Part shown: positions 1 to 40,156 of the stretch, one piece after another
Layout of the letters: every line of letters begins with the position of its first letter
Position numbering within the stretch: position 1 is the first letter of the stretch
From: a virus
IMG/VR virus record: IMGVR_UViG_3300028007_000005
Coordinates: 1 to 40,156 of that record
DNA length: 40,156 nt
Strand: one strand, 5' to 3'
Notes under the pieces: model-generated
Told to the model about the DNA's origin: nothing
The model's input: the letters and a program-made list of their open reading frames with translations, nothing else
The model's database searches: none
Translations under genes and position numbers: made by a program

Positions 1-149
1 GTACCGCCCTCAGCCTGCTTCTTCGCAAGCTCACGCTGCTCGATCAGCTGCAGCAGCGTATACGCGTTCGGCTTAGGAGAGGGGAATGAGTAGCGCCGAG
101 GCCGGAACAACTGGTTGAAGCCGAAGGGGTCATTCTCGAAGATCGACAC
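1..149 (-). CDS. Partial virion-region protein, N-terminus only
   Basis: The frame opens at a GTG (149-147) and stays open to the window edge, giving about 49 residues that begin SIFENDPFGFNQLF. A perfect GGAGGTGAG ribosome site (151-160) lies six bases upstream and overlaps the stop of the preceding gene, so the start is well supported. The visible part has a short aromatic, proline-rich head followed by a charged helix (LLQLIEQRELAKKQAE). It is the last visible gene of the leftward virion operon, after two internal-virion-like proteins. By position it may be a further internal virion or ejection protein, or a lytic enzyme, but nothing in the fragment identifies it. Confidence 0.6.
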   Translation of the reverse strand, partial: MSIFENDPFGFNQLFRPRRYSFPSPKPNAYTLLQLIEQRELAKKQAEGG

Positions 150-160
150 TACTCACCTCC

Positions 161-1507
161 TCACTTTGCGAACTTGAATGGGAACCTGGTAACGTTAGGG
201 TACAACGTCCGCAGCACCTGGAGCAGGAACGTCCGGTGCTTCGGGTCGCTTGTGTTGAGACCGAGTTCGACAGCGAAGCGGTTGTAAAGGGTCTCCGGCT
301 TCGCGTTCGGAACACGCATCCCATGCTTTTTACCATCTGACCACGAGGTGATCGAGTCACGAAGTGACCGCACCAACTTCAGCCGATCATCCATCGGGAG
401 CTTGGACGGGTCTTCAACTCCTGAACCAGCCATCTGATCCCGAGCGTAATCGAGCTTCAGCTCGTCTAGAAGGTTGTTCGTCTTCGCGTTCTCCAGCTGC
501 TGTTCCTTGATCTTGTAGTCAAGGCCCATCTGGTTGGCCCCGAGCATCATGTTCTGGATCGCGGCAAGCTGCTGGAACCGCTGCGCCTCCGCCTCTGCGA
601 GGTACTTGGAGCGGGTCGCGCCCTTCTGCTTGATTAGGTCGGTGCGCTGGCCCTGCAGCTCGTTGGCGAGCTTCGCCATGTAGTTGGTCTCGTTCTGCTT
701 GGCCGCAGCCGCCTGAGCGTTGAGGATGCCTTCGAACGAGTTGTCGAAGCCCTTCTGCGCGTTGGCATCGCCCTGCAGCCCTGCAGCGAGCGTCTGGCCC
801 CATGCCCCGACCATTCCTGCAGCGGGGGAGGAACCAAGGGCTGAAGCGATGGCAGCCGTCGTGTCGTTTAGACCCGTCTGGGCCTGGTTCGCAGCCCGAA
901 TGTTCGCCTGCTGCCCAAGCTCACGAGTCTGGTTGGCCTGCTTGTACCAGTTCGAGATGTCGTGGACGTTCTGCTTCCCCTGGAGCTGCTGGAGCTTGAT
1001 CTGCCGCGCCAGAGCGTTGATCGGGGAGTCGAACTCCGCTCCCGCTGCCTGGACGGCGAACTGGCTCGGGTTGATGAGCCGCTGCATCGCGGTCTGGAGG
1101 AGCGTCTCGAACTGCTGGCCAAGAGCGCCCATGGGGCCATGCTCGGTGGCAGCGTCACTGGTGACACTAACGTCACCGCCGCCTCCGGCCTGGGTCGTCC
1201 GAGTGTTCGACTTCTGGTTGGCCGTCCAATAGGAACCGGCCTTGTTGACATCGAGACCCTTCTGCTTGGCGAGCATGTAGTTCGCCCAAGCTCGCTGGGC
1301 CACCGGCCCCCATCCCTTGTCGAGACGATAACCGGATGCACGAAGGAGGTCGAGCTTCTGCTTGTCAGAAAGCGCCGGAGCAGCAGCCGTCTTCACTTTC
1401 GGATTCCCCTTGCGGGGGTCGTTGTCGTTCGTGCGGATGACGGTGGAGCCGACAGAACCCCTGCCCGGAACGTGCGGCATGTAGGTGCTCGGCGGTGGAA
1501 TCATCAA
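161..1507 (-). CDS. Putative internal virion / DNA-ejection protein
   Basis: This 448-residue protein has a low-complexity, Pro/Asn-rich N-terminus (about 1-45), a Gly-rich linker (about 108-115) and a long Ala/Gln/Asn-rich helical region (about 200-360) with strong coiled-coil character. The C-terminal 80 residues look globular. There is no signal peptide or catalytic motif. Proteins of this size and composition downstream of adaptor and nozzle genes in short-tailed phages are usually internal core proteins ejected with the DNA, and that role is inferred from position and composition only. An AAGGAGGTGAG ribosome site lies just upstream; both ATG codons at the start, and the in-frame TTG immediately before them, are possible starts. 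Confidence 0.6.
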   Translation of the reverse strand: MMIPPPSTYMPHVPGRGSVGSTVIRTNDNDPRKGNPKVKTAAAPALSDKQKLDLLRASGYRLDKGWGPVAQRAWANYMLAKQKGLDVNKAGSYWTANQKSNTRTTQAGGGGDVSVTSDAATEHGPMGALGQQFETLLQTAMQRLINPSQFAVQAAGAEFDSPINALARQIKLQQLQGKQNVHDISNWYKQANQTRELGQQANIRAANQAQTGLNDTTAAIASALGSSPAAGMVGAWGQTLAAGLQGDANAQKGFDNSFEGILNAQAAAAKQNETNYMAKLANELQGQRTDLIKQKGATRSKYLAEAEAQRFQQLAAIQNMMLGANQMGLDYKIKEQQLENAKTNNLLDELKLDYARDQMAGSGVEDPSKLPMDDRLKLVRSLRDSITSWSDGKKHGMRVPNAKPETLYNRFAVELGLNTSDPKHRTFLLQVLRTLYPNVTRFPFKFAK

Positions 1508-1522
1508 GGGCGTCTCACCTCC

Positions 1523-2335
1523 TTATCCAATGTAGTAACCTCTACCCTGCGTGAACTTGACGGTCTGGCCAGCCTTCTTGGCTGCGTCCGCCTGAGCACG
1601 AGTCGTGTAGTACTTGGCGGCGGGCGCGGACTGCCCGAGACCGTACTTCGCGTTCATCCCCGCCGAACGTGCAGCGAGTGCAACTTGCCATGCAGGCTTC
1701 TTCGCCTGGGTGGCTGCCGCCTTCGCGGCCTGTGCCGCCGCAGCGATTGAGGTGGTGGGGGTACCTCCCGGTCGAACGGCCGGGGGCACGATCGGCCCGT
1801 TGTCCGTCGTAGGATCGGTACCCGGATCGGTTGCCGGGCCTTCGTTGAAGGCTCGGTTGTTGATGGCGTCCTGGATCGCCGCACGCTGTGCCTCAAGGAG
1901 AGCCTGCGTGTAGGAGAAGCCCGCACGCTGCCACTGGTGCTGAATGTCGCCGGAGGCCGACGAGAACCGACGACCGAAGTCGAGGTGCTGGCCCCCGTGC
2001 GCTGCCCGAGCACGAGAGACGCCTTGCGCCCCCAGCCCAGAACCGCCGAGTCCGCGCTCCTGCGCGTGCTCCTCAGCTGCGTCGAGATCCATCCCCTGAC
2101 GACCCAGCATCTGCTGGTACTCGCCATACGGGTTCTGTACGTCCAGCCCGACGTTCTTCGTTGCCCCAGTGTTGGGATCAAACTCTCCCTTGAAGCCGTA
2201 CTGCTGCCAGATCTGGGCCTGCTGTGCACGGAGGGCGCTCTTCGCCTCGTTCCATGCCTTCAGGGCCAGAGCTTCGTACTCTCCATACACGCCAGGATTG
2301 GGGATCGGCCCTGTAACATAGCTACTAACCGACAT
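1523..2335 (-). CDS. Putative internal virion-associated protein, Ala/Gln-rich
   Basis: The 270-residue product has an Ala/Gln-rich helical N-terminal half, a Pro/Thr/Asp-rich linker (about 165-195) and an Ala-rich segment. It ends in a basic, aromatic tail (KYYTTRAQADAAKKAGQ through GRGYYIG) that looks like a small beta-hairpin module. Its TAA stop is part of the TAAGGAGG ribosome site of the next gene, so the two are translationally linked. It lies between a jelly-roll-type protein and the long helical protein, which suggests a minor or internal virion component. No family is recognised with confidence. Confidence 0.55.
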   Translation of the reverse strand: MSVSSYVTGPIPNPGVYGEYEALALKAWNEAKSALRAQQAQIWQQYGFKGEFDPNTGATKNVGLDVQNPYGEYQQMLGRQGMDLDAAEEHAQERGLGGSGLGAQGVSRARAAHGGQHLDFGRRFSSASGDIQHQWQRAGFSYTQALLEAQRAAIQDAINNRAFNEGPATDPGTDPTTDNGPIVPPAVRPGGTPTTSIAAAAQAAKAAATQAKKPAWQVALAARSAGMNAKYGLGQSAPAAKYYTTRAQADAAKKAGQTVKFTQGRGYYIG

Positions 2336-2338
2336 TCG

Positions 2339-2920
2339 TTATCCTATCCGTGTGACTGCGAACATGTTCGCGTTGTTGACTGGGGTCAGGTTGGCACCGT
2401 TGACATGGTAGACCTGTACCTGGATGTAGTCGTTGACAGCAAACCGCAGCATGTCAAAGATCTGCGGGCCGTGCTCCCCCGAGGAGGACTGCGCGGCAGC
2501 TCGAATGGCCGTCGTGCCCCAGTTCCCCGTGAGCCGGATGAACTTGTCCCCGGTAGCCCCAGAGGGCCAGTTGACGTGTGCGGTGACAGCGTAGGTGCCC
2601 TCAAACGGGATGATGATCCTGTCAGTGGCCGTGCTGTTCCACATACGGTCGATCGTTGTGTCGTGCGAGCGGGTGTCCCAGCTAATCGTCGTCCAAGTGG
2701 AGGGGACGACAGCGGCGGTCGTACTCGCATACACCCGCACAGCTGGAGACCGCAGTCCCTCCCCGATCGACTGAGCGGCCGGGGAGGAGAGCTGCAGCTG
2801 GTCATTGATGATGAGGTCTTCGACCTCTAGAGATTCGAAGTGGGAACTAGGCCCACCCTGTTGCTGGATAATCCGTTCAACGAACGCTTGAAGTTGCCGA
2901 GGAGTCCACTCACCAATCAT
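2339..2920 (-). CDS. C1q/TNF-like jelly-roll virion protein
   Basis: The ATG at 2920 overlaps the previous stop as TAATG, which is the usual junction in this operon, so the 193-residue form beginning MIGEWTPRQLQAF is preferred over a start eight codons upstream. Residues 1-60 are helical with a short hydrophobic repeat (LEVEDLIINDQLQL) that may trimerise. Residues about 65-193 form a beta-rich domain with the FEGTYAVTAHVNW and DYIQVQVYHVNG patterns of C1q/TNF-like trimeric jelly rolls. Such domains occur in phage fibres, receptor-binding tips and capsid decorations. Location after the nozzle protein suggests a tail appendage. The fold is judged by eye. Confidence 0.6.
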   Translation of the reverse strand: MIGEWTPRQLQAFVERIIQQQGGPSSHFESLEVEDLIINDQLQLSSPAAQSIGEGLRSPAVRVYASTTAAVVPSTWTTISWDTRSHDTTIDRMWNSTATDRIIIPFEGTYAVTAHVNWPSGATGDKFIRLTGNWGTTAIRAAAQSSSGEHGPQIFDMLRFAVNDYIQVQVYHVNGANLTPVNNANMFAVTRIG

Positions 2921-4977
2921 TAGGGTCTCCCTGGCCGCTGCCATTTGAAACCGACAGCCATAGGCCCGATTACCAACTCATTAGAGAAGTTGTTGGTGGG
3001 ATAGAGTCTGAAGGCGAGATACTGAGACCTCTTCAGGAACTTGATCCGCTTGTTGCGGAACACACCTGTTCCCGTAGCGGGAAGCGTCGTTAGACTAACC
3101 GATCCAGTCTCCTGCAGCCCCGTCACCGTCTCCAGCGTCAGACTATCGTTCACGATCTTATGATGCGCCTGAACCTGCTTGAAGAGCTTCTTCATCTGGG
3201 GGTCGCCCATGTCGAACTTCTTCGTCTCCAGGTACGGGCGAGGCCCGCCATTCTGGGAGAAACAGATAAACCCGTCACGTCCAGTCTGCTCGAATAGGTT
3301 CTCCCCACGCATCCAAGCCATTCCATCAGGGCTAGCGCCGTGAAGGTAAAGTAGCGTTCCTGAGAGGTTGGCTCCCCGAACTTCGGCAGCTCCGTGGATT
3401 GCCATGTTCGAGTGGAGAGTGACTGCCCGGTTCTTGAGGTTAACGCAGATCGTGAGACGGATGGGGATCGTGTCCACAGCCCCCTTCTTCACTCCGCGCG
3501 GAGGCTGCACCGTGTCGATGTAGAGGAAATAGTGCCCGTTGACGATTGCCGATCCCATGAAGTAGGCAGCACTCGTAGAAGAGAATCGCTCTACCGCTCG
3601 AACATACCACTCTCCGAGGGATTCAGAGGTGATGTTCTCGATCTGCGTACCATCATAGTAGTAGATCCCCTTACGTCCTGCCCACAACACACCGCCCTCA
3701 TGCGGGCGAACGCTTCCAAGATGAATCGTGCCATCGTCTCCCAACTTCTTCAGCTGGAACGTCGAGGGGGTGCTACCGAAGATGCCCTGGACATCCCCCT
3801 CCTTCAAACAGAGGAGGCAGTTCTGGGTGGGCATGATCGCGTGGATGGGGGACTCGATCCCCTGAGAAGTCGGGAGGGGGATGAAGTCGCCGTCCACCGC
3901 AGAGAGGTCAACCGCTTCCGGGTGGAACGTTTCTGAGAAGTAGACCGTCGAATCGTTGGCGTACCACTGGCGTCCCGCGTAGGTAGCGTTGAGCCAACCA
4001 GGAGCACCGGTGTTGCTGAGTGTGACCGCTGTGGGCACCTGGTACGTCTGCGTCTTGATGGCGTAGAAGCGATCATTGTTGAGCGCGACCGCTGCGTTCG
4101 CCGTCAGAGTCAAGCCGGTGTTCGTGGCGACCGACGAGACCTTTCCAATGAAGGTCATGTCCTTGGAGAAGAGATTCCAGGTACCTGTATCCAGCCCCTG
4201 ATCCTTGAACTTCGTGCTCGCCCCTGTCACCGTCGTAGAGGTAGTGGAAGTTGTGATGCGACCTTTTGCCACGCGAGGCGTGAACCCTCGTACCGAGTCG
4301 ATCCGGTACGCCTTCGCCGTCACCGTGTAGGGACTCTTCTCCTTCAACGTCAGCGATGTCGTGCTCCCCACCGCAGAGATCTCTCCAATCAAGACCAAGG
4401 TGCCGGTGTCGTCATCTGTAGCTGCAAGGAACGCCCCCACCATCGACGAGGCAAAGCTCGTGCCGACGCCCGTCACAGCCGTACCCCCCCGCGTAACTGA
4501 CACCGTGCCCGCCGTAGCGCTAGCCGCGCTCGCCCCCTTGTAGAGGAATAGACGCTGTGCCGTTGCGGAGGAAGAACTGGTGGCGTTCGACATGCCAAGG
4601 AAGGTTCCACCATTAAGGGCAGGCTTGGCATCAAACAACGTGGCGGATAGGGAGAACGTATACGAGGTGTGTATATTCAGTCCCGTCCCGGAGACTGTTC
4701 GGATGGAAAGTACGCTGTTCCCCGTCGTGGTATCTGCCCAGTCGAGGTCGAGCACACGCACAGGAGATCCCGTAGGCGTCGCAGCTCCAACAGCTCCAAC
4801 CGGGCGCGCAGCCGAGAGGGTGGTTCCGGTAACAGGCCCCCGCTGCGTCAGGAGCGTCTCCTCATCGAGGAAGAAGTCCTGGAGGTAGCGAGCCTCGGTG
4901 TTCTGCAGGTCGTTGATCGGCTTCGCCAGGTTCATACCAAGCCGAAATCCGTCGATAGTTTCGATCTGGATCGGCAT
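2920..4977 (-). CDS. Tail nozzle / tail tubular protein B-like
   Basis: This 685-residue beta-rich protein opens with GFRLGMNLAKPINDLQNTEARYLQDFFLDEE, a pattern seen in tail tubular B or nozzle proteins of short-tailed phages, which plug the portal-adaptor channel and form the tail tip. Internal repeats of the type TTVTGASTKF / GTAVTGVGTSF (about 155-260) resemble inserted small beta domains. The C-terminal half has WAGRKGIYYYDG and YFLYID propeller-blade-like segments. It follows the adaptor gene by three bases, using GGAG within the adaptor's 3' end as ribosome site. Order and size match the T7 gp11-gp12 pair, although direct sequence similarity to T7 is not evident. Confidence 0.7.
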   Translation of the reverse strand: MPIQIETIDGFRLGMNLAKPINDLQNTEARYLQDFFLDEETLLTQRGPVTGTTLSAARPVGAVGAATPTGSPVRVLDLDWADTTTGNSVLSIRTVSGTGLNIHTSYTFSLSATLFDAKPALNGGTFLGMSNATSSSSATAQRLFLYKGASAASATAGTVSVTRGGTAVTGVGTSFASSMVGAFLAATDDDTGTLVLIGEISAVGSTTSLTLKEKSPYTVTAKAYRIDSVRGFTPRVAKGRITTSTTSTTVTGASTKFKDQGLDTGTWNLFSKDMTFIGKVSSVATNTGLTLTANAAVALNNDRFYAIKTQTYQVPTAVTLSNTGAPGWLNATYAGRQWYANDSTVYFSETFHPEAVDLSAVDGDFIPLPTSQGIESPIHAIMPTQNCLLCLKEGDVQGIFGSTPSTFQLKKLGDDGTIHLGSVRPHEGGVLWAGRKGIYYYDGTQIENITSESLGEWYVRAVERFSSTSAAYFMGSAIVNGHYFLYIDTVQPPRGVKKGAVDTIPIRLTICVNLKNRAVTLHSNMAIHGAAEVRGANLSGTLLYLHGASPDGMAWMRGENLFEQTGRDGFICFSQNGGPRPYLETKKFDMGDPQMKKLFKQVQAHHKIVNDSLTLETVTGLQETGSVSLTTLPATGTGVFRNKRIKFLKRSQYLAFRLYPTNNFSNELVIGPMAVGFKWQRPGRP

Positions 4978-4980
4978 GGC

Positions 4981-5625
4981 TTACGCTCCGTTGTACCCGA
5001 AGGGGTCGTAGTCCTCCGGCGTCACGTCGAGGATGTATTCAGGCCGGTCGATCTGCCGGGTGTGGAGGTCGGCCCGCATCCGCTCGATGCGGTTCTCGAA
5101 GTGCCGCTCGAACTGCCCCGCCAGCTCAGCATCATCTTCCATCAGGTACAGCTTGAAGAGCGTCCCCGTCACCAGGATGCGCTGGTGGCGCACCGGGATC
5201 AGGATGTCGGTCTCCAGGCTTGAGGTCGTCAGCTCCGTCGGGAAGCGACTGTAGACGATGGTGGCGGAGGTCGTAGCGGTCGGCTTCGGCCAGAACTTCA
5301 GCTCGTTGCCGAGGAAGTAGTAGCAGCTCGGATCGCCCGTCTGGCTGAGCGCCGGATCGTAGGTGATGATGTTCTCGTAGCGCTCCGGGTTCAGCTTGCG
5401 GGGGATCGACGGGATGCGGATCGAGATGACCTTGGAGAGGCCGGTTGGCTCCGTGCAGTTGCCTGCCACGTCGATCGAGATGTTGCTCTCCGTCTCCAGG
5501 AACGGCCACTCCTCACGGGCGCAGACATCGTAGTAGGCGTCGTTCATCGCCTCCATCTTCTGCGTGTTGTCTGTGTCCTCGAACCCGTGGTTGTTGAGGA
5601 CGGTAAGGATCTCCGATACGTCCAT
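4981..5625 (-). CDS. Head-tail adaptor (tail tubular A / gp4-like)
   Basis: The start is set at the ATG at 5625, which overlaps the upstream stop as TAATG and has AAGGGGG nearby, giving 214 residues beginning MDVSEILTVLNNHGFED. The motif CAREEWPFLE, followed by the beta strand ISIDVAGN, is typical of podoviral adaptor proteins (tail tubular protein A, P22 gp4 class) that bind the portal ring and carry the nozzle. A C-terminal helical stretch (ELAGQFERHFENRIERMRAD) would pack against the portal. Neighbours agree: capsid and a small head protein upstream, nozzle downstream. Confidence 0.72.
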   Translation of the reverse strand: MDVSEILTVLNNHGFEDTDNTQKMEAMNDAYYDVCAREEWPFLETESNISIDVAGNCTEPTGLSKVISIRIPSIPRKLNPERYENIITYDPALSQTGDPSCYYFLGNELKFWPKPTATTSATIVYSRFPTELTTSSLETDILIPVRHQRILVTGTLFKLYLMEDDAELAGQFERHFENRIERMRADLHTRQIDRPEYILDVTPEDYDPFGYNGA

Positions 5626-6062
5626 TAGTCCCCCTTGATGAAGACGCGGCTCTGCGGGTGGGTGCCAGCCTTGCGGTTGAACCACTCCATCGCTTCTGCC
5701 GCCTGGTAGGCACCTTCATCCGCCTTGCGCCGAGCTTCCTTCTTCCGCTCCTCGTTGCGGCGGTTCATGTCATCAAGCAGCTGTTCCCCCCACCGGAGCG
5801 TGTCCGCCTTGTACAGGCGCTTGAGCGCGTCCTCGGGGTTCGGCACGTCATCGAAGCCTAGAATCGGGATCACCCGATCGCTGCCGAGATGCAGCCCGTC
5901 CGGGCCATCGTAGTCGGACGGCATTTTCATCATGATGCACCACTGTCCGTTCTCGGGGTGCTGCGCGAAGATGAGACGCTCGTCGTACTCGTTTACGGCG
6001 CGATCGACCCGAGACGATGCGAGGTTCACCATTCCTCTACCAGGGATGTAGAGTGAACTCAT
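5625..6062 (-). CDS. Head-associated protein of unknown function
   Basis: The 145-residue product starts MSSLYIPGRGMVNLASSRVDRAVNEYDERL. Its N-terminal two thirds appear alpha/beta, with a QWCIMMKMPSDYDGP core. The last third is a very charged helix (RRNEERKKEARRKADEGAYQAAEAMEWF). Similar small proteins between capsid and adaptor genes are common in podovirus-like phages of soil and aquatic bacteria, but no biochemical role is known to me. A GAGGAATAAC ribosome site precedes the ATG. The stop overlaps the adaptor start, implying coupled translation. Confidence 0.6.
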   Translation of the reverse strand: MSSLYIPGRGMVNLASSRVDRAVNEYDERLIFAQHPENGQWCIMMKMPSDYDGPDGLHLGSDRVIPILGFDDVPNPEDALKRLYKADTLRWGEQLLDDMNRRNEERKKEARRKADEGAYQAAEAMEWFNRKAGTHPQSRVFIKGD

Positions 6063-6091
6063 GTTATTCCTCCAGTGATGTAAAAGTAGTT

Positions 6092-6113
6092 GGGGGTGGT
6101 ATCGCCCACCCCC
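6092..6113 (-). terminator. Hairpin after the capsid gene, likely attenuator
   Basis: An 8-bp perfect GC stem (GGGGGTGG / CCACCCCC) with a six-base loop lies 25 bases past the capsid stop. On the minus strand it is followed by AACTACTTTTAC, a short T-rich run. It would reduce transcription into the adaptor and tail genes, fitting the high capsid:tail protein ratio that virions need. The U-run is imperfect, so readthrough is expected. Confidence 0.6.
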
Positions 6114-6137
6114 AGGAAGCGCTAATCAGTAGGCAGA

Positions 6138-7355
6138 TTAGAAGCCGGTCGCGTCCGTCAGGCCGGACATGACCATGAGCGTGTTCCGCCGCGAAGCCCC
6201 AAGGTTGAGGTAGCGAGCAAGAACCGCCTGCCACGCGTCGCGATCCGGCACCCACTTGAGGATGTCGCCATCCTTGTCGAGGAAGTGCCAGTCGCGGTTG
6301 CTGAAGATCTTCAGCCACTTCGTGTCGAGGAAGTACATGTTCCCGAACGGAGCGTCGAGATCCGCGATGAGCGGCTTCTGCATGAAGTCGAGCGCCTCGA
6401 AACCACCCTTCAGCCGCGTCGGCTCGGTGTACCGAACCAGCGACTGCAGGAGGTTGAAGTACGCCCGCTGCAGGCCGTAGGACGTGATGATGTGCGAGAC
6501 ATCACCACCCGCGATCTTGACCTGGTTCCAGGCCTTGATCATGTTGTCCTGCGTCAGGCCGCCACCCGTCGTGTCGCGGAGGTTGTCCCAGAAGGCGTTC
6601 GCGCCCGTGGGCGTGATGCCGCCGAACGCCGTTGCCGACGTGGCAACGACCTGCTGGAGACCCGAGACTTCGCGGCACGCCCCGTCAACGACGGAGCCGT
6701 GACGGAAGACGAAGTGCGACGAAGAGGTCGTGACCGCAGCACCGTCAATCGTGATCGACGGGCCAGCGATGTTGACCGCCGTGACCTCGCGAGCGGCGTT
6801 GGAGCCACCCGTCACCGCGTCTACATCGGCAACAGTACCGATGATGACACGAGCACCGACGTAGATCTGCCCCTTGCGGAGCGGCTCAGCAGAGCTGAGG
6901 ACGACCACGTTCGAAGAGGTCGTCGTGCCACACTGCGCGAGCTTGCCCTCGCCGTTGCCGTAGAACTGCCGCGCCAGATCCTTCTTGAGGTCTGCACGGA
7001 TGCCATCAAGCTCGCCCTTGAGCACCTCAAGGAAAGCCCCCACCTCGGAGCGCGTCTTGGCCATCGAGGGGCCAGTGACGCGAACGCGACCGTAGAGGTA
7101 CTTGAGGTCAAAGACCGCCCGGTTGTAGACCTGAGCGCCAGCAGCGGGAAGATCCTCATCCTCACCGCGAGCGCCGATACCACCCGAGCGACCACTGTGG
7201 AGCGGCACGATGGCCTGGTTGCCGAACAACTCCTGCGAACGCGACTCCAGGATCTGCAGGAAGAGCACCTCGTTGTTGAGCTGCTCCACCACAGGCGGGA
7301 GATACATGTCCTTCAGAATCGTCGACACGGTGCTGATTGCAGCCGTGTTAGGCAT
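6138..7355 (-). CDS. Major capsid protein (HK97-fold type)
   Basis: This 405-residue protein begins MPNTAAISTVSTILKDMYLP and continues with QLNNEVLFLQILE. The region with GRVRVTGPSMAKTRSEVGAFLEVL and LDGIRADLKKDLARQFYG is characteristic of a capsid family found in podovirus-like phages; the HK97 fold is presumed from that family. A central beta-rich insert (about 140-215) would be the E-loop or insertion domain, and the C-terminus contains NMYFLDTKWLKIFSNRDWHFLDKDGD. The gene sits directly after a scaffold-like gene and is followed by a hairpin, both usual for a capsid gene. A GGAG ribosome site precedes the ATG. Confidence 0.85.
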   Translation of the reverse strand: MPNTAAISTVSTILKDMYLPPVVEQLNNEVLFLQILESRSQELFGNQAIVPLHSGRSGGIGARGEDEDLPAAGAQVYNRAVFDLKYLYGRVRVTGPSMAKTRSEVGAFLEVLKGELDGIRADLKKDLARQFYGNGEGKLAQCGTTTSSNVVVLSSAEPLRKGQIYVGARVIIGTVADVDAVTGGSNAAREVTAVNIAGPSITIDGAAVTTSSSHFVFRHGSVVDGACREVSGLQQVVATSATAFGGITPTGANAFWDNLRDTTGGGLTQDNMIKAWNQVKIAGGDVSHIITSYGLQRAYFNLLQSLVRYTEPTRLKGGFEALDFMQKPLIADLDAPFGNMYFLDTKWLKIFSNRDWHFLDKDGDILKWVPDRDAWQAVLARYLNLGASRRNTLMVMSGLTDATGF

Positions 7356-7377
7356 TGTGCGTTATCTCCTTAGAGAC

Positions 7378-8244
7378 TTAGAAGTCGAAGGCACCTTCGG
7401 CAAGTGCCCTAGCCATAGCCGCCTCATGGGCCTCATCCAGCGACCCAAACTTCTGGGGCTGCTGGGAGTGACCCGTGGCGGGTGCAGCAGTAGTAGCGGT
7501 GTTCACCGTGGCCTTGGCATCGACGTACTGCGAAACCATCCGCTCACGCAGCGTGGCGTAGGCCTGCTGCGCTGCGAGTAGATCGCCGCCGTGGGCAAAG
7601 CCCAGCTGGCGAATCCATGCCAGATCATCCTCGGTATAGTTAGGATTGGCCTGCCGAATGGCCATCTCCTGACGTGTAAGCTCGGCCTCGATGGCCTGCA
7701 GCTCCCGCTCTTCCTCCTGCTGACGCACCCAAGCGTCGATCTCGTCGAGGCGCTTGAGCTTGTCCTGCACCTCCGGCGGAAGGAAGTCCAGCTCGTCGTT
7801 GCCACCCTCCATCGCGTTGTTCACGTCCGCAGCAGCAGCGGCAGCCGCCTCCTGGGGAGACGCACCAGCCTGCTGGTACTGGGCCGCGAGTCGCTCATAG
7901 ACGGCCTGCTGGAACTCCGGGTTGGTGTTCAGCTCGTTGAGGAACTGAACCGACTGAACCGCCATGTCCGGGTCAACGCCCTGCTCCGCGAGCTTGCGGT
8001 ACGGGGCGATCTCCTGGGTCTTGCGGGTGTAGTCGGCCTGCATGGACTTGTAGATGTGCTTCAGCTCGTCCGGCAGGTCTTCTGGGTTGATGGACGTGAA
8101 GGAGGTCTCCTCCTGGGAGGAGCTTGCTCCGGCATCAACCGGCTCTGGGGCGTTGCTCGAAGCATCGGTGCTTGGCCCATCCTCAACCCCGAAGGCTGCG
8201 GCGGCTGCGTCGATTGCCTCGTTCTCGTTGGCGAAGTTGCTCAA
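7378..8244 (-). CDS. Capsid assembly scaffolding protein
   Basis: The 288-residue protein is acidic and largely helical. It has a disordered Ala/Ser/Glu-rich N-terminus (1-50), a DLPDELKHIYKSMQADYTRKTQEIAPYRKLAEQG segment typical of phage scaffolds, an Ala run (about 128-140), a charged coiled coil (about 155-200) and a C-terminus ending FGSLDEAHEAAMARALAEGAFDF. Scaffolds organise capsid subunits into the procapsid and leave before packaging. Its place immediately upstream of the capsid gene supports this role strongly. Confidence 0.82.
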   Translation of the reverse strand: MSNFANENEAIDAAAAAFGVEDGPSTDASSNAPEPVDAGASSSQEETSFTSINPEDLPDELKHIYKSMQADYTRKTQEIAPYRKLAEQGVDPDMAVQSVQFLNELNTNPEFQQAVYERLAAQYQQAGASPQEAAAAAAADVNNAMEGGNDELDFLPPEVQDKLKRLDEIDAWVRQQEEERELQAIEAELTRQEMAIRQANPNYTEDDLAWIRQLGFAHGGDLLAAQQAYATLRERMVSQYVDAKATVNTATTAAPATGHSQQPQKFGSLDEAHEAAMARALAEGAFDF

Positions 8245-8255
8245 CGAATCTCCTT

Positions 8256-8792
8256 TTAGTTGGACGCGGGTGCAGGAAGCTCCGGGGTCTCAACGACCTC
8301 GTACTGAGCGTCCTCCACCAATCCTGCGTCGATTACGTCGGCTTGGCGGGTGTCCGCTGCCTCCACGATCTCCGCGAGGAACCCACGCAACTGCGCCCTC
8401 GTCTCTTCAGGCGAGGGGAGCGCGTGAACAGTCTCGTGCCTTGTGGTCGCGTGACCCTCGATGACCCGCACCTTGTCCACAAAGACGCCTGTGATCCAGG
8501 CCATGTCCTTGGGTGAGACCTTGACGCTACGATCTGCCAGGGTCTCCTTCAGGCGGGTAACCGAGAGAGCGATCACTTCCTTCAAGTCTAGGAGGATGTC
8601 CTCGCGGGCTTGGGGAATGGCTTCCTCCACAGGTTCGGGGTAGCCTTCCTTCTCCCACTTGTCCCTCCAGCTGCGTACCGTACTGATGGCCAACCCACTC
8701 TCGCGCGCTGTGCGCTTGATGTTGCCTTCAGTAGCTTGAAGTAGGACTGCGACTCTCGCTTGGTCTTTCTCCGTGTATACGCGCCTAGGCAT
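8256..8792 (-). CDS. HTH protein, possible terminase small subunit
   Basis: Residues about 5-45 form a clear helix-turn-helix (DQARVAVLLQATEGNIKRTARESGLAISTVRSWRDKW), like terminase small subunits and transposase-type HTHs that bind DNA ends. Residues 60-130 are helical (SVTRLKETLADRSVKVSPKDMAWITGVFVDKVRVIEGHATTR) and resemble the oligomerisation region of small terminase rings. The C-terminus is acidic. No other small terminase candidate is seen beside TerL, so a displaced TerS between portal and scaffold is plausible. A transcription regulator is the alternative. It starts two bases after the portal stop. Confidence 0.55.
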   Translation of the reverse strand: MPRRVYTEKDQARVAVLLQATEGNIKRTARESGLAISTVRSWRDKWEKEGYPEPVEEAIPQAREDILLDLKEVIALSVTRLKETLADRSVKVSPKDMAWITGVFVDKVRVIEGHATTRHETVHALPSPEETRAQLRGFLAEIVEAADTRQADVIDAGLVEDAQYEVVETPELPAPASN

Positions 8793-8794
8793 CT

Positions 8795-11230
8795 TTACTT
8801 CTTCGTCTGCTTAGGCTGTGGCTTGAAGCTCGACTGCTTTGCGCGCTTCTCTGCCGTGGTTGCGTCCGCAGAGGCCTTGCGAAGGGCGGCGGCATGTAGC
8901 TCCTCCGCCCTCCGCTCGTTAGCCTCGTGGGATGCGTTATCGCGTGACTGCTTCTCCTGAACCTCAACAGCCTTCAGCTTCGCGTCGATCATCATCTGCG
9001 CCGCAGCAGAAAGGTTCTCACCCTCCTGCCCAGGCCCAGCAGCATCGGCGTCAGGCTTGTCAACCGAGTCAGTGACCCACGTCTCAAGCGGCGGCTCGGA
9101 CGTGTCGCCAGGCGTGACATCCACCCCCGACTGACGAAGGATCTTCGCCATCGTGGAGGGGCCAGTCGTCGCCTTGACCTGGAGGTTGACGCGAGGTGCC
9201 TGCGGCTCCGGCTGCGGAAGGCGCTGCATGGCCTCCTGAGTCAGCTCGGCGTGGACGTAGAAGCGCTCGCGTACCTCCGGGGGGAGGTTCTCGAACTCCA
9301 CGCCCTTCATGAAGAAGGAGAGCACATCGAAGTGTGCCGCATGGTTGTCCACAGGCCCAGGCATGAGAGATGCACGCTGCAGCAGATACTGAGCCTCAGC
9401 CGGGTCGCCAGTGAGAGCCTCACCGGTCTCCGGGTTGATGCCCATGCTGATCTGCTGCATAGCTGCACGGACGGCCTCTGGGTTGAGAGGCACGCCCTTG
9501 ATGAGCTTGTCGATCTCGCGGTAGGCCTGATCCTCGTCTGCCTGGAACTGGTCGGTGAGACCCCTCATGTTTCCGAGGTCGAGGAACTTGTGTGCCTTGT
9601 CCGGCGGGATGATCCGAAGCTCAACCAGGCGCTCGATCTGAGCCTGGCGTCCTGCGCGGGTGCGCGGGAGGCCCGACCCGACCTTGGCGGAGATCGTCAC
9701 TCCGCCGTTGATGTCGGCCTGGGTGAAACGCTTCACCTGGATGGAGCCGCCACTACCCCGCACCTTGAGAAGGCGAGGCTCGATGTAGTACTGCTGGGCG
9801 AGGCCGAGCATCTGCTGGCCAGCCTTCGCAAGACCCATCTCGATCAGCTTCACGATCGGGGCGAGCTTGTCCGAAGCCATCTCCTGCAGGAGGTCAATGG
9901 CGATCCCCGCCTCAACGTTCGGCGGCACCTTGCCCTCCAGGACATCGACGGAGAAGAAGATCTCCTTCAGACGCCGGGAGATGTTCTCCAGGTGTTCGAA
10001 GACATACGGCGGGAGGGTCGGCAGCGTCTCGAACTCCGGCTTGTGGTTGCCGACAGGCGCGTACTGCAGCACCTGGCCCGGCTCGTTTGTGCGCCGCGTC
10101 CGAAGCGACCCGACCGGGGCCGTCATCACCGGGTTGATCGTCAGGTTCTTGTACTCGACGATCTGGGAGAGAGTCTTGTTCAGCTCCTTCTGGAGCGGAA
10201 TCGAGTGCGTGACCGGAGCGTCGTCGTAGACACTGCCGGGCACGCGGAAGCCGGGGAACTTGACCAGCGGGAGCTGGTTCGTTGGGTACGTCCACTTCTC
10301 GTCGGAGAGGATCTGCTTCTCCGGCCCGTCCACCCAGGCGACGATGCGGCCGTTCGGCATCGCACCGGTCGGGAGGAAGTAGCCGATGTAGACCTTCCGC
10401 ACCGTGGGATCGGCAGCGTCCTCAGCGTTTGAGAAGGGGAGCGTCGCGTCCGGTGAGGCCGCAACGTCCGTAGCCGAGATGTCCTTGCCCCAGCGAGACT
10501 TGATCTCGTCAGGATCGAGGTGGTGGACGCAGATCGCCCACTTGCAGTCCTCGAACGTCTTCGCAGTCGGGTCGAGGTAGACATCGAATGGAGACATGGC
10601 CTCCACCTTGATGTCGCCTACATAGACGACCTTCTCCTGCGGCTCGACGCCGACCTGCTCCAGCTGTGCCCGGAACATGTCCTTCATCGAGTCGTCTACG
10701 ATCGGGTTACCCATCGGATCGAGCAGGAAGCGCATCTGCTTGCCAGCCTGCGCGTCCCAGCTGATCTTCCAGTAGCCCTGACCTGCGATGATCGCCCAGA
10801 GGAGGGCTTCATCGAGCTTCTCGTCGAGGCGGAGGTCGTCCCACCAGTACTCGAAGAGGCGCTCCGCCATCTGTGCCGCCTTCACGTCGTGGTCAGAGCC
10901 TGACCCCGGCGAGGCGTACATCTGCGGCTTGGTCTTCGTCAGCTGTGCCAGAAGGGCGTGTGAGCCGACGATGATCTGGTTCGAGACGATCCTGACTCGG
11001 TGGCGGGGCTTCTCACCCTCGTCCGTAGCAAGCGACTCCAGGCGATCCGACCGAGGCGGAAAGAAGCTATACTGCTTGCCCTTGTAGAACGCCAGGTTCA
11101 GCCTCCACTGGCGTTCAAGCGACTGCCGCGAACGCTTAGTCGCCTCAAACTTGTTGCAGAGGTCTGCAACGCTCTTGAGCTTCGAGACGGACTTCGTAGC
11201 CTTGCCCGCGAACTCTTCAGCCGGATGCAC
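8795..11230 (-). CDS. Portal (head-tail connector) protein
   Basis: This 811-residue protein is a podovirus-type portal forming the dodecameric ring through which DNA is pumped. Recognisable parts are ERQWRLNLAFYKGKQYSFF near residue 40, QIIVGSHALLAQLTKTKPQMYASP, a EALLWAIIAGQGYWKISWDAQAGKQ segment and the stem-like LENISRRLKEIFFSVDVLEG. The last 150 residues are a charged Ala/Glu/Lys-rich tail with coiled-coil content, perhaps an extended barrel or disordered. The start is GTG with AGGAGG six bases before it. Neighbours are TerL upstream and scaffold and capsid downstream. Confidence 0.85.
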   Translation of the reverse strand: MHPAEEFAGKATKSVSKLKSVADLCNKFEATKRSRQSLERQWRLNLAFYKGKQYSFFPPRSDRLESLATDEGEKPRHRVRIVSNQIIVGSHALLAQLTKTKPQMYASPGSGSDHDVKAAQMAERLFEYWWDDLRLDEKLDEALLWAIIAGQGYWKISWDAQAGKQMRFLLDPMGNPIVDDSMKDMFRAQLEQVGVEPQEKVVYVGDIKVEAMSPFDVYLDPTAKTFEDCKWAICVHHLDPDEIKSRWGKDISATDVAASPDATLPFSNAEDAADPTVRKVYIGYFLPTGAMPNGRIVAWVDGPEKQILSDEKWTYPTNQLPLVKFPGFRVPGSVYDDAPVTHSIPLQKELNKTLSQIVEYKNLTINPVMTAPVGSLRTRRTNEPGQVLQYAPVGNHKPEFETLPTLPPYVFEHLENISRRLKEIFFSVDVLEGKVPPNVEAGIAIDLLQEMASDKLAPIVKLIEMGLAKAGQQMLGLAQQYYIEPRLLKVRGSGGSIQVKRFTQADINGGVTISAKVGSGLPRTRAGRQAQIERLVELRIIPPDKAHKFLDLGNMRGLTDQFQADEDQAYREIDKLIKGVPLNPEAVRAAMQQISMGINPETGEALTGDPAEAQYLLQRASLMPGPVDNHAAHFDVLSFFMKGVEFENLPPEVRERFYVHAELTQEAMQRLPQPEPQAPRVNLQVKATTGPSTMAKILRQSGVDVTPGDTSEPPLETWVTDSVDKPDADAAGPGQEGENLSAAAQMMIDAKLKAVEVQEKQSRDNASHEANERRAEELHAAALRKASADATTAEKRAKQSSFKPQPKQTKK

Positions 11231-11241
11231 TCGTCACCTCC

Positions 11242-11505
11242 TTACGCCAGCTCGACGTTGGTGTTATCGAAACCTGTCAGTTCGAGCAGCTCCGCAACCT
11301 CTTCCTTGTTGACTCCGTAGAAGGGGTCACGCGAACGGAAGAACTCTTCGTCCTCCTCCTCTTCAGTGAGGTAAAGCTGCTCCATCGGAACGTCGTCAGG
11401 AACCGGCAGAGGCTTCTTGGCCTCCGCCAGCTCCCGCGACAGCTCAACGATCGTGTCGGTCAGCTCCTTGTTCGTCTGAAGGAGCTGCTTCACGATCTCT
11501 TCCAT
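11242..11505 (-). CDS. Small acidic coiled-coil protein
   Basis: The 87-residue product begins with a leucine-zipper-like helix (MEEIVKQLLQTNKELTDTIVELSRELAEAK), then a Pro-rich linker, a Glu/Asp cluster (TEEEEDEEFF) and a short C-terminal helix (KEEVAELLELTGF). No family is recognised. Between TerL and portal it could help packaging or head assembly. Its ATG overlaps the upstream stop by one base, and its TAA stop forms part of the portal gene's ribosome site, so it is locked into the operon. Confidence 0.6.
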   Translation of the reverse strand: MEEIVKQLLQTNKELTDTIVELSRELAEAKKPLPVPDDVPMEQLYLTEEEEDEEFFRSRDPFYGVNKEEVAELLELTGFDNTNVELA

Positions 11506-11864
11506 TACTCAGCCTCTTCGGCCTTCGGCTTCGCCTTGGGCTTGGGAGCGGGCTTCGCAGCCTGCAGCTCCTCAACACCCTGCGCGATCTTGCGGAACGC
11601 CTCCGCCTCGCGCCGAGCGACATCGCGCTCAGCCTCCATGGCGACGGCAGCATCCTGCAGCTTGACCGCCTCCTCCGGGGAGAGATACCCGAAGAGGCCA
11701 GCGGCCTCCTGCACGCACTCGTGGCACAGGTAGATGCGGTCAGCCCGCACACCATCGGTGTGGAAGCGGCCCGTGTCTACAAACGGCTTCGGCTCGGCCT
11801 GGTTACCCTTACGACACACGATGCAACAGGCGGGCGGAAGCGCAACAACTTCTGCGATCTGCAT
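11505..11864 (-). CDS. Zinc-binding coiled-coil protein of packaging region
   Basis: The N-terminal part of this 119-residue protein has two cysteine pairs, CCIVC near residue 14 and CHEC near residue 48, separated by about 30 residues, as in a zinc-ribbon or ClpX-type zinc finger. Residues 60-98 form a charged helix (EEAVKLQDAAVAMEAERDVARREAEAFRKIAQ). The tail is Lys/Ala/Pro-rich (KPAPKPKAKPKAEEAE), probably disordered. The layout resembles small phage proteins with a ClpX-like C4 finger. The function is unknown. It lies eight bases downstream of TerL and overlaps the next gene by one base. Confidence 0.6.
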   Translation of the reverse strand: MQIAEVVALPPACCIVCRKGNQAEPKPFVDTGRFHTDGVRADRIYLCHECVQEAAGLFGYLSPEEAVKLQDAAVAMEAERDVARREAEAFRKIAQGVEELQAAKPAPKPKAKPKAEEAE

Positions 11865-11872
11865 GAGTCTCC

Positions 11873-13354
11873 TTACCAGTCAGACCCGAGGTGCTCGTCC
11901 ACAGAGAAGAAGTCTTGATACTCGTTCTCCACCGGAAGATCGGCCCGCATCAGCTCCTCAATCGTGTGAGGCTCCTGTACGAGCGCCAGATCCGGCGTGT
12001 CGGGGAGCAGAGCGCCCGCCGTGCGGAGCGCAATCTCCACGGCATCCAGACAGTCGTCCTTCGGGTTCTTGAGGGTAGAATCATAGTCCACCCATTCGTT
12101 GATGAAATCGGAGTGGTCAGGACGAACCTTGACCCGTCCGATGCGGAAGAGAGGTGCCATCGCAAGGATGCGCTGGAACTTCTTCCCCTTCGCGGGCATC
12201 TCAATGATCGGGGGGATCGAGCTTAGACGCATGACCTGCTGCGCAAGAGCAGCCTGGTAGACGTTGGACTCGATTCCGATCATGTGCGGACGCCACTTCT
12301 GGTGCATCGAAGCGATCAGCTCCACCTGATCCGGGAACGGGATGCGATCCGCGATCTGCTCCAGCAGGTAGTACTGGGAGCCATCCTTCGTTCCCCCGAT
12401 CACAGCGAGGCTGAAGCGGTCAGCGGAGTCCGCCAGTGAGATAGCGGGATCTACGCCGATCCAGACGTTCAGGTCGAGTTTCGTCGGATCGTCAGGAGAA
12501 GTCGGAAGTTCATGGGTTTTGTAGTAATGAAGCCACTCACCAGCCAGCTCCTTACCTGCCATTGAATCGAACGCAGCGCAATACTCCTGCTTGAAGAGCA
12601 TTGGATGGTACTTCTTCGACATGTACTCCCACTCTTCCCGTGGGAAGTACGGGTTGTCGATTGACCAGTACTCAACCCGCCCGATGGTAGGGTCTTCCAT
12701 AGCTTCTTCAGACCAGAACTCGTCGTAGAACCAGTTCTTACCGGCAGGCGTAGTGGTGGTAATGACGATCCCGAGCTTGTCAGAGAGAGCCGGACGGGAG
12801 ACTTCCCAGGCTCGTGCGTCTGAGATGAACGCGGCCTCATCCAGCCACATGATGTCGAGGCCAGCGCCGCGAAGAGACTCAGGATCATCAGCTGTCTTGA
12901 ACTCAAGGAAGCTCCCATTCTCGAACTCAAACCAACGGTTCCCTCGGTTCTCCTTGTACTCAAGGCCGTGGGTGAAGCCCGCAGCTGCAAGGCACTCGCG
13001 GAACGTGAGCAGCGCGGCCATACCAGTCGGGTAGTCCTTGGTAAGCACCCAGGCCCGAAGCGGGCGATCGGAGACCTTTCCATGAGCGTCATGGTGGAAC
13101 TCGCTGGGGTGCGACAGGTAGAAGAGCATCTCCCAGGCGGCGCTGAGGGTCTTCCCTCCACGGCGTCCGGCCACGAGATGCCTGAAGCGGCAGAGCTTGT
13201 CGTCCTTCCGCATGACGTGGAAGAGCGTCTGCCAGTAGTGGGGAACGTAGCCCTTCTGGAGGAACCAGGAGAGCTTCATCCCAAACGGCTCGGCCTCCCT
13301 GGCTAGCTCAGGCAGGGAGAACGGCTTGCCGTCTCTTGCCTTGTAGGAAGGCAT
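11873..13354 (-). CDS. terL: Terminase large subunit
   Basis: The 493-residue protein has both terminase modules. The ATPase has a Walker A AGRRGGKT at 62-69, Walker B LDIMWLDEA at 166-174 and the coupling motif TTTPAG at 200-205. The RNase H-fold nuclease has acidic residues in WIGVDPAIS (D302), GIESN (E362) and the DDCLDAVEIA cluster (433-441). It cuts concatemeric DNA and drives it into the procapsid with ATP. Length is normal for the family. A GAAGGGAG ribosome site lies about ten bases before the ATG. A strong hairpin upstream separates it from the appendage genes, so it may have its own promoter. Confidence 0.92.
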   Translation of the reverse strand: MPSYKARDGKPFSLPELAREAEPFGMKLSWFLQKGYVPHYWQTLFHVMRKDDKLCRFRHLVAGRRGGKTLSAAWEMLFYLSHPSEFHHDAHGKVSDRPLRAWVLTKDYPTGMAALLTFRECLAAAGFTHGLEYKENRGNRWFEFENGSFLEFKTADDPESLRGAGLDIMWLDEAAFISDARAWEVSRPALSDKLGIVITTTTPAGKNWFYDEFWSEEAMEDPTIGRVEYWSIDNPYFPREEWEYMSKKYHPMLFKQEYCAAFDSMAGKELAGEWLHYYKTHELPTSPDDPTKLDLNVWIGVDPAISLADSADRFSLAVIGGTKDGSQYYLLEQIADRIPFPDQVELIASMHQKWRPHMIGIESNVYQAALAQQVMRLSSIPPIIEMPAKGKKFQRILAMAPLFRIGRVKVRPDHSDFINEWVDYDSTLKNPKDDCLDAVEIALRTAGALLPDTPDLALVQEPHTIEELMRADLPVENEYQDFFSVDEHLGSDW

Positions 13355-13407
13355 GTGCTACACTCCCTTCGTGTGTTACCTCTCGTCGCGGGAGGCTGGG
13401 GAGAGAA

Positions 13408-13436
13408 GGGAGGGGGAGATCGGGTCTCCCCCTCCC
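13408..13436 (-). terminator. 12-bp hairpin between repeat protein gene and terL
   Basis: A perfect 12-bp stem (GGGAGGGGGAGA / TCTCCCCCTCCC) with a five-base loop begins a few bases after the stop of the 264-residue repeat protein gene and lies about 55 bases before terL. On the minus strand it is followed by TTCTCTCC, only partly U-rich. It is best read as an intrinsic terminator or attenuator that isolates the appendage genes from the packaging genes. Confidence 0.6.
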
Positions 13437-13441
13437 AACTC

Positions 13442-14236
13442 TTAGTTGTAGAAGCCGAACCGGCTCAGGAACAACATCGCCCGACGACGGCCCCGCCCTG
13501 CGAGTCCGAGCAGCCCTGACGGTGTAAGCGTCATGGTTGCTTGGATCAGGCGGGTGTAGAGCCGCCCCACCGACATAGCGGCGGAGAGCGACAGACTCGC
13601 CGCGAACGTCCTGAACGCCGTCAACTGGCGAGCAACCACCGGGTTCAGCGTCATGTTCGTGATGACCTCGATCTGTAGCGAGAGCTGCTTGACGATCGAG
13701 AGCGACAGCTCGAACGTAGCCGCGATGGCCCTACGGTAGGTTGCCACCTTCATCAGCTGGGGAGTCAGCGTCAACGCAGCTGCCACCGTCTTCATCATCT
13801 GCCGCTGCAAGGCAGGCCCGAGCGTCAGAGACGCTGTGATCACCTTGTTCGGCAGCTTCGCAACCGTGGACTGGAGTGCTAGAGAGGCCTGGATCAGGCG
13901 CTGTCGGTGCACCGAGTAACCGATTGCGGCCCCCAGAGCGAGACTGGTGGTGATGGCTACCAGCCTCGTCTTGACCAGCGTGACTACCGCTGTCAAGGTG
14001 AGGGCAGCCTGGATAGCGACACGCATGAGCCTCGTAAGGCCTGGTGTAAGCGTCAGGCTAGCTGCGATCGTGCGCCGATAGGACACAGCCCGCGTCACGA
14101 CCGCCGACCACATGAGGGCAGCAGCGATCGTAACCGCACGGATCGCCCGATGTGACTCTGAAGGAGCCAGCGTCAGACTTGCCGAAACGGCGACCGGAGT
14201 TGGCGGAGGCCCGTTTGACCTCAGCAGGAGAAGCAT
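13442..14236 (-). CDS. Protein made of about 12 tandem 20-residue repeats
   Basis: Nearly all 264 residues are repeats of a pattern like [basic]-x-I-x-A-s-L-T-L-x-P followed by a short basic stretch, for example TIAASLTLTPGLTRLMR, VITASLTLGPALQRQMMK and LIQATMTLTPSGLLGL. Units start about every 17-22 residues from residue 15 to 245, ending in a basic tail (GRGRRRAML). The alternating hydrophobic strand plus basic turn suggests a beta-solenoid or amyloid-like fibre, and the hydrophobicity could also allow membrane contact. No family is recognised. It overlaps the upstream fibre-domain gene by one base (TAATG), so a tail or head appendage role is inferred. Confidence 0.65.
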   Translation of the reverse strand: MLLLLRSNGPPPTPVAVSASLTLAPSESHRAIRAVTIAAALMWSAVVTRAVSYRRTIAASLTLTPGLTRLMRVAIQAALTLTAVVTLVKTRLVAITTSLALGAAIGYSVHRQRLIQASLALQSTVAKLPNKVITASLTLGPALQRQMMKTVAAALTLTPQLMKVATYRRAIAATFELSLSIVKQLSLQIEVITNMTLNPVVARQLTAFRTFAASLSLSAAMSVGRLYTRLIQATMTLTPSGLLGLAGRGRRRAMLFLSRFGFYN

Positions 14237-14709
14237 TAGCCGACCTTCGTAGCGACCATCGCAGACCCAGCCTTGAAGGTGGCCGAGGCTGCAACTTCAG
14301 GGCCGAAGCGAAGACGGCAGGTGCCTGCGCTGGTGGACGCCTGCAAGACCCCGTGGCCCATGACCGGGATGATGACTCCCGTTGCGTTGACTCCAGATGA
14401 GAGACCGCGAGCAGTATCGTCGCCCACAGCGTCTCCGGCCGTAATCGTACCGGTGTTCGCAAGGACGTGGTTGAAGGTCAACCCAACACTGGTAACCGCA
14501 ACCGACGTATCGAACGCGAACCGATACCCTGTTGTAGTAGCCGCCGAGGTACACATCAAGTAGAGATCGACTACCCACTCCTCGTTGGCCCCGAAGCTGA
14601 ACACGAGATCGGTGTTTACGAGCGACGCTGCCGAGTGGGTCACGTCTGCCGCCTGAAAGGCGACGACATGCGTAGGTGCGCTTGCGGTATCAGGAGTCCA
14701 GATAGGCAT
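14236..14709 (-). CDS. Beta-sandwich appendage protein
   Basis: This 157-residue protein is Ala/Thr/Gly/Val-rich with few charged residues and almost entirely beta. It contains NEEWVVDLYLMCTSAATTTGYRF, GVIIPVMGHGVLQASTSAGTCRLRF and SATFKAGSAMVATKVG, a pattern seen in trimeric fibre-head domains and decoration proteins. It is probably a fibre or capsid-surface component working with the large protein encoded just upstream, whose stop overlaps its ATG (TAATG). The fold is judged by eye only. Confidence 0.6.
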   Translation of the reverse strand: MPIWTPDTASAPTHVVAFQAADVTHSAASLVNTDLVFSFGANEEWVVDLYLMCTSAATTTGYRFAFDTSVAVTSVGLTFNHVLANTGTITAGDAVGDDTARGLSSGVNATGVIIPVMGHGVLQASTSAGTCRLRFGPEVAASATFKAGSAMVATKVG

Positions 14710-17360
14710 TACGTCAACTCCGTGACTCGTGCCGTCCCCGTACCCGTATCCAGGATGCCGTCGATCCGCCCAGTGTACATAGGAGAAGTCGGTAGCTCCA
14801 GCGTGGCCTGAGAAGTCAGTCGATAGGTGAACGACGTAGCAGAGGCCGTGGTGCCGTACTTGACGTAGAGAATACCCGACGAGTCGTTGTGGATGATGAC
14901 ACCCCTCCGGCTCGTGTTCGCCGCCAGCAGCTGCGCGCTCGCGGTCGAAGTAGCGACGTTGGTGAGAGTCGCGGTTGAGGTCTTCTCCGGTGCGGTCGTA
15001 ACGACGTAGCTAGACGGGATGAAGATCTTCTGCGCCCCGTCGGAGCCAATGTACGGCTTGTAGGCGTTGACCCCATCCCACCCGTACATGACGATACCGC
15101 GAGTGGGGGAAGCCGCTCCCTCTGCTGCCAGATTCAGGTCGTTCCCTGCACCATCCCCGATACGGGTCTTAGCGTTGCCGTTGGCGTCAACCCCGACAGT
15201 GTTGCCACCGCCAGACAGTTCGACCTTACCGACGAGGTTGCTCCCGGCAGGAAGCGCGGGAAGGCGGGTGACATCGACATCAAGACCGTGCGCCATCGTA
15301 CCAGGCGCGATTACGAGCTGGTTACCCGCCGATTCCGACGAATCGTGCAACCGAAGCGAGGTATCAACAAGAAGACGCTGCTTCAGCTCGTTAACAGCCG
15401 CACCTGATCCGTGCACCGCAGGCTCTACGATCCCTGTAAGCCAGCTGAACCCAAGAGCGGACGAATCATGCTTGAAGGTCGTTACCGACTGCACAGCCGG
15501 GTAGCTCGCAGGCAACGTGGGAGCCGTCGTAGGGGCAATCCAGTTCGGCCCCGACTCTACTCGCACATGCAGCGGGTTCGACGATCCAATGTCCGTCGTC
15601 CCGTCAGTGAGCCTGACCTTCCCGATGTAGTTGGTGCCCGCTGGAATCGAGGGCAGGGTTAGAACATCAACATCACCAATGTTGTTCTCGCCCGCCGGGA
15701 GGGGAGGCAACGTCAGGACATCAACATCCCCGATGTTATTGGTACCCGCCGGAAGAGAAGGCAACGTCAGAACGTCAACGTCGCCAATGTTGTTCGTACC
15801 GGCTGGAAGCGGTGGAAGCGTTAGAACATCTACGTCACCGATGTTGTTGTTTCCCGCCGGAAGCGCTGGAAGCGTCAGAACGTCAACGTCACCAATGTTG
15901 TTGTTGCCCGCTGGTAGGGAAGGCAACGTCAGAACGTCAACATCTCCGATGTTGTTCGTGCCCGCCGGAAGGGAGGGCAGCGTCAGGACATCAACGTCAC
16001 CAATGTTGTTGGTACCTGCCGCCAGACCGACCTCTTCCCGCCCAGAGTTCGTGTACTGCTGGGGGAAAAGACCGTACCCAGTGGAAACGTTGACAGACGC
16101 CGAACCCGACGTGTACGAGATACAGTTGACTCGGAAGTTCACCATTCCCGAAGTTGGGATGTAGAACGTTCCCCCTCCAGTCGCGTTGGTGACGTTGTTC
16201 ATGGCACCGTAGGCCGTGAGCGGTTGCCAGCTGCCGGTTCCATCGTGCGCTTCACCTTCGAACGCCAGAACAGCTGTGAACGTTCCGACGATACGCACCC
16301 GAATGTACGTCGCGAGACCAATGTCAGCGATCTGTACCAGCTGCCCAGCTCCTGTGATGGTGCCGGATGCAGACTTCGCCTTGATGTTGCGCACGTCGGC
16401 GTAGAGGCCGGTGGTGGAGCCGCGCAACCTGAACGCAGTCGCTCCATCCCACATGTAGGGGAAGACTGCCTGGATGCCGTAGTTGCGAGCGTCAGTCGTG
16501 ACTGAGAAGGTTTCCCCCGCTCCAATGTGGCTGAGAGCGTGGTACCAGGAAGGGCTTGCCCCCGTCCCGTTAGCGAGCTTGTTGAAGCTCGTCGTCGGTA
16601 CGGTGGAGAAGGTCGAGAGACCGTTGCCGTCTGAGTTGACCGTCGAGATGTCGGTGGTACCGTCCGTCAGGCGAACCCTACCAATGTAGTTGGTACCGGC
16701 AGCAATCCGCTTGACATCAACCGAAAGGCCGTTTGTGGCGTCAGCGGGGATGTTGGAGGTAGATCCGGGCACGCGCAGAACGTTGTAGAGACCCGTGCTC
16801 GTAACGTCGATACCCGTCTCAACCATGACCCCGTTGGCCGTATTGACTGCCATCGTTGGGAGAGGTGCCCACGGTGCGCCCATGACTCGATGCGCCGAGT
16901 AGGTCATCGTCCCCGAAGTCAGCGTTACGTTGATGTTGACCTGCAAGGGAGCAAAGACTCCAGGGATGTAGAAGAACCCGCTCTGGTTAGCACTATACGA
17001 CTCGTTCTCGCGCCACCTCTTATTGTTCACGTCGTAGTGCCGGATGAACCGGGTGGTGCTGTCTATCTGCGACTGGAACGTGAACGAGCCTGCCCAAGTG
17101 CCATAAACGTGGATGAGCAGCCCATGCGCACCATTCATCGGAATCGTTACGGTGGTGGTAGAGCTATGGCTACCAGTCTGGAAGCTGGGAGTGCTTTCAC
17201 GGTTGGTGACGTGGAGCGCCCCGTTCGTGCTGTCCATCGGGGTTGCACTACCGTCAGCAGACTGCGCCAGCTTGACAATCTGCACATGACCGGCAGCGCC
17301 AGCGTCATCAGTTGCTACAGTCGTACCTGACCCGGCGGTAATCTGAACGCCGTCAGCCAT
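14709..17360 (-). CDS. Large fibre-like structural protein with 18-residue repeats
   Basis: The 883-residue product is beta-rich, poor in charge, and built of repeated strands. Its middle (about 446-571) has seven near-identical 18-residue units with the core NNIGDVDVLTLP and linker xLPAG. Related degenerate modules (NYIGRVRLTDGTTDI, NYIGKVRLTDGTTDI, LPALPAGSNLVGKVEL) flank this array. Two further beta-sandwich-like regions (about 40-160 and 300-435) and a C-terminal domain with RRGVIIHNDSSGILYVKYG complete it. This resembles fibrous appendage or virion surface proteins. The ATG follows a perfect GGAGGTGACAC ribosome site. Repeat number may vary between relatives and alter length or reach. 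Confidence 0.72.
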   Translation of the reverse strand: MADGVQITAGSGTTVATDDAGAAGHVQIVKLAQSADGSATPMDSTNGALHVTNRESTPSFQTGSHSSTTTVTIPMNGAHGLLIHVYGTWAGSFTFQSQIDSTTRFIRHYDVNNKRWRENESYSANQSGFFYIPGVFAPLQVNINVTLTSGTMTYSAHRVMGAPWAPLPTMAVNTANGVMVETGIDVTSTGLYNVLRVPGSTSNIPADATNGLSVDVKRIAAGTNYIGRVRLTDGTTDISTVNSDGNGLSTFSTVPTTSFNKLANGTGASPSWYHALSHIGAGETFSVTTDARNYGIQAVFPYMWDGATAFRLRGSTTGLYADVRNIKAKSASGTITGAGQLVQIADIGLATYIRVRIVGTFTAVLAFEGEAHDGTGSWQPLTAYGAMNNVTNATGGGTFYIPTSGMVNFRVNCISYTSGSASVNVSTGYGLFPQQYTNSGREEVGLAAGTNNIGDVDVLTLPSLPAGTNNIGDVDVLTLPSLPAGNNNIGDVDVLTLPALPAGNNNIGDVDVLTLPPLPAGTNNIGDVDVLTLPSLPAGTNNIGDVDVLTLPPLPAGENNIGDVDVLTLPSIPAGTNYIGKVRLTDGTTDIGSSNPLHVRVESGPNWIAPTTAPTLPASYPAVQSVTTFKHDSSALGFSWLTGIVEPAVHGSGAAVNELKQRLLVDTSLRLHDSSESAGNQLVIAPGTMAHGLDVDVTRLPALPAGSNLVGKVELSGGGNTVGVDANGNAKTRIGDGAGNDLNLAAEGAASPTRGIVMYGWDGVNAYKPYIGSDGAQKIFIPSSYVVTTAPEKTSTATLTNVATSTASAQLLAANTSRRGVIIHNDSSGILYVKYGTTASATSFTYRLTSQATLELPTSPMYTGRIDGILDTGTGTARVTELT
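15646..16023 (-). repeat. Seven tandem 54-bp coding repeats
   Basis: Seven in-frame copies of a 54-bp unit encode GDVDVLTLP-xLPAG-xNNI with very little amino-acid change, mainly at the residues before LP and after PAG. Third-base differences between copies show they are not all recent, yet conservation of the peptide implies selection. Slippage or recombination could change copy number. Confidence 0.85.
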
Positions 17361-17372
17361 GTGTCACCTCCC

Positions 17373-17753
17373 TTACGATGGGTCTACAGTGATGGTGTAC
17401 TGGATCGAGTCGTTGAGAACGACCGCGACCCCGGTGTGGTCGGAAAGGACGAAGGCCGTCCCCGCCGCCGAAGCAGTGAAGAGACCGACCTCGTTGATGG
17501 TCTTGGAGCCGTTCGCCGTGATGGTGGCGACAGCCTGGTACTGGGCCGTCTGGCCAGAACCGGTCTTCGTGACGGTGGCGAGTACGCGAGACTCAGAAGC
17601 TGGAGTCGTCAGCGTCGTGGACGACTTGGTGGGGGGCGTCCCCCCGCCCGTGCCCCATCCGACGTATTCAGGACGCGTCGTGATCGAGCCAGTCTTGTCC
17701 ATCAGCTTATCGACGGTGTACTCTTCCGCCACATACGGGACTACAGCAGGCAT
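17373..17753 (-). CDS. Virion appendage protein, fibre-proximal type
   Basis: The 126-residue protein starts MPAVVPYVAEEYTVDKLMD and contains a GTGGGTPPTKSSTTLTTPASESRVLATVT stretch, then an all-beta part with ANGSKTINEVGLFTASAAGTAFVLSDHTGVAVVLNDSIQYTITVDPS. The NEVGLF and DSIQYTITV pattern is often seen in small phage structural proteins near tail fibres and collars. It has an excellent ribosome site (GGAGGTAACACATG) formed by the end of the preceding gene and lies 12 bases before the large repeat protein gene. Exact role unknown. Confidence 0.6.
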   Translation of the reverse strand: MPAVVPYVAEEYTVDKLMDKTGSITTRPEYVGWGTGGGTPPTKSSTTLTTPASESRVLATVTKTGSGQTAQYQAVATITANGSKTINEVGLFTASAAGTAFVLSDHTGVAVVLNDSIQYTITVDPS

Positions 17754-17756
17754 GTG

Positions 17757-17915
17757 TTACCTCCGTGTGTGGTTGTAGAAGTGGATGCGGACTCGCGCCA
17801 AGAGGCGCTGGAAGACGTTCCCCCCGGCAACGACGCCGAGCTTCTTCGTCTTCCCGTCCGCCGTGATGACAACGGCCTCGATCTTGCGAACCTTGACCTG
17901 TGGTGTGACTTCCAT
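17757..17915 (-). CDS. Small basic protein, 52 residues
   Basis: The frame from ATG 17915 to TAA 17757 encodes 52 residues starting MEVTPQVKVRKIEAVVITAD and ending in a basic, aromatic tail (RVRIHFYNHTRR). The ATG is one base past the preceding stop (TAACATG), and its own AGGTAA end supplies the ribosome site of the next gene. This tight fit argues that it is real despite its size. It is predicted to be a small beta protein. No family is recognised; by position it is a minor virion or assembly protein. Confidence 0.6.
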   Translation of the reverse strand: MEVTPQVKVRKIEAVVITADGKTKKLGVVAGGNVFQRLLARVRIHFYNHTRR

Positions 17916-17916
17916 G

Positions 17917-18240
17917 TTAGGCTCCGTAGTAGGCGATCAGGACGGTAACGGGGTTCCCGGCGGCGCTCGTATCCGCGATCAGCCGCAAGGCCTCGGGAGC
18001 AGCGTCGTAGACGAAGGCTTCGTCGAAGAAGATCTTCATCCCCGTGCTGGGAGTAGGGTCGATACCGTCGTCGCGGTAGCGGACAGAGCGGTCGAGAGGG
18101 CGAATGATCACCCTGCGGACACGCGAAAGGGGCATGGAGGCGGGGGAAGGCAGCGCAGTGGCGCTTACACTCCCCAAAGTCAGCTCAAAGTGGCCCATCG
18201 GGTCGCCCTTGACGAGAGTTCCCTGCTCGAAGAGGGCCAT
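17917..18240 (-). CDS. Virion-region protein of unknown function
   Basis: This 107-residue, mainly beta protein starts MALFEQGTLVKGDPMGHFELTLGSVSATALP and has SRVRRVIIRPLDRSVRYRDDG and a C-terminal strand NPVTVLIAYYGA. It lacks Cys clusters and membrane segments. The ATG directly follows the TAA of the zinc-ribbon gene (TAAATG), indicating coupled translation. Similar short beta proteins are found next to phage appendage genes. The function cannot be assigned. Confidence 0.55.
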   Translation of the reverse strand: MALFEQGTLVKGDPMGHFELTLGSVSATALPSPASMPLSRVRRVIIRPLDRSVRYRDDGIDPTPSTGMKIFFDEAFVYDAAPEALRLIADTSAAGNPVTVLIAYYGA

Positions 18241-18387
18241 TTATGGCCTCGGAGCCTTGCAGGAGGGGCATCTGCCCCAGTGAGCCGCTAGATGAGCGCC
18301 GCAAGCGCACTTCCAGGGCGTCGGAGTGGGGGAAATGCGCCTCCAACCGGCGTTTGTACCCCCCTTAACGGCGATGTTGAAGCTCAT
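18241..18387 (-). CDS. 48-residue zinc-ribbon protein, first gene of left operon
   Basis: ATG 18387 has a strong GAGGAGG ribosome site with optimal spacing. The 48-residue product has a basic N-terminus (VKGGTNAGWRRI) and a CACG ... CPSC pair separated by about 12 residues, a minimal zinc ribbon. It ends immediately before the next ATG. Such small ribbons occur often in phages of actinobacteria and may bind nucleic acid or protein. It is the most upstream clear gene of the leftward operon. Confidence 0.6.
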   Translation of the reverse strand: MSFNIAVKGGTNAGWRRISPTPTPWKCACGAHLAAHWGRCPSCKAPRP

Positions 18388-18711
18388 TTCACCTCCTCAG
18401 ATAGAGAAACAGCTGCCCCCGGCCGAACATCAGCCTTCAAGACGCCTCGCCAAGCGTCAAGCCGACCTCCGTCCAGCCGAGGGCACCCGTTCGCACCGCC
18501 TACCACAACGGCGCACGCTGCACCCACACACCAGCCAACGCCCCCCGCGAGGGGGCACGACCCAAAAGCCGAGGGACTTACCGGCTCAGCTCCCCGTCCG
18601 GGGCATCCAACCGTCACCAAGCGGCGGCGAACCGCCCGGATCAAGCCGTCAGCTACAGACAGGGCACCTACCCCGCGCCACGCCAACCGTGCAGCACCAA
18701 CGTTGGTACAG
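18388..18711 (-). other. GC-rich leader between tRNA-Gln and first left gene
   Basis: About 320 bases without a convincing gene. On the minus strand a frame from a TTG at 18686 to 18384 (100 residues) overlaps the next start as ATGA, but it lacks a ribosome site and its composition is odd, so it is not called. The region would be the untranslated leader that carries the tRNA transcript into the structural operon. Confidence 0.4.
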
Positions 18712-18782
18712 CTCGCTCCCTGGGATTCGAACCCAGACTACCTGATCCAGAATCAGGCGTCCTGCCGTTAGACCAGAAGCGA
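18712..18782 (-). tRNA. tRNA-Gln (anticodon CTG)
   Basis: A full cloverleaf reads on the minus strand. It has a 7-bp acceptor (TCGCTTC / GGAGCGA, one G-U), a 3-bp D stem, a 5-bp anticodon stem CCTGA/TCAGG with loop TTCTGGA (anticodon CTG), a 4-base variable loop and a 5-bp T stem with loop TTCGAAT. The discriminator is G and no CCA is encoded. It points the same way as the virion operon and is upstream of it, so it may be co-transcribed and help with CAG codons. Confidence 0.9.
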
Positions 18783-18959
18783 CATGAAGGAGACCATCAC
18801 CGCTCGCTACCCACCCCGGATGAACCGGGCCTAAGCCTCGTCCGTGTGATCCCCAACTCTCTGCCCTGGATGAAGGGGAGTCACCTCAACCCTTGCCCCC
18901 CGTCAGCGTCACGAGTTCGCGCCGGGGTGGTCGGAAGCTCCAGGGCAGCTCTGTTCCCG

Positions 18960-19210
18960 CCCTCCTGGCGGGGGGTTCCCTAGTATACTACAGGATACCA
19001 GGTATCTGCGTAGATACTTCCCCGTAAGGGGATAAAGGATAGTAGAGGATGGGATACTGAAGTATCCTACACAGGGAACCTTGGAGTACCCTAGTGAAGG
19101 TACTGGTAGGGTACTCAGAAAAGTATCCTCTACTTACTAATACGTAGAGAAGGGCGGTTTTGTTTCACTTAGAATGTTAAGATTCTGTAAGATCTAGTAG
19201 AGGGGTAGTT
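18960..19210. promoter_or_regulatory. A+T-rich palindrome array between divergent arms
   Basis: This stretch is clearly A+T-richer than its surroundings. It holds a series of inverted repeats related to GGATACT/AGTATCC: TAGTATACTA (18981-18990, self-complementary), GGATACC-A-GGTATCT (18993-19007), GGATACT-GA-AGTATCC (19052-19067) and GAGTACCCTA ... TAGGGTACTC (19084-19093 with 19107-19116, perfect 10 bp). A lone AGTATCC follows at 19122-19128, and CTCTAC ... GTAGAG at 19128-19149. Placement between the leftward structural arm and the rightward arm fits operators for divergent promoters or a replication origin with initiator sites. Which of the two is not decided by sequence. Confidence 0.6.
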
Positions 19211-19538
19211 TTTGGTAGGTTCTGACACCCCTAGAACCCCCTTCCAGACCCCCCGACTGTAGGGGTCGATGGGTATCTGAGCCGCATCAACAACATCCGC
19301 AAGTACCCCCTCAGAGGGGGGTACCCCCCTGGACTATTCTTAGGGGCGAGGACAGACCTCGATACCCTCCAACCTTCCCTCTCTCAAGCCCAGCATCCAT
19401 GCCTTTGAGCCAGGCATACCCCTACCCCGTATCGGTATGACTAGACATAAAACTCCCACCCCCTGCCGGGGGAGAAGGCAGCCTTGCGGCTCGTTCCACC
19501 CCAACCCGCCTCAGACAGAGGCAGAAAGAGAGGCAGAG
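19211..19538. other. Gene-free leader with C/G runs and hairpins
   Basis: No convincing gene is seen here. There are several G/C homopolymer runs and short hairpins, for example TACCCCCTC-AGAGGGGGGTA near 19303-19323 and CCCCCTGCCGGGGG near 19460. A longer start at 19437 would extend the next gene, but it runs through the hairpin and lacks a ribosome site. It is likely the leader of the rightward gene at 19539. Confidence 0.35.
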
Positions 19539-19895
19539 ATGCCCCGCAAGTCACAGACACAGACCGCTGTTCCGGCAGATGCGGTCGGCGCGCTCCTCGC
19601 AGCCCTCGGGATCTCCCCTGAGATCCTGGCAGCGGCTGTAGTCCCTGCAGAGACGGCGGAGCCGGAGGCGAAGCAGTCCAAGCAGTCCAAGCAGACGGCT
19701 GTTCGCACCGTGAAGCCGGAGAACGCCGACCAGCCGCCGACGTCGAAGCAGTCCTACTTCCTGCTGATGCGTGCGAGGGACTGCGGGCTGGAGACCTTCG
19801 CGATGCCCACCACGCGGCACGGCGCGGAGAAGTTGATCGGCGCAGTCTCGGCCGCGAAGTCCAAGGCCGCGAAGGTGAAGCTGCTCGCCGGGTAG
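19539..19895 (+). CDS. Small protein with VKPEN/PPT-Q module (copy 1)
   Basis: The start is placed at ATG 19539 because GAGAGG lies six bases before it, giving 118 residues. An Ala-rich helix (VGALLAALGISPEILAAAV) is followed by an acidic-basic linker (KQSKQSKQ) and a C-terminal module RTVKPENADQPPTSKQSYFLLMRARDCGLETFAMPTTRHGAEKLIGAV. The PPTSKQ...L...G pattern resembles the small actinobacterial DUF3072-type helix motif. The same module recurs in the gene at 21541, so they are paralogues flanking the structured RNA region. Function unknown; the Lys-rich, helical make-up would suit nucleic-acid or protein binding. A strong terminator follows. Confidence 0.7.
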   Translation: MPRKSQTQTAVPADAVGALLAALGISPEILAAAVVPAETAEPEAKQSKQSKQTAVRTVKPENADQPPTSKQSYFLLMRARDCGLETFAMPTTRHGAEKLIGAVSAAKSKAAKVKLLAG

Positions 19896-19918
19896 CCTCA
19901 GCTACAGCGGCAGTACGG

Positions 19919-19946
19919 AAAGGGCTCCCTCAGGGGAGCCCTTTTC
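19919..19946 (+). terminator. Intrinsic terminator
   Basis: AAGGGCTCC ... GGAGCCCTT forms a stem of about nine base pairs with a short loop, followed directly by TTTTCGTT. It lies 24 bases after the stop at 19895. This is a good rho-independent terminator isolating the small gene from the non-coding region downstream. Confidence 0.85.
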
Positions 19947-20480
19947 GTTGCCTGGAACGCGCGTACCCTGCTGGCAGTCTCCCTACTCACAGACTCGCAG
20001 GGTATTCCCTCCTACGATCCACGCTACGGCCGTTCTCCGGCCGTCTGACGCGACGCTAGCCTCCAGGGATAGTTAGACATCCCCTCAGACTTCCAGAGGC
20101 TTAGAAGGGCTTAGAATCGTTTTCCTGCTTTCAACGAGGATTCTGCCTGTCTGCCGATTCCCTGGCAGCAGTCCCCTACAGAGACAGTCGCGCCCATGCC
20201 TCAGCACACAGTGTCCCTGTACGCTGCACGATCGGCGGGGGGAAGTCATCCCTCTGTCTCAGCCGACCCGGTTGTCAAAGTCCCATCTAGTGAACAAGTG
20301 TCGCAGGTCACACTGTAGCAGATGCGCAAGTGCGTGTGTGTGCGTGTACTGTGCTGGTCGCGCGTGTGCAGCTCCCTACAGCAAGCTGAAGTCTCGTTGT
20401 CTCTCACGGTGTCTCAAGCGTTGCCAAATCGGTAAATGTCACAAAGTCCGGAGGGAAAAACCCCTGGAAATCGGCATGAT
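19947..20480. other. Non-coding spacer with hairpins and a GT-rich tract
   Basis: No supported gene. Visible elements include a perfect ACGGCCG-TTCTC-CGGCCGT hairpin (20026-20044), a tandem GGCTTAGAA pair near 20100, an AGAATC ... GATTCT inverted repeat, a GT-rich tract (about 20325-20355) and the first copy of TGTCACAAAGT (20437-20447). It lies between the terminator and the putative promoter of the structured RNA. Confidence 0.4.
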
Positions 20481-20510
20481 TTGACAAGCCCGTGTCACAA
20501 AGTTTACCCT
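20481..20510 (+). promoter_or_regulatory. Sigma-70 type promoter before structured region
   Basis: TTGACA (20481-20486) and TACCCT (20505-20510) are separated by 18 bp, with the most conserved -10 positions (TA...T) present. TGTCACAAAGT occurs inside the spacer (20493-20503) and 56 bp upstream (20437-20447), as an operator pair might. Transcription would start near 20517, just where dense secondary structure begins. Confidence 0.5.
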
Positions 20511-20512
20511 TC

Positions 20513-21470
20513 CGGGGACGGTTTCACCCCATTCAGCAATACAGAGGGGTCGCCGGGTGATTGCTCCCCGCACCGTCACACAGAGAGCATGATAGCAGGA
20601 GTCTGAGAGGGTCGCTTGGGCACAACAGTTAGTGCGAGGCGAAACCAAGACTCCCTGAGCAGCTTACGGTGAGCAGGCTGGAAGCGGCGACTTACAGAGA
20701 GGTCGCCCCACCCAGAAGCAATCCCGCTGAAGCTCTGAACTCGACAGCTAGAGACCAACTTCGCTCAGACGGCGAGAACGCCGGAGTACACAGCCCTGTG
20801 ATAAGGGCCAGTATGGGTCGTGGAGGCGATTCCCCGAGGGTAGTAGCCATGGGACAGCTTGCAGAAGGACTAGGCAAACCCCTCACCCCAGAGCCGTGTT
20901 GTTCCACGCTGCTTGAGTGCGACAAGCTAAGCCCATACTGTCTGGCGATGGCAACCTCCCCATGACGAGCAAACCAACGCCAGAGGTGCTGATTAGTCAG
21001 CTTTGCCGGGGGTTCAAAGCCCCGGACTCTGGTTGTCCCCTGCATTCGGACAGGGGCTACATGGAGGACAACATGACCAAGCGACACCGCATCGCCTGGA
21101 CGGACTGAGCGATGCTGCTCACTCCACAGGGAGAACTCGTCTACAGCACGGCAGCGCCCGTTCGGCGTCTAGTGCCGATGCAGTCGTCACCGCTGACCCG
21201 CATCCAGCGGGATCTAGCACACGTCATGACCTGCACCCGCGTTGGGTGCATCCGCTGCGGTAGCTAGGTAGCTGGCGCTCCGCTTGGAGCGTTGGTGAGG
21301 GTGGTTCGGGGGCTACCTAGTCTGCCGTAGTGAGATCGTCCCATGCAGCAGGGACGCTAAGCCCGTGCTGTAGGAGGGGCTATCAGAAAGCCACTCCCCC
21401 TGTGAGTACGCCAGGGCAGAGAGCTGCTGATAGGTCGGTAAGCGCGGTTCGATTCCGTGCCCCCTCCAGT
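20513..21470 (+). ncRNA. Candidate large structured non-coding RNA (~0.95 kb)
   Basis: No frame in this stretch looks like a gene, yet perfect helices follow one another throughout. They include GACGGT/ACCGTC (20518/20572), GGCGAC/GTCGCC (20686/20702), CGGCG-AGAA-CGCCG (20770-20783), GCCCT/AGGGC (20793/20804) and a 9-bp long-range CAGTATGGG/CCCATACTG (20809/20932) enclosing CGTGGA/TCCACG. Next come TCTGGCG/CGCCAGA (20941/20978), GCTGA-TTAG-TCAGC (20988-21001), CCGGGG/CCCCGG with T-loop-like GTTCAAAG (21006-21025), CCCCTG/CAGGGG (21037/21051) and GCATCGC/GCGATGC (21089/21109). TGCACCC/GGGTGCA (21232/21244), CTAGGTAGC/GCTACCTAG (21264/21312), CGTCCC/GGGACG (21337/21351) and a tRNA-like end complete it. 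Size, T-loops and tRNA proximity recall GOLLD or ROOL RNAs of phages; identity is inference. Confidence 0.6.
21373..21468 (+). ncRNA. tRNA-like domain, non-canonical (96 nt)
   Basis: A 7-bp acceptor-like stem (GGAGGGG 21373-21379 / CCCCTCC 21461-21467) with discriminator A joins a T-arm of 6 bp with the canonical loop TTCGATT (21442-21460). In place of the D and anticodon arms there is a 7-bp stem CTATCAG/CTGATAG (21380/21427) capped by CCCTG/CAGGG. No acceptable anticodon loop is visible, so it is not called a tRNA. It could be the 3' domain of the structured RNA, a decayed tRNA or a tRNA mimic. Confidence 0.55.
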
Positions 21471-21540
21471 ACACGCTGCTGAAAGAGCGCCAGTAGCGTG
21501 CGACTCCCCAACGCGCTCAAGAGCAACAAGGAGGCCTGTA

Positions 21541-22017
21541 GTGTCGGAGATGATCCTGCCCAAGACTGTGGCGGAAGCTCCCACCCTCGAAGCAGCGTTC
21601 GAGGCGTACCGCAAGACGCCAGGTGCGCGTTCTGCTCGGTGGAACGGCAACCTGACGTTCTCGAAGTTCCGTCGTGCTTTCGGCAAGGCGTTCGAGCAGA
21701 AGGAGACGCCGAGCGACGTGATCACCGGGCTTCTGGAGGCGCTGCTCGCCTTCAGCACGGGGGCCACTCAGCCCGTCGCTGCTGCTCCCGCCCCGGCTCC
21801 TCAGCCGAAGGACGCGGAGCGGAGCGTCAAGCCGGAGAACCAGCTCCTGCCGCCTACCAAGGGGCAGGTCTGGAAGCTGCGCATGGCTGCACTCGACGCG
21901 GGTGTAAGCGGCCCGTGGCGCTGCCCGATGTTCCGAGGGCAGGCCAGCGACCTGATCAAGCAGGTCGTCGAAGCCGGGAACGACAAGCAGGCGATCCGGC
22001 GCATCCTGCAGGCCTAG
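21541..22017 (+). CDS. VKPEN/PPT-Q module protein (copy 2)
   Basis: GTG 21541 is chosen because AAGGAGG lies six bases upstream; the product has 158 residues. Residues about 12-80 are a helical domain (TLEAAFEAYRKTPGARSARWNGNLTFSKFRRAFGKAF) absent from the gene at 19539. After an Ala/Pro linker, the C-terminal module RSVKPENQLLPPTKGQVWKLRMAALDAGVSGPW through ASDLIKQVVEAG matches that protein in spacing and key residues. Both therefore come from one ancestral module, one with an extra domain. No catalytic motif is visible. It lies directly after the structured RNA region. Confidence 0.7.
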   Translation: MSEMILPKTVAEAPTLEAAFEAYRKTPGARSARWNGNLTFSKFRRAFGKAFEQKETPSDVITGLLEALLAFSTGATQPVAAAPAPAPQPKDAERSVKPENQLLPPTKGQVWKLRMAALDAGVSGPWRCPMFRGQASDLIKQVVEAGNDKQAIRRILQA

Positions 22018-22093
22018 CATCACCGCACGGCAGAGTGGGTGTCACAACCTGCTCTGCCCATTCCAACACAACGTCCAGACAGGGCGTTTGAGG

Positions 22094-22264
22094 AATCGTG
22101 GGGCCGGGAGGCCCACTACTGCTAGTCCGTGACCGTTTCAGTCGGTCGTTAGGCGGTGTCGCGGTAGTGTCATAGAGTAAGGGCGCTAGGCTCATTATAC
22201 TAGGCCGACCCGTTCGCTGCTCTAGCTTCATGGTCTACGGGGTTCGACTCCCCAACCCACGATT
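22094..22264 (+). ncRNA. Second tRNA-like structured element (171 nt)
   Basis: A perfect 9-bp long-range stem (AATCGTGGG 22094-22102 / CCCACGATT 22256-22264) closes a branched structure. Next to its 3' strand is a T-arm-like hairpin GGGG-TTCGACT-CCCC (22239-22253). Inside is an arm CACTACTGC/GCGGTAGTG (22114/22161, one G-U) topped by GACCG-TTTCAGT-CGGTC (22131-22147), whose 7-base loop has the shape of an anticodon loop with TCA. The whole is too long for a tRNA and lies in a gene-free stretch. Confidence 0.5.
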
Positions 22265-22301
22265 CACCGCAATAACGCGGTGTGTACACAGGAGGTGCAG
22301 T

Positions 22302-22472
22302 ATGGCACGCGCAACGCTCACCCACCCCGTGCAGGGTGTAAGCGAGCCTCGTCAGGGTCACCAGCCGCATCGGACGGCGATCGGTGAGATGCTGGCGGTG
22401 CTCGCGCATGTCAGCCCGGAGAAGGCGCTCGTCGCGCAGCGGCTCGACAGCATCAGGCGCGGCAAGGCTTGA
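22302..22472 (+). CDS. Small basic protein, 56 residues
   Basis: ATG 22302 has a perfect GGAGGTG site six bases before it. The 56-residue product (MARATLTHPVQGVSEPRQGH...) has a disordered polar N-terminus and a helical C-terminus (TAIGEMLAVLAHVSPEKALVAQRLDSIRRGKA). No family is recognised. Its TGA overlaps the TTG start of the following membrane protein (TTGA), starting a run of coupled small genes. Confidence 0.6.
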   Translation: MARATLTHPVQGVSEPRQGHQPHRTAIGEMLAVLAHVSPEKALVAQRLDSIRRGKA

Positions 22473-22603
22473 ACACCGCGTACATCGTCATCGGGTTTCT
22501 GTTCTTCCTGAACGCCACGCTCATCGACCACAAGGGGGCAGCCATTCTGAGCTGGGCCGCCGGGGTCTCGTTCGTGACGGCAGGCGTGGTAGGCGCAGCA
22601 TGA
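22469..22603 (+). CDS. Tiny membrane protein, 44 residues
   Basis: From TTG 22469 the frame encodes NTAYIVIGFLFFLNATLIDHKGAA... then ILSWAAGVSFVTAGVVGAA, two hydrophobic segments separated by a short polar turn (IDHKG), a hairpin-like membrane protein. The start overlaps the previous stop and its TGA overlaps the next ATG (ATGA), so its reading frame is boxed in by coupling at both ends. Possible roles include superinfection exclusion or a holin-like accessory. None is proven. Confidence 0.55.
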   Translation: MNTAYIVIGFLFFLNATLIDHKGAAILSWAAGVSFVTAGVVGAA

Positions 22604-22950
22604 CTCAGTACGTCAGGGCGTGGCTCGGCACGGATGGGTGCATCCGTCTGCACGAGCACGAGCCGTTCCACCTTCCGTGGGACAAGCTGATGTTCCATCG
22701 CGGGATGACGCTGAGTGAGTTCCCCGGCGTCATCACGTTCGACACCCTCGACATGGCCAGGGAGAACCTCACCGACAGCGATGAGCACTTCATCCTGGAG
22801 TTCGCTGGACGTGGGCCTCTCCTACGTCTATGGTTCACCCCCGAACAGTTCGAGAGCGGCGTCACGCAGCGTCTCGAACGCTGGAGGGCGTGCTATGGCC
22901 GATACCCGGTCGCAAGGCTCTCGTCGCGCGAAGCTCTCGTCGCGGCGTAG
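22600..22950 (+). CDS. Unknown soluble protein, 116 residues
   Basis: ATG 22600 overlaps the previous TGA. The product (MTQYVRAWLGTDGCIRLHEHEPFHLPWDKL...) is a mixed alpha/beta protein with a conserved-looking FAGRGPLLRLWFTPEQFESGVTQRLERW core and no Cys pairs or signal peptide. Codon use is like its neighbours. No family is recognised. It closes the three-gene coupled set at 22302-22950. Confidence 0.6.
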   Translation: MTQYVRAWLGTDGCIRLHEHEPFHLPWDKLMFHRGMTLSEFPGVITFDTLDMARENLTDSDEHFILEFAGRGPLLRLWFTPEQFESGVTQRLERWRACYGRYPVARLSSREALVAA

Positions 22951-22989
22951 AGGGACGTACCGCAAACACAACTGCATCAAAGGGAGAAG

Positions 22990-23118
22990 ATGACCGCAAT
23001 CAAGCACGCGTGTAAGTTCTGTCTCAGCAAGACCAAGGTCGTGATCATCGCGTTTCTCGTCGAGGTGGTGACGTTCCTACCAGTCCACTACATCTTCGAG
23101 CGGCTCGGATGGATGTAG
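22990..23118 (+). CDS. Tiny membrane protein with Cys pair, 42 residues
   Basis: ATG 22990 follows AAAGGGAGA. The product MTAIKHACKFCLSKTK then VVIIAFLVEVVTFLPVHYIF has a CxxC in a basic N-terminus and a single membrane segment, ending FERLGWM. It is too short for the usual gene finders. The good ribosome site and the neighbouring membrane genes support it. The function is unknown. Confidence 0.55.
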   Translation: MTAIKHACKFCLSKTKVVIIAFLVEVVTFLPVHYIFERLGWM

Positions 23119-23120
23119 TC

Positions 23121-23276
23121 ATGCGCGACCTCATCATCTTCGGCCTGCTGCCGATCGTAGTCATCGCGATTATCGCGGTACTCGTCGGCCCGTGGTGGCT
23201 TTCATGCCTGTCCCTGATCCCAGGCTTCGGGTGGCCACAAGCAGCGAGATGGTGGCGGATGAGGACAGGAGGCTAG
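23121..23276 (+). CDS. Tiny membrane protein, 51 residues
   Basis: ATG 23121 lies two bases after the previous stop. The product MRDLIIFGLLPIVVIAIIAV... has one strong N-terminal membrane segment, then a Trp/Arg-rich amphipathic tail (GWPQAARWWRMRTGG) likely to lie on the membrane face. Its 3' end contains AGGAGG, which serves as ribosome site for the next small gene. Similar short single-pass phage proteins often interfere with host envelope processes, but this is only a possibility. Confidence 0.55.
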   Translation: MRDLIIFGLLPIVVIAIIAVLVGPWWLSCLSLIPGFGWPQAARWWRMRTGG

Positions 23277-23278
23277 AC

Positions 23279-23383
23279 GTGCAGCCAGCACCAAGGCCAA
23301 GAAAGCGTGACCTGAGGGAACTCCCCGCAGGGTGGACGCTGAAGGACGTACTTGCTCGACCCCGCCCACACTGGGCAGAATAG
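23279..23383 (+). CDS. 34-residue peptide upstream of amidoligase
   Basis: GTG 23279 is seven bases after AGGAGG. The frame gives about 34 residues, QPAPRPRKRDLRELPAGWT... ending ARPRPHWAE, basic and Pro-rich. Its stop forms part of the ribosome site of the amidoligase gene eight bases later. It could be a true small protein, a leader peptide, or even a substrate of the ligase cassette. The last idea rests only on position. Confidence 0.4.
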   Translation: MQPAPRPRKRDLRELPAGWTLKDVLARPRPHWAE

Positions 23384-23390
23384 GAGAACC

Positions 23391-25301
23391 ATGTCAACAA
23401 AGGTAGTGAGGTTGACGGATGCTGACCTGGCGAAGATCCCAGCTCCGCCTGGAACGACGTTCGCTCGTCGGCCTACGCTCAATCGTCACGGCATACTCAC
23501 GCTCACCGGTTCGGGTTCTATTGCGGAGTACGAGACCTCGCTTCAGCAGGTGCTCGTCTGGGCAAAGAAGCATCGCCTCGGCGTATCCCCCAGTAGCATC
23601 GAGTGGACGTACTTCAACAACGGGGCACGCGAGCTTCGAGTGCTCGTCACCGTCAAACTGACGGCGAACAAGCCTGCGATCCGCAAGAAGTGGTTCGACG
23701 ACGCGCTTCCGTGCGTCCACTGTGAAACGCCGTTCAAGCCGGGGAAGATCGTCTGCACCAACTGTCGGAACGTACGCTCTTGCGTGAACTGTGCGGTGAC
23801 GGGAGTGGCGCTCGTCTGGAGGGGCGATGGTGCCTACTCACAACACGGATACTGTTTGGGGTGCGTGACCGAGTGCACGGCCGAAGGCTGCAAGAAATAC
23901 GCAGGGCCGAAGAACGGCGCGCTGCTCTGCGAGGAACACGATCCCATCATCGAGTGCTACGGGTGTCAGCGGCGGCAGCGCACATCGCGTACCTGGGGGA
24001 TCGGTGCCGAACGCCGTGTCTGCGAGCGTTGTGCAGCCGGGTGGTGCACCACGCACGACGGCACGACCGGGGTCGCATGGCGTCGTCCTGCGCAGCTGGG
24101 GGCGCGTGGATCGGAGCTGCCGGAGGCGAAGTGTGATGCCTGCGAGTACGAGGAGGTCGCGAAGAAGCGCAAGCCGAAGGAGAAGTTCTCTGAGGTCGAG
24201 CTTCCTCGCAGCGGCTCGCTCGTCATCCCGTCGCTCCCGGAGCGTCCGTTCCGCACGGTCAGCATCGAGATCGAGTACGACAGCCCGAAGCCCAACCTCG
24301 TCTCGCAGATCCTGTACCGCGAGGGTCTAATCGAGACTCCGGTGATCGGGCGCTACTCCGCGATGGGTCAGCCTGAGAACCGCTACCCGTGTGTGTTGAA
24401 GTCGGACGGGTCGGTGTCCGGGGGTGAGCTGGTCGCGTTCCTCATGAACCTGGACGATGAGGAACACGCTAGGCACCTGATGCGAGTGCTGGAGGTGATG
24501 AACGGCCTCAAGAACGAGAACCTCGTCTCCTTCTCGCACCGTGCAGGAGGGCACATCCACCACGACGCCCACAACGTGAGCGTTGGGGATGCCTACGCGC
24601 TCGTCACACTCTACAACTACCTGGAGAACATGATTCATCACCTGGCGGGTGCGGGTCACTCGTTCGGGCATCGTTCTCTCCAGGGGAACCACCACGGTTC
24701 GGCTCAGGTGCTGAAGGGGCCGTTCGGGGGGAAGCGAGCGTTCGGTTCTCAGATGCCGCGCTTCTCCCGTGCCTCGCTCAACATCCAGCACTTCGTGCGA
24801 GCGATGGACTCCTGCGTCTGCGGGGCACGGATGTACGAGGCATGGGCCGAGTGCACCTGTGTCCTGCCGAAGAACACGATCGAGTGGCGTGTGTGGAATG
24901 CAACGGGTACGCCCCGCATCCTCCACGGCTGGATCGCGTTCATGCAGAGCCTCGTCTCCTACGCCACGGCGATCGAGATCGACGAGGCCGACTTCCCTGT
25001 GCACGCCTGGATAGGGCAAGGGATCTCGCGGGACGATGAGAGGAAGCTCAACGAGCGTCTGCGTTGGGTGTTCTCCCACCTTCCGTTGACGGCTGACGAG
25101 AAGGATTCTCTCGTCTACTGCGTCCAGAAGTCGCAGATGGGCGAGTTCGCAGCGCGTGACGGCCTGCTGGACGAGTTGCTCGGTCTGCCGCCTGCTGTCG
25201 AGTTCGACGCGAAGCCGCAACCGCGCAACCCGAACCGTCGTGAGATCCGCATCACGAAGCCCAGCAAGGAGGCGGTGCGGGATTTCAACATCGCCCGGTA
25301 A
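23391..25301 (+). CDS. Amidoligase (GS-like fold) with N-terminal zinc clusters
   Basis: The start at ATG 23391 follows AGGAG; the product has 636 residues. Residues 290-525 carry the marks of the glutamine-synthetase-like amidoligase family (Amidoligase_2), which joins carboxyl and amino groups using ATP: VSIEIEYD (290-297), LKSDGS (336-341) with E346, the metal-site GGHIHHD (386-392) and NTIEWRVWNATGT (495-507). Residues about 108-255 hold many cysteine pairs (CVHC, CTNC, CVNC, CLGC, CYGC, CERC, CDAC), zinc clusters that may recruit the substrate. The neighbouring amidotransferase and ATP-grasp genes match the known grouping of these enzymes. The substrate is unknown. Confidence 0.85.
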   Translation: MSTKVVRLTDADLAKIPAPPGTTFARRPTLNRHGILTLTGSGSIAEYETSLQQVLVWAKKHRLGVSPSSIEWTYFNNGARELRVLVTVKLTANKPAIRKKWFDDALPCVHCETPFKPGKIVCTNCRNVRSCVNCAVTGVALVWRGDGAYSQHGYCLGCVTECTAEGCKKYAGPKNGALLCEEHDPIIECYGCQRRQRTSRTWGIGAERRVCERCAAGWCTTHDGTTGVAWRRPAQLGARGSELPEAKCDACEYEEVAKKRKPKEKFSEVELPRSGSLVIPSLPERPFRTVSIEIEYDSPKPNLVSQILYREGLIETPVIGRYSAMGQPENRYPCVLKSDGSVSGGELVAFLMNLDDEEHARHLMRVLEVMNGLKNENLVSFSHRAGGHIHHDAHNVSVGDAYALVTLYNYLENMIHHLAGAGHSFGHRSLQGNHHGSAQVLKGPFGGKRAFGSQMPRFSRASLNIQHFVRAMDSCVCGARMYEAWAECTCVLPKNTIEWRVWNATGTPRILHGWIAFMQSLVSYATAIEIDEADFPVHAWIGQGISRDDERKLNERLRWVFSHLPLTADEKDSLVYCVQKSQMGEFAARDGLLDELLGLPPAVEFDAKPQPRNPNRREIRITKPSKEAVRDFNIAR

Positions 25302-25375
25302 GAGCCGGGCGTCCGCGCTTTTGGCCCATAGACGAGGCAGTATGGCAAGCGAATGCGAACGCTGAGTTCGTCAAC

Positions 25376-25696
25376 GTGGTCATACGAAATCGAGAGCCGG
25401 AGCCTGTTCAGTACAATCCGGTGATACGTTGGGGCGGCTACAACATCACGTTCACCGAATGGCAGTCGCGCCAGGGCAACAATCTGGATCTCATCTTCGG
25501 TCTCGATAACACCAACGACGCATACAGTGTTCGTGTGTATCGTCGCGGAGACGCCAACGTGCAGCGCTTCAGCTTCACGCGGCAGGCACTCATCGACGTT
25601 GTTGGAAGCGACGAGATGACATGCACCCAGATGTACGCGTTCCTACTTCAAATGTGGGATCATCACAACAACGACAGGGAGGAAATACCCTTCTAA
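25376..25696 (+). CDS. Unknown 106-residue protein in ligase cassette
   Basis: The frame from GTG 25376 gives VIRNREPEPVQYNPVIRWGGYNITFTEW..., mainly beta at first, with a C-terminal helix (DEMTCTQMYAFLLQMWDHHNND). The start is weak: no ribosome site is close, and an internal GTG at 25421 is an alternative. It ends directly before the amidotransferase ATG (TAAATG), so it is probably co-translated with it. No domain is recognised. Its place between amidoligase and amidotransferase makes it a candidate accessory or substrate protein. Confidence 0.55.
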   Translation: MVIRNREPEPVQYNPVIRWGGYNITFTEWQSRQGNNLDLIFGLDNTNDAYSVRVYRRGDANVQRFSFTRQALIDVVGSDEMTCTQMYAFLLQMWDHHNNDREEIPF

Positions 25697-27688
25697 ATGT
25701 GTGGCATCGCTGGTATTTACTTCGTGAAGAAGAACCACGGCTACTCGAAGTTCACGATCAACAAGTTCGTGGACGGGCTGCTCAAAGGCATCGAGGATCG
25801 TGGTCGGCACGCAACAGGCGTCGTCAGTGTAGGCTGGCGTGGCCAGAAGCTCCTGCTGGAGAAGGAGCCGATCGAGGCAACGAAGTTCGTCAAGAAGCGC
25901 ACTCCGATCGAACCAGAGCAGAGCCGGATCATCCTGCTGCACACTCGGTATGCCACGAAGGGTGAACCCTCTCAGAACGAGAACAATCACCCCGTGCGCT
26001 ACCGGGGCGTCTACACGACGCACAACGGCGTGATCCACAACGACGACGAGTTGTTCAAGTCGGAGGAACTGAAGCGCTACGCAGAGGTGGACTCCGAGAT
26101 CATCCCCGCCCTACTGCACAAGTACGGCTTCGGAGACGCTGACAAGGCGTTCGAGAAGCTGCGGGGCGGGTTCGCTACGGCGACGATTCGCCCCGGCGTG
26201 AACCCGGACGAGCTGATTCTGGCCAAGGGTGGGGGCTACCCCCTCTGTGTCCACGTCAACGACACGTTCATCGTCTGGGCTTCCACTATCGCGACGATTG
26301 AGAACGCATGGGCCTCGGTGTTCAAGAGTGAGGGGAAGCCGAAGATCGACGCAGAGTGGATTCCGTCTGGAACCCTCTGGAAGATCAAGGGCAGCAACAT
26401 CGAGAAGAAGCGGTTCACCTACCACGAGCCGGTCAAGCGGTCGTCGAGTACGTCCTACCAGTCCTACCAGGGCAGCTCATACCCGTCTGCAGGCGGTCGT
26501 TGGAATGGCGGCGGGATGGGTAGCAGCCTCTACCAGGTCACGTCGCATCTTCGCGGGCGCTTCAAGGAGCAGGTCAACGAGTTCCGGGCCGCAGGGCAGG
26601 GCTTGGCCGAGGTCATGCCGGAGTGGAAGGATCGCACGCAGGAGCAGCGTGACAACTCGAAGTACTGCGACGGCTGTGGCGAGGGCATCAACAAGGGCGA
26701 CTTCGTGCGGCTCGACAAGTGGCCGATCGACCTGTGCCTCGACTGCGGTCACTTCGCTGCTCAGGACAAGCGTTCTCTCGTCCCGGAGATCGACGAGGAC
26801 GTGTACGACCAGCTCGACACCTACGCGCTCATCGAGGAACAGGTGCACCGGGACACGATGGCCGAGCTTCGCAACCTGACGGGGATGGACAGGGCCACCA
26901 TCGAGTTCATGCTGTTCCGGCTGGAGGATCGGTTCGTCCGGCGCAACACCCAGGTCGAGCGGCTCCAGCGGTTCCTGCGCTGGATGTACGAGGAGACGAA
27001 CAAGGTGCAGTGGAAGGAGCACCTCTGGGTGGACGACGAGGACTTTGTGCCCGTCGATACCCGCGAGCAGTTGGCCAAGACCCGGAACCTGCGGGATCAG
27101 GTCGAACAGCTCGAACTGGAGCAGGCCGACAAGCCAGAGAAGGACAAGCCGAAGGAGGCTCACCCCGCCCAGCGTGACGGGACGATGAAGGTCTTCATGT
27201 CCTGTGATACGCACGGCACCGTCCAGCTCCCGAACGACTGGCCCTCCAGCAAGGGCTGCCCGGTCTGCGAGGGCGCAGGGAAGGAGCCAGAGCGGGGCAA
27301 GACGAGCGATGCGCTCGGCAGGATCGAGCTTCCGTGTGTCGTCAAGGACTGCACACACCGGACGCTCGTTCTTCGACAGGCCGAGTGGTGGGTCTGCAGC
27401 CCGCACGACGTGCAGAACGGTCGCTACTACGGGATCAAGGAGAACATGAGCATGGCCGACAAGGTGAACGTGCTCCGCAAGAAGGCGGAGTTCGAGAACC
27501 CGGAGGCCGAGGTCTGCCCCATCGAGGCGGCCCAGGGGGAGGAGGAGTTCTGCTACATTCCGACCTGTGAAGGAGAGACAGTCGGAGTCACCCCCAACGG
27601 GTTTCGTGCCTGCCACGGGCATCTCCGGGGCGTCAAAGGGGCCAAGTTCGACAACAAGCGGAGGGGCATCCTTGCCGTCCTCAACTAG
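25697..27688 (+). CDS. Class II glutamine amidotransferase with zinc clusters
   Basis: This 663-residue protein begins MCGIAGIYF, so Cys2 would be the N-terminal nucleophile of an Ntn-hydrolase amidotransferase that frees ammonia from glutamine. The family motifs follow in order: DRGRHATG (34-41), LHTRYAT (81-87), NNHP (96-99), THNGVIHN (108-115) and VDSEII (131-136). The domain ends near residue 235. There is no partner synthase domain. Instead the remainder has a Gly/Ser linker, a CDGC...CLDC ribbon (324-350), helices and further Cys/His sites near the end. Ammonia or an amide group is probably passed to the amidoligase or ATP-grasp partners. It follows the preceding stop directly. Confidence 0.88.
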   Translation: MCGIAGIYFVKKNHGYSKFTINKFVDGLLKGIEDRGRHATGVVSVGWRGQKLLLEKEPIEATKFVKKRTPIEPEQSRIILLHTRYATKGEPSQNENNHPVRYRGVYTTHNGVIHNDDELFKSEELKRYAEVDSEIIPALLHKYGFGDADKAFEKLRGGFATATIRPGVNPDELILAKGGGYPLCVHVNDTFIVWASTIATIENAWASVFKSEGKPKIDAEWIPSGTLWKIKGSNIEKKRFTYHEPVKRSSSTSYQSYQGSSYPSAGGRWNGGGMGSSLYQVTSHLRGRFKEQVNEFRAAGQGLAEVMPEWKDRTQEQRDNSKYCDGCGEGINKGDFVRLDKWPIDLCLDCGHFAAQDKRSLVPEIDEDVYDQLDTYALIEEQVHRDTMAELRNLTGMDRATIEFMLFRLEDRFVRRNTQVERLQRFLRWMYEETNKVQWKEHLWVDDEDFVPVDTREQLAKTRNLRDQVEQLELEQADKPEKDKPKEAHPAQRDGTMKVFMSCDTHGTVQLPNDWPSSKGCPVCEGAGKEPERGKTSDALGRIELPCVVKDCTHRTLVLRQAEWWVCSPHDVQNGRYYGIKENMSMADKVNVLRKKAEFENPEAEVCPIEAAQGEEEFCYIPTCEGETVGVTPNGFRACHGHLRGVKGAKFDNKRRGILAVLN

Positions 27689-27776
27689 CGTCGGCGCGCT
27701 CAACTACATCCCGCGCTGTCACTGTGGGCGTCCACTGATCGGGACGTTCCCCTGTCCGCACGGGACGGCAAGGTAA
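27672..27776 (+). CDS. Possible 34-residue zinc peptide
   Basis: TTG 27672 lies within the end of the amidotransferase gene, six bases after GGAGGGG. The frame encodes about 34 residues with RCHCGRPL and FPCPHG, a possible minimal zinc site, and ends one base before the ATP-grasp ATG. Overlap, ribosome site and Cys/His pattern support it. Length and TTG start leave real doubt. Confidence 0.4.
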   Translation: MPSSTSVGALNYIPRCHCGRPLIGTFPCPHGTAR

Positions 27777-27777
27777 C

Positions 27778-28533
27778 ATGTTCCTACTGTACCACCGTTC
27801 CGGCCGTGTAACAGGTCGAGCGATCGCGAAGGCGCTTGGCATCCGGTGCGGTAGGGAGAACCGTCGTCGGCGTAGCCCCATGATCAGATGGGGCAGCGCC
27901 ATCGAGCATGAGGCCCAGACGCTGCTCAACCAGCGTCAAGCGATCATTTGGGCCTCCAACAAGCTCGTCGCACTCAGAAAGATGCAGGAGGCGGGGGTGA
28001 ACGTGCCTTCGTTCTGGACGCTTCCGCGTGATCGCCCAGAGGGGGTAGTTGTACTGGGACGATCGCATCACGGGAGCCAGGGACGAGACATTCGGGTGTA
28101 CCAGCCCGACGAACCTCTCGCTCTGCACGAGCTATACACGGCGTACATCCCGAATCGCCGGGAGTACCGTGTGCACGTCTTTCGCGATGAGGTAATCCGC
28201 GTCCAGGGGAAATGGCAAGATTACCCTGAGATGCAAACGAACCCCTACATCAAGAACCACGCCCAGGGATACCGCTTCCGTCAACCTCGTTGGCGTCTGA
28301 ACAACGACCGCTTGGAAATGGCGAAGCTCGCCGTTTCGTCGTTGGGTTTGGACTTTGGGGCGGTGGACATGCTGATCGGGGAGGACAGGCAGACGTATGT
28401 GTTGGAGGTCAACACGGCACCGTCCTGTTCTCCCTTGACGGCAGCCAGGTACGTCGAGAAAATGGCCGAGCTTCTGGAAATCGAGCCTAATCTCACGGCC
28501 TTGGAGGTTCTTGCTGTAGATCCAGAGGAGTGA
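27778..28533 (+). CDS. ATP-grasp ligase
   Basis: The 251-residue protein has ATP-grasp signatures in order: NKLVALRKMQEAGVNVPSFW (about 61-80), a Gly/Ser/His-rich phosphate loop VLGRSHHGSQGRDI (92-105), REYRVHVF (128-135), VDMLIG (196-201) and the metal-binding LEVNTAPS (209-216). This is the RimK/COOH-NH2 ligase type, which activates a carboxylate as acylphosphate and couples it to an amine. Residues 1-50 replace a longer N-terminal domain with a short basic segment. It follows the amidotransferase and probably acts on the same substrate or on the amidoligase product. Ribosome site AAGG is near the ATG. Confidence 0.85.
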   Translation: MFLLYHRSGRVTGRAIAKALGIRCGRENRRRRSPMIRWGSAIEHEAQTLLNQRQAIIWASNKLVALRKMQEAGVNVPSFWTLPRDRPEGVVVLGRSHHGSQGRDIRVYQPDEPLALHELYTAYIPNRREYRVHVFRDEVIRVQGKWQDYPEMQTNPYIKNHAQGYRFRQPRWRLNNDRLEMAKLAVSSLGLDFGAVDMLIGEDRQTYVLEVNTAPSCSPLTAARYVEKMAELLEIEPNLTALEVLAVDPEE

Positions 28534-28817
28534 TGCGTGTGAGTTGGGACGAACCGCTTTTCTTCGACGAGGAAGATCACCGCTTTGTCGAAGTTGATCC
28601 CGAACGAATAGATCACGCTTACGAGCTGGCGAAGAACCTGATCAGGTTGGGAGATCCAGAAGCCTGTGCGGAAAACCTCTCTGCCAACATTCTGGCCTAC
28701 GCCTACCTAACTGGGGTAACGCCCGCGACCGTTACCAAGACGTTGGACTTCGGTTCTCCGAAAGACGACGACTGGCGTGATCGAATCCACCCGATTCTCA
28801 GAGGAGAGTTGACATAG
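28533..28817 (+). CDS. Small acidic helical protein, unknown
   Basis: The product (about 94 residues, MRVSWDEPLFFDEEDHRFVEVDPERIDHAYELAKNL...) is acidic and helical, ending DDDWRDRIHPILRGELT. The ATG overlaps the ATP-grasp stop (TGATG). AGAGGAG lies very close to it, so GTG 28539 is a likely alternative start. No family is recognised. It is probably the last member of the ligase operon. Confidence 0.55.
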   Translation: MRVSWDEPLFFDEEDHRFVEVDPERIDHAYELAKNLIRLGDPEACAENLSANILAYAYLTGVTPATVTKTLDFGSPKDDDWRDRIHPILRGELT

Positions 28818-28864
28818 CAACAGTAGAGGTCGAGGGTGCGCTGCTCGAAACGCAGCGCGCCCTC
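28809..28864 (+). promoter_or_regulatory. TTGACA box followed by 13-bp hairpin
   Basis: TTGACA (28809-28814) overlaps the preceding stop. Eighteen bases later a 13-bp stem starts, GAGGGTGCGCTGC (28832-28844) with GCAGCGCGCCCTC (28852-28864), one G-U pair. GTAGAGG/CCTCTAC offers an alternative outer pairing. No good -10 box is visible and no U-run follows. It may be a leader hairpin controlling the PcfJ-like gene. Confidence 0.4.
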
Positions 28865-28906
28865 TACAGTCACCCGAACATCCGGGGAAAGGACAAGAAG
28901 AAACAC

Positions 28907-29398
28907 ATGACACCATGGGAACACGAAGAGCGCGTCTGGGAAGAGGACGGGTACTACATCACCCCGATCACGACCCAGGCCGATCTCTCGCAGGAAGGGA
29001 AGCTCCAGGGCCACTGTGCGGGGGCGCATCTACGCTTCATCGAGGCGAAGGTGACATACCTGTTCTCGCTCAGGGACAAGGACGGGGTGCCGAAGGCCAC
29101 GATCCACTTCAAGCCCACGGAGCTGATCAACGTCCCTCAGCCGATGGACAAGGAGGAGAACGTCAACCCGACAAACTCCTACCGCTGGCTCAAGTCCACG
29201 AGCTACGACTACTCAGGCGGTAGCCGCGACTACCCGGAGTTCGTCTGGGAAGGGCGACCCTGCAAGATCCTGTCCGTGAGCGGGCGGGGAGTCTGGGGGA
29301 ACGAAGGTAAGGGGGTGACCTACCGTGGCATCGTCAAGAACTGGGTTCAGTCCCTGGCGACGACCCGAGAAGCGACGGCAGCCCCGGCAGCCGCGTAG
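28907..29398 (+). CDS. PcfJ-like domain protein
   Basis: The 163-residue protein begins MTPWEHEERVWEEDGYYITPI. It contains LQGHCAGAH (about 33-41), followed by TYLFSLRDKDGVPKATIHF (about 50-68). This is the HC-G...SLRD..G.P..T[IL] arrangement of PcfJ-like proteins, found on plasmids and phages with unknown biochemistry. A basic, Gly/Tyr-rich middle and an Ala-rich C-terminal tail follow. ATG 28907 is preceded by purine-rich GGGGAAAGGACAAG. The family call is by motif only. Confidence 0.5.
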   Translation: MTPWEHEERVWEEDGYYITPITTQADLSQEGKLQGHCAGAHLRFIEAKVTYLFSLRDKDGVPKATIHFKPTELINVPQPMDKEENVNPTNSYRWLKSTSYDYSGGSRDYPEFVWEGRPCKILSVSGRGVWGNEGKGVTYRGIVKNWVQSLATTREATAAPAAA

Positions 29399-29407
29399 GA
29401 GAAGACC

Positions 29408-29602
29408 ATGAAAGAACTACAGGCTCGCATCCGTCCCGCCTCCACCGCCAACTGGTACTACGCAGAGGTGTTGGAGGACGGGAGGGTTGTGGCATCGAAA
29501 GCCTGCGTGTACGCTCTGCCCTGGAGGAAGGCATCTAGGGCAGCTCGTACCGCGCTGCGGCTCCTACAGGACTACGAGACGGCTCGGAGGCTGCTCCGGT
29601 AG
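29408..29602 (+). CDS. Small basic protein, 64 residues
   Basis: ATG 29408 follows GTAGGAGAAG with good spacing. The 64-residue product has a beta part (YYAEVLEDGRVVASKACVYAL) and a basic C-terminal helix (WRKASRAARTALRLLQDYETARRLLR). It could bind nucleic acid by charge, but no family is recognised. It is the last gene before the promoter at 29631. Confidence 0.55.
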   Translation: MKELQARIRPASTANWYYAEVLEDGRVVASKACVYALPWRKASRAARTALRLLQDYETARRLLR

Positions 29603-29630
29603 GTTGTAGAAAGAAAATCTACCGAAGCCC

Positions 29631-29659
29631 TTGACATGAGGCTGGCCCCTTGCTAGTGT
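29631..29659 (+). promoter_or_regulatory. Sigma-70 type promoter
   Basis: TTGACA (29631-29636) and TAGTGT (29654-29659) are spaced by exactly 17 bp. Transcription would start near 29666 and run into the replication and recombination genes. The -10 box sits inside the left arm of a long inverted repeat, so the promoter and operator overlap. Confidence 0.7.
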
Positions 29660-29719
29660 CCCCCTCGCACGGTACGGAGTGGCGCTGCTGCTCCGAGTGT
29701 GAGGGGCACTAGCAGGGGG
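29646..29719. repeat. Long inverted repeat over promoter -10 and start site
   Basis: TGCTAGTG (29651-29658) pairs with CACTAGCA (29707-29714), and CCCCTCGCAC (29661-29670) with GTGTGAGGGG (29697-29706, one G-U). A two-base bulge separates them, C/G runs extend the outside, and CGGAG/CTCCG lies inside the loop. It can be a dyad operator in DNA or a leader hairpin in RNA. Confidence 0.75.
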
Positions 29720-29759
29720 TAACAGCCTGCAGATACCCTCACAACGACTGAAAGGGAAC

Positions 29760-30020
29760 GTGCCGGAAATGAACGGTTTTCCGCAGTACAACGAGTTGCC
29801 AGCGATCCTCGTGCGCGAGCGAACGCGGCCCCTGTACGACGCCATCACGCAGCGAGCCAACCGCATCCGTGACATGGAGCGCGAGCTGAAGGAAGCCTAC
29901 GCAGCCCTGGAGCGGTGCCGTGACAACGCGCATGATGCGCTGACAAGATTCGAGAACCAAACGCTCGTAAGAGACAAGCTACGTGACATCCAAACCAACG
30001 CAAGGAGGGCGCTCAAGTGA
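29760..30020 (+). CDS. Small coiled-coil protein, first gene after promoter
   Basis: From GTG 29760 the product has 86 residues. AAAGGGA is very near this codon, so ATG 29769 is an equal or better start. Residues about 20-84 form one charged helix (RTRPLYDAITQRANRIRDMERELKEAYAALERC...) with heptad character. It overlaps the exonuclease start (GTGA). Role unknown; a small partner of the exonuclease or annealing protein is possible. Confidence 0.55.
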   Translation: MPEMNGFPQYNELPAILVRERTRPLYDAITQRANRIRDMERELKEAYAALERCRDNAHDALTRFENQTLVRDKLRDIQTNARRALK

Positions 30021-30982
30021 GTGACTTGCTCCCGTTTGACCTCGCGGGCATCCTGCACGATGCCCTGCGGGAGGATCGCAGACCGCCGGACGGGTTGCTG
30101 CACGCAAGCAGCGACCTAATCGGCTCTCTGCGTCACGCCCAGCTTACTGTAGCTGGGGCACCACGCATCGACTCGGAGATCGCGAGCGACATCCGGCTCC
30201 GCACCGGGACGATGTGGCACAGCTACTTCAACGACGTGCTGTGCAAGAAGGGGCTGACCTTCATGCAGGAAGTGAAGGTCACGCCGTGGCTTCCCGAAGG
30301 CTGGTCTGGCACCGCCGACTGGCTCTTCTGGGATCAGAAGCTGCGGGCCTTCGTCCTGGGCGACCTCAAAAGCATCAAGGGCGAAGGGCTGAAGTGGGTC
30401 GCAGAGAGCGCGAAGGAGGAGCATCTCTGGCAGCTTTCTGCGTACTACCACGCGCTCGTTCGCGGCGGTTTCCCGATGATCGAGGGCTTCGCTGTCCTGT
30501 ATCTGCCGATGAACGACACCACCGATCGTACTGAGATCATTCAGCCGCTCGTGGCAGAATGTGCGCCACTCCCGTTCGAGCAGGTCTGGGGAGTGATGGA
30601 AGACCGGTGGGCGTGCACAAGGGTATACCTCGATGAGGTCGCGAAGGCGCGGGCGGCAGCGGAAGCCGAGCCTGCGTTCTTCACCGATCCGGTGGTCTAC
30701 CTGAACGAGTTCCTCGCCCCGCCGATGGAGCGGGTGCAGAAGTGCACCTGGATCAAGAAGGACACGAAGTGGGAACTCCGTCTCGTGCCCCACTGGAGCA
30801 CGGACTACTGCCCGTACCCCGACGAGTTGTGCGACTGCTCGACGCAGGGCGTGACCAAGATCGGGGAGTACGCCATCGTTGAAGGATCGCAGATCGAGTA
30901 CACGCCTAGGGCCGGTTACGCGCACATCGAGCCAACCGCCCGGCCAGACGATCGTGAGATCACCAAGAAGATCAAGGGGTAG
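30017..30982 (+). CDS. RecB/Cas4-family exonuclease
   Basis: This 321-residue protein has a PD-(D/E)XK nuclease core: RTGTMWHSYF (about 62-71), QEVKV (E85), GTADWLFWD (D101), VLGDLKSIKG (D116, K118) and the motif IV HLWQLSAYYHAL with Q139. These are residues of RecB/Cas4-type single-strand exonucleases. The C-terminal part has several cysteines (KCTWIKK, YCPYPDELCDC), a possible metal or Fe-S site as in Cas4 and AddB relatives. Beside a Rad52-type annealing protein it would resect ends for phage recombination. The GTG start overlaps the previous TGA. Confidence 0.82.
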   Translation: MSDLLPFDLAGILHDALREDRRPPDGLLHASSDLIGSLRHAQLTVAGAPRIDSEIASDIRLRTGTMWHSYFNDVLCKKGLTFMQEVKVTPWLPEGWSGTADWLFWDQKLRAFVLGDLKSIKGEGLKWVAESAKEEHLWQLSAYYHALVRGGFPMIEGFAVLYLPMNDTTDRTEIIQPLVAECAPLPFEQVWGVMEDRWACTRVYLDEVAKARAAAEAEPAFFTDPVVYLNEFLAPPMERVQKCTWIKKDTKWELRLVPHWSTDYCPYPDELCDCSTQGVTKIGEYAIVEGSQIEYTPRAGYAHIEPTARPDDREITKKIKG

Positions 30983-31002
30983 TGGGTCAGTTTGAAACGC
31001 AC

Positions 31003-31024
31003 GAGGGGGCCGGACAACCCCCTC
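31003..31024 (-). terminator. Hairpin just past tRNA-Asp 3' end
   Basis: GAGGGGG / CCCCCTC form a perfect 7-bp stem with an eight-base loop, five bases beyond the encoded CCA on the minus strand. No long U-run follows, so it may terminate the tRNA transcript weakly or mark its processing boundary. Confidence 0.5.
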
Positions 31025-31028
31025 AATG

Positions 31029-31104
31029 TGGTGGAGCTGACGTGACTCGAACCCGCGACCTCAGAATTGACAGTCCTGCGCTCTCCCAACTGAGCTACAG
31101 CCCC
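31029..31104 (-). tRNA. tRNA-Asp (anticodon GTC), CCA encoded
   Basis: The minus strand gives a full cloverleaf. It has acceptor GGGGCTG/CAGCTCC (one G-U), a D arm with AGCTCAGTTGGGAGAGC, and anticodon stem CAGGA/TTCTG with loop CTGTCAA (anticodon GTC). The T-arm has loop TTCGAGT, the discriminator is A, and CCA is encoded at 31031-31029. It is antisense to the genes around it and needs its own promoter; I see no clear one. Confidence 0.93.
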
Positions 31105-31194
31105 TGCCTGATAGGCCTTCGCTCAGGTCGAGCCACACGGCGCGCGGCCCCTGGCGTTTTCAGACTGACCCACTACCGATCAAGGAGTTGACCT

Positions 31195-31779
31195 ATGCCT
31201 AACATCGTCGAAGAGCTTGCGGCTCGATTTCACCCGTCCGAGGTAAAGCAGCGGGACGGGGGCCGTGGCCTGAAGCTCGACTACATCGACATCCCGCAGA
31301 CGATCAAGCGCCTGCGGAACGTGCTCGGAATGAACGTCTCTTGGGACATTCAGGAAACGACGCTTGTCCCAACCGACGACGGGAAGTATCTCGCCACCGT
31401 GACGGGCTACCTCACCGTTACGGAGTTCGACGAGACCGAGAACAAGATCCCGGCAATCAGCCGCTGGGGCGGGGTCGGAGCGATGGTCGATCGTGACCCC
31501 GACATGGCGCTCAAGACCGCTCAGGCGGAGGCCATCAAGAAGGCAGGGCACGGGTTCCAGATCGCCCTCTACCTCTGGGACGAGGAGGAGCGGAACGCCA
31601 TCGCGGCCTACCGCACCGCCTCGACCTCCGAGGATCTGAACGCGCTCAAGAAGGCCGTCGCTATGCAGGCGAAGGTGCGGGGCGTGCCCACGACTCCGAA
31701 GGCGCTGGCCGAGTTCTACGGCGTCAAGGAGGAGGAGCTTCAGAACCCCAAGGTTCTCCGCGAGCTGATCGAGCCGTGA
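31195..31779 (+). CDS. Rad52-family single-strand annealing protein
   Basis: The 194-residue protein contains KLDYIDIPQTIKRLRNVLGMNVSWDIQET, YLATVTGYLTV, SRWGGVGAMVDRDPDMALKTAQAEAIKKAGHGFQIALYLW. This is the beta-beta-beta-alpha core of Rad52/Sak-type annealing proteins, in which the basic ridge binds single-stranded DNA. A helical C-terminus follows and may bind a partner. AAGGAG lies before ATG 31195. Together with the exonuclease gene upstream it forms a two-component recombination pair, now separated by the antisense tRNA cassette. Confidence 0.78.
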   Translation: MPNIVEELAARFHPSEVKQRDGGRGLKLDYIDIPQTIKRLRNVLGMNVSWDIQETTLVPTDDGKYLATVTGYLTVTEFDETENKIPAISRWGGVGAMVDRDPDMALKTAQAEAIKKAGHGFQIALYLWDEEERNAIAAYRTASTSEDLNALKKAVAMQAKVRGVPTTPKALAEFYGVKEEELQNPKVLRELIEP

Positions 31780-32426
31780 ACCTCACCCTCCTTGCAGCGT
31801 GTGCCGACGACCTCTCTGTCGTCAACGCCGCGAGGGTGTCTTTCAACCAGGAGGCGGGAGAGCTGAGCGAGAAGGACACGGGACTCATCGGGTTCCTGAT
31901 GCGGGAGCGTCACGGCTCCCCCTTCGAGCACGGCTACTTCCGCTTCCTGGTGGAAGCACCTATCTTCGTGGCTCGGGAGCACATGCGTCACAGGATCGGC
32001 CACTCCTACAATGAGTGGTCGGGCCGGTACTCGAAAATCGACACCGTGGGATTCAAGCCCACCTGGATTCGGAAGCAGATCGGGAAGCCCGGCGCGTACA
32101 GCTACGAGGACGTGGACTTGGACACCCGTGATGTGGCTCTCCTGTCTCTCGACCATCTGTACAACAACGCTTTCGAGACCTACGAGTACATGCTGGAGAA
32201 GGGCGTGGCTAAGGAGGTCGCCCGGATGGTGCTTCCGGTGGGGACGATGACCAAGTACTTCTGGTCGTGCAACCCCCGCTCGCTCATGCACTTCCTCTCC
32301 CTCCGCAACCACGAGTCCGCGCAGTATGAGATCCAGACGGTCGCGCACATGGCCGAGAACTACCTGGCGCAGCACATGCCTGTCACATACGATGCCTTCA
32401 TCGACAACGGAAGGCAGGCACCGTGA
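31776..32426 (+). CDS. thyX: FAD-dependent thymidylate synthase ThyX
   Basis: The 216-residue protein has the ThyX signature RHRIGHSYNEWSGRY (71-85, pattern RHRxxSxNExSxRY) and the preceding RHGSPFEH (45-52). It converts dUMP to dTMP using methylene-tetrahydrofolate, NADPH and FAD. The C-terminal CNPRSLMHFLSLRNHESAQYEI supplies further active-site residues. The length is normal for the family. The GTG start overlaps the preceding TGA and its stop overlaps the polymerase GTG, so it belongs to a coupled replication operon. Confidence 0.95.
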   Translation: MNLTLLAACADDLSVVNAARVSFNQEAGELSEKDTGLIGFLMRERHGSPFEHGYFRFLVEAPIFVAREHMRHRIGHSYNEWSGRYSKIDTVGFKPTWIRKQIGKPGAYSYEDVDLDTRDVALLSLDHLYNNAFETYEYMLEKGVAKEVARMVLPVGTMTKYFWSCNPRSLMHFLSLRNHESAQYEIQTVAHMAENYLAQHMPVTYDAFIDNGRQAP

Positions 32427-33367
32427 TCGCGGTTGACACCGAGACCACAGGGGTCATGTTCCACGACCGAGCGTTCCTCGCCTCGTTCGCATTCCGTCAT
32501 GGGAGTGAGCTTCGCTCCCATGTAGCAGAGATCCCCGCCGAAGTAGATGTATGCCGCACCGTGATGGAGAACATGAAGCCGTGGCTCTTTCACAACGCGA
32601 AGTTCGATCTACAGAAGCTGATCCAGGCTGGGGTTATCAAGCGTGAGCAAGTGTCGGTGGACTCCTTCCACGACACACAGACGATCGCCTACCTCATCAA
32701 CGAGCACCAGGAACTAGGCCTGAAGAAGCTGGCCAAGAACCTCCTAGGGGAGGAGACGAACGAGCTGGAGGCGATCAACCAGGAGAAGAAGCGGCTGAAG
32801 AAGGAGTTAGGCCTTCAGTCCGTGCATGACGTGTCCTACGATCTAATCCCCCGTGAGGTGCTGACACCTTACGCCCTAAAGGATGCGGAGTTCACGCTCC
32901 GTCTCTTCGAGATCCTCTATCCGCTACTACCGGAGGAGATGTACCGGCTCTACGACATGGAGCGGGAACTGATTCTAGTACTGCTGGATGTAGAGGCGCG
33001 GGGAATCAAGATCGACACCGCCTACCTGGAAGAGAAGGAGGAGGAGTACCGTAAGAAGATCTTCTACAAGGAGTTGGAGATCAAGGAACTGGCAGGGGAT
33101 GACGATTTCAACCCCAACAGCCCTCAGCAGGTACTCAAGTGGTACGAAGACAACGGGTATGTCATCCTCGACACGACTCGAAAGAGTCTCGTGGAGGCTG
33201 ATGTTCCTCTAGGTCTAGCAATCGTGGAGTTGAAGAAGATGCGCAAGCTGCACGGCACCTACATGAAAGGCCTCTTGGCTGAGGTGCACGACGGTCTAGT
33301 TCATCCGAACTTCAACCCCGCCAGGACAAAGACAGGAAGGATGAGTTCAAGTGGCAGCGCGGATTAG
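32423..33367 (+). CDS. DNA polymerase family A, N-terminal part (exo and thumb)
   Basis: The 314-residue product starts at once with the 3'-5' exonuclease: DTETTG (5-10), HNAKFDLQKL (57-66) and YALKDAEFTLRL. It continues through the thumb (MERELILVLLDVEARGIKID, NPNSPQQVLKWYEDNGY) to HPNFNPARTKTGRMSSSG. There it stops after SAD, in the middle of the highly conserved TGRxSS-xxNxQNIP element. The rest of the polymerase reappears at about 34881. Thus this polypeptide lacks the catalytic palm and fingers. The next gene starts inside its last codons. Confidence 0.85.
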   Translation: MIAVDTETTGVMFHDRAFLASFAFRHGSELRSHVAEIPAEVDVCRTVMENMKPWLFHNAKFDLQKLIQAGVIKREQVSVDSFHDTQTIAYLINEHQELGLKKLAKNLLGEETNELEAINQEKKRLKKELGLQSVHDVSYDLIPREVLTPYALKDAEFTLRLFEILYPLLPEEMYRLYDMERELILVLLDVEARGIKIDTAYLEEKEEEYRKKIFYKELEIKELAGDDDFNPNSPQQVLKWYEDNGYVILDTTRKSLVEADVPLGLAIVELKKMRKLHGTYMKGLLAEVHDGLVHPNFNPARTKTGRMSSSGSAD

Positions 33368-33884
33368 GAAGATCGCGTTTGTCGGCTCGCGCCAGTACCC
33401 GATGACCGCCGCCCAGGCGGAAGAGCTGAAGATCAGCGACTTCGGGGAGTGGGCGAAGGCCATCCAGGACGGGAAGAAGATCGTGGAGCGGTGGGTAGAC
33501 CTCGTGAAGGAGAACTCCCCCAAGCGCGTCATGATCATCTCCGGTGGCGCTGGTGGCCCCGACACCTGGGCCGTCGAGTACGCCGAGTCGCTCGGGCTAG
33601 AGACGAAGGTCTTCAAAGCTGAATGGGAGAAGTACGGCAAGTCGGCCGGGTTCAAACGTAACAAGTTGATCGTGGAGGCCGCTGACGAGGTGATCGCCTT
33701 CTGGGACTTGGACAGCAGGGGCACGGACAACTCGATCGCCCATGCCTTCAGGCTCCAGAAGCCGCTCATCGTCGTCGGGCCGGACGGACACCCAACCTTC
33801 GGAGCGGGGGAGGATGACTACGCGGAGATCCGCAGCCTCCGTCAGCCCAAGAAGGAAGAGAAGATGGAGGTTCCTCGTGGGTAA
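33351..33884 (+). CDS. SLOG-family (YspA-like) protein
   Basis: GTG 33351 overlaps the end of the polymerase N-part and has AGGAAGG about ten bases upstream. The 177-residue product shows the SLOG/YspA Rossmann-like pattern: KIAFVGSRQYP (7-17), VMIISGGAGGPDTWAVEYAESLGL, a DEVIAFWDLDSRGTDNSIAHAF segment and KPLIVVGPDG. SLOG domains bind nucleotide-derived ligands or act as sensors, and phage copies are frequent, especially in actinophages. The exact ligand is unknown. It is the first gene of the segment that splits the polymerase. Confidence 0.75.
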   Translation: MAARIRKIAFVGSRQYPMTAAQAEELKISDFGEWAKAIQDGKKIVERWVDLVKENSPKRVMIISGGAGGPDTWAVEYAESLGLETKVFKAEWEKYGKSAGFKRNKLIVEAADEVIAFWDLDSRGTDNSIAHAFRLQKPLIVVGPDGHPTFGAGEDDYAEIRSLRQPKKEEKMEVPRG

Positions 33885-34467
33885 GTTGTATGTCCGGGAG
33901 CAGCGTCTGAAGGAGTTGGAGGCGGAGAACGCCAAGCTACGGGAGGCGTTGCGTGAGTACGAGGCGCTGATGAAGCTCCGGCGTCTCGTGGCTCGTGTTG
34001 AGGAGGATGATGCAGCGCTGCGGGAGACGGTGGAGCGCGCCGAGGAGGAGCTGCGTCTGCTCGAACGCTGGGCGGGCGAACAGAACGCGGGTAACGCTTT
34101 CGCCGCGCAGGTGCGCCTGTGGGCGCTCTCGCACCTTGAGCGTCGTATTCCTGCCGCCCGCGCCGCCGCTCTACAGGGGAGACGACCGATGGCTGACCGG
34201 GAGCTACAGGACGCATTAGCGGACTTCCGGGAGTCGGCCGACTACCTCGAAGCGATGCGCCACGATCCGCGCAGCGTCGAGCGGGCGAGGCTCTACCGCG
34301 TAGCCATCAAGTTCATCGAGCAGGCGGAGGCGCGGGAGGCTGCGCTACGGGAGGCGCTGTTCCGCGTGACGGTGAAGCTCCGCGAGTACGTCGGGCCGAG
34401 CCATCCGACCGTTCAGGCGGGCGAAGCCGCTCTCGCCGCATCTACAGGGGAGACGATCAATGGTTGA
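33877..34467 (+). CDS. Coiled-coil protein, possibly two joined genes
   Basis: GTG 33877 has GGAGG six bases upstream; the full product has 196 residues. The first half is a long charged coiled coil (REQRLKELEAENAKLREALREYEALMKLRRLVARVEED...). A second strong ribosome site (GGGGAG) precedes an in-frame ATG at 34189, so a 92-residue form (MADRELQDALADFRESADYLEAM...) may also be made. The 16-bp sequence around that site is repeated before the next gene (34441-34456), suggesting duplicated gene borders and a past fusion. Function unknown. Confidence 0.55.
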   Translation: MGKLYVREQRLKELEAENAKLREALREYEALMKLRRLVARVEEDDAALRETVERAEEELRLLERWAGEQNAGNAFAAQVRLWALSHLERRIPAARAAALQGRRPMADRELQDALADFRESADYLEAMRHDPRSVERARLYRVAIKFIEQAEAREAALREALFRVTVKLREYVGPSHPTVQAGEAALAASTGETING

Positions 34468-34666
34468 TCTGAAGGTGAAGCTCGAAGACATGCGGGGCGA
34501 GTGCGTCAAGATGCAGCACCGCATCCTCAACCTGCTCCTTCCCCACGTTCGGCACAACGCCCAGGCCGTAGCGGCGCTGGATGATGTGATCGACGAATTA
34601 GGGGCAGCGGTGTACCACCTCGACACGGCGCTCGATGCTTTGGGGTGGGGTGATGGCACGGACTAA
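34460..34666 (+). CDS. Small helical protein, 68 residues
   Basis: ATG 34460 overlaps the preceding stop and follows CAGGGGAGACG. The product (MVDLKVKLEDMRGECVKMQHRILNLLLPHVRHN...) is helical throughout, with a predicted helical hairpin. No family is recognised. It is one of four small genes in the segment between the polymerase halves, and its end overlaps the next zinc-finger gene. Confidence 0.55.
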   Translation: MVDLKVKLEDMRGECVKMQHRILNLLLPHVRHNAQAVAALDDVIDELGAAVYHLDTALDALGWGDGTD

Positions 34667-34808
34667 GCAGCGGAAGTGCGACTTCTGCCAAAACCCCGCC
34701 TACATCACCATCGAGATCAAGAGGTACAAGCGTGTAGGCCATCTCTGCTACGAAGTGAAATGCCAGGACAAGTTCCACCGGGAGGTGGAGCGTGCGCAAG
34801 TGTCCTAA
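34653..34808 (+). CDS. Zinc-finger protein, 51 residues
   Basis: ATG 34653 lies in a G-rich stretch (GGGGTGGGGTG). The product MARTKQRKCDFCQNPAYITIEIKRYKR... has CDFC near the start and C...C (LCYEVKCQDKF) about 22 residues on, like a treble-clef or zinc ribbon. Its 3' end holds GGGAGG, the ribosome site of the next gene. A nucleic-acid-binding role is possible. Confidence 0.55.
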   Translation: MARTKQRKCDFCQNPAYITIEIKRYKRVGHLCYEVKCQDKFHREVERAQVS

Positions 34809-35004
34809 CTGTGGGGGCACCAACTGGTATGGAACTCGTAGTGAGTTCTTCTGCGTAGACTGCTGTGAAAGGAGGCGGCTACGAACTTCCAGAACATCCC
34901 CCGGAAAGACACCATCATCAAGGCCGCAATCATCCCTAAGCTCGACGCTCTTTTCTTCTTCGACTATAAGAGCATCGAACCCCGACTCACGGCCTACTAC
35001 TTAG
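34792..35004 (+). CDS. Zinc-ribbon protein overlapping polymerase C-part
   Basis: GTG 34792 has GGAGG six bases before it. The first 27 residues form a clean zinc ribbon (KCPNCGGTNWYGTRSEFFCVDCC). After that the frame continues, out of phase, through the beginning of the polymerase C-part as a Ser/Arg/Thr-rich tail ending at 35004. That tail is a shadow of polymerase coding sequence. A shift to the -1 frame near AAAGGAGG (34868-34875) would fuse the ribbon to the polymerase. Confidence 0.5.
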   Translation: MRKCPNCGGTNWYGTRSEFFCVDCCERRRLRTSRTSPGKTPSSRPQSSLSSTLFSSSTIRASNPDSRPTT

Positions 35005-35693
35005 AGCGCATAGGCTTCCCGGAGATGGCGGACATGTTCCGCAACAACATCGACATCTACATCGAGACCGCGAAGCCGATCGTTGGAAAGGAGGAGATCG
35101 AAGAAGCCGACCGAGACATGGCGAAGGTGGTGTTCCTCTCCCAGACCTACGGGGGTGGGCTACCTACCCTCATCGACCAGCTGGGCAAGACACCGAAGGA
35201 GTGCATGGTCATCCTCAAGCGGTTCCATGGCGCATGGCCAGGACTAGGGTGGGAGACACGGAAGGTTCCCGCCGATCCCTGGACGCTCCTTGGTCACCTT
35301 CAGCGAAAGTTGGATGAGCAGGGCTACATCAAAACGCTGTGGGGCCGGAGGTTGCATCCCGAGGAGCCGCACAAGCGGCTGAACGTCTTGATCCAGGGCT
35401 GTGCAGCAGACCTGATGAGGTCTGCGCTCATCAAGGTGCACCGCTTCCTGGTCGCCAACGAATGCCAGTCGCACATCATCTCCACGGTTCACGACGAGAT
35501 CATCCTCGACGTGGATGAGGACGAAGTGCCGTTCATCGTGGAGTGGGTGCCCGAGCTGATGCGGTACCCGGAAGTTCACAAGACCATCCCCATGGAGGTG
35601 GATGTTGAGTTCAGCACAACGTCGTGGGCGGAGAAAGCGTACTGGCAAGGGGAACTACACCCCTCCGCTTCACCCACTCTATGCACGTCTTAG
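34881..35693 (+). CDS. DNA polymerase family A, C-terminal part (palm/fingers)
   Basis: Translation in this frame begins NFQNIPRKDT, the exact continuation of TGRxSS in family A polymerases. It keeps motif A FFFDYKSIEPR (Asp codon 34962-34964), motif B MAKVVFLSQTYGG and motif C VHDEIILDVDE, so the catalytic site is intact. The frame is bounded upstream by TGA at 34866. The first ATG (35025) lies after motif A and cannot make an active enzyme. An AGGAGG site at 34870-34875 sits five bases before ACG 34881, suggesting ACG initiation; splicing or frameshifting are alternatives. The start given is therefore tentative. Confidence 0.7.
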   Translation, partial: TNFQNIPRKDTIIKAAIIPKLDALFFFDYKSIEPRLTAYYLERIGFPEMADMFRNNIDIYIETAKPIVGKEEIEEADRDMAKVVFLSQTYGGGLPTLIDQLGKTPKECMVILKRFHGAWPGLGWETRKVPADPWTLLGHLQRKLDEQGYIKTLWGRRLHPEEPHKRLNVLIQGCAADLMRSALIKVHRFLVANECQSHIISTVHDEIILDVDEDEVPFIVEWVPELMRYPEVHKTIPMEVDVEFSTTSWAEKAYWQGELHPSASPTLCTS

Positions 35694-35747
35694 CAACCTA
35701 GAAGAGGTATGCAAGGCGTTCAATCTACGAAAGAAGGAGTACACCTG

Positions 35748-36317
35748 ATGGAGTACGATCTAAAGCGTCAGATCATCGCTGCGGCTCGTGAGCGGGCCGA
35801 CATGATCAGTGACGAGAAGGGCCGGGAGTACACGCAGACTGGGGACGAGTACCAGAAGAGCGGCGACATCCTGGCGAACTTCAAGCGGAACGCCGAGCGG
35901 TTCGGGGTCTCCCCCATCACCGTCCTCGGTGTCTACATGGGCAAGCACTTCGACTCGATCGAGAACTTCATCCAGGAGATCGTCACCAAGACCTCCTATG
36001 AGGATGCAGTCGAGCTGGTGTTCTCGGGCGAGGGGATCATCTCCCGCATCGACGATGCTCGCAACTACCTCGACCTGATGGAGTGCCTGCTCTTCGAGTA
36101 CCAGCTCCACCCGTTCAGCGTCAACGCCGAGGCTCTCGCCCCCGCCGAAGTGGCGGAGGAGAACGAGCAGCTCTCCCTCGATGGAGAGGCTGAGGAGCCG
36201 GAGGCCGAGCAGACCCTCGAAGAGTTCGTTGAGGAGTCCATGAACGCCGAGCTAGCAGACCTGTCGGATCTCACGCCTTCCCCCTTCCAGGGCAGCCGTG
36301 AGGTCGGGAATGGCTAG
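35748..36317 (+). CDS. DUF1599-like phage protein
   Basis: ATG 35748 is chosen for AAGGAG eight bases upstream; the product has 189 residues. EKGREYTQTGDEYQKSGDILANFKRNAERFGVSPITVLGVYMGKHFDSIENFI and RIDDARNYLDLMECLLFE follow the pattern K.Y...D.L.NF...P..V....KH......D..NY..L of DUF1599-type domains, which are often near nucleotide or base-modification genes in phages. The C-terminal third is acidic and disordered. An all-helical nucleotide-related enzyme is possible but unproven. Confidence 0.5.
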   Translation: MEYDLKRQIIAAARERADMISDEKGREYTQTGDEYQKSGDILANFKRNAERFGVSPITVLGVYMGKHFDSIENFIQEIVTKTSYEDAVELVFSGEGIISRIDDARNYLDLMECLLFEYQLHPFSVNAEALAPAEVAEENEQLSLDGEAEEPEAEQTLEEFVEESMNAELADLSDLTPSPFQGSREVGNG

Positions 36318-36462
36318 CTGCCCGGACTGCAAGCGCTACCTGGAGACGATCCGGGAGTACGGGCAGGCGATGATGCAGATCAAGAAGCTGACACAGCAGC
36401 TTCAGGATCGGCCGGGTGAAGGAGGGAGGGCGATTGCAGACCGTGGCTTCCGAACCTCGTAG
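36310..36462 (+). CDS. Small CxxC coiled-coil protein, 50 residues
   Basis: ATG 36310 follows GAGGTCGGGA and overlaps the end of the previous gene. The product starts MASCPDCKRYLETIREYGQAMMQIKKLTQQLQ, a CxxC followed by a coiled-coil helix, as in zinc hooks or dimeric zinc ribbons. It ends inside the next gene, which starts in another frame. No family is recognised. Confidence 0.5.
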   Translation: MASCPDCKRYLETIREYGQAMMQIKKLTQQLQDRPGEGGRAIADRGFRTS

Positions 36463-37753
36463 CTTCTTCACCGAGGAGCGGGGGATTACCCCGGCGACGC
36501 TCGACGCCTACGGGATCGGGAACGAGGACGACCTCATCACCATCCCTTACGGCAGTCTCACGAAGTACCGCAAGCAGTCCCCCGAAGGGCGGAAGATCTG
36601 GTGGAGCAAGAAGGGCGTCAAGCCCCCGCTCTTCCTTCCCCCGCCTGCGGACTATGATCGCGCAGCCGCCTTCCTCGTGGAGGGAGAGTCGGACGCGATG
36701 CGCCTCTGGCAGGAGCTTGGCGGCGGGGTAGCCGTCTTCGGTCTGTCGGGCGTGGACTCCTGGAAGCCTGAGTTTGCCGACGTGCTCACTCAGTACCAGA
36801 AGGTCTTCGTGATCCTCGACAACGACGTGGACTACAACGTGAAGGCAAAGGTCGATGCGGCCTACCTTGACATCCGACGACAGGTGGGGTCGCGTGTGCG
36901 ACGCCTCAACCTGCCGCAGGAGTGCAAGGACGTGTGCGAGTTCTTCAACCTCTTCGGGATTGAGGAGCTTCGTGCACTTGCAGCCAAGCGCTCCCGTGCG
37001 GAGTCTCGCTTCAAGCCGCTCGACCTGACGAAAGACCCCCCGCCGATGGACTGGCTGGTGGACAGTATGGTCGCCTCTGGTGATGTCACGATCACGGTGG
37101 GAGATCCGGGCCTAGGCAAGTCGTGGCTCGCGATGGATCTCTCGACCAAGCTCGCGAACAACCAGGGCGAACGGGCCTACTGGCTCGGGCATGAGATCAA
37201 GAAGTTCGGCCGTGTCCTCTATGTTGATGAGGAGAACCCGTTGGACGTGGTGTACCACCGCTTCCGCAAGCTGGGTCTCACGAACAAGGGGGCGGCGAAC
37301 ATCCGCTATCTCCACCGTCCGAGCATCTGGCTCAACAAAGACCCGGCCACTCTTCTCGAAGAGGCGCTGGAGTTCGACCCCGTTCTCATCGTGCTCGACT
37401 CGCTCTCGCGGGTGCACAGTGAGGACGAGAACGCCGCAGGCGCGATGGCTCAGCTCTTCAAGGAGGGCATCCAGCCTCTCGCCCGCGACACCGGAGCAGC
37501 GGTTCTGCTGATTCACCATGTGACCAAGGCCGATGGAGGCTCGGGGTTCCAGCGCGCACGAGGGTCGGGGGACATCACCGCCGTCGTGGATGCTGGGCTG
37601 GACATGCGCAGCACGTCTATGCCGGGGGTCTTCACGGTCAACAACTACAAGTCCAGACGACGACTTGGAGGTGAGACGCTGACTGTGCGCCTTACAGACA
37701 CGCCAGACGGGCGTGTAGTCGTGACGACGGACGGCACGACGAGTGCCTTCTAG
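36416..37753 (+). CDS. TOPRIM-RecA-like primase-helicase
   Basis: The 445-residue protein joins a TOPRIM domain (VEGESDAMRLW 88-98; VILDNDVD 132-139) to a RecA-like ATPase with Walker A GDPGLGKSW (229-237), VLYVDEENP (267-275), Walker B VLIVLDSLSR (323-332) and LLIHHVTK (364-371). This is the usual phage arrangement of TOPRIM plus RepA/DnaB-like motor, acting in primer synthesis or fork unwinding. A zinc-binding primase domain is missing; separate small zinc ribbons nearby could replace it. The start may be GTG 36416 or TTG 36434, the latter having GGAGGG seven bases upstream. Confidence 0.82.
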   Translation: MKEGGRLQTVASEPRSFFTEERGITPATLDAYGIGNEDDLITIPYGSLTKYRKQSPEGRKIWWSKKGVKPPLFLPPPADYDRAAAFLVEGESDAMRLWQELGGGVAVFGLSGVDSWKPEFADVLTQYQKVFVILDNDVDYNVKAKVDAAYLDIRRQVGSRVRRLNLPQECKDVCEFFNLFGIEELRALAAKRSRAESRFKPLDLTKDPPPMDWLVDSMVASGDVTITVGDPGLGKSWLAMDLSTKLANNQGERAYWLGHEIKKFGRVLYVDEENPLDVVYHRFRKLGLTNKGAANIRYLHRPSIWLNKDPATLLEEALEFDPVLIVLDSLSRVHSEDENAAGAMAQLFKEGIQPLARDTGAAVLLIHHVTKADGGSGFQRARGSGDITAVVDAGLDMRSTSMPGVFTVNNYKSRRRLGGETLTVRLTDTPDGRVVVTTDGTTSAF

Positions 37754-37755
37754 TC

Positions 37756-38181
37756 ATGCCTGCACTCCGTTGCTCGTTCTGCGCGTACAACTACCCGCAT
37801 GATCTAGCAACGCAGAAGTGTCCGGTTTGCGACCAGCAACTAGCTCTGTTCAACGATCTAGAGCCGATGGAGGACTGGGAAGAGATCGTGCACAACGCGA
37901 TCAAGGACAGACCGAACAGTGTTGCAATCCTGCAGCTTGATGATCCGTATCCTCAGTGGCTCTTCGTGCGTCACCAGGATCTCCTCGACCTCGGCTACGA
38001 GAACCTCGAAGACTTCGACGTGGTAACCATCAACGGTGCCAAGTACGAGCTTCAGGGCTACCTCTCCGAGGCGGAGTGCTGGTGGGTGGAAGAGATCGTC
38101 GAGGCGGACGAGATCAACAAGCTGCGGGGAGACCTAGAAAGCTGGGATGGCAGCTTCTCGCCGCCCCAAGACGAAGACTAA
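37756..38181 (+). CDS. Zinc-ribbon acidic protein
   Basis: The 141-residue product begins with a zinc ribbon (CSFCAYNYPHDLATQKCPVC, residues about 6-25), followed by a strongly acidic, Trp-rich domain (MEDWEEIVHNAIKD, QWLFVRHQDLLDLGYENLEDFDVV, EAECWWVEEIVEADEINKLRGDLESW). It starts two bases after the helicase stop. It might act as a primase-type zinc module or a DNA-mimic-like regulator; neither is shown. It overlaps the endonuclease VII gene. Confidence 0.6.
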   Translation: MPALRCSFCAYNYPHDLATQKCPVCDQQLALFNDLEPMEDWEEIVHNAIKDRPNSVAILQLDDPYPQWLFVRHQDLLDLGYENLEDFDVVTINGAKYELQGYLSEAECWWVEEIVEADEINKLRGDLESWDGSFSPPQDED

Positions 38182-38440
38182 GCACCAGCTCCTCCTTGAC
38201 AAGGCGAGACCACTCTATGATAAGATGCTCGCGGATCAAGGAGGCAAGTGTGCTCTTTGTCCTAGGTTGCCGTCGCCTAAGAGGCGGCTCGACATAGATC
38301 ATGATCACCACTTGATGTACGTCCGTGGCCTCCTGTGCCATCGGTGCAATCGAGCGCTACCGTCCTGGATCAGCCCAGAGTGGTTGAGGGCGGCTGCGGA
38401 GTACCTTGAGAAGGGAGATCCGGGTTATGCGCGTTGGTGA
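38147..38440 (+). CDS. Endonuclease VII-like Holliday junction resolvase
   Basis: The 97-residue protein has the recombination endonuclease VII (His-Me finger) layout: CALC (35-38), RLDIDHDHH (47-55), VRGLLCHRCNRAL (59-71) with the second Cys pair (64, 67) and N68. Two CxxC pairs hold a structural zinc, and the DHDH part with Asn supplies the metal-dependent active site. It cleaves branched DNA before packaging. It is shorter than T4 gp49 (157 residues), as is common for actinophage versions. Confidence 0.87.
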   Translation: MAASRRPKTKTKHQLLLDKARPLYDKMLADQGGKCALCPRLPSPKRRLDIDHDHHLMYVRGLLCHRCNRALPSWISPEWLRAAAEYLEKGDPGYARW

Positions 38441-38624
38441 CTGTGTGCAAGTCACGAGGAAAGTCCCTCTCTTCGGGCGTGCCCCGATCAAGGTAGGCGC
38501 GATCGGGCAGATCCGAGAGATCCAAGACGGGGATAAAGCCCTTGTATGGGTGCAGGCCCGTCGCCATACGATCGTCCTCACACAGGACGAGTTCACCATC
38601 ATCGAGAAACGAAAGGATGCATAG
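38427..38624 (+). CDS. Small SH3/KOW-like beta protein
   Basis: ATG 38427 follows AAGGGAG by ten bases and overlaps the endonuclease gene end. The 65-residue product (MRVGDCVQVTRKVPLFGRAPIKVGAIGQIREIQDGDKALVWVQ...) is an all-beta, KOW/SH3-barrel-like protein with the typical VGxxVxV...GxxGxI pattern. These small barrels bind RNA polymerase, nucleic acid or peptides. Its exact role is not known. Confidence 0.55.
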   Translation: MRVGDCVQVTRKVPLFGRAPIKVGAIGQIREIQDGDKALVWVQARRHTIVLTQDEFTIIEKRKDA

Positions 38625-38953
38625 TGGCAGACCAGTACAAGACCGTTGCAGGCTTCGTGCAGTTCGACCCGAACGAGCGCGAGAGCAACGGCAAGACGCT
38701 CCAGGATGCCCTGATCCAGAATGTAAGTCAGAACATCGACGTGCGCGTTACGATCTGGCCGGAGTTGGGGGTCAAGGTCAAGAAGGGTGACTTCATCGCC
38801 GCGAGCGGGAAGTACTCGGAGCGTGATACCAACGGCCGCACCTACCGGAATCTAAGCGCGAAGAACATCGTCGTGCTCGCCGGTACGGAGGCCGCGAAGA
38901 CGGTCGTCAACTCGCTTGACAAGCCCGCCACGGTAGACGATCCAGGCTTCTAG
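38624..38953 (+). CDS. OB-fold-like, possible ssDNA-binding protein
   Basis: GTG 38624 overlaps the previous stop (TAGTG) and follows AAAGGA. The 109-residue product starts VADQYKTVAGFVQFDPNERESNGKTL. It includes NIDVRVTIWPELGVKVKKGDFIAASGKYSERDTNGRTYRNLSAKNIVVLAG, matching the strand pattern of SSB-type OB folds (VxVxxW...GDxIxxxGxY......GRxYxN). No acidic C-terminal tail is obvious beyond DDPGF. Location among replication genes agrees with a single-strand DNA-binding role. Confidence 0.6.
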   Translation: MADQYKTVAGFVQFDPNERESNGKTLQDALIQNVSQNIDVRVTIWPELGVKVKKGDFIAASGKYSERDTNGRTYRNLSAKNIVVLAGTEAAKTVVNSLDKPATVDDPGF

Positions 38954-39207
38954 TGGAGGCTGCCGTCACCTCTGAACAGGTGTCGGCCTACCGGGGTATG
39001 GTGGCTCAGACCGCCCGCCGCTTCGTTGGAGTGGCGGGAGCAGAGTTCGATGATCTAGAGCAAGAGGGTCTAATCGCCGTCTGGCGAGTCCTCGACCAGG
39101 GGAACTACAGGCCGTCCAGCGAGGTCGTCAAGAACGCCTGCAAGGACTGGGTTCGTCTGTGTGGCCGTCGTGGGTTCGGTGGCTATGAGCCACTCCCCGA
39201 GGAGTAA
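38953..39207 (+). CDS. Sigma factor region 2-like protein
   Basis: The 84-residue product has RGMVAQTARRFVGVAGAEFDDLEQEGLIAVWRVLDQGNYRPSS, the core of sigma-70 region 2 (DDLxQEGxIAxWR) that binds the beta' coiled coil and the -10 element. There is no region 4 in this frame. GTG 38953 overlaps the preceding stop (TAGTG). The next gene, in the +1 frame and overlapping by 23 bases, encodes a region 4-like domain, so the two probably form a two-part sigma factor. Confidence 0.65.
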   Translation: MEAAVTSEQVSAYRGMVAQTARRFVGVAGAEFDDLEQEGLIAVWRVLDQGNYRPSSEVVKNACKDWVRLCGRRGFGGYEPLPEE

Positions 39208-39478
39208 CTACACGCTGGAGGAAGTCGAAGGGCTAGTGGAGATGTACGAGGAGGTGGAAGCCATCAAGGGCCAACTCTGGGTACTTGTTCGCTACGCCGA
39301 CCTCGACATCGCCCTCCAGAAGATACCCCCCGTACTGCGCCAAGCCGTCCTGTTGATCGGGATCTTCGGCGTAGACACACGGTGGGCCGGTGATGTACTA
39401 GGCGTTCCCCACGTTACGATGTGGAGACGCTACAGGATGGGCCTCCAATGGCTCACTAATCGACTGAATGGAGTGTGA
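39185..39478 (+). CDS. Sigma factor region 4-like protein
   Basis: ATG 39185 lies within the end of the region 2 gene. The 97-residue product has a helical N-terminus (YTLEEVEGLVEMYEEVEAIKGQLW) and a C-terminal helix-turn-helix: IPPVLRQAVLLIGIFGVDTRWAGDVLGVPHVTMWRRYRMGLQWLTNRL. This follows the region 4 pattern (L..R.A..L....G.....A..LG....T...R...GL..L) used to contact the -35 element and the beta flap. Frame and overlap suggest a split sigma or programmed frameshift fusion. Confidence 0.62.
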   Translation: MSHSPRSNYTLEEVEGLVEMYEEVEAIKGQLWVLVRYADLDIALQKIPPVLRQAVLLIGIFGVDTRWAGDVLGVPHVTMWRRYRMGLQWLTNRLNGV

Positions 39479-40087
39479 GTGAAGGTAGTCTTCTTCGATA
39501 CTGAGAGCACCGATCTCTCCGCGAACTGGGGGCGGCTTCTCTGCGCATCCTTCGTTACGCTGGACGATGATGCGGTGACGACGTACCGCAAGGATGTACG
39601 CCCGTTCATCGGGCGGAACAAGGTGGACGACTCACGTCTAGCCGTTGCGATCCGCGACGAGCTGGAGCAGGGGGACATCATCGTAGGGTGGAACAGCATC
39701 CTGCATGACATCCCGCTGGTGAACGCCCGCCTTGCCGCAGCTGGGGAGCGGCCGATCCGTGTAGGCGAGAGGCACGGGGTCATCAACCTCGACCTCATGT
39801 ACTACGCGGGTGGGCAGACGATGAAGATCGGCGGTCGTCGCCTCGACACCGTTGCCAAGTTCTTCCAGGCCGACAACCAGAAGACCCCCCTGGACGGCGA
39901 GACCTGGCAGCTGGCAGCAACAGGCGATCGGACGGCGATGGATCTAGTCGTGGAGCATTGTGAGGCCGATGTGCTCGTCCTCAAGGACGTGTGGCCCCAC
40001 CTTGCCCCCGGCGTCAAGAAGCACCAGTTTACGCTGAGCGAGGTCTGGCCGTTTCTTGCTAGCATCCCCAGTCGTAAGGCAAGTTAG
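39479..40087 (+). CDS. DEDD 3'-5' exonuclease (PolB-exo/YprB-like)
   Basis: The 202-residue protein carries RNase H-fold exonuclease motifs: FFDTEST (5-11, DxE), IIVGWNSILHDIPLVNARL (about 67-85), NLDLMYYAGG with LDTVAKFF and HCEADVLVLKDVW (last Asp). This is like the stand-alone exonuclease related to DNA polymerase B proofreading domains. It may add proofreading or end processing beside the split polymerase. GTG 39479 directly follows the sigma gene's TGA. Its C-terminus ends in a short basic tail. Confidence 0.78.
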   Translation: MKVVFFDTESTDLSANWGRLLCASFVTLDDDAVTTYRKDVRPFIGRNKVDDSRLAVAIRDELEQGDIIVGWNSILHDIPLVNARLAAAGERPIRVGERHGVINLDLMYYAGGQTMKIGGRRLDTVAKFFQADNQKTPLDGETWQLAATGDRTAMDLVVEHCEADVLVLKDVWPHLAPGVKKHQFTLSEVWPFLASIPSRKAS

Positions 40088-40104
40088 TCAACTAGAGAAG
40101 GGGG

Positions 40105-40123
40105 GAGCTGCACATGGCAGCTC
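40105..40123 (+). promoter_or_regulatory. Hairpin holding a start codon in its loop
   Basis: GAGCTGC (40105-40111) and GCAGCTC (40117-40123) pair perfectly around loop ACATG, which contains the ATG of the next gene. The 5' strand includes the end of its GGGGGAG ribosome site. Folding of the mRNA would hide this site, giving translational control. Confidence 0.55.
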
Positions 40124-40156
40124 GGAACAAGGAAGTAAGAGATCTCGTGCGGGAGC
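40114..40156 (+). CDS. Partial protein at right edge
   Basis: ATG 40114 has GGGGGAG six bases before it, and the frame stays open to the end of the window. Only 14 residues are seen (MAARNKEVRDLVRE). The pattern resembles the start of small HicA-like basic proteins of phages, but the fragment is too short to decide. Confidence 0.4.
   Translation, partial: MAARNKEVRDLVRE

Follow-up and report, generated by a model that had tools for sequence, protein, structure and literature searches.

A position-conserved, sequence-variable non-coding stretch with tRNA-like modules at the putative head of a phage early operon

GOLLD, ROOL and similar large phage RNAs were discovered through sequence conservation. 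GOLLD is often located near tRNA genes and is expressed in lysis, and both GOLLD and ROOL are reported to assemble from RNA alone into multimeric cages whose kissing loops covary. Structured untranslated RNAs that are only tens of bases long are found right after phage early promoters in the put sites of HK022 and the nut sites of lambda, and in the eukaryotic MALAT1/mascRNA system a tRNA-like fold ends a long non-coding RNA and could direct its cleavage by RNase P. GOLLD possesses a universally conserved 3' region and a variable 5' region, and the size, phage origin and general tRNA association of GOLLD and ROOL are documented (PMC12286853); in mycobacteria, a pseudo-tRNA has been described within a GOLLD gene (PMC6582537).

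The locus analyzed here belongs to a linear virus record of 40,156 bases (hereafter the window), which carries portal, terminase, primase-helicase and DNA polymerase genes. The best relatives of the portal in the phage collection are 22–29% identical and come mostly from actinobacteria phages. No relatives of the region at the DNA level were recovered from the phage and plasmid records searched, one nucleotide search at E ≤ 10 yielding just short matches at chance level. Three relatives were retained from IMG/VR: IMGVR_UViG_3300046838_000098 (G001), IMGVR_UViG_3300022467_001184 (L060) and IMGVR_UViG_3300021517_000016 (L076). Several features elsewhere in the window deserve mention in their own right. 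The family A DNA polymerase is split over two genes (32423–33367, exonuclease and N-terminal part; 35025–35693, C-terminal part) with other reading frames between them, and is also split in G001. The segment 23394–28533 holds a cassette of amidoligase-like, glutamine-amidotransferase-like and ATP-grasp-like genes whose relatives in G001 keep that order, the family matches being weak for the amidoligase-like and ATP-grasp-like proteins. Periodic repeats of about 54 bases occur at 15622–16025 in the gene of an 883-residue protein, and similar repeats are present in many other phage contigs. An intact tRNA-Asp gene is located at 31029–31104 on the minus strand, opposite to the early genes.

In all four phages (the window and its three relatives) a long non-coding stretch of 1.3–1.65 kb is found at the same spot (Table 1), within a common gene order of structural genes, a non-coding gap, a short gene, the long non-coding stretch and the next gene. 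The stretch is flanked by a pair of paralogs in the window, G001 and L060, and in L076 the upstream paralog alone can be recognized, weakly. The paralogy of the two genes bordering the candidate in the window, claimed in an earlier note on this DNA, is confirmed by BLASTP (E 6e-8); in comparisons of the upstream gene P0002, the in-frame ATG at 19539 was taken as the start. Neither paralog matches Pfam or PHROGs above cut-off, and the predicted structure of the flanking paralog, with a mean pLDDT of 67.6, is too low in confidence to be fit for a structure search. A non-coding stretch of about 650 bases (18790–19436) with many AGTATCC/GGATAC hairpins precedes the upstream paralog, and the relatives likewise have a non-coding gap ahead of their upstream short gene.

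Table 1. Coordinates of the features discussed (positions in the window unless a relative is named).
Feature	Coordinates	Strand	Remarks
Long non-coding stretch	window 19896–21540; G001 19922–21235; L060 750–2153; L076 5824–7101		non-coding by codon score in all
Upstream paralog P0002	19437..19895	+	152 aa from first ATG
Terminator-like stem-loop with T-rich tail, after upstream gene	19915..19948	+	inverted repeat
Tandem CTTAGAANGGCTTAGAA element	20100..20117	+	once in window, once each in two relatives, same region
Operator-like direct repeat TGTCACAAAGT, copy 1	20437..20447	+	
Putative promoter TTGACA-18-TACCCT	20481..20510	+	ATTTGACAAGC context also in L060
Operator-like direct repeat TGTCACAAAGT, copy 2	20493..20503	+	within promoter spacer
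Candidate non-coding leader RNA	20517..21540	+	start inferred; non-coding by codon score, syntenic, skew sign change
9-bp long-range stem	20809..20940	+	3' strand inside 16-nt direct repeat
tRNA-like module 1	20979..21033	+	7-bp acceptor, 5-bp hairpin, T-arm
tRNA-like module 2	21373..21467	+	7-bp acceptor, long hairpin, 6-bp T-arm, TTCGATT loop
Downstream paralog P0001	21541..22017	+	158 aa, GTG start
tRNA-like module 3	22093..22265	+	10-bp acceptor, 4-bp T-arm, TTCGACT loop; in non-coding stretch 22018–22301

The terminase of the window is 58–60% identical to those of G001 and L060, which share 79% identity with each other. The upstream half of the non-coding stretch can be aligned between the window and L060 (score 100, the best of 200 shuffles reaching 69) and between the window and L076 (87 versus 77 for shuffles); the former alignment spans the region from the terminator to the TTGACA of the promoter, where ATTTGACAAGC is identical. 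The downstream half, corresponding to the candidate RNA, is not alignable between the window and any of the three relatives (p 0.47–0.63), no part of it rising above shuffles in such comparisons as a conserved 3' region of the GOLLD type would. G001 and L060 give a marginal p of 0.035 in this half despite the similarity of their terminases, and L060 and L076 a p of 0.005 for a weak alignment without other support; a comparison of structure profiles among the relatives performs no better than coding controls. The long non-coding stretch is kept in place and its sequence is not kept.

Across almost the whole of 19900–21500 the codon-usage score is lower than in 99% of gene windows, in agreement with the earlier note, which had seen no plausible gene there, and a hidden gene is rejected on this low score together with the lack of convincing peptide similarity between the non-coding stretches. 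The individual helices also recur: where more than ten had been reported, 12 near-perfect hairpins (at least 6 bp, at most one G-U, loop of 3–12) are counted within 20513–21470, three of them overlapping at 21000–21025, with a 13th hairpin of 10 bp just past the region at 21472–21500. Likewise, the reported 9-bp long-range stem, in which CAGTATGGG (20809–20817) pairs with CCCATACTG (20932–20940), is present in the minimum free energy (MFE) fold, the direct repeat that contains its 3' strand occurring at 20926–20941 and 21356–21371. What did not withstand comparison with the rest of the genome is the description of the region as highly structured, as both its z-score and its number of hairpins match those of coding DNA. 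The MFE of 20513–21480 is below that of dinucleotide shuffles (z −4.8; −3.5 in another computation), but among the remaining 968-base segments of the genome, almost all of which are coding, about one in five has an equal or lower z (down to −6.3). Local windows of 240 bases across the region fold unremarkably, and hairpins are about as dense as in the genome on average (13 versus 11.0 per 960 nt, 30% of windows reaching as many). Since the genome is GC-rich and its coding segments fold equally well, an RNA is not identifiable here by stability alone; unusual fold stability is rejected on these coding controls, and folding beyond that of the rest of the genome, which would point to a new class of structured RNA, was not found.

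It is quite possible, though short of probable, that the stretch is a plain untranslated control region, the upstream half being an early promoter/operator and the rest a rapidly changing leader whose overall fold is not under selection, as only the upstream half is alignable and the structure remains at the level of coding DNA and is not common to the relatives above controls. Such a region would not readily account for the roughly 0.6–1 kb of non-coding DNA that all four of these compact phage genomes retain beyond the promoter position, for the clustering of the tRNA-like modules described below, or for the corresponding segment of L076, which is one of the most stably folded parts of its locus (z −5.3 to −8.1). 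The L076 segment also closes with a stem-loop and a run of six T ahead of the next gene, the kind of end expected of a separate transcript.

We tentatively prefer, at somewhat less than an even chance, to regard the stretch as a long untranslated early leader, possibly released by tRNA-type processing, that would act as a structured early RNA. Its transcription would begin at a promoter near 20481–20510, just upstream of the candidate, from which the rightward early operon would start. The TTGACA of the promoter proposed in the earlier note is indeed present (20481–20486), whereas a scan with the sigma-70 consensus calls no promoter in the window, nor in L076; the only −10 element available is TACCCT, of the TANNNT type, after an 18-nt spacer. 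In G001, TAGACA-17-TAGAGT is found near the start of its counterpart. In all four phages, GC skew switches from negative before the putative start to positive after it, and a transcription start near the promoter fits this change of sign. The operator-like repeat TGTCACAAAGT has just two copies in the window, both at the putative promoter, a number that 7 of 100 shuffles reach when matches with one mismatch are counted. Further upstream, the terminator-like element weakly matches a model of a stem-loop-ending sRNA and is aligned with relatives.

The same repeats and skew could be read as a replication origin or a similar DNA site with iteron-like repeats, which we consider improbable: tandem CTTAGAA and TGTCACAAAGT repeats and a local GC-skew minimum at 20287 are indeed present, but the change in skew equally fits transcription, the global minimum is located elsewhere (11963), the repeats cluster by the promoter instead of being spread over 1 kb, and no initiator gene was identified adjoining the stretch. 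As a separate observation, many phage contigs that seem unrelated, including L083, L087, L095, L100, L128 and L143, carry the tandem 10-bp repeat CTTAGAANGGCTTAGAA(NGG) between genes; in several of them it sits about 20 bases ahead of a TTGACA, and many more matches fall inside one conserved long reading frame of about 707 aa. Judged from its occurrences, the repeat looks like a widespread phage control site. The CTTAGAA scan revealed no new close relative of the phage among the loci listed.

The T-loop-like hairpins and the tRNA-like end noticed earlier are both recovered, the former at 21013 and 21448 and a further one at 22243, and the latter as the acceptor plus T-arm that closes the region (module 2). 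Module 3 is outside the coordinates of the earlier note (20513–21470); the short non-coding stretch after the downstream paralog that holds it has a strong fold (z −4.6). We defined a module as a T-loop hairpin (TTCRANN, at least 4 bp) with the 3' strand of a perfect stem, 6 bp or longer, starting no more than 3 bases after it. This descriptor finds four places on both strands of the window, three of them on the plus strand of non-coding DNA within 1.3 kb, compared with an expectation from shuffling of 0.47 for the entire 40 kb, both strands counted; the excess is suggestive and does not constitute a clean test, since module 2 was already known when the descriptor was written, with tolerances chosen so that all three would pass. 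Taken by themselves, modules 1 and 2 adopt the same three-way junction (z −3.5 and −3.8), and in MFE folds of the module 3 stretch the acceptor stem forms while the T-arm bases pair differently. The descriptor finds nothing in the corresponding non-coding stretches of the relatives. The Rfam tRNA-Sec model scores 19.2 bits on module 2 against a cut-off of 47, with support mainly from the acceptor and T-arm. No complete cloverleaf is called in the region by ARAGORN or the Rfam tRNA model, and neither a tRNA gene nor a tmRNA is found there, ARAGORN and Rfam giving no match.

Three acceptor plus T-arm units in line, the contact of the tRNA-Sec model with module 2 and the two intact tRNA genes of the window, both outside the candidate region, might suggest the remains of a tRNA gene cluster. 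That the modules are decayed tRNAs is nevertheless quite improbable: their acceptor stems are perfect whereas the remaining arms are missing or have long hairpins in their place, a pattern that weakens this reading since decay should not spare stems, and none of the three units is called as a tRNA. A divergent GOLLD or ROOL RNA forming a multimeric cage, the identity first suggested for the candidate, would suit its size, phage origin and general tRNA association (PMC12286853) and a mycobacterial GOLLD gene with a pseudo-tRNA inside (PMC6582537), but is very improbable, as the GOLLD and ROOL covariance models give no match at E ≤ 10 in 20480–22310 or at E ≤ 1 in 19900–22500 and in the three relatives, and as the site is outside any tRNA island. 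The nearest tRNA gene (18711–18782) is single and on the opposite strand. Every other Rfam family is rejected as well, with no match above cut-off in the region.

The safest statement is that the early operon opens with an untranslated leader, about 1 kb long, to which the candidate corresponds. The absence of a coding signal, the synteny in four phages, the conserved position and partly conserved sequence of the promoter, and the change of skew sign support the reading as a non-coding element that is probably transcribed and has tRNA-like parts. If the leader is released as we tentatively propose, the early operon would first yield an untranslated RNA of about 1 kb ahead of the gene at 21541, and the acceptor-stem-plus-T-arm modules might be cut by the host RNase P and RNase Z. 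Cutting would release from the early mRNA a non-coding RNA of about 0.86–0.95 kb, which may act as a structured early RNA, either as a control element (e.g. an antitermination leader) or as a scaffold. The bolder proposal of a large non-coding RNA of a new type in phages, produced where the early operon begins, cut from early mRNA by host tRNA-processing enzymes via repeated modules and with a sequence turnover so fast that position and promoter alone remain recognizable, is unlikely, though it should be kept in mind. Of the ideas for this stretch, tRNA-type processing lends itself best to testing, and the modules offer a direct and cheap biochemical handle on it. Untranslated early-operon stretches that are conserved in position and variable in sequence would escape the searches that revealed GOLLD and ROOL, since those rely on sequence conservation; if such stretches are transcribed and processed, RNAs of this type would be commoner than covariance searches suggest.

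Compared with the known systems, the candidate differs from ROOL in having no covariance-model match and no alignable homologues found, although ROOL is, like it, a large non-coding RNA of phages and prophages. With HK022 put and lambda nut it shares a similar placing as an early leader, but it measures about 1 kb and contains no recognized motif. As in MALAT1/mascRNA it has a tRNA-like end, but lacks a full cloverleaf, and its processing is putative. Unlike GOLLD, it gives no covariance-model match, shows no 3' region conserved among its relatives and is not in a tRNA island; like GOLLD, it is phage-encoded, around 0.8–0.9 kb in length, and of a kind in which tRNA or pseudo-tRNA elements may lie inside.
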